Assembly (NCBI GenBank): GCA_913056365.1
Contig: CAJXLT010000001.1
Coordinates: forward strand, 124,001-188,000
Reading direction: 5' to 3'
Length of the DNA: 64,000 nt
Source: an uncultured Paenibacillaceae bacterium
GTDB lineage: Bacteria > Bacillota > Bacilli > Paenibacillales > K13
Under the pieces are notes generated by a model. It did no database searches and was not told the DNA's origin. It worked only from the letters and a program-made list of their open reading frames with translations. Both the position numbers and the translations under genes were made by a program. Of the stretch, positions 1 to 64,000 are shown piece after piece; the stretch's first letter is position 1; every line of letters begins with the position of its first letter.

Positions 1-649
1 GTGCAGACATCTCATTGAACGCTTGCGCTAATCTTCCCAGTTCGTCGGAGCTGTTGACCTTCGTCTGCACGCCCCATTCACCCTGACTCAAGCGGTCTAT
101 GGCGGGAACTAGCTGATTCAGCGGTGCTGTGAGCCGTTGAGCGAATACATAGACGATGATCATGGCAATCAAGCTGGTGATGATCGTGCTTGCCACCAGT
201 AACGCTGAGATGGAGCTGGTCATTCCGTACCGCAGCTTGGCCTGATTGAGCACTTCTTGATCACCATAATACAGAATTGCCGCCGTTTCACCGTTCACCG
301 TTACTTCATGTCGAATCCCAAGTCTGTTCAGCAGTTCCTTAGTGGCTCCATCGTAAGCATACAGTCGGGTGAGGTCGTCCGGCTCAAGCAGCAATAGGTG
401 TGTCTCTGATCGAGGGTTGGCGATTGCCCAAGCGTCGGCCGCTTCCTCCACCTCGGCCCATGAATGGCCATGCGCATTGTAGGACTGTTCCAATACAGCA
501 GAGATCGATTGGATCTCATCATCCCGCTCCGTTGCGAGGAACATGTGGAGAATGCCCCACACAGCGGGGAGCATGAGCAGAGCCAGAAGGACACCCATTC
601 CGACAATGACGGAAGAAAACGTTAAGAACAGCTTGCGTCTGATGCTCAT
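1..649 (-). CDS. Sensor histidine kinase, N-terminal part (runs off the left edge)
   Basis: Partial gene of about 216 codons; the kinase domain lies outside the window. The start MSIRRKLFLTF is followed by a first membrane segment at about residues 7-32, an extracytoplasmic stretch of about 100 residues, a second membrane segment at about 135-160, and a HAMP linker (residues around APLNQLVPAIDRL and ending SSDELGRLAQAFNEM). This is the standard layout of a membrane sensor kinase. The ATG overlaps the stop of the upstream response regulator by four bases (ATGA), so the two are translationally coupled. The extracytoplasmic domain is short and gives no clue to the ligand. The call as a kinase rests on HAMP plus the regulator partner. 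Confidence 0.85.
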   Translation of the reverse strand, partial: MSIRRKLFLTFSSVIVGMGVLLALLMLPAVWGILHMFLATERDDEIQSISAVLEQSYNAHGHSWAEVEEAADAWAIANPRSETHLLLLEPDDLTRLYAYDGATKELLNRLGIRHEVTVNGETAAILYYGDQEVLNQAKLRYGMTSSISALLVASTIITSLIAMIIVYVFAQRLTAPLNQLVPAIDRLSQGEWGVQTKVNSSDELGRLAQAFNEMSA

Positions 650-1332
650 CCTTGGGCTCCGAACCGATATCCGAAACCGTAGGCAGTCTGAATATATGCC
701 GGTGTAGAAGGATCATCCTCGATTTTTTTGCGAAGTCGGCTAATATGGGCATCCACGGTGCGCTCGTCATTCAGAAAGTCGTCTTCCAGCGCAAGCTGAA
801 GAAGCTGCAGCCTGCTGTAGACGATGCCTGGTCTGGCAGCGAGTGCGAGCAGCAGCTTGAATTCCGTTGGGGTCAGTTGGATCTCTATACCTTGCTTCCA
901 TACCTGACAATGCGCCTCCAAGATGTTGAGTTCGCCTCGTACGAGCTTCTGTGTCTCGGGTTCATGTACGTTGATTCTGCGAAGCACAGATCGTATTCTT
1001 GCCACCAGCTCCCGCAATGAGAACGGCTTCGTTATATAATCATCCGCCCCTACCTCCAGACCGATGATTTTATCCGTTTCCTCTGTCCGTGCTGTTACCA
1101 TGATGATGCCCATCCGGCCCATATGCTGGAGCTCCCTGCATACCTCGATGCCGTTCTTCTCCGGCAGCATCCAGTCTAGGATAACGAGAGACGGACGGAA
1201 CTCCTTCGCAATCGTAATCGCTTCTGTACCCGTTCGCGCAGTGCGGATGTCGAAGCCTTCTTGTTGCAAGAAGGGTGTCATAAATGCAAGCACCTTCTCC
1301 TCATCATCTACTATTAGTAGCTTATGCGCCAT
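646..1332 (-). CDS. OmpR-family response regulator
   Basis: The 228-residue protein has a receiver domain (LLIVDDEE acidic pair, phospho-acceptor Asp in LVILDWML at about residue 53, TAR and ITKPF motifs) and a C-terminal winged-helix DNA-binding domain (LTPTEFKLL, ERTVDAHISRLRKKI, TAYGFGYRF). I start it at MAHKLLIVDD because AAGGAAGAGG sits just upstream. The open frame extends a further 74 codons upstream, but that extension has no domain character. It is the first gene of a two-gene operon with the sensor kinase. The target genes are unknown; the two small membrane proteins transcribed divergently at 1595-2438 are natural candidates, which is inference only. Confidence 0.95.
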   Translation of the reverse strand: MAHKLLIVDDEEKVLAFMTPFLQQEGFDIRTARTGTEAITIAKEFRPSLVILDWMLPEKNGIEVCRELQHMGRMGIIMVTARTEETDKIIGLEVGADDYITKPFSLRELVARIRSVLRRINVHEPETQKLVRGELNILEAHCQVWKQGIEIQLTPTEFKLLLALAARPGIVYSRLQLLQLALEDDFLNDERTVDAHISRLRKKIEDDPSTPAYIQTAYGFGYRFGAQG

Positions 1333-1594
1333 GTTCCACACCTCTTCCTTACTAGCTGGCTGCTCAATAAAGCTGCGAAGGCAGACGTTACTTTTGTGAT
1401 CTATGTTATTTATACCGTATTTACTAAGGCAAAGCCATGGCAGATGAACAATTTCACGGAATCCGCAATAGATCGTCATAAGTTCACAACATGTACGGTG
1501 TATGGTATTAAGCATAGTCTTGGAATCGCAAGAAGGCGCGATGCGAGTATGCATGGTGTTGTGCGCGTGTCATTACTGAGGAGGATGATAGGGA

Positions 1595-2008
1595 ATGAGT
1601 AACAAGGAATATTCAATAACAAAACGCAATCTGGTCTCGCGAGTATTGTACTTCAGCCTAGCATGTGTGCTGATTGCTTGCATTCTGGTCCAGACGTACT
1701 TGGCCGGAATGGCCTTGTTCACAGATCCGAGCCATTGGCGGATGCACACGTCATTTGTTCACATGTTCGAGGTGCTCCCGCTACTGATGCTGATTTTATC
1801 CTTTACCGGACGGTTGCCGATTTCTATGCGGATGGAATCGACTGGACTGCTGCTATTGGTTTTTGTTCAGTACTTCACCGCCAATGTAGCCGTGGCAGGT
1901 GCAGCGCATCCGGTGATTGCTTTGATCTTGATTGTGCTGGCGTTACGCACTGCACTGCGCGGCTGGAAGCTGCTGCGAGAAGAGAGAGGAGAGGGACGTC
2001 ATGAATAA
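1595..2008 (+). CDS. Small four-helix membrane protein, DUF6220-like
   Basis: This protein of 137 residues has four predicted membrane segments (about 18-40, 50-68, 76-95 and 104-122) and a basic C-terminal tail. Histidines in the pattern H-x-S-F-V-H-M-F-E lie in the loop or helix that in DUF6220-like proteins carries conserved histidines; this family assignment is from memory and moderate. A GAGGAG ribosome-binding site precedes ATG 1595. The stop overlaps the next gene by eight bases, so the pair at 1595-2438 is an operon. Its start lies about 260 bases from the divergent response regulator, and the gap probably holds both promoters. Function is unknown. Confidence 0.75.
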   Translation: MSNKEYSITKRNLVSRVLYFSLACVLIACILVQTYLAGMALFTDPSHWRMHTSFVHMFEVLPLLMLILSFTGRLPISMRMESTGLLLLVFVQYFTANVAVAGAAHPVIALILIVLALRTALRGWKLLREERGEGRHE

Positions 2009-2438
2009 GCAACAGCGTAATGATCGTCTTTCATTCGTGGGCATGCTTGGCTTGGCTTCATTAGGCGTTCCCAGAGTCATAGCCCATGACTTGCATTGGG
2101 TAGATTCTGGCAGCATAGCCAACCTGTTGCTTGTCTTCGTGCCTCCGGCGATTTGGATTGCCGTAGTCCTTAAGAACAAATCTTCGCGACCTTTTACCGA
2201 CTTGCTTACTGTCGGCATCCTATATGGGGTGTTGCTTGGAATCACGCACCAGCTATTATGGCACATCGCATTCCCGTCACCCCCACAATTGGGAGGGAAT
2301 TTGTCGGACCTCTCACCGGCTGCTACAGCTATAGTGACCAGAACGTTCGGATTTCTTAGCAGCCTGGTTACAGGAGCAATCACAGGGGGAGCAGCAGGAT
2401 TGGTGGGCTTGGTCTTGAAGAGAATCCTTCCTCGCTAG
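2001..2438 (+). CDS. Small membrane protein, unknown function
   Basis: The product has 145 residues and about four hydrophobic segments (about 12-28, 38-58, 68-90 and 118-140). ATG 2001 is chosen because it follows the GAGAGGAGAGGGACG ribosome-binding region inside the end of the previous gene and overlaps it by eight bases. I do not recognise the family. The tight coupling suggests that it works with the 1595 gene product in the membrane. The frame also opens earlier (1932), but that part lies wholly inside the upstream gene and has no signal. Confidence 0.7.
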   Translation: MNKQQRNDRLSFVGMLGLASLGVPRVIAHDLHWVDSGSIANLLLVFVPPAIWIAVVLKNKSSRPFTDLLTVGILYGVLLGITHQLLWHIAFPSPPQLGGNLSDLSPAATAIVTRTFGFLSSLVTGAITGGAAGLVGLVLKRILPR

Positions 2439-2510
2439 TTACCTTGAAGTAAGCGGGGGGAAGTGTGGTATAGTGAGGCTGTCACATACAACAGTAGAAG
2501 GAGAATGGTA

Positions 2511-2954
2511 ATGGCTAACACAATTCTTGGGACAACATTGATCTGCCAAGTTGCGATTGTCGTGCGTGATGTCGAGAAGGCGACCCGTCGGTTTGCCGAG
2601 CTGCTCAAGGTACAGGAGCCGACCATCATTATGGCGAATGACGATGGCAGCGATACCGTAACCTACCGGGGAGAGTCGACACAAGGTCGCGTCAGACTGT
2701 CTTTCTTCAATCTGGAGAACACCGTGCTGGAATTCATCGAGCCGACAGAGGACCCGTCCACGTGGAAGGAATTTCTAGAGACGAACGGACCCGGCGTCCA
2801 TCACATCGCCTTCAAGGCGAAGGACCGCATGATGGAAACCGCTGCGAAGCTGGAAGAGTTCGGCTTCCCGTTGATCCAGAACGGCGACAAATATGCATAC
2901 GTAGACAGCGTCGATGACCTAGGCGTCATCATTGAATTGCTGGATATAGATTAA
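2511..2954 (+). CDS. VOC (glyoxalase/epimerase-like) superfamily protein
   Basis: This 147-residue single-domain protein shows the paired beta-alpha-beta-beta-beta pattern of the vicinal oxygen chelate fold. Four residues sit where the metal ligands are expected: Gln in CQVAIVV, Glu in LEFIEP, His in GVHHIAFKAKD and Glu in GVIIELLD. The arrangement with GVHHIAF resembles methylmalonyl-CoA epimerase and lactoylglutathione lyase relatives, but the substrate cannot be read from sequence. AAGGAG at 2498-2503 is seven bases from ATG 2511, whereas ATG 2505 is too close. It is a single-gene unit closed by a terminator at 2955-3007. Confidence 0.85.
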   Translation: MANTILGTTLICQVAIVVRDVEKATRRFAELLKVQEPTIIMANDDGSDTVTYRGESTQGRVRLSFFNLENTVLEFIEPTEDPSTWKEFLETNGPGVHHIAFKAKDRMMETAAKLEEFGFPLIQNGDKYAYVDSVDDLGVIIELLDID

Positions 2955-3007
2955 GCCGCAACAGGCAATCTGGGCTGCTTCCCAATAACGGGACGCGGCC
3001 TTTTTTT
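2955..3007 (+). terminator. Rho-independent terminator after the VOC gene
   Basis: GCCGC at 2955-2959 pairs with GCGGC at 2995-2999, with an inner TGGG/CCCA stem, followed by a run of seven or more T from 3001. It starts directly at the stop codon of the VOC gene. Confidence 0.75.
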
Positions 3008-3286
3008 GCATGAGATGTGCAACCCATCGCCAGCAATAACCGTCAGGCTGAGTTGTAACGAGAATTCCTGCGAAAGTACAGGCATAGTACATGTAGAATA
3101 AGCGAATGACCAAATTTCCTGCGATTCTGCATTTTTCGATAAAGATCATCACTATTTCAGGCGCTCTGAGCTTCACAAAGATGTATATCCGCAGGCATTC
3201 GCCGCTTCAGGACCGGTTTGGGAAGAAAAGCCTGCACAATGGAATCAATTTCATCATGCTGTATCATCTACTTGTTTCAGAGCTGT

Positions 3287-3315
3287 TTGACACGATACCT
3301 CCTCCATGCTACCAT
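3287..3315 (+). promoter_or_regulatory. Promoter P1 of the ABC-F leader
   Basis: A perfect -35 TTGACA (3287-3292) and a -10 TACCAT (3310-3315) are separated by exactly 17 bases. Transcription would start near 3322, a few bases before the ribosome-binding site of the first leader ORF, leaving a leader of about 395 nt in front of the ABC-F gene. The stretch 3008-3286 upstream holds no convincing gene. Confidence 0.7.
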
Positions 3316-3347
3316 TTGTGTATTCTCGAATAGGAGGCTCGTCATCT

Positions 3348-3374
3348 ATGCTGCATTCCATGCGTATTCGATAA
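3348..3374 (+). CDS. Leader peptide MLHSMRIR (ErmD-leader-like, macrolide-sensing candidate)
   Basis: The ORF has eight codons: ATG 3348, product MLHSMRIR, stop TAA 3372-3374. A strong ribosome-binding site TAGGAGG (3331-3337) lies ten bases upstream. The peptide matches the first eight residues of the ErmD leader (MTHSMRLR, from memory) at six positions and carries the Arg-x-Arg pattern at which macrolide-bound ribosomes are known to stall. An hairpin with a T run follows eleven bases after the stop. I infer that it senses macrolides and controls the downstream ABC-F gene. Confidence 0.7.
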   Translation: MLHSMRIR

Positions 3375-3384
3375 GCTGGCAATC

Positions 3385-3421
3385 AAAAAGCGGATTTTCC
3401 ACCACGACATGTGGGCTTTTT
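3385..3421 (+). terminator. Attenuator-like hairpin after the first leader ORF
   Basis: AAAAAGC (3385-3391) is the exact complement of GCTTTTT (3415-3421), and CCAC (3399-3402) pairs with GTGG (3411-3414), leaving a seven-base bulge. The 3' arm ends in T5. Its position just after the leader ORF stop fits a conditional transcription terminator. The bulge makes the fold weaker than a textbook terminator. Confidence 0.5.
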
Positions 3422-3519
3422 CGAGCTGCTTGTGTTTACGTATGCAGATATAGATCAGGAGTGGCATTGCTTATGACAGTGATGCTGTCTTTCGATGTAG
3501 CCTCGTGCGTAAATGAATG

Positions 3520-3559
3520 CAGATGTAAGCCCGCCTACCGGACTTGTATCTGTTTTTTT
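3520..3559 (+). terminator. Second leader terminator hairpin
   Basis: CAGATGTAAG (3520-3529) pairs with CTTGTATCTG (3543-3552), with two G-T pairs. An inner CCG/CGG stem is present and seven T follow (3553-3559). It lies inside the ABC-F leader, so readthrough here would be needed for expression from P1. A possible second promoter overlaps it (TTGTAT 3544, 16 bases, TATAAC 3566-3571). Confidence 0.65.
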
Positions 3560-3624
3560 GTTGCCTATAACTAGTCGGTAGTGAGCGTTTGTTGTCTTAA
3601 CATCGGTAAAAGGAGCGGGTTGCA

Positions 3625-3648
3625 ATGGGCTGGTTATACTTCACTTGA
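3625..3648 (+). CDS. Second leader peptide MGWLYFT
   Basis: This is a seven-codon ORF with stop TGA 3646-3648 and a good ribosome-binding site AAAAGGAG (3608-3615) nine bases upstream. It ends two bases before the CTCCCT element that can pair with the ribosome-binding site of the ABC-F gene. I know no named counterpart of this peptide; the role in translational attenuation is inferred from its position. Confidence 0.55.
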   Translation: MGWLYFT

Positions 3649-3650
3649 TT

Positions 3651-3707
3651 CTCCCTTCTTAAATCGCAGGACATCCTGCGAATAGAAGACTGCGATTTTT
3701 GAGGGAG
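3651..3707 (+). promoter_or_regulatory. Alternative hairpins hiding the ABC-F ribosome-binding site
   Basis: AAATCGCAG (3661-3669) pairs perfectly with CTGCGATTT (3690-3698), and outside it CTCCCT (3651-3656) pairs with AGGGAG (3702-3707), which is the ribosome-binding site of the ABC-F gene. A competing perfect hairpin CGCAGGA/TCCTGCG (3665-3671 / 3674-3680) uses the same bases and would free the site. A ribosome stalled on the second leader ORF would cover the 3651 arm and favour the open form. Confidence 0.7.
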
Positions 3708-3717
3708 GGTACTACAC

Positions 3718-5181
3718 ATGAAACCATTGATAAAAGCGAAGAATATTTACGTGGAATATATGGGACGGGAAGTCCTCGATATCGAAAATTTAGAACTGTA
3801 TGCTTATGATCGTATCGGATTGGTCGGTGCGAATGGGGCGGGGAAGAGCACATTGATCAAGGTGCTATTAGGTGAAATACCGTTGCAAGAAGGCAGTATT
3901 GTTAGCGAGGGACGCTTTGCCCATGTGCCGCAACTGGATGAACCTGACACCGAGAAGATGAACGACTTCGCATTGTTTGGCAAGATGGGCGTCATCGACA
4001 AATGGAATCAACACCATCGGAGTGGCGGAGAAGCAACGAGGTTGAAGATCGCGCAGGCATTGTCAGACGAGGTGCTCGGGATTATGGCGGATGAGCCCAC
4101 GTCACATCTAGATCGCGAAGGCATCGAAGTCGTGATCAACCAATTCAAGCAGTTCTCCGGTGCCTTGCTCGTTATAAGTCATGACCGCTACTTGCTGGAT
4201 CAAGTCGTCGATAAAATTTGGGAATTGAAGGATGGGACAATCACCGAGTATTGGGGCGGCTACTCTGAGTACTTGTCTCAACAAGAGCAAGAGCGGCGAA
4301 GCCAGACCGAGCAGTTCAAGCAGTGGAGCGCAGAACGAGAACGGTTGGAGAAAGCCATAGCGGAGAAACAGAATCAAGCGCGGAAGATGGAGAAGAAGGC
4401 AAGAGCTTCAAATAGAAAAAATACAGAAAGCGGCGGCCGCCTCGGTCATCAGAAATCAACAGGATCGAAGCAGAAGAAGCTTCACCAAGCCGCTCGTCAT
4501 ATGGAACAACGCATTGAAGCGCTTGGCAAGCTGGAAGCACCGGAAGCAATGCGTACGATTCGATTCCGACAGAGCCAAGCCCTTGCCCTTCACAACCCAT
4601 TCCCGATTATCGGAGATGAGGTTTGCAAACAAGTCGGAGACCATATCCTATTCGATAAGGCGTCCTTCCAATTTCCGCTTGGCGGCAAAATTGCGATAAC
4701 AGGAGCGAACGGAACCGGGAAATCCACGCTGCTCCAGATGATTCTCGATTGCGAAGTCGGCATTACCCTGTCTCCCAAAGCAAAGCTAGGCTATCTGGCA
4801 CAAGACGGTTATAAGCACTTGCCGGAGCAGAACATGTTAGCGTTCATGCAGGAGAGCAGTGATTACCCGGTATCCGAAGTGCGTGCGGTATTGGCCGCAA
4901 TGGGGTTTGCCCAGCAGGATATCCGCAAGCAATTGTCTGTATTGAGCGGCGGGGAGATCATCAAGCTGCAGCTGGCGCACATGCTGCTTGGGCGATACAA
5001 CATTCTGCTCTTGGATGAGCCGAGTAACTACCTTGATATCGTTACGGTGGAAGCCCTGGAACAGTTGATGCGGGACTATGCAGGAACGATCCTATTTGTC
5101 TCGCATGATAAGCGCCTTGTAGACAACGTAGCGGATATCGTGTATGAGATCAAGGACAGGAAGATTACCCGATTAGACTAA
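3718..5181 (+). CDS. ABC-F type ribosomal protection protein, Msr-like
   Basis: This soluble protein of 487 residues has two ATPase domains and no membrane segments. Domain 1 has Walker [10 protein letters not shown] (about 38-46), signature RSGGE (about 102) and Walker [11 protein letters not shown] (about 124). A long charged linker (about 195-300) is the antibiotic resistance domain of this class. Domain 2 has Walker [10 protein letters not shown], signature LSGGE and Walker [12 protein letters not shown]. Length and the segment [10 protein letters not shown] before domain 2 resemble Msr(A) (about 488 residues) more than Vga or VmlR; that comparison is from memory. Such proteins enter the ribosomal E site and displace bound antibiotics. 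Its leader points to drug-induced expression. Which drugs it protects against cannot be read from sequence. Confidence 0.88.
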
Positions 5182-5190
5182 GCGATATAC

Positions 5191-5231
5191 ATCAAGCAGG
5201 CTTATGCACATTGCGCATAGGCCTGTTTGAT
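5191..5231. terminator. Hairpin between ABC-F and the convergent DUF3231 gene
   Basis: The 17-base arms 5191-5207 and 5215-5231 pair with only two imperfect positions. There is no long T run, but the position between two converging genes fits a bidirectional terminator. Confidence 0.6.
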
Positions 5232-5304
5232 AGTTCGATGGGTTGATGAGCTTTGACAATTCTAATCGATGCAATTATATAGCTGGGTTCTTGCCAATAA
5301 AGGA

Positions 5305-6327
5305 TTATGTGCGAATCAGCTCTTTGCGATCTGTCGTGAGAGGCGGTTGTTCGAGCCACTTTCGTTCCACCATGATGTCAAAAGTATCTTTGGCGTATGC
5401 CATAACCTCAGCGATGGTTTTGGTATAGTGGGCAATAAGATCAGTTCGCAAGGACTGAGACAACGCATGCGAAATCAGCAGAATGTCCACCGAGTTCAGC
5501 ATGTTGATCAGCGATAGGATAAACCTGTCTGAGAACGGCGGCACAACAGAATCTGTCACTTCCATGCTAACGGTTACAGTTCCGAGCAAATCCTCTTCCA
5601 TAAACAGTTTGTTAAATAGCTCAACTTGTTCTTCGCTGATTTTCTTGCCCCGGATAATTAATTCCTTCAATTTCGGATCTTTCATTACTTGTGCAAAACC
5701 AAGCATGACAATAACGGAGAAGTAATTGCGCTCAATGTTGAAGAAGATCTCGGATAATTCAATGGCATTCAGCGGTCGCTTCGAACCGAGTAATCCGTCG
5801 AGGAATGTGTTTTTCTTAACATACTCTTTTTTTTGGGGGTAGTTCATTTTGGGCGGGCGATCATATATACCCTTCTCCAACATCATGCGAACGGCTTTTC
5901 CGAACATTTCGGTAGACGTATGAATACATTCATTGAAAAAATCCAATACATCCAGCCGAACGTTATTGGAGGCAGTAAAAGCGAATTTAATCATGCCCAA
6001 CCTGTTCATCATGTAGATGAAACTTAAAGTGAATGTATCGTGAAAAAGGGGAGGAGCAGCCAGATTCACATCTCCTTCTGAAAACCCTTCGGGTATCGGG
6101 AAATTCTCTGCAAGCAAGAATTGTTTGATTTGATCTATCCGTTCTTGCGAAATTTCCAACGCATTCTTGGCCAATGGAACAATCTGCTCATCTTGAAGAT
6201 GATGCAGGAAGTAGGTGAGGAAGCATACCGTCATGCTTTCTTGAATATATGTGCTCCACAGACCGCCGATTTCCGTGCAGCTTAATTCGATGTTTAGTTG
6301 TTTTTTTTGATCTTTATTGAATGTCAT
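5305..6327 (-). CDS. DUF3231 family protein (ferritin-like double-repeat protein)
   Basis: The product has 340 residues made of two similar halves of about 165 residues, each mostly helical. Each half starts with an E-x-G-x-LW or I-E-L-S-E segment and ends with a Pro-rich turn (RPPKMNYPQK in half 1, EQPPLTTDR in half 2). Typical family pieces are ENFPIPEGFSEGDVNL and VTDSVVPPFSDRF. DUF3231 proteins are common in Bacillales, often in several copies; their function is not established. I start at MTFNKDQKK because GGAGGG lies five to six bases upstream; the longer frame to 6390 has no signal. The gene is monocistronic. Confidence 0.88.
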   Translation of the reverse strand: MTFNKDQKKQLNIELSCTEIGGLWSTYIQESMTVCFLTYFLHHLQDEQIVPLAKNALEISQERIDQIKQFLLAENFPIPEGFSEGDVNLAAPPLFHDTFTLSFIYMMNRLGMIKFAFTASNNVRLDVLDFFNECIHTSTEMFGKAVRMMLEKGIYDRPPKMNYPQKKEYVKKNTFLDGLLGSKRPLNAIELSEIFFNIERNYFSVIVMLGFAQVMKDPKLKELIIRGKKISEEQVELFNKLFMEEDLLGTVTVSMEVTDSVVPPFSDRFILSLINMLNSVDILLISHALSQSLRTDLIAHYTKTIAEVMAYAKDTFDIMVERKWLEQPPLTTDRKELIRT

Positions 6328-6420
6328 GTACGCCCTCCACTGAATGTGAGTAAGATTTAGTATTAGTATGTAACTTGGCTCATATTTCATTCATTCAATG
6401 AAGAGCAGCGCTTCCTGTAC

Positions 6421-6765
6421 TTAAGGACGAATCGTCACTCTTGTCCCGACGGGTACAAGATTAGATAATGCCACGACATCTTCGTTGTACATCCGAATAC
6501 AACCGAGAGACACCTGTTTGCCAATCGAAGCAGGATTATTCGTACCGTGTATGCCATAGTGCGGCTTGGACAAGCCCATCCAGAATGCGCCGTAAGGTCC
6601 TCCTGGATTGGCTTGTTTATTGATAATCGTATATTCACCGGTCGGCGTTTGGGTCACCATGGTGCCGATTCCTACAGGGAACCCACGAACGACAATGTTG
6701 TTATCAAGCAGATACAATTGGCGATCGGATAGATCCACGATAATACGGTAGTTGGGCATCACCAT
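6421..6765 (-). CDS. L,D-transpeptidase (YkuD domain), minimal form
   Basis: At 114 residues this is almost exactly one YkuD catalytic domain. The catalytic motif is complete: HYGIHGT followed by SLGCIRM with the nucleophilic Cys. The family cross-links peptidoglycan peptides or acts on spore cortex. There is no signal peptide, membrane anchor or LysM domain, so export or a spore-compartment location must come from elsewhere. AAAGGA lies five bases before ATG 6765; an earlier ATG (6771) overlaps that site. Confidence 0.88.
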
Positions 6766-6833
6766 GCACATCCTTTTTTACACCAGCATATGCGCGTAAC
6801 GGATGAAAGAGTGATGCATGAATTACGATGAAC

Positions 6834-7580
6834 TTATCTAAAAAGTTTATAAAGAACGGGCATTGCTGCAATCCCATTGATCTCGAAATTATCGAGTACA
6901 TAGCTTCGAAAAGTGGGACGAAACAGAAGATCTGGAACTATATCAGACAAGTGATCCCATCTGCAATGATTGATAAGCCCATATTGGGAAGCTTCCCCTT
7001 CAGCGGGGAGCAGCAGTGTGGAGTTATCCAGTCCAGTCTTGACCGTGAACCAGCCCGCAGTATATTCCCACACCGGCAACAGGTCATTGACATCATCCGC
7101 ATAAAAATAATTAAACAAAAACACGCCTTGCCGTGATTTATCTACCTCTGCTATTTTACGAGCATTAGCAGCAGCCACCTTATGAACGAAATGACTTTGT
7201 TCCGTAAGCAGTAGAAGGAGTTCTTGGAAATACGCATGCGCTTGTACTTGCTGACTCATTTCCTGTGCATAGGTTTCAATGAGAACAACCACATCAAACT
7301 GAGCCAGATGCACGTTTCCCTGCCTTTGCTTAAGCAACTTCCCACGCCCTGGAGGGATCAGTAGCGCTTCGAATAAGTGAACATTTCGAATCTCAGGAAG
7401 CTCCTGAAGGCGATCTGCGATTTCCTTGGCTTGAATAAGAACTTTACGCTTTCGCGCTGTGTTGCGTGGGAACGGGCCACGCGGTTTTTCGAACTCTGCT
7501 GCGACATGGATATAGCCATATCCGTTAGCCTCAACCAAGTTAGCTTTAGGAAATTGTAAGTGACGATTAACGATCTTCAT
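6834..7580 (-). CDS. Conserved protein of unknown function paired with a TetR regulator
   Basis: This soluble protein of 248 residues has no signal peptide or membrane segment. Segments such as YGYIHVAAEFEKP, FLFNYFYADD and WFTVKTGLDNSTLL look like a two-domain alpha/beta fold, but I do not recognise an enzyme motif. ATG 7580 follows GGAGGG. It overlaps the stop of the upstream TetR gene by 14 bases, so the two form an operon. The arrangement suggests an effector controlled by the TetR protein. The frame continues upstream to 7784, but that part is the TetR gene read out of frame. Confidence 0.7.
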   Translation of the reverse strand: MKIVNRHLQFPKANLVEANGYGYIHVAAEFEKPRGPFPRNTARKRKVLIQAKEIADRLQELPEIRNVHLFEALLIPPGRGKLLKQRQGNVHLAQFDVVVLIETYAQEMSQQVQAHAYFQELLLLLTEQSHFVHKVAAANARKIAEVDKSRQGVFLFNYFYADDVNDLLPVWEYTAGWFTVKTGLDNSTLLLPAEGEASQYGLINHCRWDHLSDIVPDLLFRPTFRSYVLDNFEINGIAAMPVLYKLFR

Positions 7581-8154
7581 CGAATCCCTCCTCCGAAATA
7601 CCATCCAAGAAAACGGAAAACAACGTATCCCATAACGCATCGAGTGTAACACCGTGTTTCGACCAAACCTCCGGCCGGATGATCGCCTGGACCGATTCCA
7701 TGAACACCACTGCAACCAGCTGTGGGTTAAGTGATGAACGCAAGAGACTCTGCTCTTGAGCATGCTTAAGCAACTGAATAACAAATTTCACATTCTCAGA
7801 GCGAACACGCACGATGTAATCCCAAAGATGCGGGACTGTCTTTTGAATATCACTAAGAAAGATCGGGCTTAGTTGAAGCGTTGCTTCTTTAATTTGCAGC
7901 AAGGTATCTTGCAACACAAGCAACGGATTCGCATCCGATGCTGCAGCGGTATTCACATAATTCGATATGGACTGCATCGTATTCTCAATGACGGCTTCAG
8001 CGATATCTTCCTTCGAGCGAAAGTATAGATAGATCGTTTTCTTGCTCATAGCGAGTTCCTCTGCAATTTGCTGCATCGTCACATGGCGATATCCGCGGGC
8101 AATAAATAACGTATGAGCAACTTCTAAAATTCTTCGTTTTACAGATTCGTCCAA
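7567..8154 (-). CDS. TetR/AcrR family transcriptional regulator
   Basis: The 195-residue protein begins with a TetR helix-turn-helix domain (KRRILEVAHTLFIARGYRHVT, then MQQIAEELAMSKKTIYLYF, SKEDI) followed by a helical ligand-binding domain. No ATG is available. TTG 8154 has GAGAGGGG seven bases upstream, while the longest frame starts at TTG 8181 without a ribosome-binding site. It precedes and overlaps the 6834 gene and probably represses its own operon. The region 8155-8429 upstream shows no other gene. Confidence 0.88.
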   Translation of the reverse strand: MDESVKRRILEVAHTLFIARGYRHVTMQQIAEELAMSKKTIYLYFRSKEDIAEAVIENTMQSISNYVNTAAASDANPLLVLQDTLLQIKEATLQLSPIFLSDIQKTVPHLWDYIVRVRSENVKFVIQLLKHAQEQSLLRSSLNPQLVAVVFMESVQAIIRPEVWSKHGVTLDALWDTLFSVFLDGISEEGFDEDR

Positions 8155-8429
8155 CAGCAAGCCCCTCTCATCAAACACCAAAGAAACTATAAAGGTGTTA
8201 TTGGTTTTCGTTTAAAATACACGAATTCCCGTGAATCGTCAAGGGAATCATCATGCTATTGTGCGGCACTTTCATGATCACTCCAGTTTGCCGTTCGAAC
8301 GCGATTGTCTATCACACGGGTCAAGAAAAAATTGCAATAGAGCTCCGAAAAAACCGTTTTGTAGGTATCGATAGGATGAAGATTGAATTGATCGATGATG
8401 GGTTGCAAACATCAATGTCAATGCGCATC

Positions 8430-9224
8430 TCACACTTTGGGACGTGACAGGCGTTCCATGATCTTAGCTGCTCTGGCTCGGGGAAGAAATCGCCCCATCT
8501 GGGCTGCCATGTAATTGTTGCGTCCGTCGATGATATAACTGGTTCTTCTGTCGATTCCACGAAATCCGGCTTGAACTACGTTCTCCGAGGTGGACAGCGC
8601 ACTGCCCGCCGCCATGTCCCGGCTGCCGACAGCATCGAAGAAGCCCGTATCTGTCGCACCCGGACACAGGGCAAGTACACGGACACCGCGTCCGCGGGTT
8701 TCAGCCCACAGCGCTTCGGAGAATGATAATACGAAAGCTTTGGTAGCACCGTAGACGGCTGAATAGGGACAAGGCACGAATGCGGCCATCGAAGCGACGT
8801 TTACGACGATGCCGTCCTTGCGCTCCAGCATGCCGGGCAAATAAAGATGTGTCAGGTCGACAAGTGTTGCGGTGTTCAGCATCATCTCTTCCTGCTCGCG
8901 CTCTGGATCTATATCCTCAAAGCGGCCATACGTGCCAAAACCTGCGTTGTTAATGAGGATATCGACTGTCAGTCCGAGTTCAGAGATGGATTCGGCCAGT
9001 TGGCGGGATGCACCTACTATGGACAAATCGCTGGGCAAGGCATACGCCTGTACGCCGTGCTCGCGCTTGATTTGACAGGCCAACGCTTCCAGCTTATCTT
9101 CGGAACGAGCGGTCAATATAACATGGCAGCCGCGTGCTGCCAGCTCTATGGTATAGGCCTCGCCAATTCCGGACGAAGCGCCGGTGACCAAAGCCAGCTT
9201 ACCTTGATAAAGATATTTGTTCAT
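8430..9224 (-). CDS. Short-chain dehydrogenase/reductase (SDR)
   Basis: The protein is a classical SDR of 264 residues. It has the nucleotide-binding TGASSGIG near residue 14, NNAG near 93, catalytic Ser in NVASMAA and YGATK (Tyr-x3-Lys) near 160. The arginine in TARSEDK after beta-2 suggests NADP(H). The substrate is unknown. The ribosome-binding site AAGGGGG lies inside the right arm of a perfect inverted repeat (9237-9272), so expression is probably controlled there. The MmyB-like regulator gene lies directly upstream in the same direction and is the likely controller. Confidence 0.9.
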   Translation of the reverse strand: MNKYLYQGKLALVTGASSGIGEAYTIELAARGCHVILTARSEDKLEALACQIKREHGVQAYALPSDLSIVGASRQLAESISELGLTVDILINNAGFGTYGRFEDIDPEREQEEMMLNTATLVDLTHLYLPGMLERKDGIVVNVASMAAFVPCPYSAVYGATKAFVLSFSEALWAETRGRGVRVLALCPGATDTGFFDAVGSRDMAAGSALSTSENVVQAGFRGIDRRTSYIIDGRNNYMAAQMGRFLPRARAAKIMERLSRPKV

Positions 9225-9236
9225 GAAAAAGCCCCC

Positions 9237-9272
9237 TTGTCGTTGATGTTGTCATAATCATACCAACGACAA
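9237..9272. promoter_or_regulatory. Perfect inverted repeat in front of the SDR gene (operator candidate)
   Basis: TTGTCGTTG (9237-9245) and CAACGACAA (9264-9272) are perfect 9-base arms around an 18-base centre, with further partial C/G pairing outside. On the minus strand the centre contains TATGAT, a good -10 element, and the downstream arm runs into the SDR ribosome-binding site. It can be an operator over the SDR promoter or an RNA hairpin hiding the ribosome-binding site. Confidence 0.55.
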
Positions 9273-9319
9273 GAGGGTGTTAACCACACGCTCTCTATAC
9301 TATTAACAGAACTAACAGG

Positions 9320-10183
9320 TTAAGATTGCAGTTGCACTTCGGAGTCTTGTGCTAACAAGAGTGCAAGACTCTCCTCAGTGCCTGTTCCTGGCGTCGGAAC
9401 GAAGAAGCACCAATGCAGCCCAGGGTCGTTGTCAATGGCGGCTGCGCAATGGATCGTGAACGCCAACTCCTGTCCGTCCGGAAGACGGTAATGAACTGGG
9501 ACGGTGTTTTTTTGCCGGATCTCATGCCACTCCCACATACGCACGAAATCCTCACTGTTTCTTCTCAAGCGCTCGAATCGTTCCATGTATGTCGGATTGT
9601 TCGCGTACAGTTCGAAGCTAGCCCGGATCAACGCCGTCATGTATCGGGCAAATTGTTCCCAATTTATAAGCTTCTTCGGGTATTCGGGATCGAGGAACAG
9701 CAACGTCACCATATTTCGCTCGGATTCCGGCAGGCCGCCGAAATCTGCAACAACGAGTTCTGCCCCCCGATTCCAGACGATCATATCGGCAACTTCATTC
9801 GCGATGAAAGAAGGATAGTGCAATTGATCCACGAGGTTTTGCAGAAATGCAGTATCGGGCTTCTCTAACTTCGGTATCATGTCGAGATGGGGCAAGTCAA
9901 GTTTGGCTAGGTCAAACAAGTACTTCCGCTCGTCTTCGTTCAGCTGGAGCGCTTGGCTGATATGGGATAACACTTCATGAGAAGGATTCTTCTCGCGGCC
10001 TTGCTCCAGCCAAGTATAGTAAGTAATACTGACATTGGCGAGATAGGCGACTTCTTCCCTTCGAAGGCCTGGGGTACGCCTTCGGCCGGGGAACGGCTTG
10101 ATTCCTGCTTCTTCCGGTTGAAGCCGATATCGGCGCGATCTGATGAATTCCCCCAATGCGGATGAAGTGTGGCGCTCCTCCAT
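9320..10183 (-). CDS. XRE-type regulator with MmyB-like ligand-binding domain
   Basis: The 287-residue protein has an N-terminal helix-turn-helix domain with the family hallmark RTPGLRREEVAYLANVS followed by YYTWLEQGRE (about 36-62), and a C-terminal PAS-like MLTR/MmyB domain (WNRGAELVVADFGG, NMVTLLFLDP, LRRNSEDFVRMWEWHEI). In actinomycetes these regulators are often found beside SDR genes; here the SDR lies immediately downstream. ATG 10183 has AAGGAGG seven bases upstream. The start lies inside the C-terminal part of the HxlR frame, discussed there. Confidence 0.9.
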   Translation of the reverse strand: MEERHTSSALGEFIRSRRYRLQPEEAGIKPFPGRRRTPGLRREEVAYLANVSITYYTWLEQGREKNPSHEVLSHISQALQLNEDERKYLFDLAKLDLPHLDMIPKLEKPDTAFLQNLVDQLHYPSFIANEVADMIVWNRGAELVVADFGGLPESERNMVTLLFLDPEYPKKLINWEQFARYMTALIRASFELYANNPTYMERFERLRRNSEDFVRMWEWHEIRQKNTVPVHYRLPDGQELAFTIHCAAAIDNDPGLHWCFFVPTPGTGTEESLALLLAQDSEVQLQS

Positions 10184-10532
10184 AATCGTGCCTCCTTAGT
10201 TTTTGCCTTTGATATTCCTTGTATTCCTCTCCCCAGGCCATAACCGAATCAAGTACCGGCTTTAGTTTTTTCCCGATGTCGCTCAACGAATATTCGACTT
10301 TTGGCGGTATTTGAGGATACTCTTTACGAATTACAACGCCATACTCCTCCAATATGCGAAGCTGTTTCGTTAAGGTGGCATGGGTAATGTCAGGGAAGTA
10401 ACGTTGAATTTCATTAAATCTCATCGTTCTTTCAAGTAATAGCAAAATAATTCGCATGGACCATTTCCCGCTCAACATTCTTTGAGCCTCTGTAATGCTG
10501 CATTCCTCTAATATCTCATTGGTATAAATCAT
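9975..10532 (-). CDS. HxlR family regulator, probably frameshifted at its 3' end
   Basis: The open frame has 185 codons, but HxlR proteins are usually 100-125 residues. The winged-helix domain is complete (CSITEAQRMLSGKWSMRIILLLL, RYFPDITHATLTKQLRILEEYGVV, KVEYSLSDIGKKLKPVLDSVMAWG). After YQRQK the frame runs 209 bases into the MmyB regulator gene with a tail of no domain character. Removing one A from the A5 run (T5 on the plus strand, 10200-10204) would give a TAA immediately before the next gene's AAGGAGG, and a normal 117-118 residue protein. It is transcribed divergently from a nitroreductase, a classic HxlR target. AAAGGA precedes ATG 10532. Confidence 0.8.
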   Translation of the reverse strand: MIYTNEILEECSITEAQRMLSGKWSMRIILLLLERTMRFNEIQRYFPDITHATLTKQLRILEEYGVVIRKEYPQIPPKVEYSLSDIGKKLKPVLDSVMAWGEEYKEYQRQKLRRHDYGGAPHFIRIGGIHQIAPISASTGRSRNQAVPRPKAYPRPSKGRSRLSRQCQYYLLYLAGARPREESFS

Positions 10533-10563
10533 AGCTTTCCTTTCCGGTATCCAATTGCATACT

Positions 10564-10583
10564 TACGCTATTCCTATAGCGTA
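10564..10583. promoter_or_regulatory. 20-bp perfect palindrome, HxlR operator candidate
   Basis: TACGCTAT (10564-10571) and ATAGCGTA (10576-10583) surround TCCT. It lies 31 bases before the HxlR start in the divergent gap with the nitroreductase gene. HxlR proteins bind as dimers to palindromes with TAC/GTA ends. A second weaker palindrome TTATC-ATAC-GATAA lies at about 10636-10649, and TATAAT occurs at 10605-10610. Confidence 0.55.
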
Positions 10584-10772
10584 GATACCCTCTGAAATTC
10601 CTTCTATAATGACATTGAGCGATCGTTTTTTGTTTTTATCATACGATAATTTTTTAAACCATGTAAAGGGGGCGGAGGGAGCGGTTGAATTCAGCAAGTC
10701 ATCATTATAAGTGCAGGCAATGTCGATGATAGATCTCATGGGGAATACAATGAATAACAAAGGAGAACACGG

Positions 10773-11444
10773 ATGAATACAAGGATACCTGTTAGTCAAG
10801 AACAAGTTATTTCAGCTTTTCAATTCAGACATGCTACGAACACGTTCGATACAACCAAGCAAATATCCGAAGAGGATTTCAACTATATTCTAGAAGCGGG
10901 GAGATTATCACCGAGCTCGATGGGATTAGAGCCATGGAAGTTTGTCGTTGTGCAAAATCCGGAATTAAGAAATAAGCTTAAAGCGGTTTCGCCGGGGGCC
11001 CAACGCCAACTGGACACTGCGAGTCATTTTGTGATCATTCTCGCTCAGACAGATGTAAGGTATGATTCCGAATATTTGATGGATCAATTGAAACATGTGA
11101 AGCAATTACCCGAAGAAGTTATTACATTTTACTCCAGTGCCTTGAAAGATGTTCAGGAAGTTAATGGTTCTCTAACCGATGAACGTTTCCTGTACGAATG
11201 GTCCGCGAAGCAAACCTATATTGCTCTCGGAAATATGATGACCGCAGCTGCATTAGTCGGCATTGATTCTTGTCCGATGGAAGGGTTCGATTATGCAGCA
11301 GTCGACCGTATCTTAGAAGAAGAAGGATTGTACCAGGAAGGAAATTTGAAGGTATCCGTGATGGCCGCTTTTGGATATCGGAGTGAAGAACCCGCACGAG
11401 CTAAGACAAGACGCACGATTGATCAAATTGTAACTTGGTCATAA
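10773..11444 (+). CDS. NAD(P)H-dependent nitroreductase family protein
   Basis: The 223-residue protein follows the NfsB-type nitroreductase pattern. It has the FMN phosphate-binding FQFRHATNTFD near the N-terminus, AGRLSPSSMGLEPWKFVVVQ (about 43-62), SAKQTYIALGNMMTAAALVGIDSCPMEGF (about 143-171) and a C-terminal AAFGYRSEEPARAKTR with the flavin-contacting region. Such enzymes reduce nitro compounds and quinones with FMN. It is divergent from the HxlR gene, and induction by electrophiles or quinones is the usual logic. GGAG precedes ATG 10773. Confidence 0.92.
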   Translation: MNTRIPVSQEQVISAFQFRHATNTFDTTKQISEEDFNYILEAGRLSPSSMGLEPWKFVVVQNPELRNKLKAVSPGAQRQLDTASHFVIILAQTDVRYDSEYLMDQLKHVKQLPEEVITFYSSALKDVQEVNGSLTDERFLYEWSAKQTYIALGNMMTAAALVGIDSCPMEGFDYAAVDRILEEEGLYQEGNLKVSVMAAFGYRSEEPARAKTRRTIDQIVTWS

Positions 11445-11475
11445 TTATCAGTAGCAACAATGAAAATCAGATAAG

Positions 11476-11530
11476 CGGCCTTGGTCCTGAACGTCATTGG
11501 ACTGAGGCCGTTCTTCTGTTCGTTAGCGTC
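11476..11530 (+). terminator. Terminator after the nitroreductase gene
   Basis: CGGCCT with an inner GTCC pairs with GGAC and AGGCCG ending at 11520, followed by TTCTTCTGTT. The stretch 11530-11793 after it holds no gene; it has a perfect 9-base inverted repeat GGGAGCAAG/CTTGCTCCC (11660-11668 / 11697-11705) without a T run. Confidence 0.6.
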
Positions 11531-11793
11531 ACATCTCAATTGCTGTTACGTACCATTAACACGGTGTACTCCATATGTGTTGAGTAAGCAGAGTCAACAC
11601 ACGCATTATTCCAAAATAACGGGATACCTAAACTACGTTGTCATGTTTAAAACAATATTGGGAGCAAGTAAATCCACAGGTCATTTCTTTAGGTTTCTTG
11701 CTCCCGGTACAAATTCATCCCGACACCATTTAATAAAATTACCTGAGTGAAGAAGGTATGTCTTAGCAGTATTTTCGGCAATAAAGCTAGTGT

Positions 11794-11868
11794 TCAATTT
11801 ATCACTTCCTTTTCATACTCTTCAAATAATAGTTCCAGTCGCTTCATAACATCCACTGACGCTTTCAT
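11794..11868 (-). CDS. 24-codon ORF coupled to the TIGR02391 gene
   Basis: The short reading frame MKASVDVMKRLELLFEEYEK plus four residues starts with an ATG that overlaps the stop of the TIGR02391 gene by four bases (ATGA), and has GGAGG nine to ten bases upstream. The product is a charged amphipathic helix. It could be a real small protein or the head of a decayed third gene. There is no family match that I know. Confidence 0.4.
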   Translation of the reverse strand: MKASVDVMKRLELLFEEYEKEVIN

Positions 11869-12683
11869 AACTTCGCCTCCACAGAATCACTTTTCTCAAT
11901 TCTCCGTAATACATATGAAGCTAACGTAAATAAATCGATGGCATCCTCTTCTGACATGTTCAATTCGATCTTTGCCGCATGAGCCGTGGGATTTCTAAAT
12001 GTTCCAAACAACCCCTTGGTAAGGCTAACGAAACCTTTCTGCTCACTGATCTCTGACTCCGTCCGATATGCATTGATTATTAGCCGCGGACTATCTCCAG
12101 CAAAAGCTTCATCTACAAGCTTTGCTCCGTCACTTATTAAACCTGTTTTCATCCTAATCATAGATGCGATACTCTTAGTTGCTTCAAGAACTGCGTGGAA
12201 GTAATTATTCTGGAGAAGCTCCTTTTTACAAAAATTAAGTAAGTGAGGGTGTAGCTTTCGAGACGAAATCCTTTCAGTCAACTTAGACGCTCTCATTTCT
12301 GCCTCAGACAATGTTTTTACCGACTGTACTGCATGAAATTTACCATCTTCATTAAACTCTAGACCATGAAACAGAAGGATGGCATTAATTTTTTCAAGCA
12401 AATCATGATAAAGATCCAACTTACCTGCAAACCTACTCGGTGCCAAAGACTTGCTAATGAACGATAATACGCAATTGCCCGACTGAGTTTGGTTTTGACG
12501 ATTAGCAAGGGCATTATATAGTCGTTTCCACTTTGTCATCATCGGATCTACATGTCCGAACTATAGTACATTCAGAAAATGTCCGATTTCTGAGCTTGTT
12601 AGTCCGTCATTTGTATCTGCTATTATTCGACAGAGCGTTTCTAACTCACCCTCATTAAATGGTCGTCTATTTTGATTTGCCAT
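11865..12683 (-). pseudogene. TIGR02391 (Ymh-like, HEPN-motif) gene interrupted by an amber codon
   Basis: Read from ATG 12683 the frame gives 272 codons with one in-frame TAG at codon 41 (12561-12563). The part before it (LCRIIADTNDGLTSSEIGHF) and after it (VDPMMTKWKRLYNALANR to the end) form one continuous TIGR02391 protein, including the C-terminal FGTFRNPTAHAAKIE and MSEEDAIDLFTLASYVLRR. RNPTAH fits the R-x4-H signature of HEPN domains. The downstream 225 codons could still be translated from ATG 12542. The start overlaps the preceding small gene by 17 bases. The stretch is visibly richer in A+T than its neighbours, in line with horizontal origin. Confidence 0.75.
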
Positions 12684-12966
12684 ACTTCTCACCCAACTGA
12701 CCTTTTCTAACTTCAAGCTCGCGCTTTCGCTCCTCTAGGGCTTCTTCGACAGTCATATCCTTATTTACAAGCGAAAAGCCTTTTTGTTGCTTACGTCTTC
12801 TAGTTACATTGATATCGAACAACTTAAACTCCCGTTTTTGTTCAGGGTACATTACATAGGCAACATGATCTGCAGTCGCCGCTAACCCCATCATATTAAG
12901 CTTATTTTGAGTAAACAAGTGATCTGGAATTTCCTCTGGTAAATATCTTTTCAAGTTATCACTCAT
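12667..12966 (-). CDS. Small basic protein, unknown, in the TIGR02391 operon
   Basis: The protein has 99 residues, is hydrophilic, with a central DINVTRRRKQQKGFSLVNKD stretch and a charged helical C-terminus (EEALEERKRELEVRKGQLGEK). GGAGGTG lies eight bases before ATG 12966. Its start overlaps the stop of the preceding frameshifted fragment by eight bases and its end overlaps the TIGR02391 gene, so it is the middle of a compact operon. I do not recognise the family. Partnership with the HEPN-motif protein is an inference from overlap. Confidence 0.55.
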   Translation of the reverse strand: MSDNLKRYLPEEIPDHLFTQNKLNMMGLAATADHVAYVMYPEQKREFKLFDINVTRRRKQQKGFSLVNKDMTVEEALEERKRELEVRKGQLGEKYGKSK

Positions 12967-13272
12967 TATCATCACACCTCCAACTTGGATTGTCAACACC
13001 GCATGATAGGTCTATTCTACAAGCCCTTATTTTTATTGTCCAACTAAGTGTAGCCGATCCACCTTCGGTTAAATAATAGATCGGTCGATCACTGACAACA
13101 CTTCCTGATTGATGGTTAGCGAGAGAAACGTACTCATTAGCCGTATCAAAAATATCCGTGAGGGCGGTCAGTTTAGCATTGATAAGTCCAGTTCAGATTG
13201 AGCTCGACAAAACCGTTTTTCGACATCAAGAACACCGATAGCCTTCTTCAGTTCTATAAATATGTTTGCCAC
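12959..13272 (-). pseudogene. Frameshifted fragment upstream of the TIGR02391 operon
   Basis: GTG 13272 with GGGAGG eight bases upstream opens VANIFIELKKAIGVLDVEKR and stops at TGA 13168-13170 after 34 codons. Shifting frame just before that stop continues with LTALTDIFDTANEYVSLANH and onward to TGA at 12959-12961, through TEGGSATLSWTIKIRACRID. A single-base deletion in an original gene of about 105 codons explains both halves. The family is unknown to me. The end overlaps the next gene by eight bases. Confidence 0.5.
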
Positions 13273-13595
13273 GATTAACGCCTCCCGCTACATTTTTATA
13301 ATCGCGATCTATAATGATATAAAAAATATCAGCGGCAAACTGCAAAAAACAAAATGTTACCCCAAAGCTATTTCTCCATACTTATTAAACCGCTTATTTA
13401 GCTCATCGATCAGGAAATCATATGCCTCTTGGGTTATTCGAATATGCGAACGTCTAAAATGTATATATATCCAAACTCATATCATTTGAAAAACTGGATC
13501 GAGAGCTTCTCCTCTTGTTGGTAAAACGAATCGATGTAAAAGAAAATGGTGATGTAAAAGTTACTTAAACTTCACCGTATAAATGAACTATAGGA
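13273..13595 (-). other. Intergenic remnant sequence between the decayed operon and rlmD
   Basis: No intact gene. On the minus strand, 13357-13476 reads as a stop-bounded 39-codon piece containing RSHIRITQEAYDFLIDELNK and ending KYGEIALG, which looks like the tail of a lost gene. The rest is A+T-rich and uninformative. Confidence 0.3.
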
Positions 13596-13634
13596 AAAGG
13601 CGATGATTTGTGGCTACTGCCACTCATCGCCTTT
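13596..13634. terminator. Bidirectional terminator after rlmD
   Basis: AAAGGCGATGA (13596-13606) pairs perfectly with TCATCGCCTTT (13624-13634), with an inner TGGC/GCCA stem. It lies just past the stop codon of rlmD. Confidence 0.8.
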
Positions 13635-13637
13635 CGA

Positions 13638-15197
13638 CTATAGAAGATCTTTTCTATATGTTGACACTACACACTCCACATGACTCGTATGCGGGAACAT
13701 GTCGACAGGCTGTACCCAGTCGAGGCGGTAGCCGCTGTCGAGCAGCACCTGACAGTCCTTGGCGAGCGTTGCCGGGTTGCACGAGACGTAGACGAATCGG
13801 GCAGGGCGGGCCTGAGCGATCGCGTCGAGCAAGGAACGCTCGCAGCCAGTGCGCGGCGGATCGACGACGACAACGTCGGGACGGATGCCCTGCTTCACCC
13901 ACTTCGGAAGCAGCTGTTCTGCGCGTCCTTCGTAGAAGTGCGCATTGCCGATACCGCTCGTGCGTGCGTTGTCCTGCGCGTCCCGAACAGCTTCCGGGAC
14001 GACTTCGATACCGCGCACCTCGCGAGCCGCTGGGGCGAGCCACAGGCTGATTGTGCCGGTACCGCAATAAGCGTCGACGACAAGCTCTGTACCGCTGAGC
14101 GCAGCGGCTTCCTGTGTCGCATTGTACAGCTTGACTGTCTGCGCAGGATTAAGCTGGAAGAAGGCGCGAGGGGAGAGGGAGAATTGCACATCACCTAACG
14201 TCTCTTCAAGCCGCTCGTCACCCCACAGTACGTGCGTCTGCTCCCCGAAGACGAGCGGAGACTTGCCCTTGTGAATGTTGTAAGCGATGGTGGCGACCAT
14301 TGGCAGCTCCTCGCGAATACGTGCGACCAAGCGATCGGCATGAGGCATGCGGTCCACGGCAGTTATAAGCGTGAGCTGGACTTGTCCGCTGGCTTGCCCT
14401 ACTCGTGCGACAACAGTGCGAATGGCTCCCTTGCGCGTTCGTTCATTGTAGATCGGAATGTTCAATTCCCCAAGTATCGCCTTCACCCGCTCGATCACCT
14501 GATTAACGACCGGATGATGGATTGGGCAGCCGCTGATATCTACCAGACGATGGCTGCCGACCGCATATAGGCCGGTTACGATCTTATCTGCATCCATGCC
14601 GGTTTGCAGCTCTGCCTTATTCCGATAGCCCCACGGATCTTCCATGCCGAGTATCGGCCGGAGCGGCAGCTTGTCCAGCCGCGTATAGCGCCGGAACGCT
14701 TCGCGCACCAGCTCTTCCTTGGCCCGTAGCTGCCCTTCGTAGTTCAGATGCTGCAGCTGACAACCGCCGCACGCATCGTAGACCGCACACGGAGGCTCTT
14801 GCCGATCAGGTGAGCGCTTCTCGATCTCGATGATCTCGGCCTTCAAGTAGCCGGGCTGCACTTGCGTAACCTTCGCAATCACGACCTCATCTGGCAAGGC
14901 TCGGTCGATGAAGACGGCCTTGCGCCTATAATAGCCGACGCCTTCGCCATTGATGCCGATCCGCTTGATCGTCACGACGATCCGGTCGCCAGGCTGCACA
15001 TCCTCAGCGGAGGCAGGCGTTCTACTCAAGCTGGCATGTTGCTGAGACTTGTTCTTCGCGCCATGCTTCCCATAGGTATTGCCCTTGCCAGACTTGGGTT
15101 TGTTGCGATTGCCAGCTTTCGTGTTGCCTGTCGTATGTGCCGGACGTTGCTGACCTCGCTTTGCTGTTTTTTGCTTGGCATTGAAATTCTCCCTCAT
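13638..15197 (-). CDS. rlmD: 23S rRNA (uracil-C5)-methyltransferase, RlmD/RumA family
   Basis: The 519-residue protein uses S-adenosylmethionine to methylate uracils of 23S rRNA (U1939 and, in Bacillus relatives, also U747). In order it has a very basic N-terminal extension of about 65 residues, a TRAM RNA-binding domain (VQPGDRIVVTIKRIGINGEG), iron-sulphur cysteines (PPCAVYDACGGCQLQHL), the SAM-binding VDAYCGTGTISLWLA, DPPRTGC and the catalytic cysteine in VYVSCNPATLAKD. The extension is longer than in E. coli RumA and may be an RNA contact region. GGAG lies about eight bases before ATG 15197. Monocistronic. Confidence 0.93.
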   Translation of the reverse strand: MRENFNAKQKTAKRGQQRPAHTTGNTKAGNRNKPKSGKGNTYGKHGAKNKSQQHASLSRTPASAEDVQPGDRIVVTIKRIGINGEGVGYYRRKAVFIDRALPDEVVIAKVTQVQPGYLKAEIIEIEKRSPDRQEPPCAVYDACGGCQLQHLNYEGQLRAKEELVREAFRRYTRLDKLPLRPILGMEDPWGYRNKAELQTGMDADKIVTGLYAVGSHRLVDISGCPIHHPVVNQVIERVKAILGELNIPIYNERTRKGAIRTVVARVGQASGQVQLTLITAVDRMPHADRLVARIREELPMVATIAYNIHKGKSPLVFGEQTHVLWGDERLEETLGDVQFSLSPRAFFQLNPAQTVKLYNATQEAAALSGTELVVDAYCGTGTISLWLAPAAREVRGIEVVPEAVRDAQDNARTSGIGNAHFYEGRAEQLLPKWVKQGIRPDVVVVDPPRTGCERSLLDAIAQARPARFVYVSCNPATLAKDCQVLLDSGYRLDWVQPVDMFPHTSHVECVVSTYRKDLL

Positions 15198-15287
15198 GCT
15201 GCTTCGCTCCGTTCCTTCGATTGCGTTCCTTCCACTATATCACAGCGCTGCTCCATCCCCCAACCGTAGTTCGAGACTTGTATCACT

Positions 15288-16142
15288 TTAGTCTGTTGCT
15301 TCCATCTTCCGGTACATGCCCGGAGTAACATGAGCCCACTTCTTGAACTGTCTGCCGAAGTGAGCGAGATTGTCGTAGCCGACCTGCTGGGCGATATTAA
15401 TAATCTTGTCATCGGTCTGCTTCAATAGGCGGCATGCGGCCTTGATGCGGGTCATATTGACATATTCCACAAGGGAAAACCCGGTGACGCTGCGAAAGGA
15501 CCTGCTGAGATGATACGGGCTGGTGTGTAGGCGGGCCGCCCATTCGTCCAATGAGCAATGCTCGGCATAAGTACGGTTGATTTCCTGAACGATTGCGGAT
15601 ATTTTCTGGTGCATGGGGCTGAGATGCTCTTGCTCAACGGTTTGCTGCCGCTGCATCTGACGCTTGGCGAACAACAGCAGCTCGGTCAGCAGCTGCTTGA
15701 AGTACAGCTCGTATCCGAACTCGCGCTTATCCGATTCCTGCTCCATCTTCTGAAACAGCCCTTGTATGAATAACTGATCCGCCACCTTCAGGCGCAGCAC
15801 ACGGTTCTGCAGGCGGAACGACTCCAGCAGCTCATGCATTGTATCAGCTTCAAGCGGCTCTAGAAACAGCTTGTTGAAGTTAAGCACGAGCCGTTCATGG
15901 CGCGGAGAATCGAGAATGGACGCTTTGTGCACCTCATATTCATGAATGAAGACAAGATCACCTGCTTCGACAGTGAAGGAACGCTCTCCGATGAAATAGG
16001 ACCGCCTGCCCTGATACAAGTAGTTGATCTCAAAATTGCGATGATAGTGATTTTTGCGCTCGAACGGCTGGAATCGCCGCGTGCGTTCAAAGTGAAAGGG
16101 GTCGTTCTCCTGTCCGAAATAGGAAATGATCTGATCTTGCAT
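15288..16142 (-). CDS. AraC family regulator with cupin sensor domain
   Basis: The 284-residue protein has an N-terminal cupin (HYHRNFEINYLYQGRRSYFIGERSF, then VEAGDLVFIHEYEVHKA) for a small ligand and a C-terminal pair of helix-turn-helix motifs (CSLDEWAARLHTSPYHLSRSF and IINIAQQVGYDNLAHFGRQF, ending VTPGMYRKM). It is divergent from uxaE with a 193-base shared promoter region and is therefore the likely regulator of the hexuronate genes uxaE-uxaC. AGGAGG lies ten bases before ATG 16142. The inducer is presumably a uronic acid, by context only. Confidence 0.9.
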   Translation of the reverse strand: MQDQIISYFGQENDPFHFERTRRFQPFERKNHYHRNFEINYLYQGRRSYFIGERSFTVEAGDLVFIHEYEVHKASILDSPRHERLVLNFNKLFLEPLEADTMHELLESFRLQNRVLRLKVADQLFIQGLFQKMEQESDKREFGYELYFKQLLTELLLFAKRQMQRQQTVEQEHLSPMHQKISAIVQEINRTYAEHCSLDEWAARLHTSPYHLSRSFRSVTGFSLVEYVNMTRIKAACRLLKQTDDKIINIAQQVGYDNLAHFGRQFKKWAHVTPGMYRKMEATD

Positions 16143-16335
16143 ACATCGTCAGCCTCCTTCTCTGTCGACAACTTGTTATTTCATCATGCGCTATAAAATA
16201 GAAGTTATAAATATGAAAATGGCGCTATTCGTAGCAAAATCGTATCATATGAGGTGGAAATCAGCAAGAATGACGTGGAAAGGACACGCTTATTGCCCTA
16301 ATATGAAAGCGAATTCATATTTGAGGAGTGGTGAG

Positions 16336-17805
16336 ATGGCAGCAGCGTTGGAGCAAATCGCAGCTTCCAGTGGGTGGAAGATTTATAACAAATCGTTGCG
16401 TGTATATGAAGGGACAACACTTGCAATGGTGCGCGGCGAAGAGGAACGTAATCTGCTAGCTGTCGGCGATGGCAGCTTGTTCGATGATTTGGATGGAACG
16501 GTGATTGCGGACGGTGCGGCGAAGCTGGCCCCGTTGACGCATGCGAACAGGAAGGTTCTCAATCATTATTTCCCATATACGGTGCCGAGAGCGCTAGGTA
16601 CGGAGGTAGCAACGATCGGGCTGGGTGATCGGCTTGGCATCGCAGGTTCTGGCCATCTCCAAGCGGTGGAAGGGAAGCAGATTCTGCCTGTGTTGGCCCA
16701 GCAGAGCATTCGCGAGTTGAACTTGACCGGACGCAGCTATGAAGAGGTGCTCGATGCCGCTTGCTATGCGGTCTTTCAGGAAGGGTTCGAGGATGGCTTC
16801 GGCGCAGACGGCGACCACTTGAAGGTAGAGGCGGATATTGAGCTGGCGTTGCGGCTAGGCTTCACGATGCTGACGCTGGACTGCTCCGAGCATATTGATA
16901 ACGATGTCGCGAATATGGACGAAGGACAATTGCAGCGCGCGTATGCTGCTATCCCATCAGCGACGCGGGAGCGGTACGAGCAGCGTTATGGCGGCAAGAG
17001 CTTTGCCGTTGGCGAATCGGCGATCCAGTTCGAAGTGGCAACCTTGCAAAGCTATGTGTGCATATATGGCAAGGCGATTGACTTCATGGAACGAATTTAT
17101 AAGCAATATATCGTGTCAGCAGGTCGGGACATTGACTTCGAAATCTCGATCGATGAGACATTGACACCGACAGACCCGGCGGCGCACTTCATGGTTGCGC
17201 AGGAGCTTAAGGATCGCGGTGTGGACATTTACAGTATGGCACCCCGCTTCTGTGGAGAGTTCCAGAAAGGCATCGACTATATCGGAGATCTGACTCAGTT
17301 CGAGCAGGAGCTGAAGGTGCATGCAGCTATAGTCGACCACTTCGGCTACAAGCTGAGCATCCATTCCGGCAGCGACAAGTTCAGCGTATTTCCGGTGATC
17401 GGCAAGCATACGTCCGGTCGTTTCCATGTGAAGACAGCGGGAACGAACTGGCTAGAGGCTGTGCGCACTGTGGCGCAGGTGAACCCGTCCCTGTATCGTC
17501 GTATGCATGCCTATGCGCTGGAGCATGTGGAGGAGGCGCTGGCGTATTACCATGTGTCGATGCGGCTAGAGGAGATTGCTCCGCTCGATCAGACTGTAGA
17601 CGCGCAGCTTCCAGCTTATATGGACGAGGATAACGCGCGGCAGCTCATTCATATTACGTACGGTCTGTTGCTGCAAGCGAAGGATGAGCAAGGCAAGCCT
17701 CTGTTTAAGACGAAATTTTACCAGACACTGTATGAGCAAGAGGAAGCTTACGCCGAGTCGCTGCGTCGGCACATTGGTCGCCATCTGGAATTGTTAGGGA
17801 AATAA
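16336..17805 (+). CDS. uxaE: Tagaturonate epimerase (UxaE family)
   Basis: The 489-residue protein matches the UxaE family, first described in Thermotoga, which interconverts D-tagaturonate and D-fructuronate. Visible family segments include DGDHLKVEADIELALRLGFTM, the acidic DCSEHIDND, GREID-type DIDFEISIDETLTPT, and the C-terminal HSGSDKFSVFPVIGKHTSGRFHVKTAGTNWLEA with several possible metal ligands. GAGGAG lies seven bases before ATG 16336; the frame extends to 16186, but that stretch has no ribosome-binding site. It forms an operon with the uronate isomerase 19 bases downstream and would let galacturonate carbon enter the glucuronate branch. Confidence 0.88.
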   Translation: MAAALEQIAASSGWKIYNKSLRVYEGTTLAMVRGEEERNLLAVGDGSLFDDLDGTVIADGAAKLAPLTHANRKVLNHYFPYTVPRALGTEVATIGLGDRLGIAGSGHLQAVEGKQILPVLAQQSIRELNLTGRSYEEVLDAACYAVFQEGFEDGFGADGDHLKVEADIELALRLGFTMLTLDCSEHIDNDVANMDEGQLQRAYAAIPSATRERYEQRYGGKSFAVGESAIQFEVATLQSYVCIYGKAIDFMERIYKQYIVSAGRDIDFEISIDETLTPTDPAAHFMVAQELKDRGVDIYSMAPRFCGEFQKGIDYIGDLTQFEQELKVHAAIVDHFGYKLSIHSGSDKFSVFPVIGKHTSGRFHVKTAGTNWLEAVRTVAQVNPSLYRRMHAYALEHVEEALAYYHVSMRLEEIAPLDQTVDAQLPAYMDEDNARQLIHITYGLLLQAKDEQGKPLFKTKFYQTLYEQEEAYAESLRRHIGRHLELLGK

Positions 17806-17824
17806 TTGATAAGGAGGAAATACC

Positions 17825-19126
17825 GTGAACATACATTCGAAGGAAGCATTGGCAGCAGCCGTGAAGGAGATCGTAACGAAGCAAAAAGTGACCGATATGC
17901 ATACACACTTGTACCCGCCGCATTTCGGTGATTTGCTGCTATGGGGTGTCGATGAACTGTTAACGTATCACTACTTGGTGGCAGAAGTTATGCGCTGGTC
18001 GGACATTCCAGTGGAGGACTTCTGGAATTTTAGCAAGCAGGAGCAAGCGGAGCTGATCTGGAGCAAGCTGTTCATCGAGCATTCGCCGATTAGTGAAGCG
18101 TGCAGAGGTGTATTGACGACACTGCAAGGCTTCGGATTAGACACGAGCATGAGAGATTTGGCGGCTTATCGGGAGGCATTCGCGAAGCAGGACGCTTATG
18201 GACAGGTGGAACAAGTGCTGGAGCTGGCGAATGTAGATCATGTCGTGATGACGAACGATCCATTCGATGATCGGGAACGCGCACGCTGGCTGGATGGCGA
18301 GCAGACGGATAGCCGCTTTCACGCGGTGCTGCGCCTGGACCCGTTGCTGAATGATTATGCGAATACGAAGCATCGTCTGAGGAAATGGGGATATGCCGTA
18401 GAGGATGCGTGGACGGAACAATCCATACAGGAGGTAACGCGCTTCCTGAACGATTGGATCATACGGATGAAGCCGTTATACATGGCGGTGTCCCTGCCGC
18501 CTACGTTCGCATTCCCGGAAGAGTCAGACCGCGGCCGTATATTGCGCGACTGTATTCTGCCGCTGTCGAAGGCGAACAGCTTGCCGTTCGCGATGATGAT
18601 CGGTGTGAAGAAGAAGGTACATCCGGCGCTCGGTGATGCAGGCGACTATGTGGCGAAGGCGAGTACGGAGCCGCTGGAGCATCTGCTTGCCCATTATCCG
18701 GACAACAAGTTCATCGTAACGATGCTGGCACGGGAGAATCAGCATGAGCTCTGCGTGCTGGCGCGCAAGTTCCGCAATTTGATGATCTTCGGCTGCTGGT
18801 GGTTCATGAACAATCCGGTTATCATTGAGGAAATGACACGTATGCGCACAGAGCTGGTCGGGCTGAGCATGGTGCCGCAGCATTCGGATGCACGGGTGCT
18901 CGACCAGTTGATCTACAAGTGGAAGCATTCCAAGGCGTTGATCGCCAAGGTGCTGATTGACAAATACAGTGATCTGCTGGACACCGGCTGGACGATAGAG
19001 CGGCAGGAGATTGAGCGTGATGTGGCCGACTTGTTCCGCAACAACTTCTGGCGCTTCATCGGTCGGGAAGACATGATCGAGGTTCCCGCTTCGTCCGGTG
19101 CAGAGGCGCCCGCTCGCGTTCGTTAG
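17825..19126 (+). CDS. uxaC: Glucuronate/galacturonate isomerase (UxaC-like, amidohydrolase fold)
   Basis: The protein has 433 residues. The MHTHLYP motif near residue 25 is the His-x-His metal site of the amidohydrolase superfamily, and further family features are VDHVVMTNDPFDD, RLDPLL, VSLPPTFAFPEES and NFWRFIGRE near the end. UxaC converts D-glucuronate to D-fructuronate and D-galacturonate to D-tagaturonate. It is somewhat shorter than E. coli UxaC (about 470). AAGGAGG precedes a GTG start (17825). The position after uxaE supports the role: its product tagaturonate is the UxaE substrate. Confidence 0.82.
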   Translation: MNIHSKEALAAAVKEIVTKQKVTDMHTHLYPPHFGDLLLWGVDELLTYHYLVAEVMRWSDIPVEDFWNFSKQEQAELIWSKLFIEHSPISEACRGVLTTLQGFGLDTSMRDLAAYREAFAKQDAYGQVEQVLELANVDHVVMTNDPFDDRERARWLDGEQTDSRFHAVLRLDPLLNDYANTKHRLRKWGYAVEDAWTEQSIQEVTRFLNDWIIRMKPLYMAVSLPPTFAFPEESDRGRILRDCILPLSKANSLPFAMMIGVKKKVHPALGDAGDYVAKASTEPLEHLLAHYPDNKFIVTMLARENQHELCVLARKFRNLMIFGCWWFMNNPVIIEEMTRMRTELVGLSMVPQHSDARVLDQLIYKWKHSKALIAKVLIDKYSDLLDTGWTIERQEIERDVADLFRNNFWRFIGREDMIEVPASSGAEAPARVR

Positions 19127-19421
19127 CTGTAACAGATGCATAAGTGCAGGAATGTTCTTAGAGAAGACAATTTCCTCAGCTTGGCAAGGTACTGTGGCAT
19201 TTATTTGGACCAGGGGAGCAGGTTGTGAAGCCCGTAGTTGCGAAAAATGATGCGAAAGTGCAGAAATCTTCTTCGATATTGACGTCAAATTTGAAAGTTA
19301 CTGCGAATGTGCAGGCTTCGACTGTTCAATCAGCCTAATATGGTGCGATTTAGGAACAAAAGATGCATATTCGCAGGTAATTCAATAAAATGTTCAAATT
19401 CGGGAGGGAAAACTGTAATTT

Positions 19422-19661
19422 CGCAGGTATTGTTGCGCAACCGCATGAGCGTTGGTCAGAACGCAGGTATTGTTGCGCAACCGCATGAGCGTTGGTCAGA
19501 ACGCAGGTATTGTTGCGCAATCGCATGAGCGTTGGTCAGAACGCAGGTATTGTTGCGCGACCGCATGAGCGTCGGTCAGAACGCAGGCATTCTTGCGCGA
19601 CCACGGGAGTGTCGGTTCGAACGCGGCTATTCGTGCGAGTTGCGCCGAGTGTCGGTTCGAA
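19422..19661. repeat. Six 40-bp tandem repeats upstream of the GH105 gene
   Basis: Units start at 19422, 19462, 19502, 19542, 19582 and 19622. Units 1 and 2 are identical, unit 3 differs at one base, and units 4-6 diverge progressively towards the gene. Each early unit carries the 10-base palindrome GTTGCGCAAC. The unit is not a multiple of three, so it is not coding. The remaining gap 19127-19421 has no gene; it holds loose copies of a CCTGCGAA/TTCGCAGG motif. Confidence 0.9.
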
Positions 19662-19699
19662 AGCGGAAATAGAAATGAAAGCAACAGGGAGGAACGAGG

Positions 19700-20851
19700 A
19701 TGAGTACGGAACAGAAGCCGTCCGGAAAAGCGTTGGCGCAGCAGTACCAGTACGCCGAGCTGTCTCCTCTTGAATGGGGGATGGAGGCGTGTCACGCGTT
19801 GATGGCGACCTATACGCCGGAAGAGCTGCCGCCAGCGGGAAGATGGCATTACCATCAAGGTGTGTTCTTGTTCGGCATGCAGCGAGTTTGGGAGCTAACC
19901 GGGCGTAGAGAATTTGTGGACTATATCAAACAATACGTAGACTGCCTTGTTGATCCGCAGGGCAATGTTGTGTGCGAGAAGGGCGAGCTCGATTCGATAC
20001 AGGCCGGCTTACTGTTGTTCGTGCTGGATCGGGAATATGGCCATCCGCGCTACAAGCAAGCTGCGGATAAGCTGCTTGCGCTGTTCCCAACGTTCAACCG
20101 CACATCGGAAGGCGGGTTCTGGCACAAGGATAAGTACCCATATCAGATGTGGCTGGACGGGTTATACATGGGCGGATCCTTCGCGATGGCTTACGCCAAG
20201 CAGTACAATGAGCCCATGCTCTACGAGCAGGTATTGGAGCAGGAGCGTCTTATGCGCAAGCATACGAAGGATGCTCGGACCGGATTGTATTACCATGCTT
20301 GGGATGAGAGCCGCAGCATGCCATGGGCGAACCCGGAGACAGGACGTTCGCCGGAATTTTGGGGTCGGGCGATCGGCTGGATCGGCTTGGCCCTGCTCGA
20401 TTTCCTAGACCTGTTGCCCGCAGATCATCAGGCACGGCCTACCTTGATTCGAGAAGTGCAAAAACTGGCGAGAGCGCTCGTTCCATATCAGGATGAGGCA
20501 TCCGGACTGTGGTATCAGATCGTCGACAAGGGCGATAGAGCGGACAATTGGCTTGAAACATCTTGTTCGAGCTTGTTCGTATATACATTGGCCAAGGGCA
20601 TTCGAATGGGATATCTGGACAAATCTCTGGCAGAGCCAGCACGTAAGGGCTATCAAGGTTTGCTTGGCAAGGTGTATGAAGACGATCAAGGCAAGCTGAT
20701 TGTGCCGGATATATGCATTGGCACAGGGGTTGGCGACTACGCCCACTATGTCGCAAGGCCGTGCAGTGAGAACGACCTGCATGGTGTCGGCGCATTCGTA
20801 TTGGCATGCGTAGAGATGCAAGGGCTGGAAGCTGAACTCGGGAAACAGTAG
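19700..20851 (+). CDS. GH105 unsaturated rhamnogalacturonyl hydrolase
   Basis: The 383-residue protein has the (alpha/alpha)6 barrel pattern of YteR/YesR. The catalytic Asp lies in WLDGLYMGG (about residue 153), and further active-site segments are GRWHYHQGVF, GFWHKDKYPYQMW, FWGRAIGWIG, YQIVDKGDRADNWLETSCSS and ICIGTGVGDY. The family removes the 4,5-unsaturated galacturonyl residue from rhamnogalacturonan lyase products. There is no signal peptide, so it acts in the cytoplasm on imported disaccharides. GGGAGG precedes ATG 19700. Confidence 0.93.
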   Translation: MSTEQKPSGKALAQQYQYAELSPLEWGMEACHALMATYTPEELPPAGRWHYHQGVFLFGMQRVWELTGRREFVDYIKQYVDCLVDPQGNVVCEKGELDSIQAGLLLFVLDREYGHPRYKQAADKLLALFPTFNRTSEGGFWHKDKYPYQMWLDGLYMGGSFAMAYAKQYNEPMLYEQVLEQERLMRKHTKDARTGLYYHAWDESRSMPWANPETGRSPEFWGRAIGWIGLALLDFLDLLPADHQARPTLIREVQKLARALVPYQDEASGLWYQIVDKGDRADNWLETSCSSLFVYTLAKGIRMGYLDKSLAEPARKGYQGLLGKVYEDDQGKLIVPDICIGTGVGDYAHYVARPCSENDLHGVGAFVLACVEMQGLEAELGKQ

Positions 20852-21042
20852 ATGATGCAGCTAAGGCGCAATCCTCGGAGGTAACGGGGGGATTAAGGTG
20901 TATCCCCAGACAAGCAAGAGTTGCAAGTACAATCATGCCAATATTCAGGATTAAGTGAGAAAAAGATTTGCACAATCAAGCGAATAATCGTGGTAAGATA
21001 TAGGAGGAAGTCGCTCTGGAAGTCGAAAAGGGGGATGGGCAT

Positions 21043-23340
21043 TTGCACAGCAGAAGCTTGTTGACAAAAATGATCGTTGTCGGCTGCCTCATCAGCATTC
21101 TCCCTGTTGTCTTCGTTGGCACTTTCTCCTATGTGCGTTCATCGAGTCAAGTGCAGAAGCAGGTGAACGTCGCTGAGATGCAGTATATTAAGCAAGTGAA
21201 TTCGAATATTGAGCAAATCCTTATGACGGTCAATCATACGTTGACGAACTTAGTCGATTCCACGATCATGGCCGATGTTTTGCGTACGCCTCTCCGCGCA
21301 AGCGACTTCAAAATTTATAACGATCTGCGCAAGGAAATCAGTCATCTGCAATCGTTCGATACGAAGGTAGAGGACGTAATTCTGTTGAATGCAGAGCAGA
21401 ACTGGCTAATCAAAAATTCGGGACTGTACCGCATGAATGAGCATGTGGACCATGAGAGGTTCGCGGCATTCTTCGCGCTGGAGCACAGTACGGCTTGGGT
21501 ATTGCTGGACAATCGGCACTTTCAGGACAAGATCTCCAATTCGAATTGTGCGTACACCGTCAGTCTAGTCAAGAAACTTCCTGTTCGCAAAGCAAATAAG
21601 AAAGCGCTTGCATTCGCGAACATTCCTGCTTGTGCCATTGCAGAACTCATTCAGACAGAAGGCAGCGAAGAAGTGATGATCGCTGATGCGTCCAATCGAA
21701 TTATCGCCCACAGTGATTCCGAATGGATCGGCAAGTCACTGAGCGAGACGGGATACTTCCACAGTGATGAGAGCTGGGAGGAAGCATCTGGTCAGTATCG
21801 TACAATGTATGAACACCATCCATATACAGTGACATATTACAAATCTGATTTTAACCAGTGGACGTATTTATCCATTGTCTCGATAGATGAGCTGACGCGG
21901 GAATCGAAGGAAATCGGTATTTTCACCTTTGTGATCGGTATGATCATCATCGTCGTCTCTGTCTGCTTCGTCTGGCTTTCGAGTAAGCGTCTGTATTCGC
22001 CCGTGCATAAGCTGCTGCAATTTATTACAGAGAACGGCAACGGGGAAACACGCAAGTCGAAAAACGAGCTGCAGATGATCGAGGAGCACATCCGTAATCT
22101 GTTCTCCTCCCATACCCGAATGGAATCAGAGATCAAGGATCACACGCAGCAAATTCGCACGCTGTTCTTGAATCGGCTGTTCACCGGAACGATTCGTTCG
22201 GCAGAGTTGAAGGAACGTCTAACTACCTTCGGCCTGGAACGGGCTGCGAATTGGAGAACGATGTCGGTGCTGACGCTGCAGATCGATACGTTGGACAATA
22301 CGCGGTATGACCAAGCAGATATAGAACTGCTCGCTTTCGCTGTATCGAATATTGTAGAGGAGACTGTTCCGAATGAGCAGCGGCTTCCTACAGTTTGGCT
22401 GGACCATACTCTTGTGCTGCTCATTGGCACAGAAGAGGATGCGGACGCATGGATGAATGACTATGTGTATCGGGTTACGGAGGAGCTTCAGGCTCATATT
22501 CAGGAATACCTAGACTTGATCGTCAGCATCGGCATCAGCTTGCCGTTCCATGCAGTGAAGAAGGCGCCGCGCGCTTATCAGGAAGGGCTGGAGGCGCTGA
22601 AGCATCGGATGCTGCTCGGCAAGGGCGTCATCGTACCGTTCCGCAATCTGAACGCTGGCAAGCATTCTGTGCTCTATCATTATCCGGTTCGAGCTGAGCT
22701 GGGACTGGTGGATGCGATCAAGTTAGCCGACGAGGAGGATGCTGTGCGGCAGCTTCGGATATGGATGGATCAAGCGTTCGAACGCGCGCAGTCTCCGCAG
22801 GAATATCAAGTATCGATCATGCGGCTGTTGAACAAGCTGCTCGTAACGCAGCAGGAGGCAGGCATCAGCTATGAACAGACAGGTGCTTATGGCAGTCCGT
22901 TGTATGAGGAACTGCTGTCCTTGCATATGCGCGAGGAAATCGAAGAGTGGTTCAAGGACAAAGTAATTGTACCGCTGCTGCATGTGTTCAGCGATCGCCG
23001 TGATTCCCAGTATCATACGATATCTGAACAGATCATTGATATGATCCAGCGATATTACGATACGGAGATTACTTTGGAGGAATGTGCCTCCAAGCTGCAT
23101 TACAATGCGAACTACTTAAGCAGTGTGTTTAAGAAGGAAACAGGATTAACCTTCAGCGAATACTTGACGAATTATCGTCTGGCGATGGCTAAGAGCTGGT
23201 TGGTCGATACCGAGATGACAATTCGAGAAATTGCTGAGAAGCTCAAGTATAACAATTCGCAAAATTTCATCCGTTCCTTCCGCAAGCTGGAAGGAATGAC
23301 GCCGGGTCATTATCGCGAGAAGTATAAGGAGACGTCGTAA
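21043..23340 (+). CDS. Membrane-bound AraC regulator with extracytoplasmic sensor (YesS type)
   Basis: The 765-residue protein has a first membrane segment at about 9-30, an extracytoplasmic Cache-like domain (about 40-285), a second membrane segment at about 293-315, a HAMP-like and coiled region, a central domain of about 240 residues and a C-terminal AraC DNA-binding domain (ITLEECASKLHYNANYLSSVF, MTIREIAEKLKYNNSQNFIRSF, MTPGHYREKY). In Paenibacillus and Bacillus such proteins sense sugars outside and control the adjacent transport genes, here the binding protein 35 bases downstream. The TTG start at 21043 follows AAAAGGGGG; ATG 21035 is out of frame. The 191-base gap upstream has no other feature. 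Confidence 0.9.
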   Translation: MHSRSLLTKMIVVGCLISILPVVFVGTFSYVRSSSQVQKQVNVAEMQYIKQVNSNIEQILMTVNHTLTNLVDSTIMADVLRTPLRASDFKIYNDLRKEISHLQSFDTKVEDVILLNAEQNWLIKNSGLYRMNEHVDHERFAAFFALEHSTAWVLLDNRHFQDKISNSNCAYTVSLVKKLPVRKANKKALAFANIPACAIAELIQTEGSEEVMIADASNRIIAHSDSEWIGKSLSETGYFHSDESWEEASGQYRTMYEHHPYTVTYYKSDFNQWTYLSIVSIDELTRESKEIGIFTFVIGMIIIVVSVCFVWLSSKRLYSPVHKLLQFITENGNGETRKSKNELQMIEEHIRNLFSSHTRMESEIKDHTQQIRTLFLNRLFTGTIRSAELKERLTTFGLERAANWRTMSVLTLQIDTLDNTRYDQADIELLAFAVSNIVEETVPNEQRLPTVWLDHTLVLLIGTEEDADAWMNDYVYRVTEELQAHIQEYLDLIVSIGISLPFHAVKKAPRAYQEGLEALKHRMLLGKGVIVPFRNLNAGKHSVLYHYPVRAELGLVDAIKLADEEDAVRQLRIWMDQAFERAQSPQEYQVSIMRLLNKLLVTQQEAGISYEQTGAYGSPLYEELLSLHMREEIEEWFKDKVIVPLLHVFSDRRDSQYHTISEQIIDMIQRYYDTEITLEECASKLHYNANYLSSVFKKETGLTFSEYLTNYRLAMAKSWLVDTEMTIREIAEKLKYNNSQNFIRSFRKLEGMTPGHYREKYKETS

Positions 23341-23375
23341 TGCGCTAGAGAAGCGGGAGAGGAGGGACTCGGGGC

Positions 23376-24887
23376 ATGCGTACAAGGTGGGGGCAATTGC
23401 TGGTATGCGTCATACTCGTGTGGAACGTTGCGGCTTGCAGTTCGATCGGCGAGGAGGAGAAGCAGACCGCAGATGACAATGAGAATAAGGCAACGATCAG
23501 CATGATGGCCAATTTGTTCACCCGGGAATCGCCGTCAGACTTGCTCTTGACGCTGATCGAGGAGGAGACAGGGACAGAGCTGGACATCACCTGGGTGCCG
23601 ATTGAGGCTTATGTTGACAAGCTGAACAGCTCCTTCTCTACCCGTACGCTCCCGCAGGTCGTCTATTTGAAGAACCAATCGACCTTCCAACATATTAAGG
23701 AGCTTATCTATGAAGGGCACTTCTGGGAGATTGGTCCTTACCTGCAGGAGTATGACAATCTCAGCAAGTTGAAGCCGAGCATTCTCGCCAATACAGAGGT
23801 GAACGGTAAGATCTATGCGCTCTATCTGGGCCGTCCGTTGGCTAGACAAGGTGTCATTTACCGTAAAGACTGGGCGGATCATCTTGGCCTAGACACGCCT
23901 GGTGATGTTGAGGAGCTATACGAGATGTTGCGCGCATTTACCGAGTATGACCCGGATGGCAACGGTCAGGCTGATACGATGGGCTTGAGTGATCGCAATG
24001 ATCTAGTCTATGGCGCGTTCAAGACAGTTGCCTCGTACTTCGGTACGCCGAACTATTGGGGGGTGAAGGACGATAGACTGCAGCCGGAGTTCATGTTCCC
24101 GGCTTATCGGCAGACGATGGATTACTTCCGCAGACTAGTCAAGAATGGCTATATGAACGCAGATTTTCCGTTGACGAGCAAGAACAATCAGTGGGATTTG
24201 TTCGTACAGGGCAAGGCAGGTGTATATATTGGCTCTCTGGAAGATGTGCAGCGCTTGCAGCAAGAGCTTGCGCGTCATGACACGGAGGCGGAATTGGATG
24301 TGCAGAGTCTGATTGCCGGACCGACTGGCCAATATGGGATTTGGGCGATTCCGGGTTATGGGAACGTTCTCTTGTTCCCGAAGGAATCGGTCAGGACTGA
24401 GGAGGAGCTTCGGCGTATTCTGGCCTTCTATGATGCGATGATGACACCGAAGATTGCCAATTTAATGTTCTGGGGAATCGAAGGCAGACATTATACGATC
24501 GAGGACGGTAAGGCTGTGGAGAGCGAAGACCATGCCCGGATCGACCTAGAGGTTCGCAATTACCGCGGGCTCTTGATCGGCGAACCGGAGACGAATGGTC
24601 GTTATGTGGCGAGCCGAACAGTTCCAGCAGCTGTCAAGGCAGAAACGTTAATTGACTTGAATGAACAGTATGTGATCCAAGACCCGACCGGTCCGCTCTA
24701 TTCGCCGACAGATGTGGAGAAGGGCGCGCTGTTGCAGGAAATTATAACGAATGCTACCTATGAATATATATTAGGAGATATGGATGGCGAAGGGTTCGAT
24801 GCCGCGATTCAATCTTGGCTCGATCAAGGCGGCGCGCAGATGATGCAGGAATACAATCGAGAATATCGGAATCACATGCGTAAGTAG
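23376..24887 (+). CDS. Sugar ABC transporter substrate-binding lipoprotein, copy 1
   Basis: The 503-residue protein has a short lipoprotein signal (LVCVILVWNVAAC, Cys at about residue 21) and the fold of family 1 extracellular binding proteins of LplA/YtcQ type. It is clearly paralogous to the protein encoded at 25851, sharing long identical runs such as YLGRPLARQG and GEPETNGRY. It has almost no linker after the lipobox. The start is supported by GGAGAGGAGGG upstream. The membrane-bound AraC gene lies directly before it. It probably captures pectin-derived oligosaccharides for the permease pair at 27542-29396. Confidence 0.9.
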   Translation: MRTRWGQLLVCVILVWNVAACSSIGEEEKQTADDNENKATISMMANLFTRESPSDLLLTLIEEETGTELDITWVPIEAYVDKLNSSFSTRTLPQVVYLKNQSTFQHIKELIYEGHFWEIGPYLQEYDNLSKLKPSILANTEVNGKIYALYLGRPLARQGVIYRKDWADHLGLDTPGDVEELYEMLRAFTEYDPDGNGQADTMGLSDRNDLVYGAFKTVASYFGTPNYWGVKDDRLQPEFMFPAYRQTMDYFRRLVKNGYMNADFPLTSKNNQWDLFVQGKAGVYIGSLEDVQRLQQELARHDTEAELDVQSLIAGPTGQYGIWAIPGYGNVLLFPKESVRTEEELRRILAFYDAMMTPKIANLMFWGIEGRHYTIEDGKAVESEDHARIDLEVRNYRGLLIGEPETNGRYVASRTVPAAVKAETLIDLNEQYVIQDPTGPLYSPTDVEKGALLQEIITNATYEYILGDMDGEGFDAAIQSWLDQGGAQMMQEYNREYRNHMRK

Positions 24888-25167
24888 TCGAAATGTCTGC
24901 ACACTCTTGTCCCAGATATGAATGCGAGACTATCCCATGTAGTTAGCGATGAACCGAGAGTTAATCTAATTATTACAATATTTGTATTTTATGTAACTAA
25001 ATGATGTTCATGTGCATACGCATTGTTCTAAACTGATGATGAAATTAGCTTCTTGACGCATGATGAAATGGACTCGGGGAGCAGCTTTTATATGACTTGA
25101 CTTTTATATGACTTAAAGAGAATCTGGCAGTTTGAATTCGGCGGTTCGTCATAGGGTACTAGGTATA

Positions 25168-25357
25168 TTTAACGGGAAATCACGGCTTTATTTGATACGA
25201 ATTAGCAAAATCATGGGTGATAGCAGACTTTAGTGGTCGTATTGATGCCCCGAGACCTGTCCGAGGGCGAATTATGATGAAATAAGTCCGAATATTTCCG
25301 CTTTGATTCCGATCATTCAGCCACCTCCGCAATAAGACCACAATTTCCCGCTAATAG
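25168..25357. repeat. Dispersed intergenic repeat, cluster A
   Basis: One plus-strand copy (25168-25194, TTTAACGGGAAATCACGGCT followed by TTATTTG) and two minus-strand copies (25281-25307 and 25331-25357, the latter AATAAGACCACAATTTCCCG then CTAATAG). They share the core TTAGCGGGAAAT-N-TGTGGTCTTATT with copies at 32.6 kb and 48.4 kb. No gene lies in 24888-25850. Confidence 0.65.
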
Positions 25358-25367
25358 TTGCTCCCCC

Positions 25368-25700
25368 GTCAAGCGCCCCAGCAAGCGCACCGTTGATCGT
25401 CCTCATCGATCACCCCCAATGTGCACCCCATCGAACAGCTCTATTGAACACTTCTATCGAACACCCTCATCAAGCATCCTCGTCGATCACCCCATCGAGT
25501 GCCCAATTGAACGCCTCCATTGTTTGTTCCCTAACGAGCACTCAATCGAACACCCTCATCAAGCATCCTCATCGAACACCCCATCGAGTGCTTCCATAGA
25601 ATGCTCCATTAAGTACCTCCATTGAACGTCCTCATCGACTCCCCCCATCAAGTGCTCCATTAAGCAACTCTATCTACCACCTCCATCATAATACCCATAA
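25368..25700. repeat. Imperfect 12-13-bp tandem repeat array, about 26 units
   Basis: Units follow the pattern ATCGAACACCCTC, alternating with variants such as ATCAAGCATCCTC, ATTGAACGCCTCC and ATCGAGTGCCCA. Within the array a 47-base block is repeated at 25456-25502 and 25545-25591. The plus strand is strongly C/T-rich. Unit lengths of 12 and 13 break any reading frame, so it is not coding. Confidence 0.85.
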
Positions 25701-25817
25701 TCATTAGGTCAGGTTCGCACCGCTATCTGTTGAAAAGCCTTATGCAGCAAGGGATTGTGCGAGTCAGATGAGTTCAGGATTATGTACGTAACGTGCACCT
25801 CCAGCTTATGATTGCTG

Positions 25818-25831
25818 TGAAAGCGATATCA
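25818..25831 (+). promoter_or_regulatory. Catabolite-responsive element (cre) before binding protein copy 2
   Basis: TGAAAGCGATATCA fits the CcpA cre consensus TGNAANCGNNNNCA. It lies 19 bases before the start codon, next to the ribosome-binding site, a position where CcpA would block transcription. Confidence 0.6.
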
Positions 25832-25850
25832 TCAAATTGGAGGTCGAACA

Positions 25851-27431
25851 ATGAGAAACACGAAAAAATGGTTTTTGCTCCTATGTGTCATGGCATTATC
25901 GTTATCCGTCTTCGCAGGTTGCGCTGACAGCAGCAATACTGGCAGCAATGCGCCTAACAGCGGCAATCAGGGAAACAGCAACAACGGCGGTGAAGCCAAT
26001 GCAGGCGGGAATGGTGAGGAGGCATCAGACGATCCGGTACAAATTGAGATTATGTTGCCGATGAAGGAGAAAGAAGTGCCGTCCGATCGGTTAGAGCTAT
26101 TAATGGAAGAGATGACGAACACAGAGCTGACGTTCCAGTGGGTGCCGGACGGCAACTATGACGAAAAACTGAATGCGGCGTATGCAACGAATTCGATGCC
26201 GCAGGTCGTGTATATGAAAAATCAGAGCACCTTCACACAATATAAGGAAGCTATGCGTGACGGGCAATTTTGGGAAATCGGTCCTTATCTAGAGGAGTTC
26301 GAAGGACTGAGCAAGCTGAAGGAATCTATTCTGAACAATACGAAGGTAGACGGCAAGATCTACACCTTATATCTCGGACGGCCGCTTGCACGCCAAGGTA
26401 TGATCTACCGCAAGGATTGGGCGGACAACCTCGGGATTCAGGAGCCGGCGAATGTCGATGAGGTGTATGAGATGTTCCGCGCCTTCACCGAAGATGATCC
26501 AGATCAGAACGGTCAGGACGATACGATTGGTCTAACAGACCGGTCCGACCTCATATACGGGGCATTCAAAACCGTCACTTCTTGGTTCAACACACCGAAC
26601 AATTGGGGGGAGAAGGACGGACAGCTGCAGCCTGAATTTATGTTCGACGAGTACTTTGATGCGATGGATTGGATGAAGCAACTGCATACGAATGGGTACA
26701 TGAATCAGGAGTTCCCAGTCACGAGCAAGGAAGATCAGCGCAACCTGTTCTACAACGGTACAGCTGGGGTGTATATCGGTTCCATGCAGGATGTGAATAC
26801 GCTGTATAACGAAACAATCAAAAACTTCCCGGACATGGAAATCGACGTTGCTGCCTTCATCGACGGTCCGAATGGCGACTTCGGCATGTGGACGATTCCG
26901 GGCTATGGCAACTTGATAATGTTCCCGAAGAATACGATTGAGACCGAGGAGGAGCTGCGAGATATTCTGGCCTTCTTCGACAAGCAGATGACACCGGAAC
27001 TCGCTAACCTGATGTTCTGGGGTATTGAAGACGAGCATTATGAAGTCGTGGATGGGAAGGCGAATGCGTTCGCTGACAAGGCGGATCAGAACGCCCGCGA
27101 AGTTAAGGGCTACAAGGATAGTCTGATCGGCGAGCCGGAGACGAATGGACGCTACGACGGCTATCATGATCTTGCTGCACGTGTGAAAGCGGAAGAATTA
27201 ATTCTAGAAATGGATAATCATCTTATTCTCGATCCTACGGCTGCGCTTGATTCAGCTACGTATTCAGACAGCGGTATTCGACTGCAACAGCTCATTAACG
27301 ATGCGACCTACAAGTATATACTAGGCGACATTGACCGAGCCGGATTCGAGCAAGAGGTAGACAACTGGAGAAGTCAGGGCGGCGATCAGATGATTGAAGA
27401 ATTCAACGCAGCATGGCAAGCGAACCAATAG
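25851..27431 (+). CDS. Sugar ABC transporter substrate-binding lipoprotein, copy 2
   Basis: The 526-residue protein has a signal peptide and lipobox (SLSVFAGC, Cys at about residue 24), then a flexible Asn/Gly/Ser-rich linker of about 35 residues and an LplA/YtcQ-type binding domain. It is a close paralogue of the protein at 23376. Segments such as PQVVYMKNQSTF, RPLARQGMIYRKDWADNLG and TIPGYGNLIMFPKN are nearly the same in both. TTGGAGG precedes ATG 25851 and a cre lies just upstream. It heads the permease operon and is the most likely binding partner of the two permeases. Confidence 0.92.
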   Translation: MRNTKKWFLLLCVMALSLSVFAGCADSSNTGSNAPNSGNQGNSNNGGEANAGGNGEEASDDPVQIEIMLPMKEKEVPSDRLELLMEEMTNTELTFQWVPDGNYDEKLNAAYATNSMPQVVYMKNQSTFTQYKEAMRDGQFWEIGPYLEEFEGLSKLKESILNNTKVDGKIYTLYLGRPLARQGMIYRKDWADNLGIQEPANVDEVYEMFRAFTEDDPDQNGQDDTIGLTDRSDLIYGAFKTVTSWFNTPNNWGEKDGQLQPEFMFDEYFDAMDWMKQLHTNGYMNQEFPVTSKEDQRNLFYNGTAGVYIGSMQDVNTLYNETIKNFPDMEIDVAAFIDGPNGDFGMWTIPGYGNLIMFPKNTIETEEELRDILAFFDKQMTPELANLMFWGIEDEHYEVVDGKANAFADKADQNAREVKGYKDSLIGEPETNGRYDGYHDLAARVKAEELILEMDNHLILDPTAALDSATYSDSGIRLQQLINDATYKYILGDIDRAGFEQEVDNWRSQGGDQMIEEFNAAWQANQ

Positions 27432-27464
27432 AGCAGACAGGACGCAATCATGCGGGAAATTCCG

Positions 27465-27490
27465 GAGGCTGTTGAAGGTTCAACAGCCTC
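27465..27490 (+). terminator. Intercistronic hairpin between binding protein and permeases
   Basis: GAGGCTGTTGAA (27465-27476) and TTCAACAGCCTC (27479-27490) form a perfect 12-base stem followed by TTCCTT. It lacks a long T run and probably acts as a partial terminator or mRNA stabiliser, giving more binding protein than permease. Confidence 0.6.
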
Positions 27491-27541
27491 TTCCTTATCG
27501 CGTGGACGAAACTATTGCAGTTGCAGAAAGGAAGACAGCAT

Positions 27542-28495
27542 ATGAGCGATCTTTCGGTAGAAAGCGCGCCGTCGGTTCGAACCCGCATGCGTTCCGAACG
27601 CATGCAGCGACTGAAGAGGAACAAGCTGCTGTATTTGATGATTATTCCCGGTCTCCTCTTTTTCATTGTGTTCAAGTACATCCCGATGTATGGCTTAATT
27701 ATCTCGTTTCAAGATTACAAGCCGCATCTTGGCATCACCGGCAGTGAATGGGTAGGCTGGATGCACTTCGACCGTTTGTTTCACGATCCGATGTTCTGGA
27801 CGATCTTCAAAAACACGTTATTGTTGTTTCTACTCAATATCCTTATCTTCTTCCCGATACCGATTATCTTAGCGTTAATGCTTAATGAGCTGCGTCTGGA
27901 ATGGTTCAAACGTACCGTACAGACGATCGTCTACATTCCGCACTTCATGTCTTGGGTCATCATCGTATCGATTAGCTTCGTCATGCTTACCCAGGACGGC
28001 GGCATTATTAACGATTTGCTTGCATATTTCGGCTTTACCAAAATTAACTTTCTCATGAGCGAGGATTGGTTCCGGCCTATTTATATCTTGCAGGTGATCT
28101 GGCGGGAGGCTGGCTGGGGGACGATTATTTACTTGGCCGCGATGGCTGCTATTGATCCGCAGCAATATGAAGCAGCCCGCATGGATGGCGCAAGCCGGTT
28201 TCGCCAGGTATGGCATGTGACATTGCCGGCTATACGCAGTGTTATCGTCGTGTTATTGATTCTGAAGATCGGGGACGTATTGGAGCTTGGCTTCGAGCAT
28301 GTGTACTTGCTCTTGAATGCGATGAACCGCGAAGTAGCGGAAATCTTCGATACGTATGTGTATACGGCGGGCTTGCGGCAAGGCCAATTCAGTTATTCGA
28401 CGGCGGTCGGATTCTTCAAGTCATTCGTCGGATTGATACTCGTGATGATGGCGAACTGGCTCTCCAAGAAGTTCGGAGAAGAAGGGGTCTATTGA
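27542..28495 (+). CDS. Sugar ABC transporter permease, LplB type
   Basis: This integral membrane protein of 317 residues has six predicted membrane segments. The cytoplasmic EAA loop reads EAARMDGASRFRQVWHVTLP (about residues 220-240), the site that contacts the ATPase. AAAGGAAG precedes ATG 27542; the frame opens earlier at 27515 without reason. It forms a heterodimer with the downstream permease. No ATPase gene is present in the locus; a shared MsmX-type ATPase encoded elsewhere is usual for this class. Confidence 0.92.
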   Translation: MSDLSVESAPSVRTRMRSERMQRLKRNKLLYLMIIPGLLFFIVFKYIPMYGLIISFQDYKPHLGITGSEWVGWMHFDRLFHDPMFWTIFKNTLLLFLLNILIFFPIPIILALMLNELRLEWFKRTVQTIVYIPHFMSWVIIVSISFVMLTQDGGIINDLLAYFGFTKINFLMSEDWFRPIYILQVIWREAGWGTIIYLAAMAAIDPQQYEAARMDGASRFRQVWHVTLPAIRSVIVVLLILKIGDVLELGFEHVYLLLNAMNREVAEIFDTYVYTAGLRQGQFSYSTAVGFFKSFVGLILVMMANWLSKKFGEEGVY

Positions 28496-28517
28496 GACAG
28501 AAAGGGGAGAGTTGCAG

Positions 28518-29396
28518 ATGGTTCAAGATCGCTCATTCGCCAGCCGAATTCTGGATGCGTTCATTATCCTTATTTTAATCCTAGTAGCATTGATCACACT
28601 TATACCGTTTATCCATGTATTGGCAGGCTCCTTCACGACGACAGCAGAGCTTGCGCGCAGAGGGTTCGTCCTGTTCCCGACGGAATGGAGCTTAACCGCA
28701 TATCGCTATATATTCTCAACCGACACGATATTCAAAGGACTGCTGAACTCGATCGGCATTACGCTATTCGGCACCTTATTCAGCATGTTCATCTCATCCT
28801 TAATGGCCTACGGCTTGTCGCGCAGAGACTTGGACGGCAGACGCACGATTATGTTTCTCGTTGTTTTCACGATGCTGTTCAACGGCGGCTTGATTCCGAC
28901 TTTTCTCGTCGTGAAGGAAGCCGGTCTGATCGACTCCTACTTGGCACTAATTATTCCATTTACGATCAACGCGTTCAACCTAATTATCTTGAAGAACTTT
29001 TTTCAAAATTTGCCCGAAGGTCTGGAAGAGTCGGCTAAGATCGACGGCTGCAATGATTTCGGCATTTTCTTCCGGATCGTAGTGCCATTGTCAATGCCGG
29101 CTATTGCGACGATTTCGCTCTTCTATGCAGTGACGTATTGGAATACGTACTTGCCTGCTATTCTGTATTTGAACGATACAGACAAGTGGCCGGTGCAAAT
29201 TATTCTCAGGCAGATCGTCATCGTGGCGACAGGTCTCAGCTTCGATGATTCCGGCTTCGAGGATGCCGCATTGCCGCCTTCCCAGTCGGTCAAGATGGCG
29301 GCGATTATTGTAGCGACGATTCCGATTTTGTGCGTCTATCCGTTCTTGCAGAAGCACTTTGCCAAAGGCGCATTGCTTGGGTCTATTAAGGGATGA
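28518..29396 (+). CDS. Sugar ABC transporter permease, LplC type
   Basis: The 292-residue protein has six membrane segments and the EAA loop EESAKIDGCNDFGIFFRIVVPLS near residue 180. It shows the typical LplC/YtcP start (FIILILILVALITLIPFIHVLAGSF) and end (FLQKHFAKGALLGSIKG). AAAGGGGAG lies eight bases before ATG 28518. It is the second half of the pectic oligosaccharide importer, 22 bases after the first permease. Confidence 0.92.
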   Translation: MVQDRSFASRILDAFIILILILVALITLIPFIHVLAGSFTTTAELARRGFVLFPTEWSLTAYRYIFSTDTIFKGLLNSIGITLFGTLFSMFISSLMAYGLSRRDLDGRRTIMFLVVFTMLFNGGLIPTFLVVKEAGLIDSYLALIIPFTINAFNLIILKNFFQNLPEGLEESAKIDGCNDFGIFFRIVVPLSMPAIATISLFYAVTYWNTYLPAILYLNDTDKWPVQIILRQIVIVATGLSFDDSGFEDAALPPSQSVKMAAIIVATIPILCVYPFLQKHFAKGALLGSIKG

Positions 29397-29558
29397 GTAG
29401 CATAGAGCGCGAGCAGAACACAGCGAATTGTTTGTATCACATTATTGTTAGATTTGGACGAAGTCGAACTTGTCTAGTAAGCAGCTTGCAGGGGAGTCAA
29501 TGTCACAATGCTGAAGTGAATGCAATGATGAATATGCCTTGGGAAGAGGAGAACACGT

Positions 29559-30677
29559 ATGAACGGCGGTAAGCTGGAGGAATTGCTGCAGCGTATGGAT
29601 AAGCTGTTTGACGGCTTCCTGAGATGGATGACAGGGCAATATGATCGGGCATCAGGGGGATTTTATTATGCAGCTAGTTCTATAGGGGATGAGCGGTTTC
29701 AGCCGGATCTGGAATCAACTGCGCAAGCGCTGAACATTATGCAGCGTGAGCAGTTGATGGATCGGATGCCGTCTGTGATGTGGCTGAAGCTGATTCAGTA
29801 TATGCAGAGCAAGCAGGACCCTCTTACCGGATATTTCTACGATGTGAATCCGGCGATGGCGCGGGACGAGGTGATGGTGCAGCGTGCGTTGCGTTATGCG
29901 GTTAGCGCTCTGACCAAGCTGGGGAGCGAGCCGCTCTATCCCTTGCCCATGCTTACCGGCGCTACGCCCGACTATGTGCGCAGTCCGGAGAAGTACGCAG
30001 CGTACTGGCAGAGCATTGATCTAAGCAACAGCTGGCGGGGGTGTGATCGTCTGGCGTCATCAGGCATGTACATTGCTGACATGCCTGAGTCGGAGCGTCA
30101 GCCATACTTGCGCGAAGCGGTGCGTTATCTTGCTGAGACGCAGGACCCCGAGACAGGGCTATGGGGAGAGGGAAGTCTCTATGTGCGCTTGTCCGGCACA
30201 TTCAAGCTGCATACGTTCTATAGCCGATTCGGCCTGCCAATGCCGAGAACAGACCGCATCTGCGCCAGTGTGAAGGATGCGCTTCGCCATGAGGAAGCGA
30301 CAGATATGTGCTATATTCGCAATCCGATTGACCTGCTTGCGTATATGCGTGTTCCGGTTCCGAGCCAGGATCTTGCCGAGATTGTATCCATTACGCTTGC
30401 CAATATGACGAAGCTGAAGAGACTGGATGGCGGCTTCTCCAGAGAGTTGGCAGGCTCTCCGCCAGCACCGAATGTGGCACAGGTGAAGCCGAGTGAGTAT
30501 TATCCCGATATGCCCGAGCCGGTCTGTCTGGGACGCGGTGAAGTGGAAGGTGATATGAATGCGGGGACGCAAGCGGTCTTGATTCGCCAGCGGCTGTATG
30601 CGCTCTGCGGCTTGTCGGCGGGACCGCTTCCGCATGCGCATACTTTCTTTGCAAGCATGAGTGCGCGCGAGGATTGA
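29559..30677 (+). CDS. Unrecognised soluble toroid-like protein in the pectin locus
   Basis: The 372-residue protein is helical with repeated pairs of helices, conserved-looking aromatic and Gly-rich turns (ASGGFYYAASS, DPLTGYFYDVNP, DPETGLWGEGSLYVRLSGTFK, LKRLDGGFSRELAG), reminiscent of the alpha/alpha toroid of GH105/GH88, lyases and prenyl-cyclases. No family-defining catalytic motif is visible to me. There is no signal peptide. GAGGAG precedes ATG 29559. It lies between the permease genes and the polygalacturonase gene, so a cytoplasmic role on pectic oligosaccharides is a fair guess, not shown. Confidence 0.7.
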   Translation: MNGGKLEELLQRMDKLFDGFLRWMTGQYDRASGGFYYAASSIGDERFQPDLESTAQALNIMQREQLMDRMPSVMWLKLIQYMQSKQDPLTGYFYDVNPAMARDEVMVQRALRYAVSALTKLGSEPLYPLPMLTGATPDYVRSPEKYAAYWQSIDLSNSWRGCDRLASSGMYIADMPESERQPYLREAVRYLAETQDPETGLWGEGSLYVRLSGTFKLHTFYSRFGLPMPRTDRICASVKDALRHEEATDMCYIRNPIDLLAYMRVPVPSQDLAEIVSITLANMTKLKRLDGGFSRELAGSPPAPNVAQVKPSEYYPDMPEPVCLGRGEVEGDMNAGTQAVLIRQRLYALCGLSAGPLPHAHTFFASMSARED

Positions 30678-30731
30678 ACGCTAGCATGCTTACAGGACAA
30701 GATAGAGACATACTTGGAGGTGTACGTCAGC

Positions 30732-32234
30732 TTGGCTATTTACAATATAACGGATTTCGGTGCAGTCGGAGACGGACAGACGATGAACGCCTCTGCGATA
30801 GCCGTCGCAATCGAACGATGTGCAACAGCAGGGGGGGGTACTGTCTACGTTCCGGCTGGTCGATACCTAACAGGACCGATTCGGCTGCAAAGTCATATGA
30901 CCTTATATTTGGAGGCAGGAGCTGTACTCTTATTCAGTGATGATTTCACGCTGTATCCGCCGGAATGGACACGTTGGTCTGGTTACGAATGCTTCGGATT
31001 TACGCCGCTTCTGTATGGCAGCGGTCTAACTCATGTAAGCGTGAAGGGAGAAGGCTGTCTGGACGGACAAGGGCATGCTTGGTGGACGGTGAACCGCAGA
31101 CTGCGGAAGGGGGAACAGTACCAATCTCTGCAGACCGAAGCGATTGCCAAGCTGAACAAGCCGTTGATTGATTCGGTGACGACGAATATCGTTGAGTGGA
31201 ACTCGCAATTTTTGCGTCCGCCGCTGTTGCAGCTCCTAGACTGTAAGCATGTGAAGATCGAGGGAGTGACGCTGCGCAACTCTCCGTTCTGGAATACCCA
31301 TCTCGTGTATTGTCAAGATGTGCAAATTCGCGGTGTCCGCTTTCACAATCCATCGGACACACCGAATGGCGACGGTTTGGACATCGATTCCTGCACGAGC
31401 GTGCGTGTTGCCGATTGCTTCTTCGATGTCGGTGACGATTGCCTCTGCTTGAAGTCGGGCATCAATGAGGACGGCAGAAGAGTCGGAAGGCCGACAGAGA
31501 ACGTGGCAGTTACGAACTGTACGATGCTGCGCGGCCACGGCGGCATCGTCTTCGGCAGTGAAAATTCCGGCGGTATCCGCAATGTGACAGTATCCAACTG
31601 CCAGTTCATCGGTACGGACCGAGGCATCCGGATCAAGACGAATCGAGCGCGTGGCGGTTATGTTCGGCACTTGCTGCTGCAGAACATATATATGGAGGAT
31701 GTGCTGTGTCCGTTAGCGATCAACGCATTCTACCGGCACGGAGTCGATGAGCGCGATTCGAGTATGACGACGAATGGAACGGTCGAAGTGTCTGAGCGCA
31801 CACCGGTTGTAGAGCATGTGCGCATAGCGAATATTACCGCGACGGGCTGCCGTGCAGCGGCTGGCTTCATCTATGGCTTGCCAGAGATGCCGATCCGTGA
31901 TGTCGTCCTGAGCGATGTGTCGATAGTTATGAAGGAGGATGCAGATGAGGCGGGCGGCGAGCCTGATATGATCCAGGAACCTATGTATATGGCCGGTGCC
32001 GGCATTTATGTGCGGCATGCAGAGGATTTGGAGCTGCATCGGGTACAAGTGCAGACGCGGCAAGGACCGGCGCTCCAATTGGAGGATACGGAGAATGTCA
32101 CGGTATACCACCTAAGCATGAAGCAGTTGCATTCGGACACACCTGTTGTTACTGCGAAGCGTACACAGGCGCTAGTAGTGGAAGGCAGGCAGGCTACACA
32201 ATATCCTACGCAGTATTTGCTTGAACAGTTGTAA
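30732..32234 (+). CDS. GH28 polygalacturonase-type glycoside hydrolase, cytoplasmic
   Basis: The 500-residue protein is a right-handed beta-helix of GH28. It begins with the typical YNITDFGAVGDGQTMNASAI, and the catalytic motifs appear in order: NGDGLDIDSC (Asp), GDDCLCLKSG (Asp pair), RGHGGIVFGSE (His) and DRGIRIKTNR (Arg-x-Lys). The absence of a signal peptide indicates that it works inside the cell, probably releasing galacturonate from imported oligomers, possibly with rhamnogalacturonan specificity. GGAGGTG lies nine bases before TTG 30732. The first TTG (30714) overlaps that site. Confidence 0.92.
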   Translation: MAIYNITDFGAVGDGQTMNASAIAVAIERCATAGGGTVYVPAGRYLTGPIRLQSHMTLYLEAGAVLLFSDDFTLYPPEWTRWSGYECFGFTPLLYGSGLTHVSVKGEGCLDGQGHAWWTVNRRLRKGEQYQSLQTEAIAKLNKPLIDSVTTNIVEWNSQFLRPPLLQLLDCKHVKIEGVTLRNSPFWNTHLVYCQDVQIRGVRFHNPSDTPNGDGLDIDSCTSVRVADCFFDVGDDCLCLKSGINEDGRRVGRPTENVAVTNCTMLRGHGGIVFGSENSGGIRNVTVSNCQFIGTDRGIRIKTNRARGGYVRHLLLQNIYMEDVLCPLAINAFYRHGVDERDSSMTTNGTVEVSERTPVVEHVRIANITATGCRAAAGFIYGLPEMPIRDVVLSDVSIVMKEDADEAGGEPDMIQEPMYMAGAGIYVRHAEDLELHRVQVQTRQGPALQLEDTENVTVYHLSMKQLHSDTPVVTAKRTQALVVEGRQATQYPTQYLLEQL

Positions 32235-32269
32235 GGATTAGCGAGGATAACGACTTGATGGAGTGCGTG

Positions 32270-32482
32270 ACGCTGCACAGGCGGTTTGTCTTGATTGGAT
32301 TGGGAGAGGTGAGCAAGCGGGTTGTTGCGCATGGATTGGAAAAGGCGGGCAGGTGGGGTGTTGCGCTTGAATTGCAAGAGGTGAGCAAGCGGGTTGTATC
32401 GATGGAACGGAAGAGGCGAACAGGCGGTTTGTATCGATGGAACGGAAGAGGCGAACAGGTGGAGTGTATCAACTGGATCGGA
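32270..32482. repeat. Six 35-36-bp tandem repeats after the GH28 gene
   Basis: Units anchored on GAGGYGARCARGYGG begin at 32306, 32342, 32378, 32413 and 32448, with a partial unit before. Spacings are 36, 36, 35, 35. Units 4 and 5 are nearly identical over 35 bases. Mixed spacing argues against a protein-coding role. Confidence 0.85.
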
Positions 32483-32550
32483 GGCACGAGGCAGAATGAA
32501 TCGTGTAATCTGTAAGAGCCCACGGCTTGAGCGGCAGTCGAGTCGATGAC

Positions 32551-32740
32551 TTCTAACGGAAGTGAGAGGTTACTAAATGCCTGTTTTAAGCACATGCTTC
32601 ATTCTAACGGAACTCACAGACCTTATTGCAGGCAAATTACGTGTCTTCGCATCCAATATGGTGAATTAGGGGGCACTCATTTCCGTTAGCGTGCGCATTT
32701 CCTTGAAAACAGCCTGTAAGCGCATGTGATTTCCGTTAGG
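32551..32740. repeat. Dispersed intergenic repeat, cluster B
   Basis: Four copies of the CTAACGGAA core: plus strand at 32551-32576 and 32601-32628 (the second continues into CACAGACCTTATTG), minus strand at about 32674-32691 and 32719-32740. They match clusters A (25.2 kb) and C (48.4 kb). Confidence 0.6.
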
Positions 32741-32752
32741 TCGGTGTCGCAG

Positions 32753-32960
32753 GTATCAGGTCTACTCTAGTTTCCGCCAGCATTGTGGGGGAACAGGTCT
32801 ACACTTGATCGCACCAGCGCTGTACCACATGAGAACAGGTCTACACTTGCTCACGCCAGCGCTGTACCACAGGAGATCAGCTCTACTCCTTCTTCCGCCA
32901 GTGAAGCACTTTATGAAATCAGACTCCACACTCTCTGCTTCTGCCAGCGCGGTATCTCTG
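32753..32960. repeat. Five 42-bp tandem repeats before the AraC gene end
   Basis: Units at 32753, 32791, 32833, 32875 and 32917; the middle three are exactly 42 bases. The best pair (32791 and 32833) differs at a handful of positions. The 42-base unit keeps frame and produces short repetitive open frames on both strands, but none has a ribosome-binding site or domain. Confidence 0.8.
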
Positions 32961-33029
32961 ATTCGTTCCAGCGCTCCGCTGTGAGCCGCCTGTCCTTGTG
33001 GCGGTTGCTTCCGGAACGTATGCTGCACG

Positions 33030-33863
33030 CTAATACAGTTTGCGATATTGCTCCGGAGGCAGTCCGGTATGCTTGCGGAAGGTGGCTACGAAGTGGCTCG
33101 TATCACGGAAGCCGCAGCGGGCAGCCGTCTCCTTCACCGTAATCGGCGGATCATGCCGCAGCAATTCCTTAGCCTTACGTATGCGCAAAGATATGAAGTA
33201 AGCGTACGGTGAAGAGGAGAAGGATTGCTGAAATAGCGCATGCAAGCGGCGGCTCGACAGTCCCAGCACTTGCGCCATTTCCTTCAATCCGATATTCGGA
33301 TTATCTACGTTCTCCTCCATCCAATCTACGACAGTTTGCAAATTATGCATGCCAGCTGCCGCATTTGTCCGAGTTCCGGCTTGACCATATCTACTCAAGG
33401 ACAAGAGAAAGTGGTAGGTTGCGGTTGAAATCTCTAGTCCGAGTACATCGCTGTGTGATTTCCTCCGTATCATCATCTGTGCAAGCAATCCCTTCAATGG
33501 CGAGTCTGGCTGCCAGCGGAATGCCGTGCTGTGGCGGATACTTGCTGCGGCCAAGATACTCTCTACGGCATGACCTTCGAACGTCAAGTACTGTGTCACC
33601 CACCTCGTTCCAGTTGCTTCATACGCATGGGGCACTTGCGGGAACAGCAGCACACCTGTATGCGGCGGCAGTAATAGTGATTGTCCATTCATTCGCACCT
33701 TCCCCTCTCCGTCTTCAGTATGCAGCCAGTGATACATCGGGTAGCCACTTGGCCGTGTGATCGTTTCTTGATTCGGATTATATCCCAAGCTTTCAACCTG
33801 TATCGGTAACGATTGGGCCGGCGGCAATGTGAATACATAGCGCTGTACTTGTGTATGCCTCAT
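33030..33863 (-). CDS. AraC family regulator with cupin sensor domain
   Basis: The 277-residue protein has an N-terminal AraC-binding cupin (YPMYHWLHTEDGEGKV, LLLPPHTGVLLFPQVPHAY) and a C-terminal double helix-turn-helix (IGLKEMAQVLGLSSRRLHALF, ITVKETAARCGFRDTSHFVATF, ending LPPEQYRKLY). GAGGAGG lies seven to eight bases before ATG 33863, while ATG 33869 is too close. It is divergent from the GH42 gene (206-base gap) and is the likely regulator of that gene and perhaps of uxuA. Confidence 0.9.
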   Translation of the reverse strand: MRHTQVQRYVFTLPPAQSLPIQVESLGYNPNQETITRPSGYPMYHWLHTEDGEGKVRMNGQSLLLPPHTGVLLFPQVPHAYEATGTRWVTQYLTFEGHAVESILAAASIRHSTAFRWQPDSPLKGLLAQMMIRRKSHSDVLGLEISTATYHFLLSLSRYGQAGTRTNAAAGMHNLQTVVDWMEENVDNPNIGLKEMAQVLGLSSRRLHALFQQSFSSSPYAYFISLRIRKAKELLRHDPPITVKETAARCGFRDTSHFVATFRKHTGLPPEQYRKLY

Positions 33864-34069
33864 ATTCATTCCTCCTCGCGTATCGTCATTCGCAGTTCCA
33901 GATTCCTATATCTATGTTCAAGAATATTATATGTTACGGGCTAGCTTCAAGTTGTACAATGAACTTATCCTTATATCAACCGAATGACAGAACAACGTAT
34001 CAGCAGTAACCAAGCGCCAAGCCAGGACTAAGAAGTCACAAAAAAATGCATCAAAAAGGAAGTGAACCC

Positions 34070-36103
34070 GTGATTAACGAGAAGTTACCTAAGATTTGGT
34101 ACGGGGGCGATTATAACCCCGAACAATGGGACGCGGATGTGTGGGAGGAAGATATCCGCCTATTCAAGCAGTCTGGCATCGATGTGGCGACATTGAACGT
34201 ATTCTCTTGGGCGCTGAACCATCCTGACGAGGAGACGTATGAGCTGGAATGGCTGGATGAGACGATAGACCGTCTGTATGAGAATGGCATCTATACTTGC
34301 TTGGCAACAAGTACAGGGGCGCATCCGGCATGGATGGCTAAGCGCTATCCGGACATACTCCGAGTAGATGTGCAGGGCCGTAAGCGCCGCTTCGGCGGAC
34401 GTCACAATTCCTGCCCGAATAGCCCGACCTATCGCAAGTATGCGCCGCGCATGGCTGCGAAGCTTGCCGAACGGTACAAGGATCATCCGGGCGTACTGAT
34501 CTGGCACGTGTCCAACGAATACGGCGGGTATTGCTATTGCGACAACTGCGCGGCAGGGTTCCGCACGTGGCTGAAGGACCGATACGGAAGCTTACAGACG
34601 CTGAACAAGGCATGGAACACCCGCTTCTGGGGGCATCTGTTCTATGATTGGGACGAGATTGTACTGCCGAATGAGCTGAGCGAGGAATGGGGCGGAGGAC
34701 GCACGAATTTCCAAGGAATCTCGCTCGATTACAGACGTTTCATGTCAGATAGTCTGCTGGAATGCTACAAGCTGGAATATGACGAAATCAAGAAGCATAC
34801 GCCGCATATTCCGGTGACGACGAATATGATGGGCACGTATCCGGAGCTCGATTATTTCAAGTGGGCGAAGCATCTGGACGTTATATCGTGGGACAACTAC
34901 CCGGCATTGGATACACCTTACAGTTATACAGCGATGGTGCATGACCTGATGCGCGGTCTGAAGCAAGGGCAGCCGTTCATGCTTATGGAGCAGACGCCGA
35001 GTCAACAAAACTGGCAGCCTTATAATTCACTGAAGCGGCCTGGCGTAATGCGCTTGTGGAGCTATCAGGCGGTTGCGCGCGGCGCGGACACGGTCATGTT
35101 CTTCCAGCTTCGCCGCTCAATCGGTGCCTGCGAGAAGTTCCACGGAGCCGTGATCGAGCATGTCGGTCATGAGCATACACGGGTGTTCCGGGAATGCGCT
35201 GAGCTGGGTAAGGAGCTGCAGCAGCTCTCTGATCGTATCTTGGATGCACGGGTGCAGGCGAAGGTGGCGATCGTGTTCGATTGGGAAAATCGCTGGGGTA
35301 TCGAGCTGTCGAGTGGTCCTACTGTTGCGCTGGATTATGTCAAAGAGGTGCACAAATACTACGACGCCTTATTCAGCCAAAACATTCAAGTCGATATGGT
35401 TGGTGTCGAGCAGAAGTTGACCGATTATGATATCGTCATCGCGCCAGTGCTGTACATGGTGAAGCCGGGATACGCGAAGCAGCTGGAAGCGTTCGTTGCC
35501 AATGGTGGTACGTTCCTGACCACGTTCTTCAGCGGCATTGTTAATGAAGCGGATCTAGTCACGCTTGGCGGCTACCCAGGCGAGCTGAGGAAGCTGCTTG
35601 GTATATGGGCGGAGGAGATTGACGCTCTGCTGCCGGAGCAGCGCAATGAGCTCGTGATGAAGCAACCGTTCGAAGGCGATCAACAAACATATGAATGCGG
35701 CATGCTATGCGACCTGATTCATCTGGAAGGTGCCGAAGCGATAGCCGAATACGGTATGGACTTCTACCAAGGTATGCCCGCTGTAACGAAGCATGCGTAT
35801 GGGAAAGGGCAAGCTTGGTACGTCGCGACGAGTCCAGAGCCTGCTTTTCTGAAGGATATGCTTAAGCGTCTATGCAAGGACAAGGGCATTCAGGCAGCGG
35901 TGAAGCCAGCCGAAGGACTGGAAGTGTCCAGTCGGACGAAGCAGGGGGAGTCGATCCACTTCTTGCTGAATCACCGAGCTGAGCCGGTCGTTGCCGAGCT
36001 GGATGGACAGACCTATACGGATTTGCTGAGCGAGCAGATGGTGTCCGGTTCTGTCGAAGTTCCTGGACGGGGTGTCGTAATGCTCGCATCGGCGAACGCA
36101 TAG
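34070..36103 (+). CDS. GH42 beta-galactosidase
   Basis: The 677-residue protein begins IWYGGDYNPEQW, the GH42 TIM-barrel start. The acid/base Glu lies in WHVSNEYGGYC and the nucleophile Glu in FMLMEQTPSQQNW. Zinc-ligand cysteines are present (NSCPNS and CYCDNC). Trimerisation and C-terminal beta domains follow from about 400. There is no signal peptide, so it acts on imported galactosides, plausibly galactan side chains of rhamnogalacturonan I. I use GTG 34070 because AAAAAGGA lies nine bases upstream; ATG 34046 precedes the site. Confidence 0.93.
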   Translation: MINEKLPKIWYGGDYNPEQWDADVWEEDIRLFKQSGIDVATLNVFSWALNHPDEETYELEWLDETIDRLYENGIYTCLATSTGAHPAWMAKRYPDILRVDVQGRKRRFGGRHNSCPNSPTYRKYAPRMAAKLAERYKDHPGVLIWHVSNEYGGYCYCDNCAAGFRTWLKDRYGSLQTLNKAWNTRFWGHLFYDWDEIVLPNELSEEWGGGRTNFQGISLDYRRFMSDSLLECYKLEYDEIKKHTPHIPVTTNMMGTYPELDYFKWAKHLDVISWDNYPALDTPYSYTAMVHDLMRGLKQGQPFMLMEQTPSQQNWQPYNSLKRPGVMRLWSYQAVARGADTVMFFQLRRSIGACEKFHGAVIEHVGHEHTRVFRECAELGKELQQLSDRILDARVQAKVAIVFDWENRWGIELSSGPTVALDYVKEVHKYYDALFSQNIQVDMVGVEQKLTDYDIVIAPVLYMVKPGYAKQLEAFVANGGTFLTTFFSGIVNEADLVTLGGYPGELRKLLGIWAEEIDALLPEQRNELVMKQPFEGDQQTYECGMLCDLIHLEGAEAIAEYGMDFYQGMPAVTKHAYGKGQAWYVATSPEPAFLKDMLKRLCKDKGIQAAVKPAEGLEVSSRTKQGESIHFLLNHRAEPVVAELDGQTYTDLLSEQMVSGSVEVPGRGVVMLASANA

Positions 36104-36424
36104 GCACAGTGCAGATAAGCTGGTTAATGACAGTCGTTGCATATATGGCTGATGCGTGCGAAGTGACAGTGGCCAATTGATATCTGCAGGCTGCCGCTGG
36201 TCTGCTTGGATACTGTGGTAGCTAGTACAATGCTACATGCATTTTATACATCTAATTTGTTGTCTTGTTTGCGAATTGACCGCTGTAACTGTAATTTGTG
36301 CAGTTAGTTTGAACCATTTAAGTGATTTTCATAGAAATTGACGCTATTAGATGTACGTAGTGCAGGTAGATATAGAATATCGAGCTGAATCGTCCAATTT
36401 ACCTGCACAAAATACATGTAACAC

Positions 36425-36520
36425 AATGCGTCGCTCTCATGAAAATGATGTGTTGCACTCGCGAACTTGATGTGTCGCACTCGCGAACAATACGTAGCTG
36501 ATGCGTCGCACTTGCGCACA
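36425..36520. repeat. Short tandem repeats (about 20-base core, four copies) upstream of uxuA
   Basis: GATGTGTCGCACTCGCGAAC-like cores occur at 36425 (degenerate), 36447, 36469 and 36500, spaced 22, 22 and 31 bases. The rest of the 36104-36736 gap has no gene. Confidence 0.7.
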
Positions 36521-36655
36521 ATGTGGCGTTGAGATATCATGCTGCGTGATGACGAGTGGTGAGCTCTCGATGGCGCTGCAGGAAGTTTGCGCTGGCGGGG
36601 AGTAGGTATTCCTTCAAATCTGTGTTGGATTTTTTATGCGTTCGAGTTCGAGCCA

Positions 36656-36684
36656 TTGAATAATGGAAGCGCACGCACTACAAT
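36656..36684 (+). promoter_or_regulatory. Promoter of uxuA
   Basis: TTGAAT (36656-36661) and TACAAT (36679-36684) are separated by exactly 17 bases, about 45 bases before the ribosome-binding site of uxuA. Confidence 0.55.
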
Positions 36685-36736
36685 ACTAGTGATAAAAGGT
36701 TGCTACAAATTACCTGAATCAATGGAGGGCTATCAA

Positions 36737-37705
36737 TTGAAACTAGCTGAAATGTTAGGGACGCATGAGAACCGGCTGTGGGCATTGAGCAAGCAAATGG
36801 GCGTGGATTACGCGGTTGCGGGGCTGCCCCCGGAGCAGAACGGCTTCAAGCCCTGGGATTATATGAACCTGCTGCATATGAAGCAGCGCTACGAAAATTT
36901 CGGCATTCAGGTAGAGGTCATTGAGTCCAGACCGCCTGCGAATAAAATTAAGCTGAACCAGCCTGGACGCGATGAAGAGATCAAGGTCATCCAAGAGTTG
37001 ATCCGCAACATGGGCAAGGTCGGCATCCCGGTATGGTGCTATGACTTCATGGCAGAGTTCAACTGGTTCCGCACCTCAACGACGATCCGCACACGCGGCG
37101 GAGCGCTCGTATCCGGCTACGACCATTCCTTGATGAAGGACGCGCCGTATACAGAGAATGCACCGATTAGTGAGGACGAGCTATGGACGAATCTTGAATA
37201 TTACTTGAAGGCTATCGTACCGGTTGCTGAGGAAGCTGGTGTGAAGCTGGCACTTCATCCGGACGATCCGCCAATCTCCCCGATTCGCGGCGTATCACGC
37301 ATTATTACGAGCGCAGATGCATTGCAGCAAGCAATCGATCTTGTACCGAGCGAATATAGCGGTATTTGCCTCTGTCAAGGCACGCTGGCAACTGCAGGCG
37401 ATGACATTCCGGCAACGATCAGCCGCTTCGCCGATCAGAAGAAGCTATTCTTCGTTCACTTCCGTGATGTTCGAGGCACGAAGGAGAAGTTCGAGGAGAC
37501 GTTCCACGATGACGGCAAAACAGATATGTTCGAAGCGATGAAAACCTATGCGGAATCGGGCTTCGACGGTCCAGCCAGACCGGACCACGTACCGACGATG
37601 GCAGAAGAGAATAACGACAACCCAGGCTATGAAGTCATGGGCCGCTTATACGGTGTCGGCTATATCAAAGGGTTGATGGAAGCAACTTACGGTCAGCAGA
37701 AATAA
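36737..37705 (+). CDS. uxuA: Mannonate dehydratase
   Basis: The 322-residue TIM-barrel protein converts D-mannonate to 2-keto-3-deoxy-D-gluconate. Family segments are VWCYDFMAEFNWFRT, VKLALHPDDPP (metal ligand His), GICLCQGTLA, FFVHFRDVRG and the C-terminal RPDHVPTMAEENNDNPGYEVMGRLYGVGY. It is shorter than the E. coli enzyme (about 390) and close to the shorter Bacillus-type versions. TTG 36737 has GGAGGG seven bases upstream; the earlier frame has no signal. A terminator follows. It completes the uronate route begun by uxaC and uxaE, apart from the missing reductase. Confidence 0.92.
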   Translation: MKLAEMLGTHENRLWALSKQMGVDYAVAGLPPEQNGFKPWDYMNLLHMKQRYENFGIQVEVIESRPPANKIKLNQPGRDEEIKVIQELIRNMGKVGIPVWCYDFMAEFNWFRTSTTIRTRGGALVSGYDHSLMKDAPYTENAPISEDELWTNLEYYLKAIVPVAEEAGVKLALHPDDPPISPIRGVSRIITSADALQQAIDLVPSEYSGICLCQGTLATAGDDIPATISRFADQKKLFFVHFRDVRGTKEKFEETFHDDGKTDMFEAMKTYAESGFDGPARPDHVPTMAEENNDNPGYEVMGRLYGVGYIKGLMEATYGQQK

Positions 37706-37719
37706 TGAGTAGTATTCAT

Positions 37720-37764
37720 AAGCTGTTCTCTCAGTCGATGTGACTGCAGGGGGCGGCTTTTTTT
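37720..37764 (+). terminator. Terminator after uxuA
   Basis: AAGCTG pairs with CGGCTT around an inner CAGTC/GACTG stem, followed by a T run ending at 37764. Confidence 0.75.
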
Positions 37765-37906
37765 ATTGCTTGTAAGGACTATTCGACAAAAAAGTATAGG
37801 CCATTGCAACATATGACACATAATCGGGACTTGCCCATTTTCGAGACGATGTTACATTTAGCGTAGTCAACACTGCTGTAACAGCATCGAGAGGAGGGGG
37901 CGTTAT

Positions 37907-39616
37907 ATGACAATTTCAACAAGACTTATGCTCGGATTTGGTGTGTTGTGCTTGTTTTTGATCGGCATTGGCGGGTTTTCGTTGTATACGATGCAGCAGG
38001 TGAATCAGCAAACAGAGGCGATTATAAATCAGTGGTTGCCGGCTGTTTCTCAGGCGCATCACATCAAGAATGAAGCTTCGGACATTTTCCAGCTTCAGGG
38101 ACAGCTAATCGAAGAGCCAAGCACACAGCTGCAGGAGGAGATTGCAGAGAAGAATACGGCGCTTAAAGCTGCGGTAGAAGCGTATGCGACAGGTTCGGTA
38201 TCCGCTGAAGCCAGGAAGACGGCATCGAACTTCCTTATGGATTATGAAGCCGGTGAACAGGCATACCATGACATTGTGGAGCAGCTGAATAGCGGTAATC
38301 AGAGTGGGGCCGCATTGCTGTACGACGGTGTCGCCTCCCGCTATAGCGGCGGTTTGAATGAGCGGTTAGATCAGTTGATCGCTGTTAGCGAAGGGGAAGC
38401 TGCTGCAGCAGGCGAGCATAATCAACAGCGTTACCAAACGGGTCTGCGTATTATCGTAACAGCCCTAGTCGTCATTGTGCTTCTTGCCGTAGGCTTATCC
38501 TTCTGGACCGTTCGTTCCATTCTTGCTCCTATTAAGCGGATTAATACCGTATTGAAGGATCTGGCAGGTGCGAGAGGAGATTTAAGCCAGCGCATTCATA
38601 TGCAATCAGGAGATGAAATCGAGACGATGGCTACCAATGTGAACGAGGTGCTGGAAACAGTAGAGAATATGGTCAAGCACATTCGTGTCTCGACGGCTGA
38701 AGTTGCGGGTTCATCGGAACGGATAGAAGGGAATTGCAACCAATTGTCCGCAGCAACGAAGGAAATTTCCAATGCTATTCAGGATTTGAGCGAGAAATCA
38801 CAAGCGCAGGTCGAGCGTACACAGGATTCCCGTGAACTGGTCCATGCATATATGGAGAAGCTGCGCTCGATGGCGGAATTCGCACAGCGTACTTATGAGT
38901 TGGCTCAACAGGCTAAGGAAGGGACGGAGCAGGGCGGCAGGCAAATGTCAGCTATTCTGCAACAGATGCAGACCATTACAGAGCACCACGGCATGGCTAA
39001 TGAAAGTCTTGGCAAGGTAAGAGGGAAGTTAGCGCACATCGAGCAAGTGAATCAACTCATTCGCTCTGTTTCGGAACAGACGACGATTCTTTCCTTGAAC
39101 GCCGGTATTGAAGCTGCACGCGCTGGCACGCAGGGCAAGGGATTCGCAGTGATCGCCGATGAAGTGAGGAAGCTGTCTAGCAGTACGAGGGATTCCGCAG
39201 AGAGTATCATCACCTTGCTGGATGATATTCGCCGCGAAGTTCAAGAGTTGACACAGCGATTCGCCTATACGACGGACAACATTCATGACGGCAGTGAACA
39301 GATTGAGCTGCTCACAATGACCCTAGACCAGATTCAACAGATGAACGGAACGGTGATGGAGACAGGCGCCATGACAAGGGAAGAAGTGGAGCAGATGAAC
39401 AAGACAGCAAGTCGGATTCAGCACATGTTCGAACGAATTGACGCGTTGTCTGAAGAACAGTCTGCGACGAGTCAGCAAATTTCCGCTTCAGTGGAAGAAC
39501 AATTAAGCAATACGGATCTCATCTTGTCCTTCACACAAGATTTGTCGGTGCAATCGAATCAATTGAAAGGTTTAGTCGAACAATTTCAAGTGAAGCAAGA
39601 AATTGAAAGCGCTTAA
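37907..39616 (+). CDS. Methyl-accepting chemotaxis protein with four-helix-bundle sensor
   Basis: The 569-residue protein has a first membrane segment at about 8-28, a periplasm-side four-helix bundle of about 150 residues (MCP_signal type), a second membrane segment at about 182-203, HAMP (about 204-258) and a long coiled-coil signalling domain. The hairpin tip reads [38 protein letters not shown]. It binds CheW and CheA. The ligand is unknown; the position after the pectin locus is suggestive only. GAGGAGG lies upstream of ATG 37907 and a terminator follows. Confidence 0.93.
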
Positions 39617-39659
39617 TTAAGAGAACGAATACGAGAAATTTTGCCCTTTCTCTATAGGC

Positions 39660-39707
39660 AAGCTCCTCTCTATCGAATGGTCTGTTATTCGGTTTGAGGG
39701 GCTTTTT
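39660..39707 (+). terminator. Terminator after the chemoreceptor gene
   Basis: AAGCTCCTC (39660-39668) pairs with GAGGGGCTT (39696-39704) and T5 follows. Confidence 0.7.
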
Positions 39708-39875
39708 GTGCATGATTACGCTCTAAGTACGTCAATGAGTCAAAAAAAGTTGAGTCTGGCAGCAGCATTGTTCCATCCTTGTTTGCTGGTCGTACTTGCA
39801 CTAGTTGAGTAGCTGCTCTGGAGTTACGTATGTTGGTAACATGGATAGATTGTGACTTTTGCAAGCGAATGAATA

Positions 39876-39950
39876 ACGTAATAATTACTATTTACATTAG
39901 AAAGGATTTGCAGTACAATCATGATCGACTGTAAATCGTAATTATTACAT
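39876..39950 (+). promoter_or_regulatory. Promoter with two Zur-like boxes for the FecBCD-type operon
   Basis: Box 1 (39876-39890) is ACGTAATAATTACTA and box 2 (39936-39950) is TCGTAATTATTACAT. Both fit the 7-1-7 Zur pattern TCGTAATNATTACGA better than Fur or PerR patterns. Their centres are 60 bases apart and the flanks form 18-base near-perfect inverted arms (39878-39895 / 39931-39948). A promoter TTTACA (39891-39896), 17 bases, TACAAT (39914-39919) lies between them, with box 1 against the -35 and box 2 just after the start of transcription. Confidence 0.7.
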
Positions 39951-39981
39951 ATTGGTGGAGTGGGAAGGAGCATAACGATTG

Positions 39982-41106
39982 ATGAGAGAGGATCACTTGA
40001 CACTGAACATTCAAAAGAAACTGAGCAATCGCATATCGCTGGGTAATCCCGTGATTGTAAGCATTCGCAAAATACTGGGAAAACGAAAAATATTGCGAAA
40101 GAGCTTCAACAGTTGGGCACTATTATGTGCCGGCATGCTCTTGCTGGCAGCATGCGGCAACGACCAAGATGCCGGTCCGGTATCTCTTGAACAGGAGAAT
40201 GCATCAATAGCTACGGATCAACAGCAAGAAGCAGCCGAACTGTTGACGATAGTGGATGACACGGGCGAGGAGCTTGTATTCACCGAGCAAGTAGAACGTG
40301 TAGCTTGTGTCGTGTCATTCTGTATCGATATGCTGGCTGAGCTTGGCATGGAACCTATTGCTATAGCTGAAGGCGGTGTACGCACGATCGCTACTGAACC
40401 TGAATTTTACGGAGAGAAGGGACTAAGCTTCACGTCTATCAGCGGTAGTTTCTTCGAGCCGAATCTGGAGGATATCATCGCAGCGAAGCCTGAACTGGTT
40501 ATCGGTTTGAAGGGTGTCCATGATCCGCTTCGAGAAGGGTTGTCCGGCATTGTGCCTATCTTGCTCGTCAATCCTGTCCATTATGAGCAGTCGATTGCCT
40601 GGCTGCAAGCTGTCGGTCAAATTACAGGAAACAAGCAGGAAGCAATGTCTGCAACGGAGCAATTTCTCAACAAGCTGGAAGAAGCAAGAGAGATGTCACC
40701 TCAGAGTCAAAGAGCACTTGTGATGTACGGCAGCGATGTGAATTTCTCCATCATTACGGACAGCGGCTTGGGCGGAAGCATCATGAAAGAAATTGCAGAC
40801 TATCCTTGGCAGGTGAATGATCCTTCGGAGGATCCATATGGGGAAGGCAGTATTCCATACTCACTCGAAAAATTGCTTGAAGGCGATCCAGATGCTATCT
40901 TCGTGCAGAGCTACTCCTTCGGTCCGGCTGGAATTCCACTGTCTGAGCAGCTGGCCGAGCTTCCCTTGTGGAGTAAGCTGAAGGCCGTGCACTCAGACCG
41001 CGTGATCGAGGTGCGTTCCCCAGTATGGGGGGATGGACGGGGGACTCGTTCGCTCGGAATTATGCTGGATGAAGCGATGGCTGTTCTTTATCCCGAGCTT
41101 AATTAG
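39982..41106 (+). CDS. FecB-type metal-complex substrate-binding lipoprotein
   Basis: The 374-residue protein has a lipobox LLLAAC with Cys at about residue 57, preceded by an unusually long N-terminus of about 40 residues. A TTG at 40093 would give a normal signal peptide but has no good ribosome-binding site. The mature part has the class III (TroA/FepB-like) two-lobe pattern: VERVACVVSFCIDMLAELGM, LEDIIAAKPELVIGL, KLLEGDPDAIFVQSY, LPLWSKLKAV. This class binds siderophores, haem, cobalamin or metal chelates. The Zur-like control upstream suggests a zinc complex. No His-rich loop for free zinc is seen. Confidence 0.85.
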   Translation: MREDHLTLNIQKKLSNRISLGNPVIVSIRKILGKRKILRKSFNSWALLCAGMLLLAACGNDQDAGPVSLEQENASIATDQQQEAAELLTIVDDTGEELVFTEQVERVACVVSFCIDMLAELGMEPIAIAEGGVRTIATEPEFYGEKGLSFTSISGSFFEPNLEDIIAAKPELVIGLKGVHDPLREGLSGIVPILLVNPVHYEQSIAWLQAVGQITGNKQEAMSATEQFLNKLEEAREMSPQSQRALVMYGSDVNFSIITDSGLGGSIMKEIADYPWQVNDPSEDPYGEGSIPYSLEKLLEGDPDAIFVQSYSFGPAGIPLSEQLAELPLWSKLKAVHSDRVIEVRSPVWGDGRGTRSLGIMLDEAMAVLYPELN

Positions 41107-41115
41107 GGCTTGCCG

Positions 41116-42150
41116 ATGAAAGCAGCCAAGCAGTTATGGTTCAGCGGAACAGGCAACAGAATAGGATGGACAATCGGGCTGCTTGTACTGCTAGGTGCGT
41201 GTATAGCGTATGGACAGCTTGCTTACGGCTCGCCGACGTTGTCTGTACCGGAACTGGCGCGTATTATGTTCGGCAGAGGCGGGGAGGAGCTACAGCGCAT
41301 TATTGTCTTGGATATGCGCGTCCCACGTTTGGTGCTGGGACTGTTGGTAGGTGCGATGCTGGGGGCGGCGGGAACGATAATGCAAGGAGCGATGAACAAC
41401 GTCTTGGCGGGGCCGGAACTGCTAGGCGTATCCTCGGGATCATCGCTCGCCATAGCGATTATAGCTGTGCTTCATCTGCCGCTTCCATTGACAAGCTATC
41501 CGGTATTTGCTCTACTGGGCGGTCTGCTGGGAGGATGTCTCGTCGTGCTGGCAGCTAAGGGAAGTCATGGGGCGATCAGCATGCTCTTAATCGGCTTGGC
41601 AGTCTCTGCCGTGTTGAACGGCATGCTGATTATTCTAATCGCGCTCGGTACGAGCAATGATGTCAACTTGCTGTATTTGTATTTGCTTGGTTCGTTGGCA
41701 AATCGCCATTGGGACCATGTCCTGCATACGATACCTTGGTTCCTCGTCGCTATTCCCTTGTCACTTGCATGCATTCGTCTGTTGAATGTGCTTCGACTCG
41801 GAGATGAGAGTGCAGCTAGCCTTGGTGTTAGCATTCTCCGTGTGCGTATAGCGATGCTTGTGCTTTGCACCTTGCTTGTTGCTGTGACGGTAGCGCAATG
41901 CGGGCCGATTGGCTATATTTCGCTGCTTGCGCCTCACCTGACCCGATTCTGGCTAGGCACCGTTGATGCGAAGGCAGTGCTACCACTATCCATGCTGGTC
42001 GGCGCGGTCTTGCTAGTGGCAGCCGATACCGCTGCCCGGATCTTCTTGTACCCGATAGAGATTCCAGTAGGTATATGGACTACGCTTCTGGGCGGAGGCA
42101 GCTTCCTTGTATTAGTGCTGACTGGAACGAGGAGGCGTACATATGAATGA
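41116..42150 (+). CDS. FecCD-family ABC permease 1
   Basis: The 344-residue membrane protein has about ten membrane segments. BtuC/FecCD landmarks are RVPRLVLGLLVGAMLGAAGTIMQGAMNNVLAGPELLGVSSGSSLA, the coupling region GDESAASLGVSILRVR and QCGPIGYISLLAPHLTR. It starts ten bases after the binding-protein gene; ATG 41116 is used, with TTG 41110 as an alternative. It pairs with the next permease. The operon has no ATPase gene, so the energising subunit must come from elsewhere. Confidence 0.9.
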   Translation: MKAAKQLWFSGTGNRIGWTIGLLVLLGACIAYGQLAYGSPTLSVPELARIMFGRGGEELQRIIVLDMRVPRLVLGLLVGAMLGAAGTIMQGAMNNVLAGPELLGVSSGSSLAIAIIAVLHLPLPLTSYPVFALLGGLLGGCLVVLAAKGSHGAISMLLIGLAVSAVLNGMLIILIALGTSNDVNLLYLYLLGSLANRHWDHVLHTIPWFLVAIPLSLACIRLLNVLRLGDESAASLGVSILRVRIAMLVLCTLLVAVTVAQCGPIGYISLLAPHLTRFWLGTVDAKAVLPLSMLVGAVLLVAADTAARIFLYPIEIPVGIWTTLLGGGSFLVLVLTGTRRRTYE

Positions 42151-43201
42151 TCAGTATCGGCATCCGTCACAGCGAACGAAAGTGGTGGGAATATTCCTGA
42201 TTTTACTGACGGGTATAGCGGTCTTGTTGCTGCTGCATATCGGCTACGGAAAGCTGCGGCTGTCTCCGGGAGAGGTTCTGCTTGCACTGCTTAATCAAAG
42301 TGTGGATGCAGAGGTTCGTCATATTGTATGGCAGCTTCGCCTCCCGCGCGCAATCATCGCTATGACTGCCGGTATGATGCTTGGTGTCGCCGGTGCGATA
42401 TTGCAGACGATCCTGCGTAATCCGCTCATTGAACCAGGCTTAATCGGCGCTTCCGCCGGTGCGGTACTGCTAGCAGTAGTATGGACACTGTTCGCGGGGG
42501 GATGGATCGTATCGCTGGTGCCGTTGCCGCTGGTCGCACTGTTCGGCGGGATGACAGCAGTGATGCTGGTAGTTGCCTTGAATACACGTCATAACGCGAG
42601 CAAGGCTCGGCTAGTGCTGATCGGCGCCGTCGTAACAGCCATCATGCAGTCGATAATTTCTTTGCTGCTCTTGCAGCAACAGCAGGGATTGTCTTCGATA
42701 TTCCTCTGGCTATTCGGCTCGCTGAACGGCAAAGGCTGGAGCAGTTGGGCTACATTGTGGCCGTGGGCTGTGATAGGCTTGCTGGGGGCTATGGCGTATG
42801 CTCGCAAGGCTGACATCTTACAATTGGGCGATCTAAGCGCAACAGGTTTGGGACTTGCTGTCAATCGAACACGGTTCGTGCTGCTCTTGCTTGCCTCTGT
42901 GCTAACCGCCGCATCTGTATCGGTAGTGGGAGCGATAGGATTCATCGGTCTGATTGGTCCGCATATCGCTGCTCTGCTGCTTGGCAGGCGTCCACTACTG
43001 TCGTTTCCCGCGAGTGGACTCTTGGGAGGACTACTGTTGCTCGCATCGGATTGGATTGCTCAGAACTCACTGCTGCGCATCCCCTTCATTGGGATGGAGC
43101 ATTATCAAGCTAGCTTGCCGGTAGGTGCGGTCACGACCTTGCTTGGCGCCCCGTTCTTCTTGTATTTGCTACGGAAGTCTTTGGTGCACAAACGTAAGTA
43201 A
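42143..43201 (+). CDS. FecCD-family ABC permease 2
   Basis: The 352-residue membrane protein has the same landmarks: RLPRAIIAMTAGMMLGVAGAILQTILRNPLIEPGLIGASAGA, GDLSATGLGLAVNRTR and GAIGFIGLIGPHIAALLLG. Its ATG overlaps the stop of permease 1 by eight bases and GAGGAGG lies upstream. A strong bidirectional hairpin follows, so the operon is binding protein plus two permeases only. Confidence 0.9.
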   Translation: MNDQYRHPSQRTKVVGIFLILLTGIAVLLLLHIGYGKLRLSPGEVLLALLNQSVDAEVRHIVWQLRLPRAIIAMTAGMMLGVAGAILQTILRNPLIEPGLIGASAGAVLLAVVWTLFAGGWIVSLVPLPLVALFGGMTAVMLVVALNTRHNASKARLVLIGAVVTAIMQSIISLLLLQQQQGLSSIFLWLFGSLNGKGWSSWATLWPWAVIGLLGAMAYARKADILQLGDLSATGLGLAVNRTRFVLLLLASVLTAASVSVVGAIGFIGLIGPHIAALLLGRRPLLSFPASGLLGGLLLLASDWIAQNSLLRIPFIGMEHYQASLPVGAVTTLLGAPFFLYLLRKSLVHKRK

Positions 43202-43207
43202 CCATAA

Positions 43208-43245
43208 GCAAAACGGAATGGCCTACTATGGCTGTTCCGTTTTGC
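43208..43245. terminator. Terminator after the FecBCD-type operon
   Basis: GCAAAACGGAA (43208-43218) pairs perfectly with TTCCGTTTTGC (43235-43245), with an inner GGCC/GGC stem. Confidence 0.8.
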
Positions 43246-43401
43246 TGTGTCTTACCCCGAACGGAATTATTATCGCTTCTGTCCAATATGGATCACTCTC
43301 AAGCAATTCATAATAATCTCGCATACTCATTGCAGTGAAATCATGGTAATGTTTTTGTATGCGATTTCAGAATGTGGGTAAGTAGGTGCGGGAGGGTACG
43401 T

Positions 43402-45153
43402 ATGCGAGACTTGTGGACTTTGCGCGGCTTTGTATGGCGCTTTAGATGGAAGTATGTTGTCGGCATCCTGTCCATTGTGATTACGGATTTGAGTCAGCTG
43501 GCGATCCCTTGGACATTGGGCAGATTAACCGACGATTTGAACAATGGCTTTGGTACGTCTTCATTAATTTGGACCTATATCGGATGGATTTTCCTTGCGA
43601 GTGTCGGTATTTTCATATTTCGCTACTTATGGCGGGTCATGATCTTCGGAGTGGCGCGCACACTCGAATATGAGCTGCGAAATAAGTTGTTCACTCATTA
43701 CCAGAAGCTGTCGCCGCATTGGTACAGCAAGCAGAAGACCGGTGATCTGATGGCCCATGCGACGAATGATCTGCAGGCGATCCGGTTCACCTTCGGCGGT
43801 GGGATGGTCATTATGATCGACACGCTCGTGCTGTTCAGCCTGACCATTCTGATCATGGTCGTGACCATTGACTGGAAGCTCACGTTGATTGGCATGCTGC
43901 CGCTTCCGGTGATGGCGTTCATCGCAATTAGCTTCGGCTCGAAGATCTATGACCGGTTCCGAGATGCGCAGGAGGCATTCTCCGGCTTAACTGATCGAGT
44001 TCAAGAGAATATCTCTGGGATGCGCGTAGTCAAGGCGTTCGCCCAAGAGGAGGAGCAGGAACGCCGATTTGCGGAGATGAATGCCTTTAACTTCATGCGC
44101 AATATGCGGATGGCGAAGCTGCAGGCATTTTTCAATCCGCTCGTGCAGTGGGTGACAGGGGTAAGCTACTTGCTCGTGCTGAGCTTCGGCGGTATCTTGG
44201 TCATTCGCAATCAGATTTCGATCGGTGATTTCGTCGCCTTCAATGCGTATTTGGGCTTGCTGATCGGACCGATAATGGGGATCGGCTGGATGATTAACAT
44301 CTTCCAGCGCGGCGCTGCTTCGATGAGCCGGATCAATGAAATCTTGAATACGCCACCAGACATACAGGATAGTCCATCCGTTCTGCCGGTAAGTAAGTTG
44401 AACGGGAGCATTCGGATCGAATCGCTTACCTTCCGCTATCCGGGCAGCAAGGAGGCTGCGCTGCAGGATATTACGATGGATATCCAGCAAGGTCAGACGG
44501 TGGCATTGATCGGCAAGACCGGCAGCGGCAAGTCGACGCTCGTTCAGCTCCTTGTTCGTATGTATGACGTGAAGGAGGGCTCGGTACATATTGACGGTAA
44601 TGCCATCCAAGACATCCCGCTCGCGGTGCTGCGGCGTGATATCGGTATGGTGCCGCAGGAGAACTTCCTGTTCTCCGAGACGATTCGAGACAATATTGCG
44701 TTCGGGTTAGACAGAACGAGTGAGCGCGACGTTGTGCAAGCGGCGGAAGATGCACAGGTGCGAGACAATATAGAGGACTTCCCGCAACAATATGACACGA
44801 TGCTGGGTGAACGCGGTGTTACCTTGTCCGGAGGCCAGAAGCAGCGATTGTCGATCGCCCGCGCACTGATCAAGCATCCGCCAATTTTGGTGCTGGACGA
44901 CAGCCTGTCCGCCGTAGACACGAAGACGGAGGAGGCGCTGCTGGAACGTCTGAAGCAGAAGCGCCAAGGGTTGACGACGATTATGATTGCGCACCGTGTC
45001 TCTACGGTACAGCATGCCGATCAGATCATCGTAATGGATGAAGGACGAATCATCGAGCAAGGCACGCATGAACAGCTCTTGCAGCACAACGGCGTATATC
45101 GCAACTTGTATGAGAAGCAGCAGCTCGAGGAACAAATTTCCGGGGAAATATAA
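43402..45153 (+). CDS. Heterodimeric ABC exporter, degenerate-site subunit (YheI/BmrC-like)
   Basis: The 583-residue protein has six membrane segments (about 15-300) and an ATPase domain with Walker A GKTGSGKST, signature LSGGQKQRL and Walker B LVLDDSLSAVD. The residue after the Walker B Asp is Asp instead of the catalytic Glu, which is the mark of the degenerate-site partner in BmrCD-type multidrug exporters. GGGAGGG lies five bases before ATG 43402. It forms an operon with the second subunit 14 bases downstream. Confidence 0.9.
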   Translation: MRDLWTLRGFVWRFRWKYVVGILSIVITDLSQLAIPWTLGRLTDDLNNGFGTSSLIWTYIGWIFLASVGIFIFRYLWRVMIFGVARTLEYELRNKLFTHYQKLSPHWYSKQKTGDLMAHATNDLQAIRFTFGGGMVIMIDTLVLFSLTILIMVVTIDWKLTLIGMLPLPVMAFIAISFGSKIYDRFRDAQEAFSGLTDRVQENISGMRVVKAFAQEEEQERRFAEMNAFNFMRNMRMAKLQAFFNPLVQWVTGVSYLLVLSFGGILVIRNQISIGDFVAFNAYLGLLIGPIMGIGWMINIFQRGAASMSRINEILNTPPDIQDSPSVLPVSKLNGSIRIESLTFRYPGSKEAALQDITMDIQQGQTVALIGKTGSGKSTLVQLLVRMYDVKEGSVHIDGNAIQDIPLAVLRRDIGMVPQENFLFSETIRDNIAFGLDRTSERDVVQAAEDAQVRDNIEDFPQQYDTMLGERGVTLSGGQKQRLSIARALIKHPPILVLDDSLSAVDTKTEEALLERLKQKRQGLTTIMIAHRVSTVQHADQIIVMDEGRIIEQGTHEQLLQHNGVYRNLYEKQQLEEQISGEI

Positions 45154-45167
45154 AGGGGGGGACAGCG

Positions 45168-47198
45168 GTGAGCATGCACGAGGAAGAACAGCTTGGCAAA
45201 GCCTATGATGCGCGACTCATCCGGCGTTTGCTCAGCTATACGAAGCCGTATAAGGGACTGCTGGCCCTTTCGCTAGTATTGGTCGTCTTGATTACAATCG
45301 CCGAGCTGTCGGGTCCTTATCTGATTAAGGTTGCGATCGATGACCATATTAATGGTCTGTCATTGCCGATGGTTGACATGCAGGAGGAAGCATTGCCTGA
45401 CGGAGTCCCGGTCGTGAAGCTGGGCGACCGTGTGTTAGTACGGGAGAAGGAGCTGGCAGATGAGCTTGATCCAGCGCTTCTAGTATCGAAGCCGTCCTAT
45501 GTTATCCGTGAACAAGGGGAGCAGTATGCGCTGATGAAGCAGCTGGACGGAGGCGCGGAATGGTCGCTAGTTCAGAGATTGACAGATGAACAAGCAGAGC
45601 GCTTCCGCGATCAGGATGTAAGCGGATTGTATCGCTTGTCTGGACTTTACTTGTTTCTAGTGAGCTCCGCCTTTCTGCTGAACTACGGGCAGACGTATGT
45701 CTTGAACTTGATTGCACAGCGTATTATCCGCAAGATGCGCGGTGACATGTTCGCTCATCTGCAACGGCTGTCGTTCTCGTTCTTCGACCGCAATCCGGTG
45801 GGCAGGTTGGTGACCAGAGTTACGAACGATACACAAACTTTGAACGAAATGTACAGTAACGTCATGATTAATCTGCTGAAGGATTTCTGCATGCTTGTCG
45901 GCATCATGGTATTCATGCTGCTGCTGCATGTGAAGCTGGCGCTGATTGCATTCCTGACCTTACCGCTTATCATTGGCGCTACATTCATCTATCGCAAGTA
46001 TGCCCGCGAGGCGCTGCGCGTGGTACGCTCTAAGCTGTCGCGCATTAATGCGGTTCTGAACGAGAATATTACCGGCATGCGTGTCGTGCAGATGTTTCAT
46101 CGTGAGGATCAGCAATTCGATAAAGTGCATGCAATTAACCGCAGCCACTTCAATGCGAACAATCGCGAGCTGCACTTGTCCTCTCTATACCGACCGGTGA
46201 TGGATTTCATCTATGCAATCGGACTAGCGTTGATTATTTGGTACGGCGGCGGTCAAATGGTCAGCGGCGCGCTGGAGTTCGGGGTGCTGTATGCGTTCAT
46301 TGACTATGTGAACCGATTCTTCAAGCCGATTCAGGACATGGCGGAGAAATTCACAGTACTACAGCAGTCTATGGTGTCCTCGGAACGAATCTTCCAGATG
46401 CTCGATGAACAGGATGAACTGCCGGAGCCTGACAAGCCGCGTCATATGAAGACGGTTAAGGGAGAGATTCGCTTCGACCACGTATCCTTCGCCTACAATC
46501 CGAATGAGCCTGTGCTGCATGACATTGACTTGACGATTGCGCCAGGGGAGACGGTAGCGTTCGTCGGAGCGACTGGAGCGGGGAAGAGCTCGATCATCAG
46601 CCTGCTCTGTCGCTTCTACGACGTGCAGGAAGGGCGCATTCTGATAGATGGTGTGGACGTGCGTGAGCTGACGAAGAAGGAGCTCAGAGGCCATATTGGC
46701 TTAGTGCAGCAGGACGTGTTCTTGTTCTCGGACGATATCAAGACGAACATCCGACTGGGTAATGAGCAGATTGACGATGAGAGAGTGCGGGAAATTTGCC
46801 GGTTTGTGAATGCGGACACGTTCATCGAGAAGCTTCCGCGGCAATATGAGGAGCCGATTATGGAACGGGGGGTCAATCTGTCTGCCGGACAACGCCAACT
46901 GCTTGCAGTAGCGCGCACGCTTGCATTCGATCCTTCCATTCTTATTCTGGATGAAGCAACAGCGAATATTGATACAGAGACGGAGCTGCTCATTCAAGAT
47001 GCATTCGCGAAGATATCCGAAGGTCGTACGACACTCATTGTTGCGCATCGCTTGTCGACGATTCAGCATGCTGACAAGATCGTCGTGCTGCATAAGGGAC
47101 GCATCCGCGAGATCGGCAATCATCAAGCGCTGTTGCAGCAAGATGGGCTGTATCGCAAGTTGTATGAGCTGCAATACCGGGAAGCTTATCAAGCGTAG
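45168..47198 (+). CDS. Heterodimeric ABC exporter, catalytic-site subunit (YheH/BmrD-like)
   Basis: The 676-residue protein has an insertion of about 100 residues between the first two membrane segments (around [18 protein letters not shown]), as in BmrD. Its ATPase domain has Walker [10 protein letters not shown], an unusual signature LSAGQRQLL (Ala for Gly) and an intact Walker [12 protein letters not shown]. Together with the upstream subunit it would make one competent and one degenerate ATP site. The start is GTG 45168 after AAAGGGGGGG. The substrate is unknown; drugs or lipids are typical. Confidence 0.92.
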
Positions 47199-47287
47199 TG
47201 CGGACCTATTCTTTTCAAAGAATGTTCGCAATTTCCGGTAATGTTTTCTACAATAGAGGAAGTACGACACAGAAGGAGGAAGCATAC

Positions 47288-48256
47288 ATGTCGAATCGCC
47301 AGGAGCTCGCGACGTTCGCAGGCGGATGCTTTTGGTGCATGGTGTCACCGTTCGAGGAGATGCCGGGCATCATGAAGGTCGTATCCGGTTATACGGGCGG
47401 TCACAAGGAGAATCCCACCTATGAAGAGGTTTGCTCTGAGACGACAGGGCACTATGAAGCGGTGCAAATTACATTTGATCCTGACATATTCCCTTATGAG
47501 AAGCTGCTGCAGTTATATTGGCAGCAGATCGATCCGACTGATCCAGGCGGTCAGTTCTATGATCGCGGCGACTCCTATCGGACAGCCGTCTTCTATCACA
47601 ATGAGCAGCAGAAGGAGCTGGCTGAGCAATCGAAGCAGGAGCTTGATGCAAGCGGACGATTCGATGAGCCAGTCGCGACAGAGATCGTTCCTGCTGGACC
47701 ATTCTATGCGGCAGAGGATTATCATCAAGGCTACCATGACAAGAATCCAGCGCATTATAAGCGGTATCGTCAGGCTTCCGGACGTGACGAATTTATTGCG
47801 GCTCATTGGTCGCGCAAGGGCGGACCAGACGAGCTCAAGGAGCGTCTGAATCCGATGCAATATGAGGTTACGCAGCACAATGGAACAGAGCCTCCATTCC
47901 AGAATGAATTCTGGGACCATAAGGATGACGGGCTGTACGTGGACATCGTGTCAGGAGAGCCGCTGTTCAGTTCTCGCGATAAGTTCGATTCTGGCTGCGG
48001 CTGGCCGAGCTTCACGAAGCCGCTGCACGGCTATCATGTCAAGGAACATTCGGACCTCAGTCACGGCATGGTGCGAACCGAAGTGCGCAGCCGCTTCGCG
48101 GATTCCCATCTCGGCCATGTGTTCCCGGACGGTCCGCGCGACAGAGGAGGCTTGCGTTACTGCATTAACTCTGCAGCGCTCCGTTTCATTCCGAAGGAGC
48201 AATTGGAAGAAGAGGGCTTCGGGGAGTACCTCGTCCTATTCGAGCAGCAGAATTAA
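47288..48256 (+). CDS. msrAB: Methionine sulfoxide reductase MsrA-MsrB fusion
   Basis: In this protein of 322 residues the MsrA domain (about 1-155) has the catalytic GGCFWC near residue 12 and [16 protein letters not shown]; the MsrB domain (about 175-320) has [16 protein letters not shown] and the catalytic Cys in RYCINS. The two zinc-binding Cys pairs of many MsrB proteins are missing ([10 protein letters not shown] instead of CxxC), a known natural variant. It repairs both sulfoxide stereoisomers. GGAGGAAG lies before ATG 47288. Monocistronic; downstream 48257-48603 holds repeats only. Confidence 0.95.
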
Positions 48257-48300
48257 TGGAGTATGGGCAGCAGTTCGCAGTGCCATTGTATTGTTGAGGA

Positions 48301-48480
48301 TAGCGGAAAAAGTTGGACCTATTTTATTGTAACTGCTACTACTACTCACCATAACGGGAAAATGTGGTCGTAATTCGTTTTTTTTCAGCTTGCCTAAGCT
48401 ACAAAGTAGAAAATAAGACCACAGAAGTCCGCTAATTGGCGAAGATGAGCATTTCGACCGAATTAAGACCACGGATGCCC
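48301..48480. repeat. Dispersed intergenic repeat, cluster C
   Basis: Plus-strand copies at 48301-48329 and 48350-48377 (ATAACGGGAAAATGTGGTCG) and minus-strand copies at 48411-48438 (AATAAGACCACAGAAGTCCG) and about 48460-48480. The third matches 25331-25357 almost base for base. No gene is present in 48257-48603. Confidence 0.65.
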
Positions 48481-48603
48481 TTTATATTGTGGATACAGGG
48501 GAGCTACATTGTAGCAGAGTGAGCGCAGCGCTTATTCATTTATTGTGTCAACAATTTTGGGGATAGGATGCACAACTAGCACACAAACAGGAGGAACTAT
48601 CAG

Positions 48604-49653
48604 ATGGGACAAAATTTGAATCAGGTATTTGTAGGGAGTTATGCACCAGCGACAGAGGAAGCGATTACGCTATACCGGTATAATGCCGAAGAAGGAACAC
48701 TAGACAGGACAGGAGGCATCTCCGGCATTGAGAGCGCATCATTTCTAGCTGTTGACGCAGACCGCGGTCTGCTGTTCGCTGTCAGCGAGACGAAGGACGG
48801 TCATGTCGTTTCGTTCCGCAAGCAGGAGGACGGCACATATACAGAAGTAAGCAGACAGTCGAGCCACGGCGACTATACATGCCACCTGTCCTTGGATGCG
48901 TCTGGTGAGTGGCTGCTCGCAGTCAATTACATGAGCGGTAATGTTCTTGTATATGCCGTCTCTACTGACGGCAAGCTTAGTCCTGCGACAGACGAAGTGA
49001 AGCATGAAGGTTCCAGTGTGCGAACCGATCGTCAGGAAGCGCCGCACGCTCATTCTGTCTTCCCTGTACCGGATACAGACCTGTATCTTGTGAACGATCT
49101 CGGGACAGACACTGTCGTGACATACAAGCTCGATCGCGCATCCGGCAAGCTGACGAAGCAAGCTGAGATGAAGGCAGTGCCTGGAGCGGGTCCGCGTCAT
49201 CTCGCATTCCATCCGACATTGCCGCTTGTCTATGTGCTGAATGAACTGGATGCTACTGTAGCCGTATGTACGCTGGATCGCACGACGGGCAAGCTGGAGC
49301 AGAAGCAGACAATATCTACACTTCCAGACGATTTCTCTGGAGACAACCTGTGCGCCGAAATCCAAGTGTCTGCAGACGGCAAGTTCGTCTATGCCTCGAA
49401 TCGCGGTCACGACAGCATTGTTACATTAAGCATTGCGGCAGACGGAAGCTTGTCTACGGTCGGATTCACGCCATCCGGCGGCAAGGTGCCGCGCAACTTC
49501 ACACTGTCGCCTGACGGGCGGTTCCTGCTCGCTGCCAACCAGGAATCTCATCTGATTGCCGTCTTGGCAATTCAGCACAATGGCATGCCTCAGCAGTCTG
49601 GTCACACTTGCCATGTAACGAAGCCAGTCTGTGTACGTTTCGGCAAAGCTTAA
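48604..49653 (+). CDS. pgl: Lactonase family protein (6-phosphogluconolactonase type, seven-bladed propeller)
   Basis: The 349-residue protein is built of WD-like blades. Its start VFVGSYAPATEEAITLYRYN and segments AVNYMSGNVLVYAV, PHAHSVFPVPD, VPGAGPRHLAFHPTLPLVYVLNEL, AEIQVSADGKFVYASNRGHDSI and GKVPRNFTLSPDGRFLLAANQ are those of the YkgB/Pgl lactonase family (COG2706). It would hydrolyse 6-phosphogluconolactone or a related sugar lactone. GGAGGA lies before ATG 48604. Monocistronic. Confidence 0.88.
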   Translation: MGQNLNQVFVGSYAPATEEAITLYRYNAEEGTLDRTGGISGIESASFLAVDADRGLLFAVSETKDGHVVSFRKQEDGTYTEVSRQSSHGDYTCHLSLDASGEWLLAVNYMSGNVLVYAVSTDGKLSPATDEVKHEGSSVRTDRQEAPHAHSVFPVPDTDLYLVNDLGTDTVVTYKLDRASGKLTKQAEMKAVPGAGPRHLAFHPTLPLVYVLNELDATVAVCTLDRTTGKLEQKQTISTLPDDFSGDNLCAEIQVSADGKFVYASNRGHDSIVTLSIAADGSLSTVGFTPSGGKVPRNFTLSPDGRFLLAANQESHLIAVLAIQHNGMPQQSGHTCHVTKPVCVRFGKA

Positions 49654-49683
49654 GTATATTATCAATATATGAAAGAAATACTA

Positions 49684-49738
49684 TTGACAACCGGACAATT
49701 GTCCGGTATTTTTTTATATATTGCGGACAATTGTCCGC
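49684..49738 (+). promoter_or_regulatory. Efflux-pump promoter with two perfect operator palindromes
   Basis: -35 TTGACA (49684-49689) and -10 TATTTT (49707-49712) are separated by 17 bases that are filled by operator 1, the 18-base palindrome ACCGGACAATTGTCCGGT (49690-49707). Operator 2, GCGGACAATTGTCCGC (49723-49738), lies just downstream. The centres are 32 bases apart, about three helical turns. The shared core is CGGACAATTGTCCG. The likely binder is the TetR protein encoded at 51273. Confidence 0.85.
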
Positions 49739-49784
49739 GATAATAAAATTAGAGAAGAGATAGAGAGTAAGGGAGGAACATATT

Positions 49785-51239
49785 TTGGCAGGAGCAGGAA
49801 TGGGGCCCAAAGCGGCCGATGTAGATGTAAGCAAGTTGAAGAGAGGACCGATCGTAGCGGCGCTGATTATTGGCGCATTCGTCGCAATATTGAACGAAAC
49901 GCTGCTGAACATTGCCTTTCCAGATCTGATGGAGCAATTCAGCATATCGGAGGCGACCGTGCAATGGCTCGCTACCGCCTACATGCTCGTTGTAGGCATT
50001 CTCGTTCCAATTACAGCTTTGCTTCAACAGTGGTTCACAACTAGACAGATGTTCATTGGCGCTATGAGTTTATTTTTGATCGGAACGATCATATGCGGAA
50101 TATCACCTGTATTCGGCTTGATGCTGTTCGGCCGCATTATTCAAGCGATCGGTACAGGGCTGATGCTGCCCGTATTGATGAATACAATTCTCATCATCTT
50201 TCCGCCCGAGAATCGCGGTGCTGCAATGGGCATGATCGGTCTCGTCATTATGACGGCGCCGGCTATTGGTCCGACCTTGTCGGGCTTGATTGTAGATTCG
50301 CTGAATTGGCGCTGGCTGTTTTTCCTAGTCGTGCCGCTCGCGGTATTCTCGATTATATTTGCAGCAGTTTTCCTGAAAAATGTAACCGTATTGACCAGAC
50401 CGAAGGTGGATTATTTGTCCATTTTGTTGTCCACTGCAGGTTTTGGCGGTATTGTATACGGGTTCAGCAGTGCTGGTGAGCATTCCTGGACATATCCGTT
50501 GGTAGGCTGGACGATTGGAATCGGTGCCGTCAGCCTGTTGTTATTTATATGGCGCCAGTTGGTCATGCGTGAGCCGATGCTGGACTTACGCGCGTTCCGC
50601 CATCCGATGTTCGCGCTTGTTACCGTTCTTATGCTCGTCATTATGATGAGCATGTTCTCCACGATGATTATGCTGCCGCTGTTCCTGCAGAATGCTCTGG
50701 GCATGACAGCGCTGGCGGCGGGTCTCGTGCTGATGCCGGGCGGTATTATCAATGGCTTGATGGCACCGGTTGCAGGCAAGCTGTTCGACAAGTTCGGTCC
50801 GCGTATGCTTGTCACTCCTGGTCTTGTGCTAATGGCACTGTCCATCTTCCTGTTCTCACGCATTGAAGCGACTTGGTCAGGCGGCTATATCATCTTCTTG
50901 CATGTGATGATGATGGTCGGCATCTCAATGGTCATGATGCCTGCGCAGACAACCGGATTGAATCAGCTGCCGCAGAAGCTGTATGCCCATGGTACTGCTA
51001 TTATGAACACATTGATGCAAGTAGCAGCAGCTATTGGAACAGCGTTGTTCGTCAGTGTCATGTCTGCAGGGATGAAAAATCACGCAGAAACTACCGGCGA
51101 TCTTAACCCGATAACCAATATGGTAGCCGGTCTTCACGATGCGTTCTTGCTGGGCTTCGTGCTCGCGTTAATCGCATTCGCCTTGAGCTGGTTCGTGAAG
51201 CGCACGCTGTCCCCATCTCATGAGGAACAACAAGCCTAA
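49785..51239 (+). CDS. DHA2 family multidrug efflux MFS transporter (EmrB/QacA type)
   Basis: The 484-residue protein has about 14 membrane segments. DHA2 hallmarks include LNETLLNIAFPDL (motif D1), QWLATAYMLV, GRIIQAIGTGLMLPVLMN (motif B-like) and GMIGLVIMTAPAIGPTLSGLIVDSLNWRW (motif C). It is a proton-coupled drug exporter of the inner membrane. TTG 49785 has GGGAGG eight bases upstream. It forms an operon with the TetR gene and is controlled by the double operator at 49690-49738. Confidence 0.92.
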   Translation: MAGAGMGPKAADVDVSKLKRGPIVAALIIGAFVAILNETLLNIAFPDLMEQFSISEATVQWLATAYMLVVGILVPITALLQQWFTTRQMFIGAMSLFLIGTIICGISPVFGLMLFGRIIQAIGTGLMLPVLMNTILIIFPPENRGAAMGMIGLVIMTAPAIGPTLSGLIVDSLNWRWLFFLVVPLAVFSIIFAAVFLKNVTVLTRPKVDYLSILLSTAGFGGIVYGFSSAGEHSWTYPLVGWTIGIGAVSLLLFIWRQLVMREPMLDLRAFRHPMFALVTVLMLVIMMSMFSTMIMLPLFLQNALGMTALAAGLVLMPGGIINGLMAPVAGKLFDKFGPRMLVTPGLVLMALSIFLFSRIEATWSGGYIIFLHVMMMVGISMVMMPAQTTGLNQLPQKLYAHGTAIMNTLMQVAAAIGTALFVSVMSAGMKNHAETTGDLNPITNMVAGLHDAFLLGFVLALIAFALSWFVKRTLSPSHEEQQA

Positions 51240-51272
51240 TGGGTACGGATAGCCAGATGAAGGGGGATGTCC

Positions 51273-51869
51273 ATGTCTAGCTTTGACGATAAGGATGAGG
51301 TTTCGATCAAAATTCTCGATACAGCTCAAGCCTTATTCCAAGAGTATGGCATAGAGGATGTTTCCATGCATCAGGTTGCACAAGCATCAGGCATAGGTCA
51401 AGGTACACTGTATCGCCGGTTTCCAAGTAAGAATATGCTGTGTCTGTCCTTAATGCAGAATAAGTTCCAACAATTTATGAAGCGAACAGAAGCGTATTTG
51501 CACAGCGAGCAGGCTGTGTCTGCCGAGCAGAAGCTGACAACGGTAGTCTCTAACTTCCTGCTGCTGGCCGGTGAGGATTTGGAATGGATCAAGCAAATTA
51601 TGCGGACAGATCGTGTGCGTGATACGAAGGTCAATTGCTTCGAACTGCCGCCCTTTATCTTCATTCGTGATCATGTGCAGTCTCTTCTGGAGGAGGCGGC
51701 AGCCGAGCAGAAGCTGAAGGATGTTGATCCGTTCTTCACAGCCTGCATGATCGCGACTGGTCTGACACCGGAGAAGATTGCTTACTTGAACGATGAGGGT
51801 TACAGTATAGAGGATATCGCTGATCATTATTGTCAGAGTTTTATTCTACCGCTATTTACAGAAGAGTGA
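51273..51869 (+). CDS. TetR family repressor of the efflux operon
   Basis: The 198-residue protein has an N-terminal helix-turn-helix domain (SIKILDTAQALFQEYGIEDVSM, HQVAQASGIGQGTLYRRFPSK) and a helical ligand domain. GAAGGGGG lies six bases before ATG 51273; ATG 51267 abuts that site. It is the second gene of the efflux operon, so the operon would be autoregulated through the two CGGACAATTGTCCG palindromes. The inducer is presumably a pump substrate. A strong terminator follows. Confidence 0.9.
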   Translation: MSSFDDKDEVSIKILDTAQALFQEYGIEDVSMHQVAQASGIGQGTLYRRFPSKNMLCLSLMQNKFQQFMKRTEAYLHSEQAVSAEQKLTTVVSNFLLLAGEDLEWIKQIMRTDRVRDTKVNCFELPPFIFIRDHVQSLLEEAAAEQKLKDVDPFFTACMIATGLTPEKIAYLNDEGYSIEDIADHYCQSFILPLFTEE

Positions 51870-51893
51870 TCCGCGTAACGTGGATATATGCAA

Positions 51894-51957
51894 CCGTTCG
51901 ATCTAGGGATGAAGGAACTGTACGTGCTTCCTCTCTGTTCGAACGGTTTTTATTTGA
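51894..51957 (+). terminator. Terminator after the efflux-tetR operon
   Basis: AACCGTTCGA (51894-51903) pairs perfectly with TCGAACGGTT (51941-51950), followed by TTTATTT. Confidence 0.8.
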
Positions 51958-52089
51958 ACGGAATGTCTGTTGGAACTTGTCCCTTGCTCATTCGTAATAG
52001 TATGTGGGGACGGTATTCCATTGCTGCATCATCATCTTGCGGACAGCCAATGCACCGGACCGAAGCGAATGTGAAGGGAGGAACCGCTT

Positions 52090-52500
52090 ATGCAGTCATT
52101 TTGGGACATTTCGTACGTAGAGACCGTTTCCTTCTATGTTGTAGCTGTCATCTCCATCTTACTCAGCCTTGCGGTGTTCGAGCTGGTGACCAGCTACAGC
52201 AATTGGGAGCAAATACGGAAGGGGAATCTGTCCGTTGCCATGGCTACGGGCGGGAAGGTATTCGGGATTGCGAACATCTTCCGGTTCTCTATCGCACATA
52301 ATGATACGGTATGGCAGGCGTTGCAATGGAGCGGATTGGGGCTGCTGCTGTTGCTTGCGGCTTATTTTATATTTGAATTCCTTACTCCTCACTTCAAAGT
52401 CGATCAACAGCTGGAGAAGGATAATCGAGCCGTAGGATTGATCGCTATGTGTCTATCCATTGGCACATCGTTCGTCATTGGTGCGAGCATCATGGTGTAG
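52090..52500 (+). CDS. DUF350 family membrane protein
   Basis: The 136-residue protein has four membrane segments (about 14-36, 52-66, 78-98 and 112-134). The polar NLSVAMATGGKVFGIANIFR and DNRAVGLIAMCLSIGTSFVIG segments are typical of DUF350, a family of small duplicated membrane proteins of unknown function. GGGAGG lies before ATG 52090. It converges on the next gene with only nine bases between the stops. Confidence 0.8.
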   Translation: MQSFWDISYVETVSFYVVAVISILLSLAVFELVTSYSNWEQIRKGNLSVAMATGGKVFGIANIFRFSIAHNDTVWQALQWSGLGLLLLLAAYFIFEFLTPHFKVDQQLEKDNRAVGLIAMCLSIGTSFVIGASIMV

Positions 52501-52509
52501 CAGCGATGC

Positions 52510-52929
52510 TCACTTCCTTCCGAACATAATAATCCCTATTAGCATAGGTATGATCATGCTCAGACCGACCATTAAGGTCGGGAATGGAAGCAAAGCGCTG
52601 TAGATCGATGCCATCTCTCCGATTATCGCTGCAATGATGAAGGGGATGGCGGATTTGGCTTTGTCCAGCCCTAGTCTGGCGTGATACATCGCATCCCACA
52701 CGTTATATGCGTAGAAGGGTGCATAGAATAGCATGTTCTGATAATCGGTCACAGCGATAGCTTCCTGATGATGACCCATGAAATCCAAGTGAATGGCTTC
52801 GTTAATATGACCTGTATAGTTGTCGAAATGCTCAATGACGATGAACAGAAGCCCCTTGAAAATTTGGTTATTGTACAATTGACCGAATCCCGGCATAAAC
52901 ATAGAGAACAGAGCAGCGATCACACGCAT
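52510..52929 (-). CDS. Small membrane protein, TM2-like, unknown function
   Basis: The 139-residue protein starts with a TM2-like segment (FSMFMPGFGQLYNNQIFKGLLFIVIEH), followed by a soluble loop with AIHLDFMGHHQEAIAVTDYQ and FYAYNVWDAMYHAR, then two further membrane segments. Similar proteins occur widely in Bacillales; no function is established. GAGGT lies about nine bases before ATG 52929. Confidence 0.7.
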   Translation of the reverse strand: MRVIAALFSMFMPGFGQLYNNQIFKGLLFIVIEHFDNYTGHINEAIHLDFMGHHQEAIAVTDYQNMLFYAPFYAYNVWDAMYHARLGLDKAKSAIPFIIAAIIGEMASIYSALLPFPTLMVGLSMIIPMLIGIIMFGRK

Positions 52930-53150
52930 GGGCGATTACCTCGTTATTGAAGTGATGATTACTAATATCCCAACTTTTTCATAAATTATGAAAAAAGTGA
53001 TCGTTTTTTTTATGGTTGGATGAAAACCGAGTAACGGTGAGAGAAACTGGATAAAGTTAGCGTTTGTTATGCTACAAATGAACATGCATGCGCTACAAAT
53101 ATCTATACCGGAATCTTATCGATTTCGATATAGTTAAGCGGTAGAGAAGA

Positions 53151-53187
53151 TAAAGCGTTTTCGCAATGTAGTTCTGAAAACGCTTTA
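53151..53187. promoter_or_regulatory. Paired cre-like elements before the solitary binding-protein gene
   Basis: TAAAGCGTTTTC (53151-53162) and GAAAACGCTTTA (53176-53187) are perfect inverted 12-base arms around 13 bases. Each arm also resembles a CcpA/LacI-family operator half (TGAAAACGCTTTA). The remainder of the 52930-53256 gap holds no gene. Confidence 0.5.
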
Positions 53188-53256
53188 CATTCACTTGGCT
53201 AAACCGGTAATCCGGATAGCATACAGACTATAAGAATCATTAGGAGGTCGATGTTA

Positions 53257-54792
53257 GTGAAGAAAAGTATGGGTACCCTGTTTATTCTCATGTTAGCCAT
53301 GTCTATGGTGCTTGCAGCATGCGGCGGCAATGGCAATGGGAATGCAACAGGCAGCAACAACGGCAATGGGAATGCAGAAAGCTCTAACAATGGAGCAAAT
53401 GACGGCGGGACATCGGATCTGGAATTTGTGGAGATCAAGATGGTTATGCCAGGCAACAAGCAGAACGATCAAGAAATGGTCATGGAGAAAATTAATGAGC
53501 ATCTGAAGGATACGATCAACGCTTCTCTCGATCTCCAACTCATCGAGTGGGGACAATGGGATGAGAAAGTGAATTTGATGATCGCTTCCCGTGAGGAGAT
53601 GGATATCTTCTTCACAGCACAGTGGACCAACTATTCTGTAAATGTGTCCAAAGGCGCGTTCATGGACCTGGAGGAGCTGCTGCAAACCGATGCAGGGCAA
53701 CAAATTGTAGACTCACTTGATCCAGCATTCTTGGAAGGCTCCAAGATCCAGGGTAAGAACTACGGTATTCCGACCAACAAGGAGCTTGCTTTCCAAGGCG
53801 GGGTCATATATCGTACGGACATTGCTGAAGAGCTTGGCTTGGACATGTCTACTGTGAAGACTGTCGATGATCTTGCTCCGATTCTGCAGACAGTGAAGGA
53901 ACAGCGGCCTGAGATGATTCCGTTGTTCGTCAGAGAAGGCGACGGCATGACACATCTGGCTAACTATGACTTCCTTGGCGATGGCAACGTACCGGGTGTT
54001 ATTCTGAAGAATGAAGATGATACAACGGTTAAGCCTACTTTCGAATATGATATTACATTGAAGCATCTTAAGCTGGCGCGTGAATTCTTCTTGGCTGGTT
54101 ACACGAATCAAGATGCTACGACAACGACGCTGTCGACTCAGGATGCATTGAAAGCAGGCAATGTATTTATGACCTTCCAGCCGCTGAAGCCGGGTAAGGA
54201 TGCAGAGCTAGCTAGTGCAACAGGGTTGACAGGCAAGCTGAAGCAGATCGAGATGACAGATCGTACGGTTGCTACGTCTGAAACTGCAGGTTCTATGCTG
54301 GCGATCTCATCTACATCTGAGAATCCAGAGCGTGCTATTATGCTGATTAATTTGTTGCATACAGACAAATATCTGAACAACCTGTTGAACTTCGGCATTG
54401 AAGACACACATTACACTCTGAACGGCGAGATCATGTCTCCAACTGAGAAAGCAGGCGACTACAATCTTGGCGCAGCGTGGATGCTTGGCAACCAGTTCCT
54501 GAATTACGTATGGGAATCAGAAGACCCGCAAAAGTGGGAGAAGTTCAGAGCATTTAATGAAGGTGCGAAAGTATCGCCTGGTCTTGGATTTACGTTCAAC
54601 TCCGAGCCGGTGAAGAATGAGATTGCAGCGCTCGTTAATGTGAAGAAGGAGTATAATCCTGCTCTAGAAACAGGTGCTGTAGATCCGGACGAAATCTTAC
54701 CGGAGTACATTAAGAAGATGAAAGCTTCCGGCCTCGATAAGGTAATAGCCGAGAAACAAGCTCAGTTCGATGAGTTTCTGGCTAACAAATAA
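53257..54792 (+). CDS. Sugar ABC transporter substrate-binding lipoprotein (solitary)
   Basis: The 511-residue protein has a signal peptide and lipobox MVLAAC (Cys at about residue 21), an Asn/Gly-rich linker of about 35 residues, and a family 1 binding domain with the DUF3502-like C-terminus (EYNPALETGAVDPDEILPEYI). GTG 53257 has AGGAGG nine bases upstream, and ATG 53251 is too close. No permease or ATPase gene is nearby. It converges on an alpha-galactosidase gene, so alpha-galactosides are a plausible ligand by context only. Confidence 0.88.
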   Translation: MKKSMGTLFILMLAMSMVLAACGGNGNGNATGSNNGNGNAESSNNGANDGGTSDLEFVEIKMVMPGNKQNDQEMVMEKINEHLKDTINASLDLQLIEWGQWDEKVNLMIASREEMDIFFTAQWTNYSVNVSKGAFMDLEELLQTDAGQQIVDSLDPAFLEGSKIQGKNYGIPTNKELAFQGGVIYRTDIAEELGLDMSTVKTVDDLAPILQTVKEQRPEMIPLFVREGDGMTHLANYDFLGDGNVPGVILKNEDDTTVKPTFEYDITLKHLKLAREFFLAGYTNQDATTTTLSTQDALKAGNVFMTFQPLKPGKDAELASATGLTGKLKQIEMTDRTVATSETAGSMLAISSTSENPERAIMLINLLHTDKYLNNLLNFGIEDTHYTLNGEIMSPTEKAGDYNLGAAWMLGNQFLNYVWESEDPQKWEKFRAFNEGAKVSPGLGFTFNSEPVKNEIAALVNVKKEYNPALETGAVDPDEILPEYIKKMKASGLDKVIAEKQAQFDEFLANK

Positions 54793-54822
54793 GTGATCAA
54801 CATCTAATTTCTAGTCTATGAC

Positions 54823-54866
54823 AATGAGCTGTCAACCTGTTCTTAACAGGATGACAGCTCATTTTT
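54823..54866. terminator. Terminator between the binding-protein gene and melA
   Basis: AATGAGCTGTCA and CCTGTT pair with AACAGG and TGACAGCTCATT, followed by T6. It serves the plus-strand gene and probably also the converging melA gene. Confidence 0.85.
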
Positions 54867-54882
54867 TGAATCTTGATAATAA

Positions 54883-56181
54883 TTATTGGTATGAAGGTAG
54901 CCAGTCTCCGTGTGCCTCAATGAGATCATCGCAGAGTAATACAATCTCATCCATAGACAACTCTGCAGACGTATGCGGGTCTAGCAATGCTGCGTGGTAA
55001 ATATGCTCACGCTTCTGCGTCATAGCGGCCTCGATTGTCAGCAGCTGTGTATTGATATTCGTACGGTTCAATGCGGCTAGCTGCGGCGGCAAGTCACCCA
55101 CATAGGTCGGCGTAACACCGTTGCGGTCAACGAAGCACGGAACCTCGACACAAGCTTCCTTCGGCAAGTTCGGTATGAGCCCGGTGTTCATGACATTAGC
55201 GCCGATTTTGTAAGGCTGATCAGTTTCGATTGCTTCGAAGATGTAAGAGGCATACTCGTGGCTGCGGCAATGACTTAAGTTCTTGTTGTTCACTAACTCT
55301 TCGCGCATGCTCGCCCATTTCTCTATCTGATCGACACAGCGTCTCGGATATTCATCGAGAGGTATATTGAAGCGATCGATCAGCTCCGGATAATTGCGCT
55401 TGATGAAGTAAGGGAAATACTCTGCATTATGTTCAGAGGACTCTGTTACATAATAGCCGAACTTGAACATCATCTCGAAGCGAACCATATCGTCGTGAGT
55501 TTCTTGTTGCTTTTCTGCTGCTTTGCGCTTGATTTCAGGATACAAGTCTTGACCGTCCTTGGATACTTCCAATAGCCAAGCCATATGGTTAATCCCAGCA
55601 ATGTGCCACTTCACCCCTTCTTGATCCATATCCAGGTGCTCGAACAATCGAGGGACACATGCTTGTACGCTGTGGCACAGACCGACTGTGTTGACATGTC
55701 CATAGGTGTTCATCACGTTCGTAAGCACAGCCATCGGATTCGTGTAATTCAAGAACAAGGCGTCGGGACATACTTCGTTCATATCGCGTGCGAAGTCTAG
55801 CATGACCGGAATCGTGCGCAGGTTGCGGAAGATTCCGCCGATGCCGAGCGTATCGGCAATCGTTTGCCGAAGACCGTACTTCTTAGGCACTTCGAAGTCG
55901 GTAATGGTGCATGGATCATACCCGCCGACCTGTATGGCATTGACGACATATTTGGCCCCTCGCAGCGCTTCCTTGCGATTGGAATAAGCGCGGATGGTGA
56001 CGCTGCTGCCCAATGTAGCCTTGAGATTAAGCAGCATCTGCTCTGAATCCCGTAGCCGTTCGGCGTTAATATCGTACAAGGCAAATTCAAATTGCTGTAA
56101 TGCAGGGACCATCATACTGTCGCCTAGCACATTTTTCGCAAATACAGAGCTTCCGGCCCCTAGAAATGTAATCTTGGACAT
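54883..56181 (-). CDS. melA: GH4 alpha-galactosidase
   Basis: The 432-residue protein is a GH4 enzyme that needs NAD and a divalent metal. The start ITFLGAGSSVFAKNVLGD is the NAD-binding Rossmann loop. LNYTNPM, the metal-site GLCHSVQ (CHS signature of the MelA branch) and GINHMAWLLEV follow. The cytoplasmic location fits an intracellular alpha-galactosidase acting on imported melibiose or raffinose-type sugars; glucuronidase members of GH4 are a lesser alternative. AGGAGGG lies before ATG 56181. It is divergent from an AraC gene. Confidence 0.9.
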   Translation of the reverse strand: MSKITFLGAGSSVFAKNVLGDSMMVPALQQFEFALYDINAERLRDSEQMLLNLKATLGSSVTIRAYSNRKEALRGAKYVVNAIQVGGYDPCTITDFEVPKKYGLRQTIADTLGIGGIFRNLRTIPVMLDFARDMNEVCPDALFLNYTNPMAVLTNVMNTYGHVNTVGLCHSVQACVPRLFEHLDMDQEGVKWHIAGINHMAWLLEVSKDGQDLYPEIKRKAAEKQQETHDDMVRFEMMFKFGYYVTESSEHNAEYFPYFIKRNYPELIDRFNIPLDEYPRRCVDQIEKWASMREELVNNKNLSHCRSHEYASYIFEAIETDQPYKIGANVMNTGLIPNLPKEACVEVPCFVDRNGVTPTYVGDLPPQLAALNRTNINTQLLTIEAAMTQKREHIYHAALLDPHTSAELSMDEIVLLCDDLIEAHGDWLPSYQ

Positions 56182-56313
56182 ATGTCTTCCCTCCTGTTAT
56201 AAATGAAGCTACTTGTACTTTAGCCTACAGGATGGTAGATTTGAATGGATTGAAGTAATCATCCTATGGACATATGTAGCATGAAGGACTTCGCAAGAGG
56301 AGGAAGATGATTC

Positions 56314-57156
56314 ATGGCACTGGATCACATCAGCATCGAGGCAGCTCTGAATCCAGCTCCGGCGATCGGTGAGTTGTCCGTGTTATTCAGCGGTAAAGGG
56401 GAGCCAGTAGGCGGTCATAAGATCGGACCGGCTGTGCATGAGTATTATTTGATCCATACGGTGTATGATGGAATAGGGGAGTTCGAAATTTCTGGTCAAA
56501 CATATATTTGTCACCGAGGCGATACCTTCGTTATTTATCCCGACACGCTTTTTAGCTATCAATCGGACAGGAGGAAGCCGTGGACGTATTCTTGGGTGGG
56601 GTTTACTGGACCGTATGCGGAGGCACTTCTCTCGGGACTAGGGGTCACGCGGCTGCAACCAGTGATCGCGAAGTGTGATCTGATACGATTGGATTTCTAT
56701 TATACGAAGCTCCGCGCAAGCTTCAGCAAGCAGGAGCATGTGCAGCTCATCGATGCCGAAGCGTCAGGTTGGTTTCGCCTGCTCTTGTATGAACTAGGCA
56801 GAGCCAATGCGGATTATATTGTACAGTCACCGAAGCAAACAGCATCGGCGAGATCTGTTGAGCAAGCAATCCGATATATGACCTTGCAATATGACAAGCC
56901 GATCTCGATTGAACAAATCGCCTCGGATCTGGGCTATCATCGTGTGCACTTGTCGAAAATATTCAAGCAAATGACAGGGTTATCCCCTATGCAGTATTTA
57001 TTCCAAATTCGTATGAAAAAAGCGGAAGAGCTACTCAGAAGCGAGTTAACGGTGGCGCAAGTAGCAGCTTCGGTCGGATACCCGGATGCGTTATATTTCT
57101 CCAAGCAGTTTCGCAAGTGGAAAGGAATGACGCCATCTGCTTACCGAACTACTTGA
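56314..57156 (+). CDS. AraC family regulator divergent from melA
   Basis: The 280-residue protein has an N-terminal AraC-binding domain (HEYYLIHTVYDGIGEFEISG, YICHRGDTFVIYPDTLFSYQ, MsmR-like) and a C-terminal DNA-binding domain (ISIEQIASDLGYHRVHLSKIF, LTVAQVAASVGYPDALYFSKQF, MTPSAYR). It resembles MsmR, the activator of multiple-sugar and alpha-galactoside genes. It shares a 132-base promoter region with melA and probably controls it. GAGGAGGAAG lies upstream of ATG 56314. Confidence 0.9.
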   Translation: MALDHISIEAALNPAPAIGELSVLFSGKGEPVGGHKIGPAVHEYYLIHTVYDGIGEFEISGQTYICHRGDTFVIYPDTLFSYQSDRRKPWTYSWVGFTGPYAEALLSGLGVTRLQPVIAKCDLIRLDFYYTKLRASFSKQEHVQLIDAEASGWFRLLLYELGRANADYIVQSPKQTASARSVEQAIRYMTLQYDKPISIEQIASDLGYHRVHLSKIFKQMTGLSPMQYLFQIRMKKAEELLRSELTVAQVAASVGYPDALYFSKQFRKWKGMTPSAYRTT

Positions 57157-57240
57157 ATGCATATTTGCCGTGTGAGTTGGTATAAGTTTACTCCTATATG
57201 GTGATATTAGCCTATGACCATGACTGAAGGAGGAAGATCG

Positions 57241-57570
57241 ATGCACCATACTAGCCATCAAATTAAACAATGTGAGCAAACACTCCAGCAACTGATGCAA
57301 CAGACACAGCAATCCACTCAGCTGTATCAGCAGATGCTGCAGCAGGAGCAACAGAATGTGCAGCAGCTTGAGGAATTGGCGAATCGTGAGCGACAAGCCG
57401 TACATGTGATTCAAACAGCCATGCAAGGGCATCAAGCAGCAATGGAGCAAATGCAGCACGCAATGCAAATATGCCAACAGTTAGACGGCACCTTGCAGCA
57501 AATGCAGCAGCAAGCGCAGCAACAAGGATTACATCAGCCAAGCATCTACAATCAAGGGTATACCCAGTAA
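57241..57570 (+). CDS. Gln-rich coiled-coil protein, unknown function
   Basis: The 109-residue protein is about one quarter glutamine, with recurring LQQ, MLQQ and MQQ heptads through most of its length (TLQQLMQQTQQSTQLYQQML and similar) and no hydrophobic segment. GGAGGA lies before ATG 57241; an in-frame ATG at 57214 has no signal. It may be a small structural or spore-associated protein, but nothing in the sequence proves that. A strong terminator follows. Confidence 0.65.
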   Translation: MHHTSHQIKQCEQTLQQLMQQTQQSTQLYQQMLQQEQQNVQQLEELANRERQAVHVIQTAMQGHQAAMEQMQHAMQICQQLDGTLQQMQQQAQQQGLHQPSIYNQGYTQ

Positions 57571-57589
57571 CATCTTGTATGTAAAAATA

Positions 57590-57623
57590 GAAGCAGTCAA
57601 AGCCATATGGCCTTGACTGCTTC
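57590..57623. terminator. Bidirectional terminator
   Basis: GAAGCAGTCAA (57590-57600) pairs perfectly with TTGACTGCTTC (57613-57623), with an inner GCC/GGC stem, between two converging genes. Confidence 0.85.
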
Positions 57624-57636
57624 TTCCTCATTGGCA

Positions 57637-58803
57637 CTATGCCTCCGATTGTTCCTTATTTAAGGGGATCAGCCCTCGCCTTCGCACATAAAAATAGGTT
57701 GCAAGCGCACACAGTCCACCGAACAAGGAAATATATGTGCTGAGAACATAAGCGAACGCAGGGGCTACATAGTCCATAACCCAGCCGCCTCCCGCACTGC
57801 CGACTATCGAAGCCAGCCCGCCGAATACAGCGGCGAAGGTTGTTTGCCCTGTATTCCGCACCTCTGGAGGAACGATGCGATGCATCAGGTGAATGGTCGT
57901 CACGAAGAAGACAGGGAAGCATAGCCCTTGGATCGCACTGAGGTAGATGAGAACGGTTGGATCTGATACATGGCTGACGAACACCCAACGCGCCGCATAG
58001 ATGAAGCCTGTCGCTGCTAGTATGAGATACTCCCGATTGTGGCGAAGCAGATATCCAGTCAGCGCGAATGCAGGAAGAGAGCTGAACGTAGCGACCATCC
58101 AAGCTTGTCCGACTTGGCTAGTTGTGCCTCCTACACTCGTCATGTATATACCTAGCAAGCCATCGTTCATCCGATGCGGCAAGGAGAGGAAGAACACAAT
58201 GAACATGAGCCATAAGAACGGTTTGTTCGTGAATAGGCTTGCGACCGCCTGGCGCGTTATAGGCTTCGCCTTAATGGAAGCGTCCTTCAGAGTAAACGCG
58301 AGGCCGATGGCTATAAACATAATGCCGGCATAGAAAAACCATAAATATTGAATGCCGACAATGCCAAGCAGCAGTCCGAGCACCAATGAGCTCGTCCCCA
58401 CGCCGAAATCCCCCCACATGCGGAATCCGCCGTATGATCTGCCAGTTTCCTCTGCTGTTGTGACCGCCATGCTATCGGTCAGCGCCGGCATCGCGTTATG
58501 GAAGAAGAAGAACACACACGCAATCGCTAGTAACGGGATTAGGGCATGAACGGAGTACAAGGCAATGCTGGATAGCAAGGTAGCGAACATCAGGAAGATG
58601 AGCACTTTCTTGACGGTTCGCTTGCGGTCGCTTACTATTCCCCAGAAGGGCTGGGCGAATACTGAGACGAAGGAACCGAGGCCCAGTATCGTGCCGATCT
58701 CAGTGCTGGACAATCCAGCGTTCTGGAAGTATAGCGGTATGAATGACACCATGACAGCTAGAGAACAGTACAAGGTGAAGATAAATCCGGTCAAGCGATA
58801 CAT
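57637..58803 (-). CDS. MFS transporter, PPP/LacY-like family
   Basis: The 388-residue protein has twelve membrane segments. The start YRLTGFIFTLYCSLAVMVSFIPLYFQNAGLSSTEIGTILGL and the GIVSDRK and GGFRMWGDFGVG segments are typical of the MFS_1-like (LacY/nucleoside symporter) group, similar to YwbF of Bacillus from memory. The substrate is unknown; a sugar or nucleoside is plausible. GAGGAG lies eight to nine bases before ATG 58803; the frame extends to 58839 without reason. Confidence 0.85.
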   Translation of the reverse strand: MYRLTGFIFTLYCSLAVMVSFIPLYFQNAGLSSTEIGTILGLGSFVSVFAQPFWGIVSDRKRTVKKVLIFLMFATLLSSIALYSVHALIPLLAIACVFFFFHNAMPALTDSMAVTTAEETGRSYGGFRMWGDFGVGTSSLVLGLLLGIVGIQYLWFFYAGIMFIAIGLAFTLKDASIKAKPITRQAVASLFTNKPFLWLMFIVFFLSLPHRMNDGLLGIYMTSVGGTTSQVGQAWMVATFSSLPAFALTGYLLRHNREYLILAATGFIYAARWVFVSHVSDPTVLIYLSAIQGLCFPVFFVTTIHLMHRIVPPEVRNTGQTTFAAVFGGLASIVGSAGGGWVMDYVAPAFAYVLSTYISLFGGLCALATYFYVRRRGLIPLNKEQSEA

Positions 58804-59024
58804 GTTAGTCTCTCCTCGAAGCGCAAAATTGGTTTTCATTATAGCATGTCAGCGAGAAGATACGCTTGATGATGAGCGAGAAACATGAAATAACCGAACG
58901 ATCTTCACAAAATAATCCCCTATTGTGCTTGTCGATGCTGATGTCGAAATGCTCCCAAATTATGTAGACTTACGAACACTTGTTTGTTATAATAAGGACA
59001 GAATAATGGATGAGGTGATCTCGC

Positions 59025-59378
59025 ATGTCTGAGGAAAGGTTGAGCCGACTGGAGTCGATGATGGAACAATTGATTGGCATGGTTGCGACTGTAATCAGTG
59101 AGCAGCGAACGATGAGGGACGAGATGAATGAGATGAAGGCAGACATGAATGAGATGAAATCAGACATAATCACAATGAAATCAGACATAAGCTCGATGCA
59201 AGCAGATATGAACACAATGCAATCAGACATTAGCACTGTCAATCACCGCATGGAGCGGCTTGAAGTGATGCAGTCCGGCAACTACGAGTCTATGACGTAC
59301 TTGAAGCATAAGGTTTCTGAGCATGACCATGACATCTATATCTTGAAGGAGCGGCTAGCCAACGAGACAACGGAATAA
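59025..59378 (+). CDS. Heptad-repeat coiled-coil protein encoded by 21-bp DNA repeats
   Basis: The 117-residue protein is almost entirely one coiled coil. Residues about 32-73 are six seven-residue repeats of the form MNEMKAD, MNEMKSD, IITMKSD, ISSMQAD, MNTMQSD. The DNA repeats in step: six 21-base units from 59118 to 59243. Unit number may vary between strains, as such arrays slip. GAGGTGATC lies before ATG 59025. Short coiled-coil proteins of this kind are frequent in Paenibacillus; function unknown. Confidence 0.75.
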   Translation: MSEERLSRLESMMEQLIGMVATVISEQRTMRDEMNEMKADMNEMKSDIITMKSDISSMQADMNTMQSDISTVNHRMERLEVMQSGNYESMTYLKHKVSEHDHDIYILKERLANETTE

Positions 59379-59410
59379 TACTGCTGCATGATGTCGCTTG
59401 AGTGTGAATA

Positions 59411-59459
59411 GAAGAAGCTGTTCCAGCGTCGATATACGACATTGCGGAACAGCTTCTTC
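59411..59459. terminator. Bidirectional terminator
   Basis: GAAGAAGCTGTTCC (59411-59424) pairs perfectly with GGAACAGCTTCTTC (59446-59459), with an inner GTCG/CGAC stem, between two converging genes. Confidence 0.85.
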
Positions 59460-59468
59460 GTCTGTGGG

Positions 59469-59786
59469 CTACGGGGTGAGCATCCATCGTTCTCCCCAAT
59501 TTTGAATAGCTTCAATGACAACTCTTAGATCCTGGCCCTTCGGGGTTAAGGCATATTCGATGCGTACCGGAGTTTCCGGATATACATTACGCACGATGAT
59601 GTCCAGAGCTTCCAGCTCCTTAATCCGGTCAGTAAGCATCTTGTCACTCATATTCGGAATTTGCTCTTTCATATCTTTGAAGCGCTTCGGCCCGTCGAGG
59701 AGCACGCGAATAATTAAACCTGTCCACTTCTTCCCGATTATATCAATCGAAGCTTCATACTTCGGACACATCTTGGAAAAGTCCAT
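59469..59786 (-). CDS. HxlR family transcriptional regulator
   Basis: The 105-residue protein is of normal length for this family: CPKYEASIDIIGKKWTGLIIRVLLDGPKRFKDM, IPNMSDKMLTDRIKELEALDIIVR and a winged strand VRIEYALTPKGQDL. A Cys near the N-terminus (MCPKYE) is where redox-sensing HxlR members react with electrophiles. ATG 59786 is used; GTG 59798 overlaps the ribosome-binding site AAAGGG. No obvious target lies divergently; the mqnB operon starts about 200 bases away in the opposite direction. Confidence 0.88.
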   Translation of the reverse strand: MDFSKMCPKYEASIDIIGKKWTGLIIRVLLDGPKRFKDMKEQIPNMSDKMLTDRIKELEALDIIVRNVYPETPVRIEYALTPKGQDLRVVIEAIQNWGERWMLTP

Positions 59787-59983
59787 TTCCGAGATCACCC
59801 TTTCTCTTCACCCAAGCTGCGATAAGCTGTTGTGTTCGATCTGCCATTATTGTTGTGTATAATTTTATCATACATTCTTTCGAAATGTAAGTGAGAGGGG
59901 AACGAACCGCTGCAGGCAGGCATTGCATAATTTCGAATCTGTGGTTTAATGGGGGAGATAAGCTTGGGAAGGGATATGAGTCA

Positions 59984-60658
59984 ATGAAAGCAGAGCATAA
60001 CGATATACATCTGGGAGGACGCGTGCTTATCGTAACAGCAGTGCCGGCAGAGCGGGAAGCAATGGCTGCTGGGTTGAACGGTCACGCGCAAGTTGATGTG
60101 ATCGCTGCAGGTGTAGGACCGGCTTTCGCAGCAGCAGGTACTGCGAAAGCACTAATGAAAGAACAGTATGCTATCGTCATAAGCGCAGGAATTGGGGGCG
60201 GATTCGTCGGAAGGGCGGAGGTCGGCTCGATCGTACTGGCGAATCAGTTGATCGCTGCGGATTGGGGTGCGGAGACGCAGACGGGATTCAGTCTGTTAGA
60301 CGAGCTGGGCTTCGGAACTGCTCACTTCGCTGTACATTCACAGCTAACAGCCAGCTGGGAAGCAGCATTGATTCGAGCTGGTGCGAACTTGAGCGTCGGA
60401 CCCATCCTAACGGTTGCGACGGCAACAGGAACAGCCCAGACAGCAGAGAAGCTGGTGGCACGAGTGCCAGGCGCTGCTGCTGAAGCAATGGAGGGCTGCG
60501 GTGTGGCCGCAGCTGCTCAGCTGTGTGGGTTGCCGATTATGGAGCTGCGGGCGATCTCGAATCAGGTAGGACCGAGGGACCTTGAGTCGTGGCGCATTCC
60601 AGAGGCATTAGAACGATTGCAGACAGCAGGCCACACATTACTGGAGGTGTTAGGATGA
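59984..60658 (+). CDS. mqnB: Futalosine hydrolase
   Basis: The 224-residue protein belongs to the nucleoside phosphorylase fold. It has VLIVTAVPAEREAM at the start, AGVGPAFAAAGTAKAL, VISAGIGGGFVGRAEVGSIVLA, then the catalytic-type AAEAMEGCGVAAAAQLCGLPIMELRAISNQVGPRD. It cleaves futalosine to dehypoxanthine futalosine and hypoxanthine in the alternative menaquinone route. ATG 59984 follows GGGAAGGGA; the longer frame from 59891 has no domain character. It overlaps mqnD by four bases (ATGA). Confidence 0.92.
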   Translation: MKAEHNDIHLGGRVLIVTAVPAEREAMAAGLNGHAQVDVIAAGVGPAFAAAGTAKALMKEQYAIVISAGIGGGFVGRAEVGSIVLANQLIAADWGAETQTGFSLLDELGFGTAHFAVHSQLTASWEAALIRAGANLSVGPILTVATATGTAQTAEKLVARVPGAAAEAMEGCGVAAAAQLCGLPIMELRAISNQVGPRDLESWRIPEALERLQTAGHTLLEVLG

Positions 60659-61497
60659 AGATCGCGTATTCGCCGTGTCCGAATGATACGTTCGTCTTCC
60701 ATGCATGGGCGCATGGGTTGCTGGCAGGGGCACCTCCGCTGGAAGTTACCTTCGCCGATATCGATAAGACGAACCATTGGGCAGCTGAACGCAGTGGTCC
60801 TGAGGTGATGAAGATCTCCTATGCTGCCTTGCCATGGGTGCTGGACGATTACACGTTGCTGCCTTGCGGTGGCGCGTTAGGCAGAGGCTGCGGACCGCTG
60901 GTGTTGACACAGGATCGTGAAAGGGGACAACAAGGAGCTGCTTCGTTGTCCGGTCGAACAGTTGCCGTGCCAAGTGAGCGCTCGACTGCTTACTTGTTGT
61001 TCCGATTGTGGGCGGCGCAGCAGATTCCCGGCGGTGTAGGGGAAATCGTAGTTATGCCATTCCACGACATTATGCCAGCCGTAAGAGACGGCCGTATTGA
61101 TGCTGGGCTAGTTATTCATGAAGCGCGCTTCACGTATGAGCAGTATGGACTTACTATGCTGGCCGATATGGGCAGTTGGTGGGAAGCGGATACCGGCTTA
61201 CCTATTCCGCTTGGCGCCATCATTGCGCGACGCTCATTGGATGCATCCGCAATCACCGAGTGGATACGGCAATCTGTAGCGTATGCATGGAAGCACCCTG
61301 AAGCCTCGCATGCGTATGTGATGCAGCATGCACAAGAGATGTCGCAGGAGGTCGCTCAAGCGCATATTGATCTGTATGTGAATCGCTATACCGAGGATTT
61401 GGGAGACAGCGGCTATCATGCAGTAGAAGCGCTGCTCGGACGGGCAGCCGATGAAGGTCTTGTGCCGAAGACGGCAATTCGCTTGTTGCGAACTTAA
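60655..61497 (+). CDS. mqnD: 1,4-dihydroxy-6-naphthoate synthase
   Basis: The 280-residue protein has a periplasmic-binding-protein-like fold of the MqnA/MqnD family. Hallmarks are IAYSPCPNDTFVFHAW at the start, the DIDKTNHWA and VMKISYAALPW segments, LGRGCGPLVLTQ, TVAVPSERSTAYLLF and DAGLVIHEARFTYEQYGL with the catalytic-site His. It converts cyclic dehypoxanthine futalosine to dihydroxynaphthoate. The overlap with mqnB makes a two-gene operon. The other futalosine genes (mqnA, mqnC, mqnE) are not in the window. GGAGG lies before ATG 60655. Confidence 0.94.
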   Translation: MKIAYSPCPNDTFVFHAWAHGLLAGAPPLEVTFADIDKTNHWAAERSGPEVMKISYAALPWVLDDYTLLPCGGALGRGCGPLVLTQDRERGQQGAASLSGRTVAVPSERSTAYLLFRLWAAQQIPGGVGEIVVMPFHDIMPAVRDGRIDAGLVIHEARFTYEQYGLTMLADMGSWWEADTGLPIPLGAIIARRSLDASAITEWIRQSVAYAWKHPEASHAYVMQHAQEMSQEVAQAHIDLYVNRYTEDLGDSGYHAVEALLGRAADEGLVPKTAIRLLRT

Positions 61498-61515
61498 CTA
61501 AACTCGAATCGGAAG

Positions 61516-61563
61516 GAAGCTGATCCTTGTCTAATTGACCAGCGAATCAGCTTCTTCTTCGTT
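61516..61563 (+). terminator. Terminator after mqnD
   Basis: GAAGCTGAT (61516-61524) pairs perfectly with ATCAGCTTC (61546-61554), followed by TTCTTCGTT. Confidence 0.7.
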
Positions 61564-61726
61564 CATCCATACCTGTCTGGCGCATATTATGTATGAAAAT
61601 GACGGTTTTCGTCGAATTTTTAGTAATTTTCTAATAAAACACGATGCGTGTTACGATATAATAGAATAGAGACGAATAGAAGGGAGGTTGTACGCAAGAA
61701 GCAAGATAATGACTAGGAGGTCGATT

Positions 61727-62305
61727 GTGTACAAAAGAGTGGAGAATGAAGTTGAAAAGGCGATGTTTCACTTCATTTGGATGACGGCGTGGAAGGAGAA
61801 GGGATTCGAATTTGAGTTTTCACAAGATGTGCTTGAGCGTTATGTTGTCATTACGCCTGAACTGAAGCATGTCGGTTCAATCGAATTCAAGTCATACGAT
61901 CCGCTCCGAAGCAAGGTTAACGACATAGCTCCGTTTTACAATCATGACCTTGTCCGGAACGCCCCGTCCAAGGTAGCTGAAGTGGATAAGGTGGCATTAC
62001 TTCCCGAGTACAGGGGGAAGTATATCGACGAGCTTTTGACCGCGGCAGTTCATTTCGCGGCACTGGGCGGATACGATACATACGTATCGCTGCTTGAGCC
62101 AATTTTTTATCGCGCGCTGCGTATTACGTTCAAGGTGCCGATGACCAAAGTAGGAAAGGAGGTTTATTATAAAGGTGGAACGGTCATACCGGTGCTGTTC
62201 CATATGAACGAGATGGTGAGCAATCTCGACCGCTACACATGGTTAAGTAAGCAATATAAGGAAGATGCACGATCTGCGTATACTGAATATTCAGACTCTG
62301 TATAG
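61727..62305 (+). CDS. GNAT-like / N-acyl amino acid synthase-like protein
   Basis: The 192-residue soluble protein has the acetyltransferase-like pattern: beta-strands GSIEFKSYDP, then VAEVDKVALLPEYRGKYIDELL (pantetheine-binding-like turn after the central strand), a helix LTAAVHFAALGGYDTYVSLLEPIFYRALRITF and the C-terminal VPMTKVGKEVYYKGGTVIPVLFHMNEM. The last segment resembles FeeM and autoinducer-synthase-type acyltransferases, which use acyl-carrier-protein donors. The assignment is moderate. GTG 61727 has AGGAGG six bases upstream; in-frame ATG 61709 precedes that site. A chemoreceptor gene lies 60 bases downstream. Confidence 0.65.
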   Translation: MYKRVENEVEKAMFHFIWMTAWKEKGFEFEFSQDVLERYVVITPELKHVGSIEFKSYDPLRSKVNDIAPFYNHDLVRNAPSKVAEVDKVALLPEYRGKYIDELLTAAVHFAALGGYDTYVSLLEPIFYRALRITFKVPMTKVGKEVYYKGGTVIPVLFHMNEMVSNLDRYTWLSKQYKEDARSAYTEYSDSV

Positions 62306-62365
62306 CCTATTATGTTGGAGTTTGGCTTTCCCGCATTGCAAATATGAAGAAAGAGAGCGAATACA

Positions 62366-63880
62366 ATGGATAATGCTACGTTGGTGCTACAAAAAAGAAA
62401 CCGTCTGTTCGTCAAGATACTATGGGGCATGCTCGCGCTAGGGATTGTTGTCGATCTGGCAGCGGGGCTGCCAGTGACGATTATTCTGACTCTGGCAGGG
62501 ACAGGGACAGCCTTATGCGGCCTGACGACTTTCCTTACATACCGTGAAATATGGACGGTGTATATTAAATACTTGGTCCCTTGCATTCTTATGCTTATTA
62601 CGGTGATGCTGATTGTGATGGACCCGAAGCCGATCACGAGTACGTACTTTCTCGTCTATGTCAACATCGCCTTGATGACATTGTATGCTAACTATCGAGC
62701 TATTCTGTTCACGGGATTGCTTGGTCTAGCGGTAAGCACGTATTTGTTCATGGAGGAATCATTGCGAAATGTGTTGTTTCCGAATGAATCCTTATTGTAC
62801 TTATACCTGTACTTACTCTTCTTCACTGGAGCGCTTGCTTTCTCTGCGCGGTTCAGCGAACAGTTGCAGGAAAGCGTGAACCGAGAGAAGCAGGATGCGT
62901 TTCAGGCGAAGGAAGTAGCGGATCGGCTGATCGAGAAGCTGAAGTCCTCCATCCTGCTGCTCAACACCTTCAGCACGGAACAGCGGAGCGATATCCAGCA
63001 GACGGGACAAATCTCAAGGACTGTGACTCAGACATTCACAGAGATGGCAAGGGCAATCGAGACACAGACTGCGCATATCGTAGGAGTGTCTGAAACCGTC
63101 GGCGGCGTAGAGCAGCTGGTCACGAATTTGGCGAATAAGGCGGAAGAGCTCCAACAGAACAGCGCACAGACATCCGCATTAACGCATCAAGGGCAGAATC
63201 AGATTATGCAGCTTACAGACGATGCGGGACATGCGAGGACCGTTATCCAGCAAACAGTAGAAGAAATGGGTGAATTGAATGCGCAGAATGACCGAGTTAG
63301 CACGATCGTAAGTACAATCTCTGAAATATCTGAACAGACACACTTGTTGTCGTTGAATGCAGCGATTGAAGCGGCGAGAGCTGGCGAGCAAGGTCAAGGC
63401 TTCGCAGTCGTAGCCGGCGAAGTGCGCAAGCTGGCAGACCGCGCACGGATAGCGACAGAGGAAATCGAAGCTATCCTGAGCCATATTCGCAGATTGATTA
63501 TCTCTGTGCATGAGCGTATTCAAATAGGCGAGCAAGCGGTTGCTGGCAGTCACGGCAGTGCCGAGCAAGTGAAATCGATTATCGAACAGATTGCATCCAA
63601 CATGGACGCTGTGAAGGTCTCCTCGGATGTAGTAGATAATTCTGCCGTTAAGATACGCGGCGAGTACGCCTCGATACTGGAAAATATGGAGCAGGTTGCT
63701 GCTTCGACGGAAGAAGGCAGCGCCTCGATTCGAGAAGTTAGTGCAAGCATGGAAAATCAAGATATGAAGATTCATCGTATCGTGGAAGCCTATGACCAGC
63801 TAGATGCTCTCGTTCAAGAACTGAGACATTCAGTAGAGGGCGTTCATACCGGGCGTGTGGGGAGCAGTGTACGTCGATAG
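62366..63880 (+). CDS. Methyl-accepting chemotaxis protein with multi-pass membrane sensor
   Basis: The 504-residue protein has about six membrane segments in the first 170 residues with only short loops, no HAMP domain, then a cytoplasmic signalling domain. The hairpin tip reads [42 protein letters not shown] receptor of this type would sense something within or near the membrane. Its gene follows the acyltransferase-like gene in the same direction, so co-expression is possible. The ribosome-binding site is weak (AAGAAAGAGAG). A strong terminator follows. Confidence 0.92.
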
Positions 63881-63907
63881 CTGCTTCTTCAGACAGTCAT
63901 ATATGGT

Positions 63908-63945
63908 GAGGCCGTCCCCTGATTGAGAAGGATAGGGACGGCCTC
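63908..63945. terminator. Bidirectional terminator at the right edge
   Basis: GAGGCCGTCCC (63908-63918) pairs perfectly with GGGACGGCCTC (63935-63945). Confidence 0.8.
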
Positions 63946-63953
63946 TGCTGCGT

Positions 63954-64000
63954 TTAAGAAGATACATGCAATTCCTCCATGCGTTCTAGCTTCCCTACAG
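63954..64000 (-). CDS. Possible 3' end of a gene entering from the right edge
   Basis: On the minus strand the last bases read VGKLERMEELHVSS and a TAA at 63954-63956, directly behind a bidirectional terminator. This fits the C-terminus of a converging gene, but only about 14 codons are visible and no family can be named. Confidence 0.3.
   Translation of the reverse strand, partial: VGKLERMEELHVSS

Follow-up and report, generated by a model that had tools for sequence, protein, structure and literature searches.

The question raised by this locus is whether one sensor or two stand between the promoter and the ABC-F gene in the window, by which we mean the whole stretch of 64,000 nt that was analysed. 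A preliminary description had proposed that ribosome stalling on one short upstream ORF, MLHSMRIR (uORF1), switches the gene on. This proposal is partly supported; stalling there alone should not be enough, as a second upstream ORF, MGWLYFT (uORF2), intervenes before the gene together with its own terminator and a hairpin that blocks the Shine-Dalgarno (SD) site. We consider it probable that the leader is a macrolide-inducible double attenuator with two sensors in series (AND logic) and that this tandem was generated by loss of a mef gene. The features on which this reading draws were located as follows.

3287..3315, + strand: promoter, TTGACA-17-TACCAT with TG ahead of the -10 element, kept upstream of uORF1 in relatives
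3332..3337, + strand: SD site of uORF1, AGGAGG, from the sequence and aligned in relatives
3343..3457, + strand: long sensor stem of 44 pairs in the window, homologous to R1/R2 of mef(E)
3348..3374, + strand: uORF1, MLHSMRIR*, of the MefAL/ErmDL type by pattern and conservation, with +x+ at R6-I7-R8
3378..3395, + strand: IR1, arm just 3' of the uORF1 stop, a candidate antiterminator that could base-pair with terminator 2 at its 3' arm and U-run
3461..3488, + strand: small hairpin in the position of mef(E) R3/R4, with about 63% of cells paired
3519..3559, + strand: terminator 2, a stem plus T7 homologous to R5/R6 of mef(E), assigned by conservation and homology
3548..3565, + strand: IR2, partner of IR1
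3610..3615, + strand: SD site of uORF2, AAGGAG
3625..3648, + strand: uORF2, MGWLYFT*, of the MsrDL type
3649..3658, + strand: anti-SD arm, which pairs with the ABC-F SD in the MFE fold of the pre-gene stretch
3661..3700, + strand: terminator 3 and switch, in which arm A (AAATCGCAG) pairs with C (CTGCGATTT, then T) in the OFF state or with B (CCTGCGA) in the ON state
3701..3709, + strand: ABC-F SD site, which the OFF fold sequesters
3718..5181, + strand: Msr-family ABC-F ribosomal protection protein, 487 amino acids, by NF000168 and PDB relative

The ABC-F protein scored 679.6 bits with NCBIfam model NF000168 over its full length, just under the cut-off of 680 and far above the Vga model, and its best solved relative was MsrE (5zlu). 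The consensus promoter reported previously was present, with the -35 element at 3287-3292, a 17-nt spacer and the -10 element at 3310-3315. With a score of 10/12, this was the top promoter-like site between positions 2500 and 6500 of the window, and a transcript start near 3322 would be expected from it. For 34 of 36 relatives, promoter-match scoring detected a site of at least 9/12 just 5' of uORF1, a count that includes one locus (L084) whose best site lies inside mef and is not a leader promoter.

The strong ribosome-binding site and the eight-codon ORF of the preliminary description were likewise found at 3332-3337 and 3348-3374 (codons ATG CTG CAT TCC ATG CGT ATT CGA TAA). Short ORFs with an SD site and no more than a +x+ motif were about as frequent as chance would give, with 1 in the window versus 0.75 per random window; the pattern MxHSM[RK]x[RK] exceeds chance and was found in none of the SD-preceded short ORFs of 40 random windows. 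A search of 399 genomes of the same order for an SD site followed by MxHSMRxR yielded 19 matches in 18 genomes, and the reversed-pattern control yielded none. All 19 matches were located ahead of a macrolide-resistance gene (10 Msr ABC-F genes, 8 Mef pumps and 1 Erm gene). Three of the non-Msr downstream genes were compared with NCBIfam models and were identified as Mef(A)-like with 605 bits (L128), Mef(B/C)-like (L126) and Erm, exceeding the cut-off (L131), and the remaining Mef calls were made by clear sequence similarity. Synonymous and nonsynonymous changes in codons 3 to 8 of uORF1 numbered 154:78 in frame and 39:147 and 0:186 out of frame; as the sequences are related, these counts and those given below for uORF2 are descriptive. 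By this comparison, uORF1 is conserved at the protein level. The ORF had the form of the MefAL/ErmDL type, comprising an SD site, at least 8 codons and a peptide resembling MTHSMRLR or MTASMRLR with R-x-R, and its leader RNA had the corresponding layout of a long stem and then an intrinsic terminator. The reading of this leader as a macrolide sensor is well supported by these likenesses. An apparent MWFTLCA peptide in place of uORF1 at two loci (L094 and L098) was rejected as an artefact of permitting only ATG starts, since a GTG start yields VVHSMRLR/K in place.

The RNA structure of the front half was examined in an alignment of 30 leaders. The long stem, small hairpin and terminator 2 (70 pairs in total) had 80.0% of cells paired, versus 33 to 48% when the structure was slid along the alignment, and 26 pairs exhibited double-sided changes compared to 12 to 16 in the slid controls. 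For the terminator 2 helix, 93.8% of cells were paired and 6 pairs had double-sided changes. Cognate IR1-IR2 arms paired at -5.6 kcal/mol versus -4.4 kcal/mol for swapped arms (6/2000 permutations), a comparison in which the kinship of the sequences was left in, and this pairing was weak in several relatives. Distal inverted repeats take part in regulation of mef(E) (PMC4335068), and IR1 and IR2 appear to be the same repeats. The hairpin with a T run in the preliminary description does exist at 3385-3421 (AAAAAGCGG...CCAC/GTGG-GCTTTTT) but forms the tip of the long stem (3343-3457), and its T run lies mostly within the stem, paired with an A run in nearly all relatives. A role for this hairpin (3398-3421) as the terminator was rejected: its mef(E) homologue is the R1/R2 stem, and the terminator of that leader, at which termination has been demonstrated experimentally, is the distal R5/R6, equivalent to 3519-3559 in the window (PMC4335068).

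At the gathering threshold, no Rfam match was obtained in the window. An E-value search brought up RF02862, 'Enterococcus sRNA 1300', which matched 3353-3562 over the full model length with 31.5 bits and an E value of 2.4e-5, below the gathering cut-off, and this was its only match in the genome. With the same model, the mef(A) leader of L160 (1373-1603) reached 277 bits. RF02862 is catalogued as an sRNA in Rfam, whereas here it coincides with a mef-type attenuator. The family corresponds to a mef(A)-type attenuator leader, which reassigns this Rfam 'sRNA' to an attenuator, and the catalogued sRNA is probably the terminated transcript of that leader.

The back half of the leader contained a second hairpin (3649-3709) immediately 3' of uORF2, with a 3' arm leading into T5 and the SD site of the gene. 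Among 34 back leaders, arm A could pair with B in 99.6% and with C in 98.4% of cells, and these two pairings are mutually exclusive; the sequence of this region is almost invariant, and covariation there says little. Synonymous and nonsynonymous changes in uORF2 numbered 255:164 in frame and 15:323 and 105:246 out of frame. The encoded peptide ends in HWYFFI* in most relatives, and is MRWLFFI* in a sister genome and MYLIFM* in mefA/msrD elements. As in the MsrDL type, in which a hydrophobic or aromatic peptide runs up to the stop codon about 70 to 100 nt ahead of an Msr ABC-F gene, MGWLYFT* is at -93, and it is followed by a homologous switch (ATCGCAGG...CCTGCGA...TGCGAT) with an intrinsic terminator. 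A full response by MsrDL requires residues L3 and I4 and the UAA stop codon, and a UGA stop reduced induction (PMC10314930). uORF2 of the window keeps the hydrophobic residues in kind and has a UGA stop; it departs from both the HWYFFI* consensus and MYLIFM* with UAA. Overall, sequence comparison indicated that uORF2 and the hairpin at 3649-3709 are a homologue of the MsrDL leader of mefA/msrD.

Both halves of the leader were similar in DNA to mefA/msrD (mef(E)/mel) of the Mega and Tn1207 elements, represented here by L160, with the front half resembling the mef(A) leader. In those elements, MefAL (MTASMRLR) and its attenuator precede mef, while MsrDL (MYLIFM) and its own attenuator precede msrD (PMC4335068, PMC10314930). 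The window, with MLHSMRIR and MGWLYFT as the two peptides, has in common with them a single promoter, a homologous front leader (uORF1, long stem and terminator), a homologous back leader (uORF2, ATCGCAGG switch and terminator) and a homologous ABC-F gene. A mef pump separates the attenuators of mefA/msrD, whereas in the window mef is absent, the attenuators abut, terminator 2 ending about 65 nt before uORF2, and the ABC-F gene is all that remains. The earlier identification of an ErmD-like macrolide leader before an ABC-F gene was thus borne out by homology as to the ErmD/MefA type, but the closest kin are the mef(A)/mef(E) and msrD leaders rather than ermD alone. Leaders of erm(D)/erm(K) (ErmDL, MTHSMRLR...) also combine a +x+ peptide with transcription attenuation but control an rRNA methylase and lack a second sensor, and their RNA has no detectable homology to mef(E) (PMC4335068). 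The Staphylococcus msr(A) leader (MTASMRLK) resembles the window in having a +x+ uORF ahead of an Msr-type ABC-F gene; a second uORF between that leader and the gene was not found. vmlR and other ABC-F genes are also under ribosome-mediated attenuation, which for vmlR acts at transcription and translation according to work cited in PMC10314930; the likeness lies in this mode of control, and their leader peptides are different.

Conservation of the tandem was evident in the closest loci (ABC-F 61 to 74% identical), as both uORFs were present in all 37 with sufficient upstream sequence, the window included. Their positions ranged from about -340 to -450 for uORF1 and from about -90 to -117 for uORF2, apart from two loci (L112 and L164) with uORF1 further off and mef remains in between. 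In one of these (L164, genome G337), a frameshifted mef lies between uORF1 and uORF2, with msr after them, and in the other (L112, genome G387) the intervening mef is internally deleted. Further scars comprised 50 bp of internal mef sequence (L081; 88%, E 8e-10), a 25-bp piece from the 3' end of mef (L082; 96%) and a mef 5' untranslated stretch (L083). When leader arrangements, in partly simplified form, were mapped onto a FastTree gene tree, a Fitch count gave 8 changes. The scars and the frameshifted and internally deleted mef genes show, at the level of sequence, repeated loss of mef among relatives. The spacer of the window, about 65 nt, has no recognisable mef scar, and hence the history of its own lineage is inferred from these relatives, which suggest that its tandem too arose through loss of mef between the leaders. 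A reverse case was observed in two genomes (G126 and G269; L129 at ~1880-2060, and L130), in which the leader, mef and a uORF2-like stretch are retained and msr is reduced to its first codons. In a distant Msr clade (about 40 to 47%; L016-L029, L107, L113 and L147-L158), two uORFs were also present, one MTHAMRLRFLPLNR-like and the other MMTLLFY or MQFLLFF, and some of these loci have a mef-like gene upstream. Genome G066 (L011/L165) has a front terminator and no uORF2 before msr, on a contig that begins within the leader.

From this anatomy, we infer stalling, drug specificity and AND logic as follows. Transcripts from a single promoter would carry about 400 nt of leader before the Msr-type ABC-F gene. 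Without drug, RNA polymerase would be halted at terminator 2 (3519-3559), giving transcripts ending at about 3559, and escapees would be halted at terminator 3 (3661-3700), at about 3700, the stem of which would also hide the SD site of the gene. With a macrolide, a ribosome stalled on uORF1 (Arg6-Ile7-Arg8) would open the base of the long stem, and IR1 would then block terminator 2; a second ribosome stalled at the uORF2 stop codon would keep arm A off C and the anti-SD off the SD. Only both stalls would allow the ABC-F gene to be transcribed and translated. Several observations weigh against this model, namely the divergent peptide and UGA stop of uORF2, the RF02862 score below the gathering cut-off, the lack of a mef scar in the spacer of the window and the weakness of IR1-IR2 pairing in several relatives. 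The attenuator mechanism of mef(E) is known by experiment (PMC4335068), ErmDL stalls with the Leu7 codon in the P site (PMC8298421), and MsrDL stalls at the stop codon, the term 'double-lock' having been suggested for msrD (PMC10314930). Among these homologues, MsrDL needs cladinose but ErmDL does not, and ketolides should therefore release the first lock and not the second; the tandem is thus predicted to respond to a narrower range of inducers than uORF1 would by itself. Placement of msrD behind two attenuators has been proposed to reflect the cost of leaky MsrD (PMC10314930). In mefA/msrD, the order of genes in the operon might by itself account for the second lock; the absence of mef from several lineages with scars, in which both locks are still conserved, favours selection for the double lock itself. 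Each half was already known, and no report of a mef-less tandem was found in the open-access literature; what is new is the retention of the proposed 'double lock' after loss of the pump, in a form testable in one short leader.

The alternatives differ in which half of the leader is held to matter. It is unlikely that only uORF2 functions and that the front half is left over from the mef gene that was lost: uORF2 is proximal to the gene and never replaced, 8 of 36 relatives have an altered uORF1 and mef has gone, but uORF1, the promoter, the long stem and terminator 2 are kept with compensatory changes in mef-less relatives, and the sole good promoter precedes uORF1. The converse, in which stalling on MLHSMRIR alone lets polymerase past the hairpin at 3398-3421 and turns the gene on, would accord with conservation of uORF1, with the single MTASMRLK leader of Staphylococcus msr(A) and with the front terminator without uORF2 in G066 (L011). 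Against this stand the conservation of uORF2 and terminator 3 across the close loci, the position of the T run mostly within the stem and the distal location of the proven terminator in the homologous leader, and we judge this reading to be slightly less likely again.

Independent (OR) control, with an internal promoter ahead of uORF2 making the front half irrelevant to the gene, is very improbable and the least likely of these alternatives. Weak promoter-like matches of at least 9/12 were detected before uORF2 in 3 of 34 spacers; their position is not conserved, no such match precedes uORF2 in the window itself, and spacers are as short as 43 nt. An internal promoter was rejected on these grounds, and because no conserved promoter lies between the two halves, series, AND-type logic is predicted. 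It is only a little less improbable that the leader senses a lincosamide, pleuromutilin or streptogramin and not macrolides. Such drugs elicit a response from other groups of ABC-F genes, and MLHSMRIR and MGWLYFT are variant peptides for which macrolide specificity is a prediction, but the gene belongs to the Msr family, in the macrolide/streptogramin B group, and Mef and Erm genes have this same leader in front of them.

The 8 relatives with altered uORF1 lacked +x+ and had MVHSMRLW, MFLLFV, MFFPVV or M[IV]PRIW, with the RNA stem retained, and at L089 and L090 a compensatory stem change was found beneath the altered codons. It is possible, though we advance this tentatively, that the front switch is a cassette in which the sensor peptide is swapped and the RNA switch kept, and that the tandem is a two-input gate with an evolving first input. 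MIPRIW may be an undescribed drug-arrest peptide, because it recurs with other synonymous codons (ATGATACCAAGAATATGG versus ATGATTCCACGTATTTGG), and as the only leader found, before msr genes of Clostridium. A search for M[IV]PRIW across the phylum yielded 0 of 398 genomes. MFLLFV, MFFPVV or MVHSMRLW replaced uORF1 at L089, L090, L091, L092 and L096. The MIPRIW/MVPRIW mini-ORF occupied the uORF1 slot of L012, L099 and L104 and was also detected at about -100 in L038-L042 and L054, so that such mini-ORFs precede msr-type genes in two unrelated RNA contexts.
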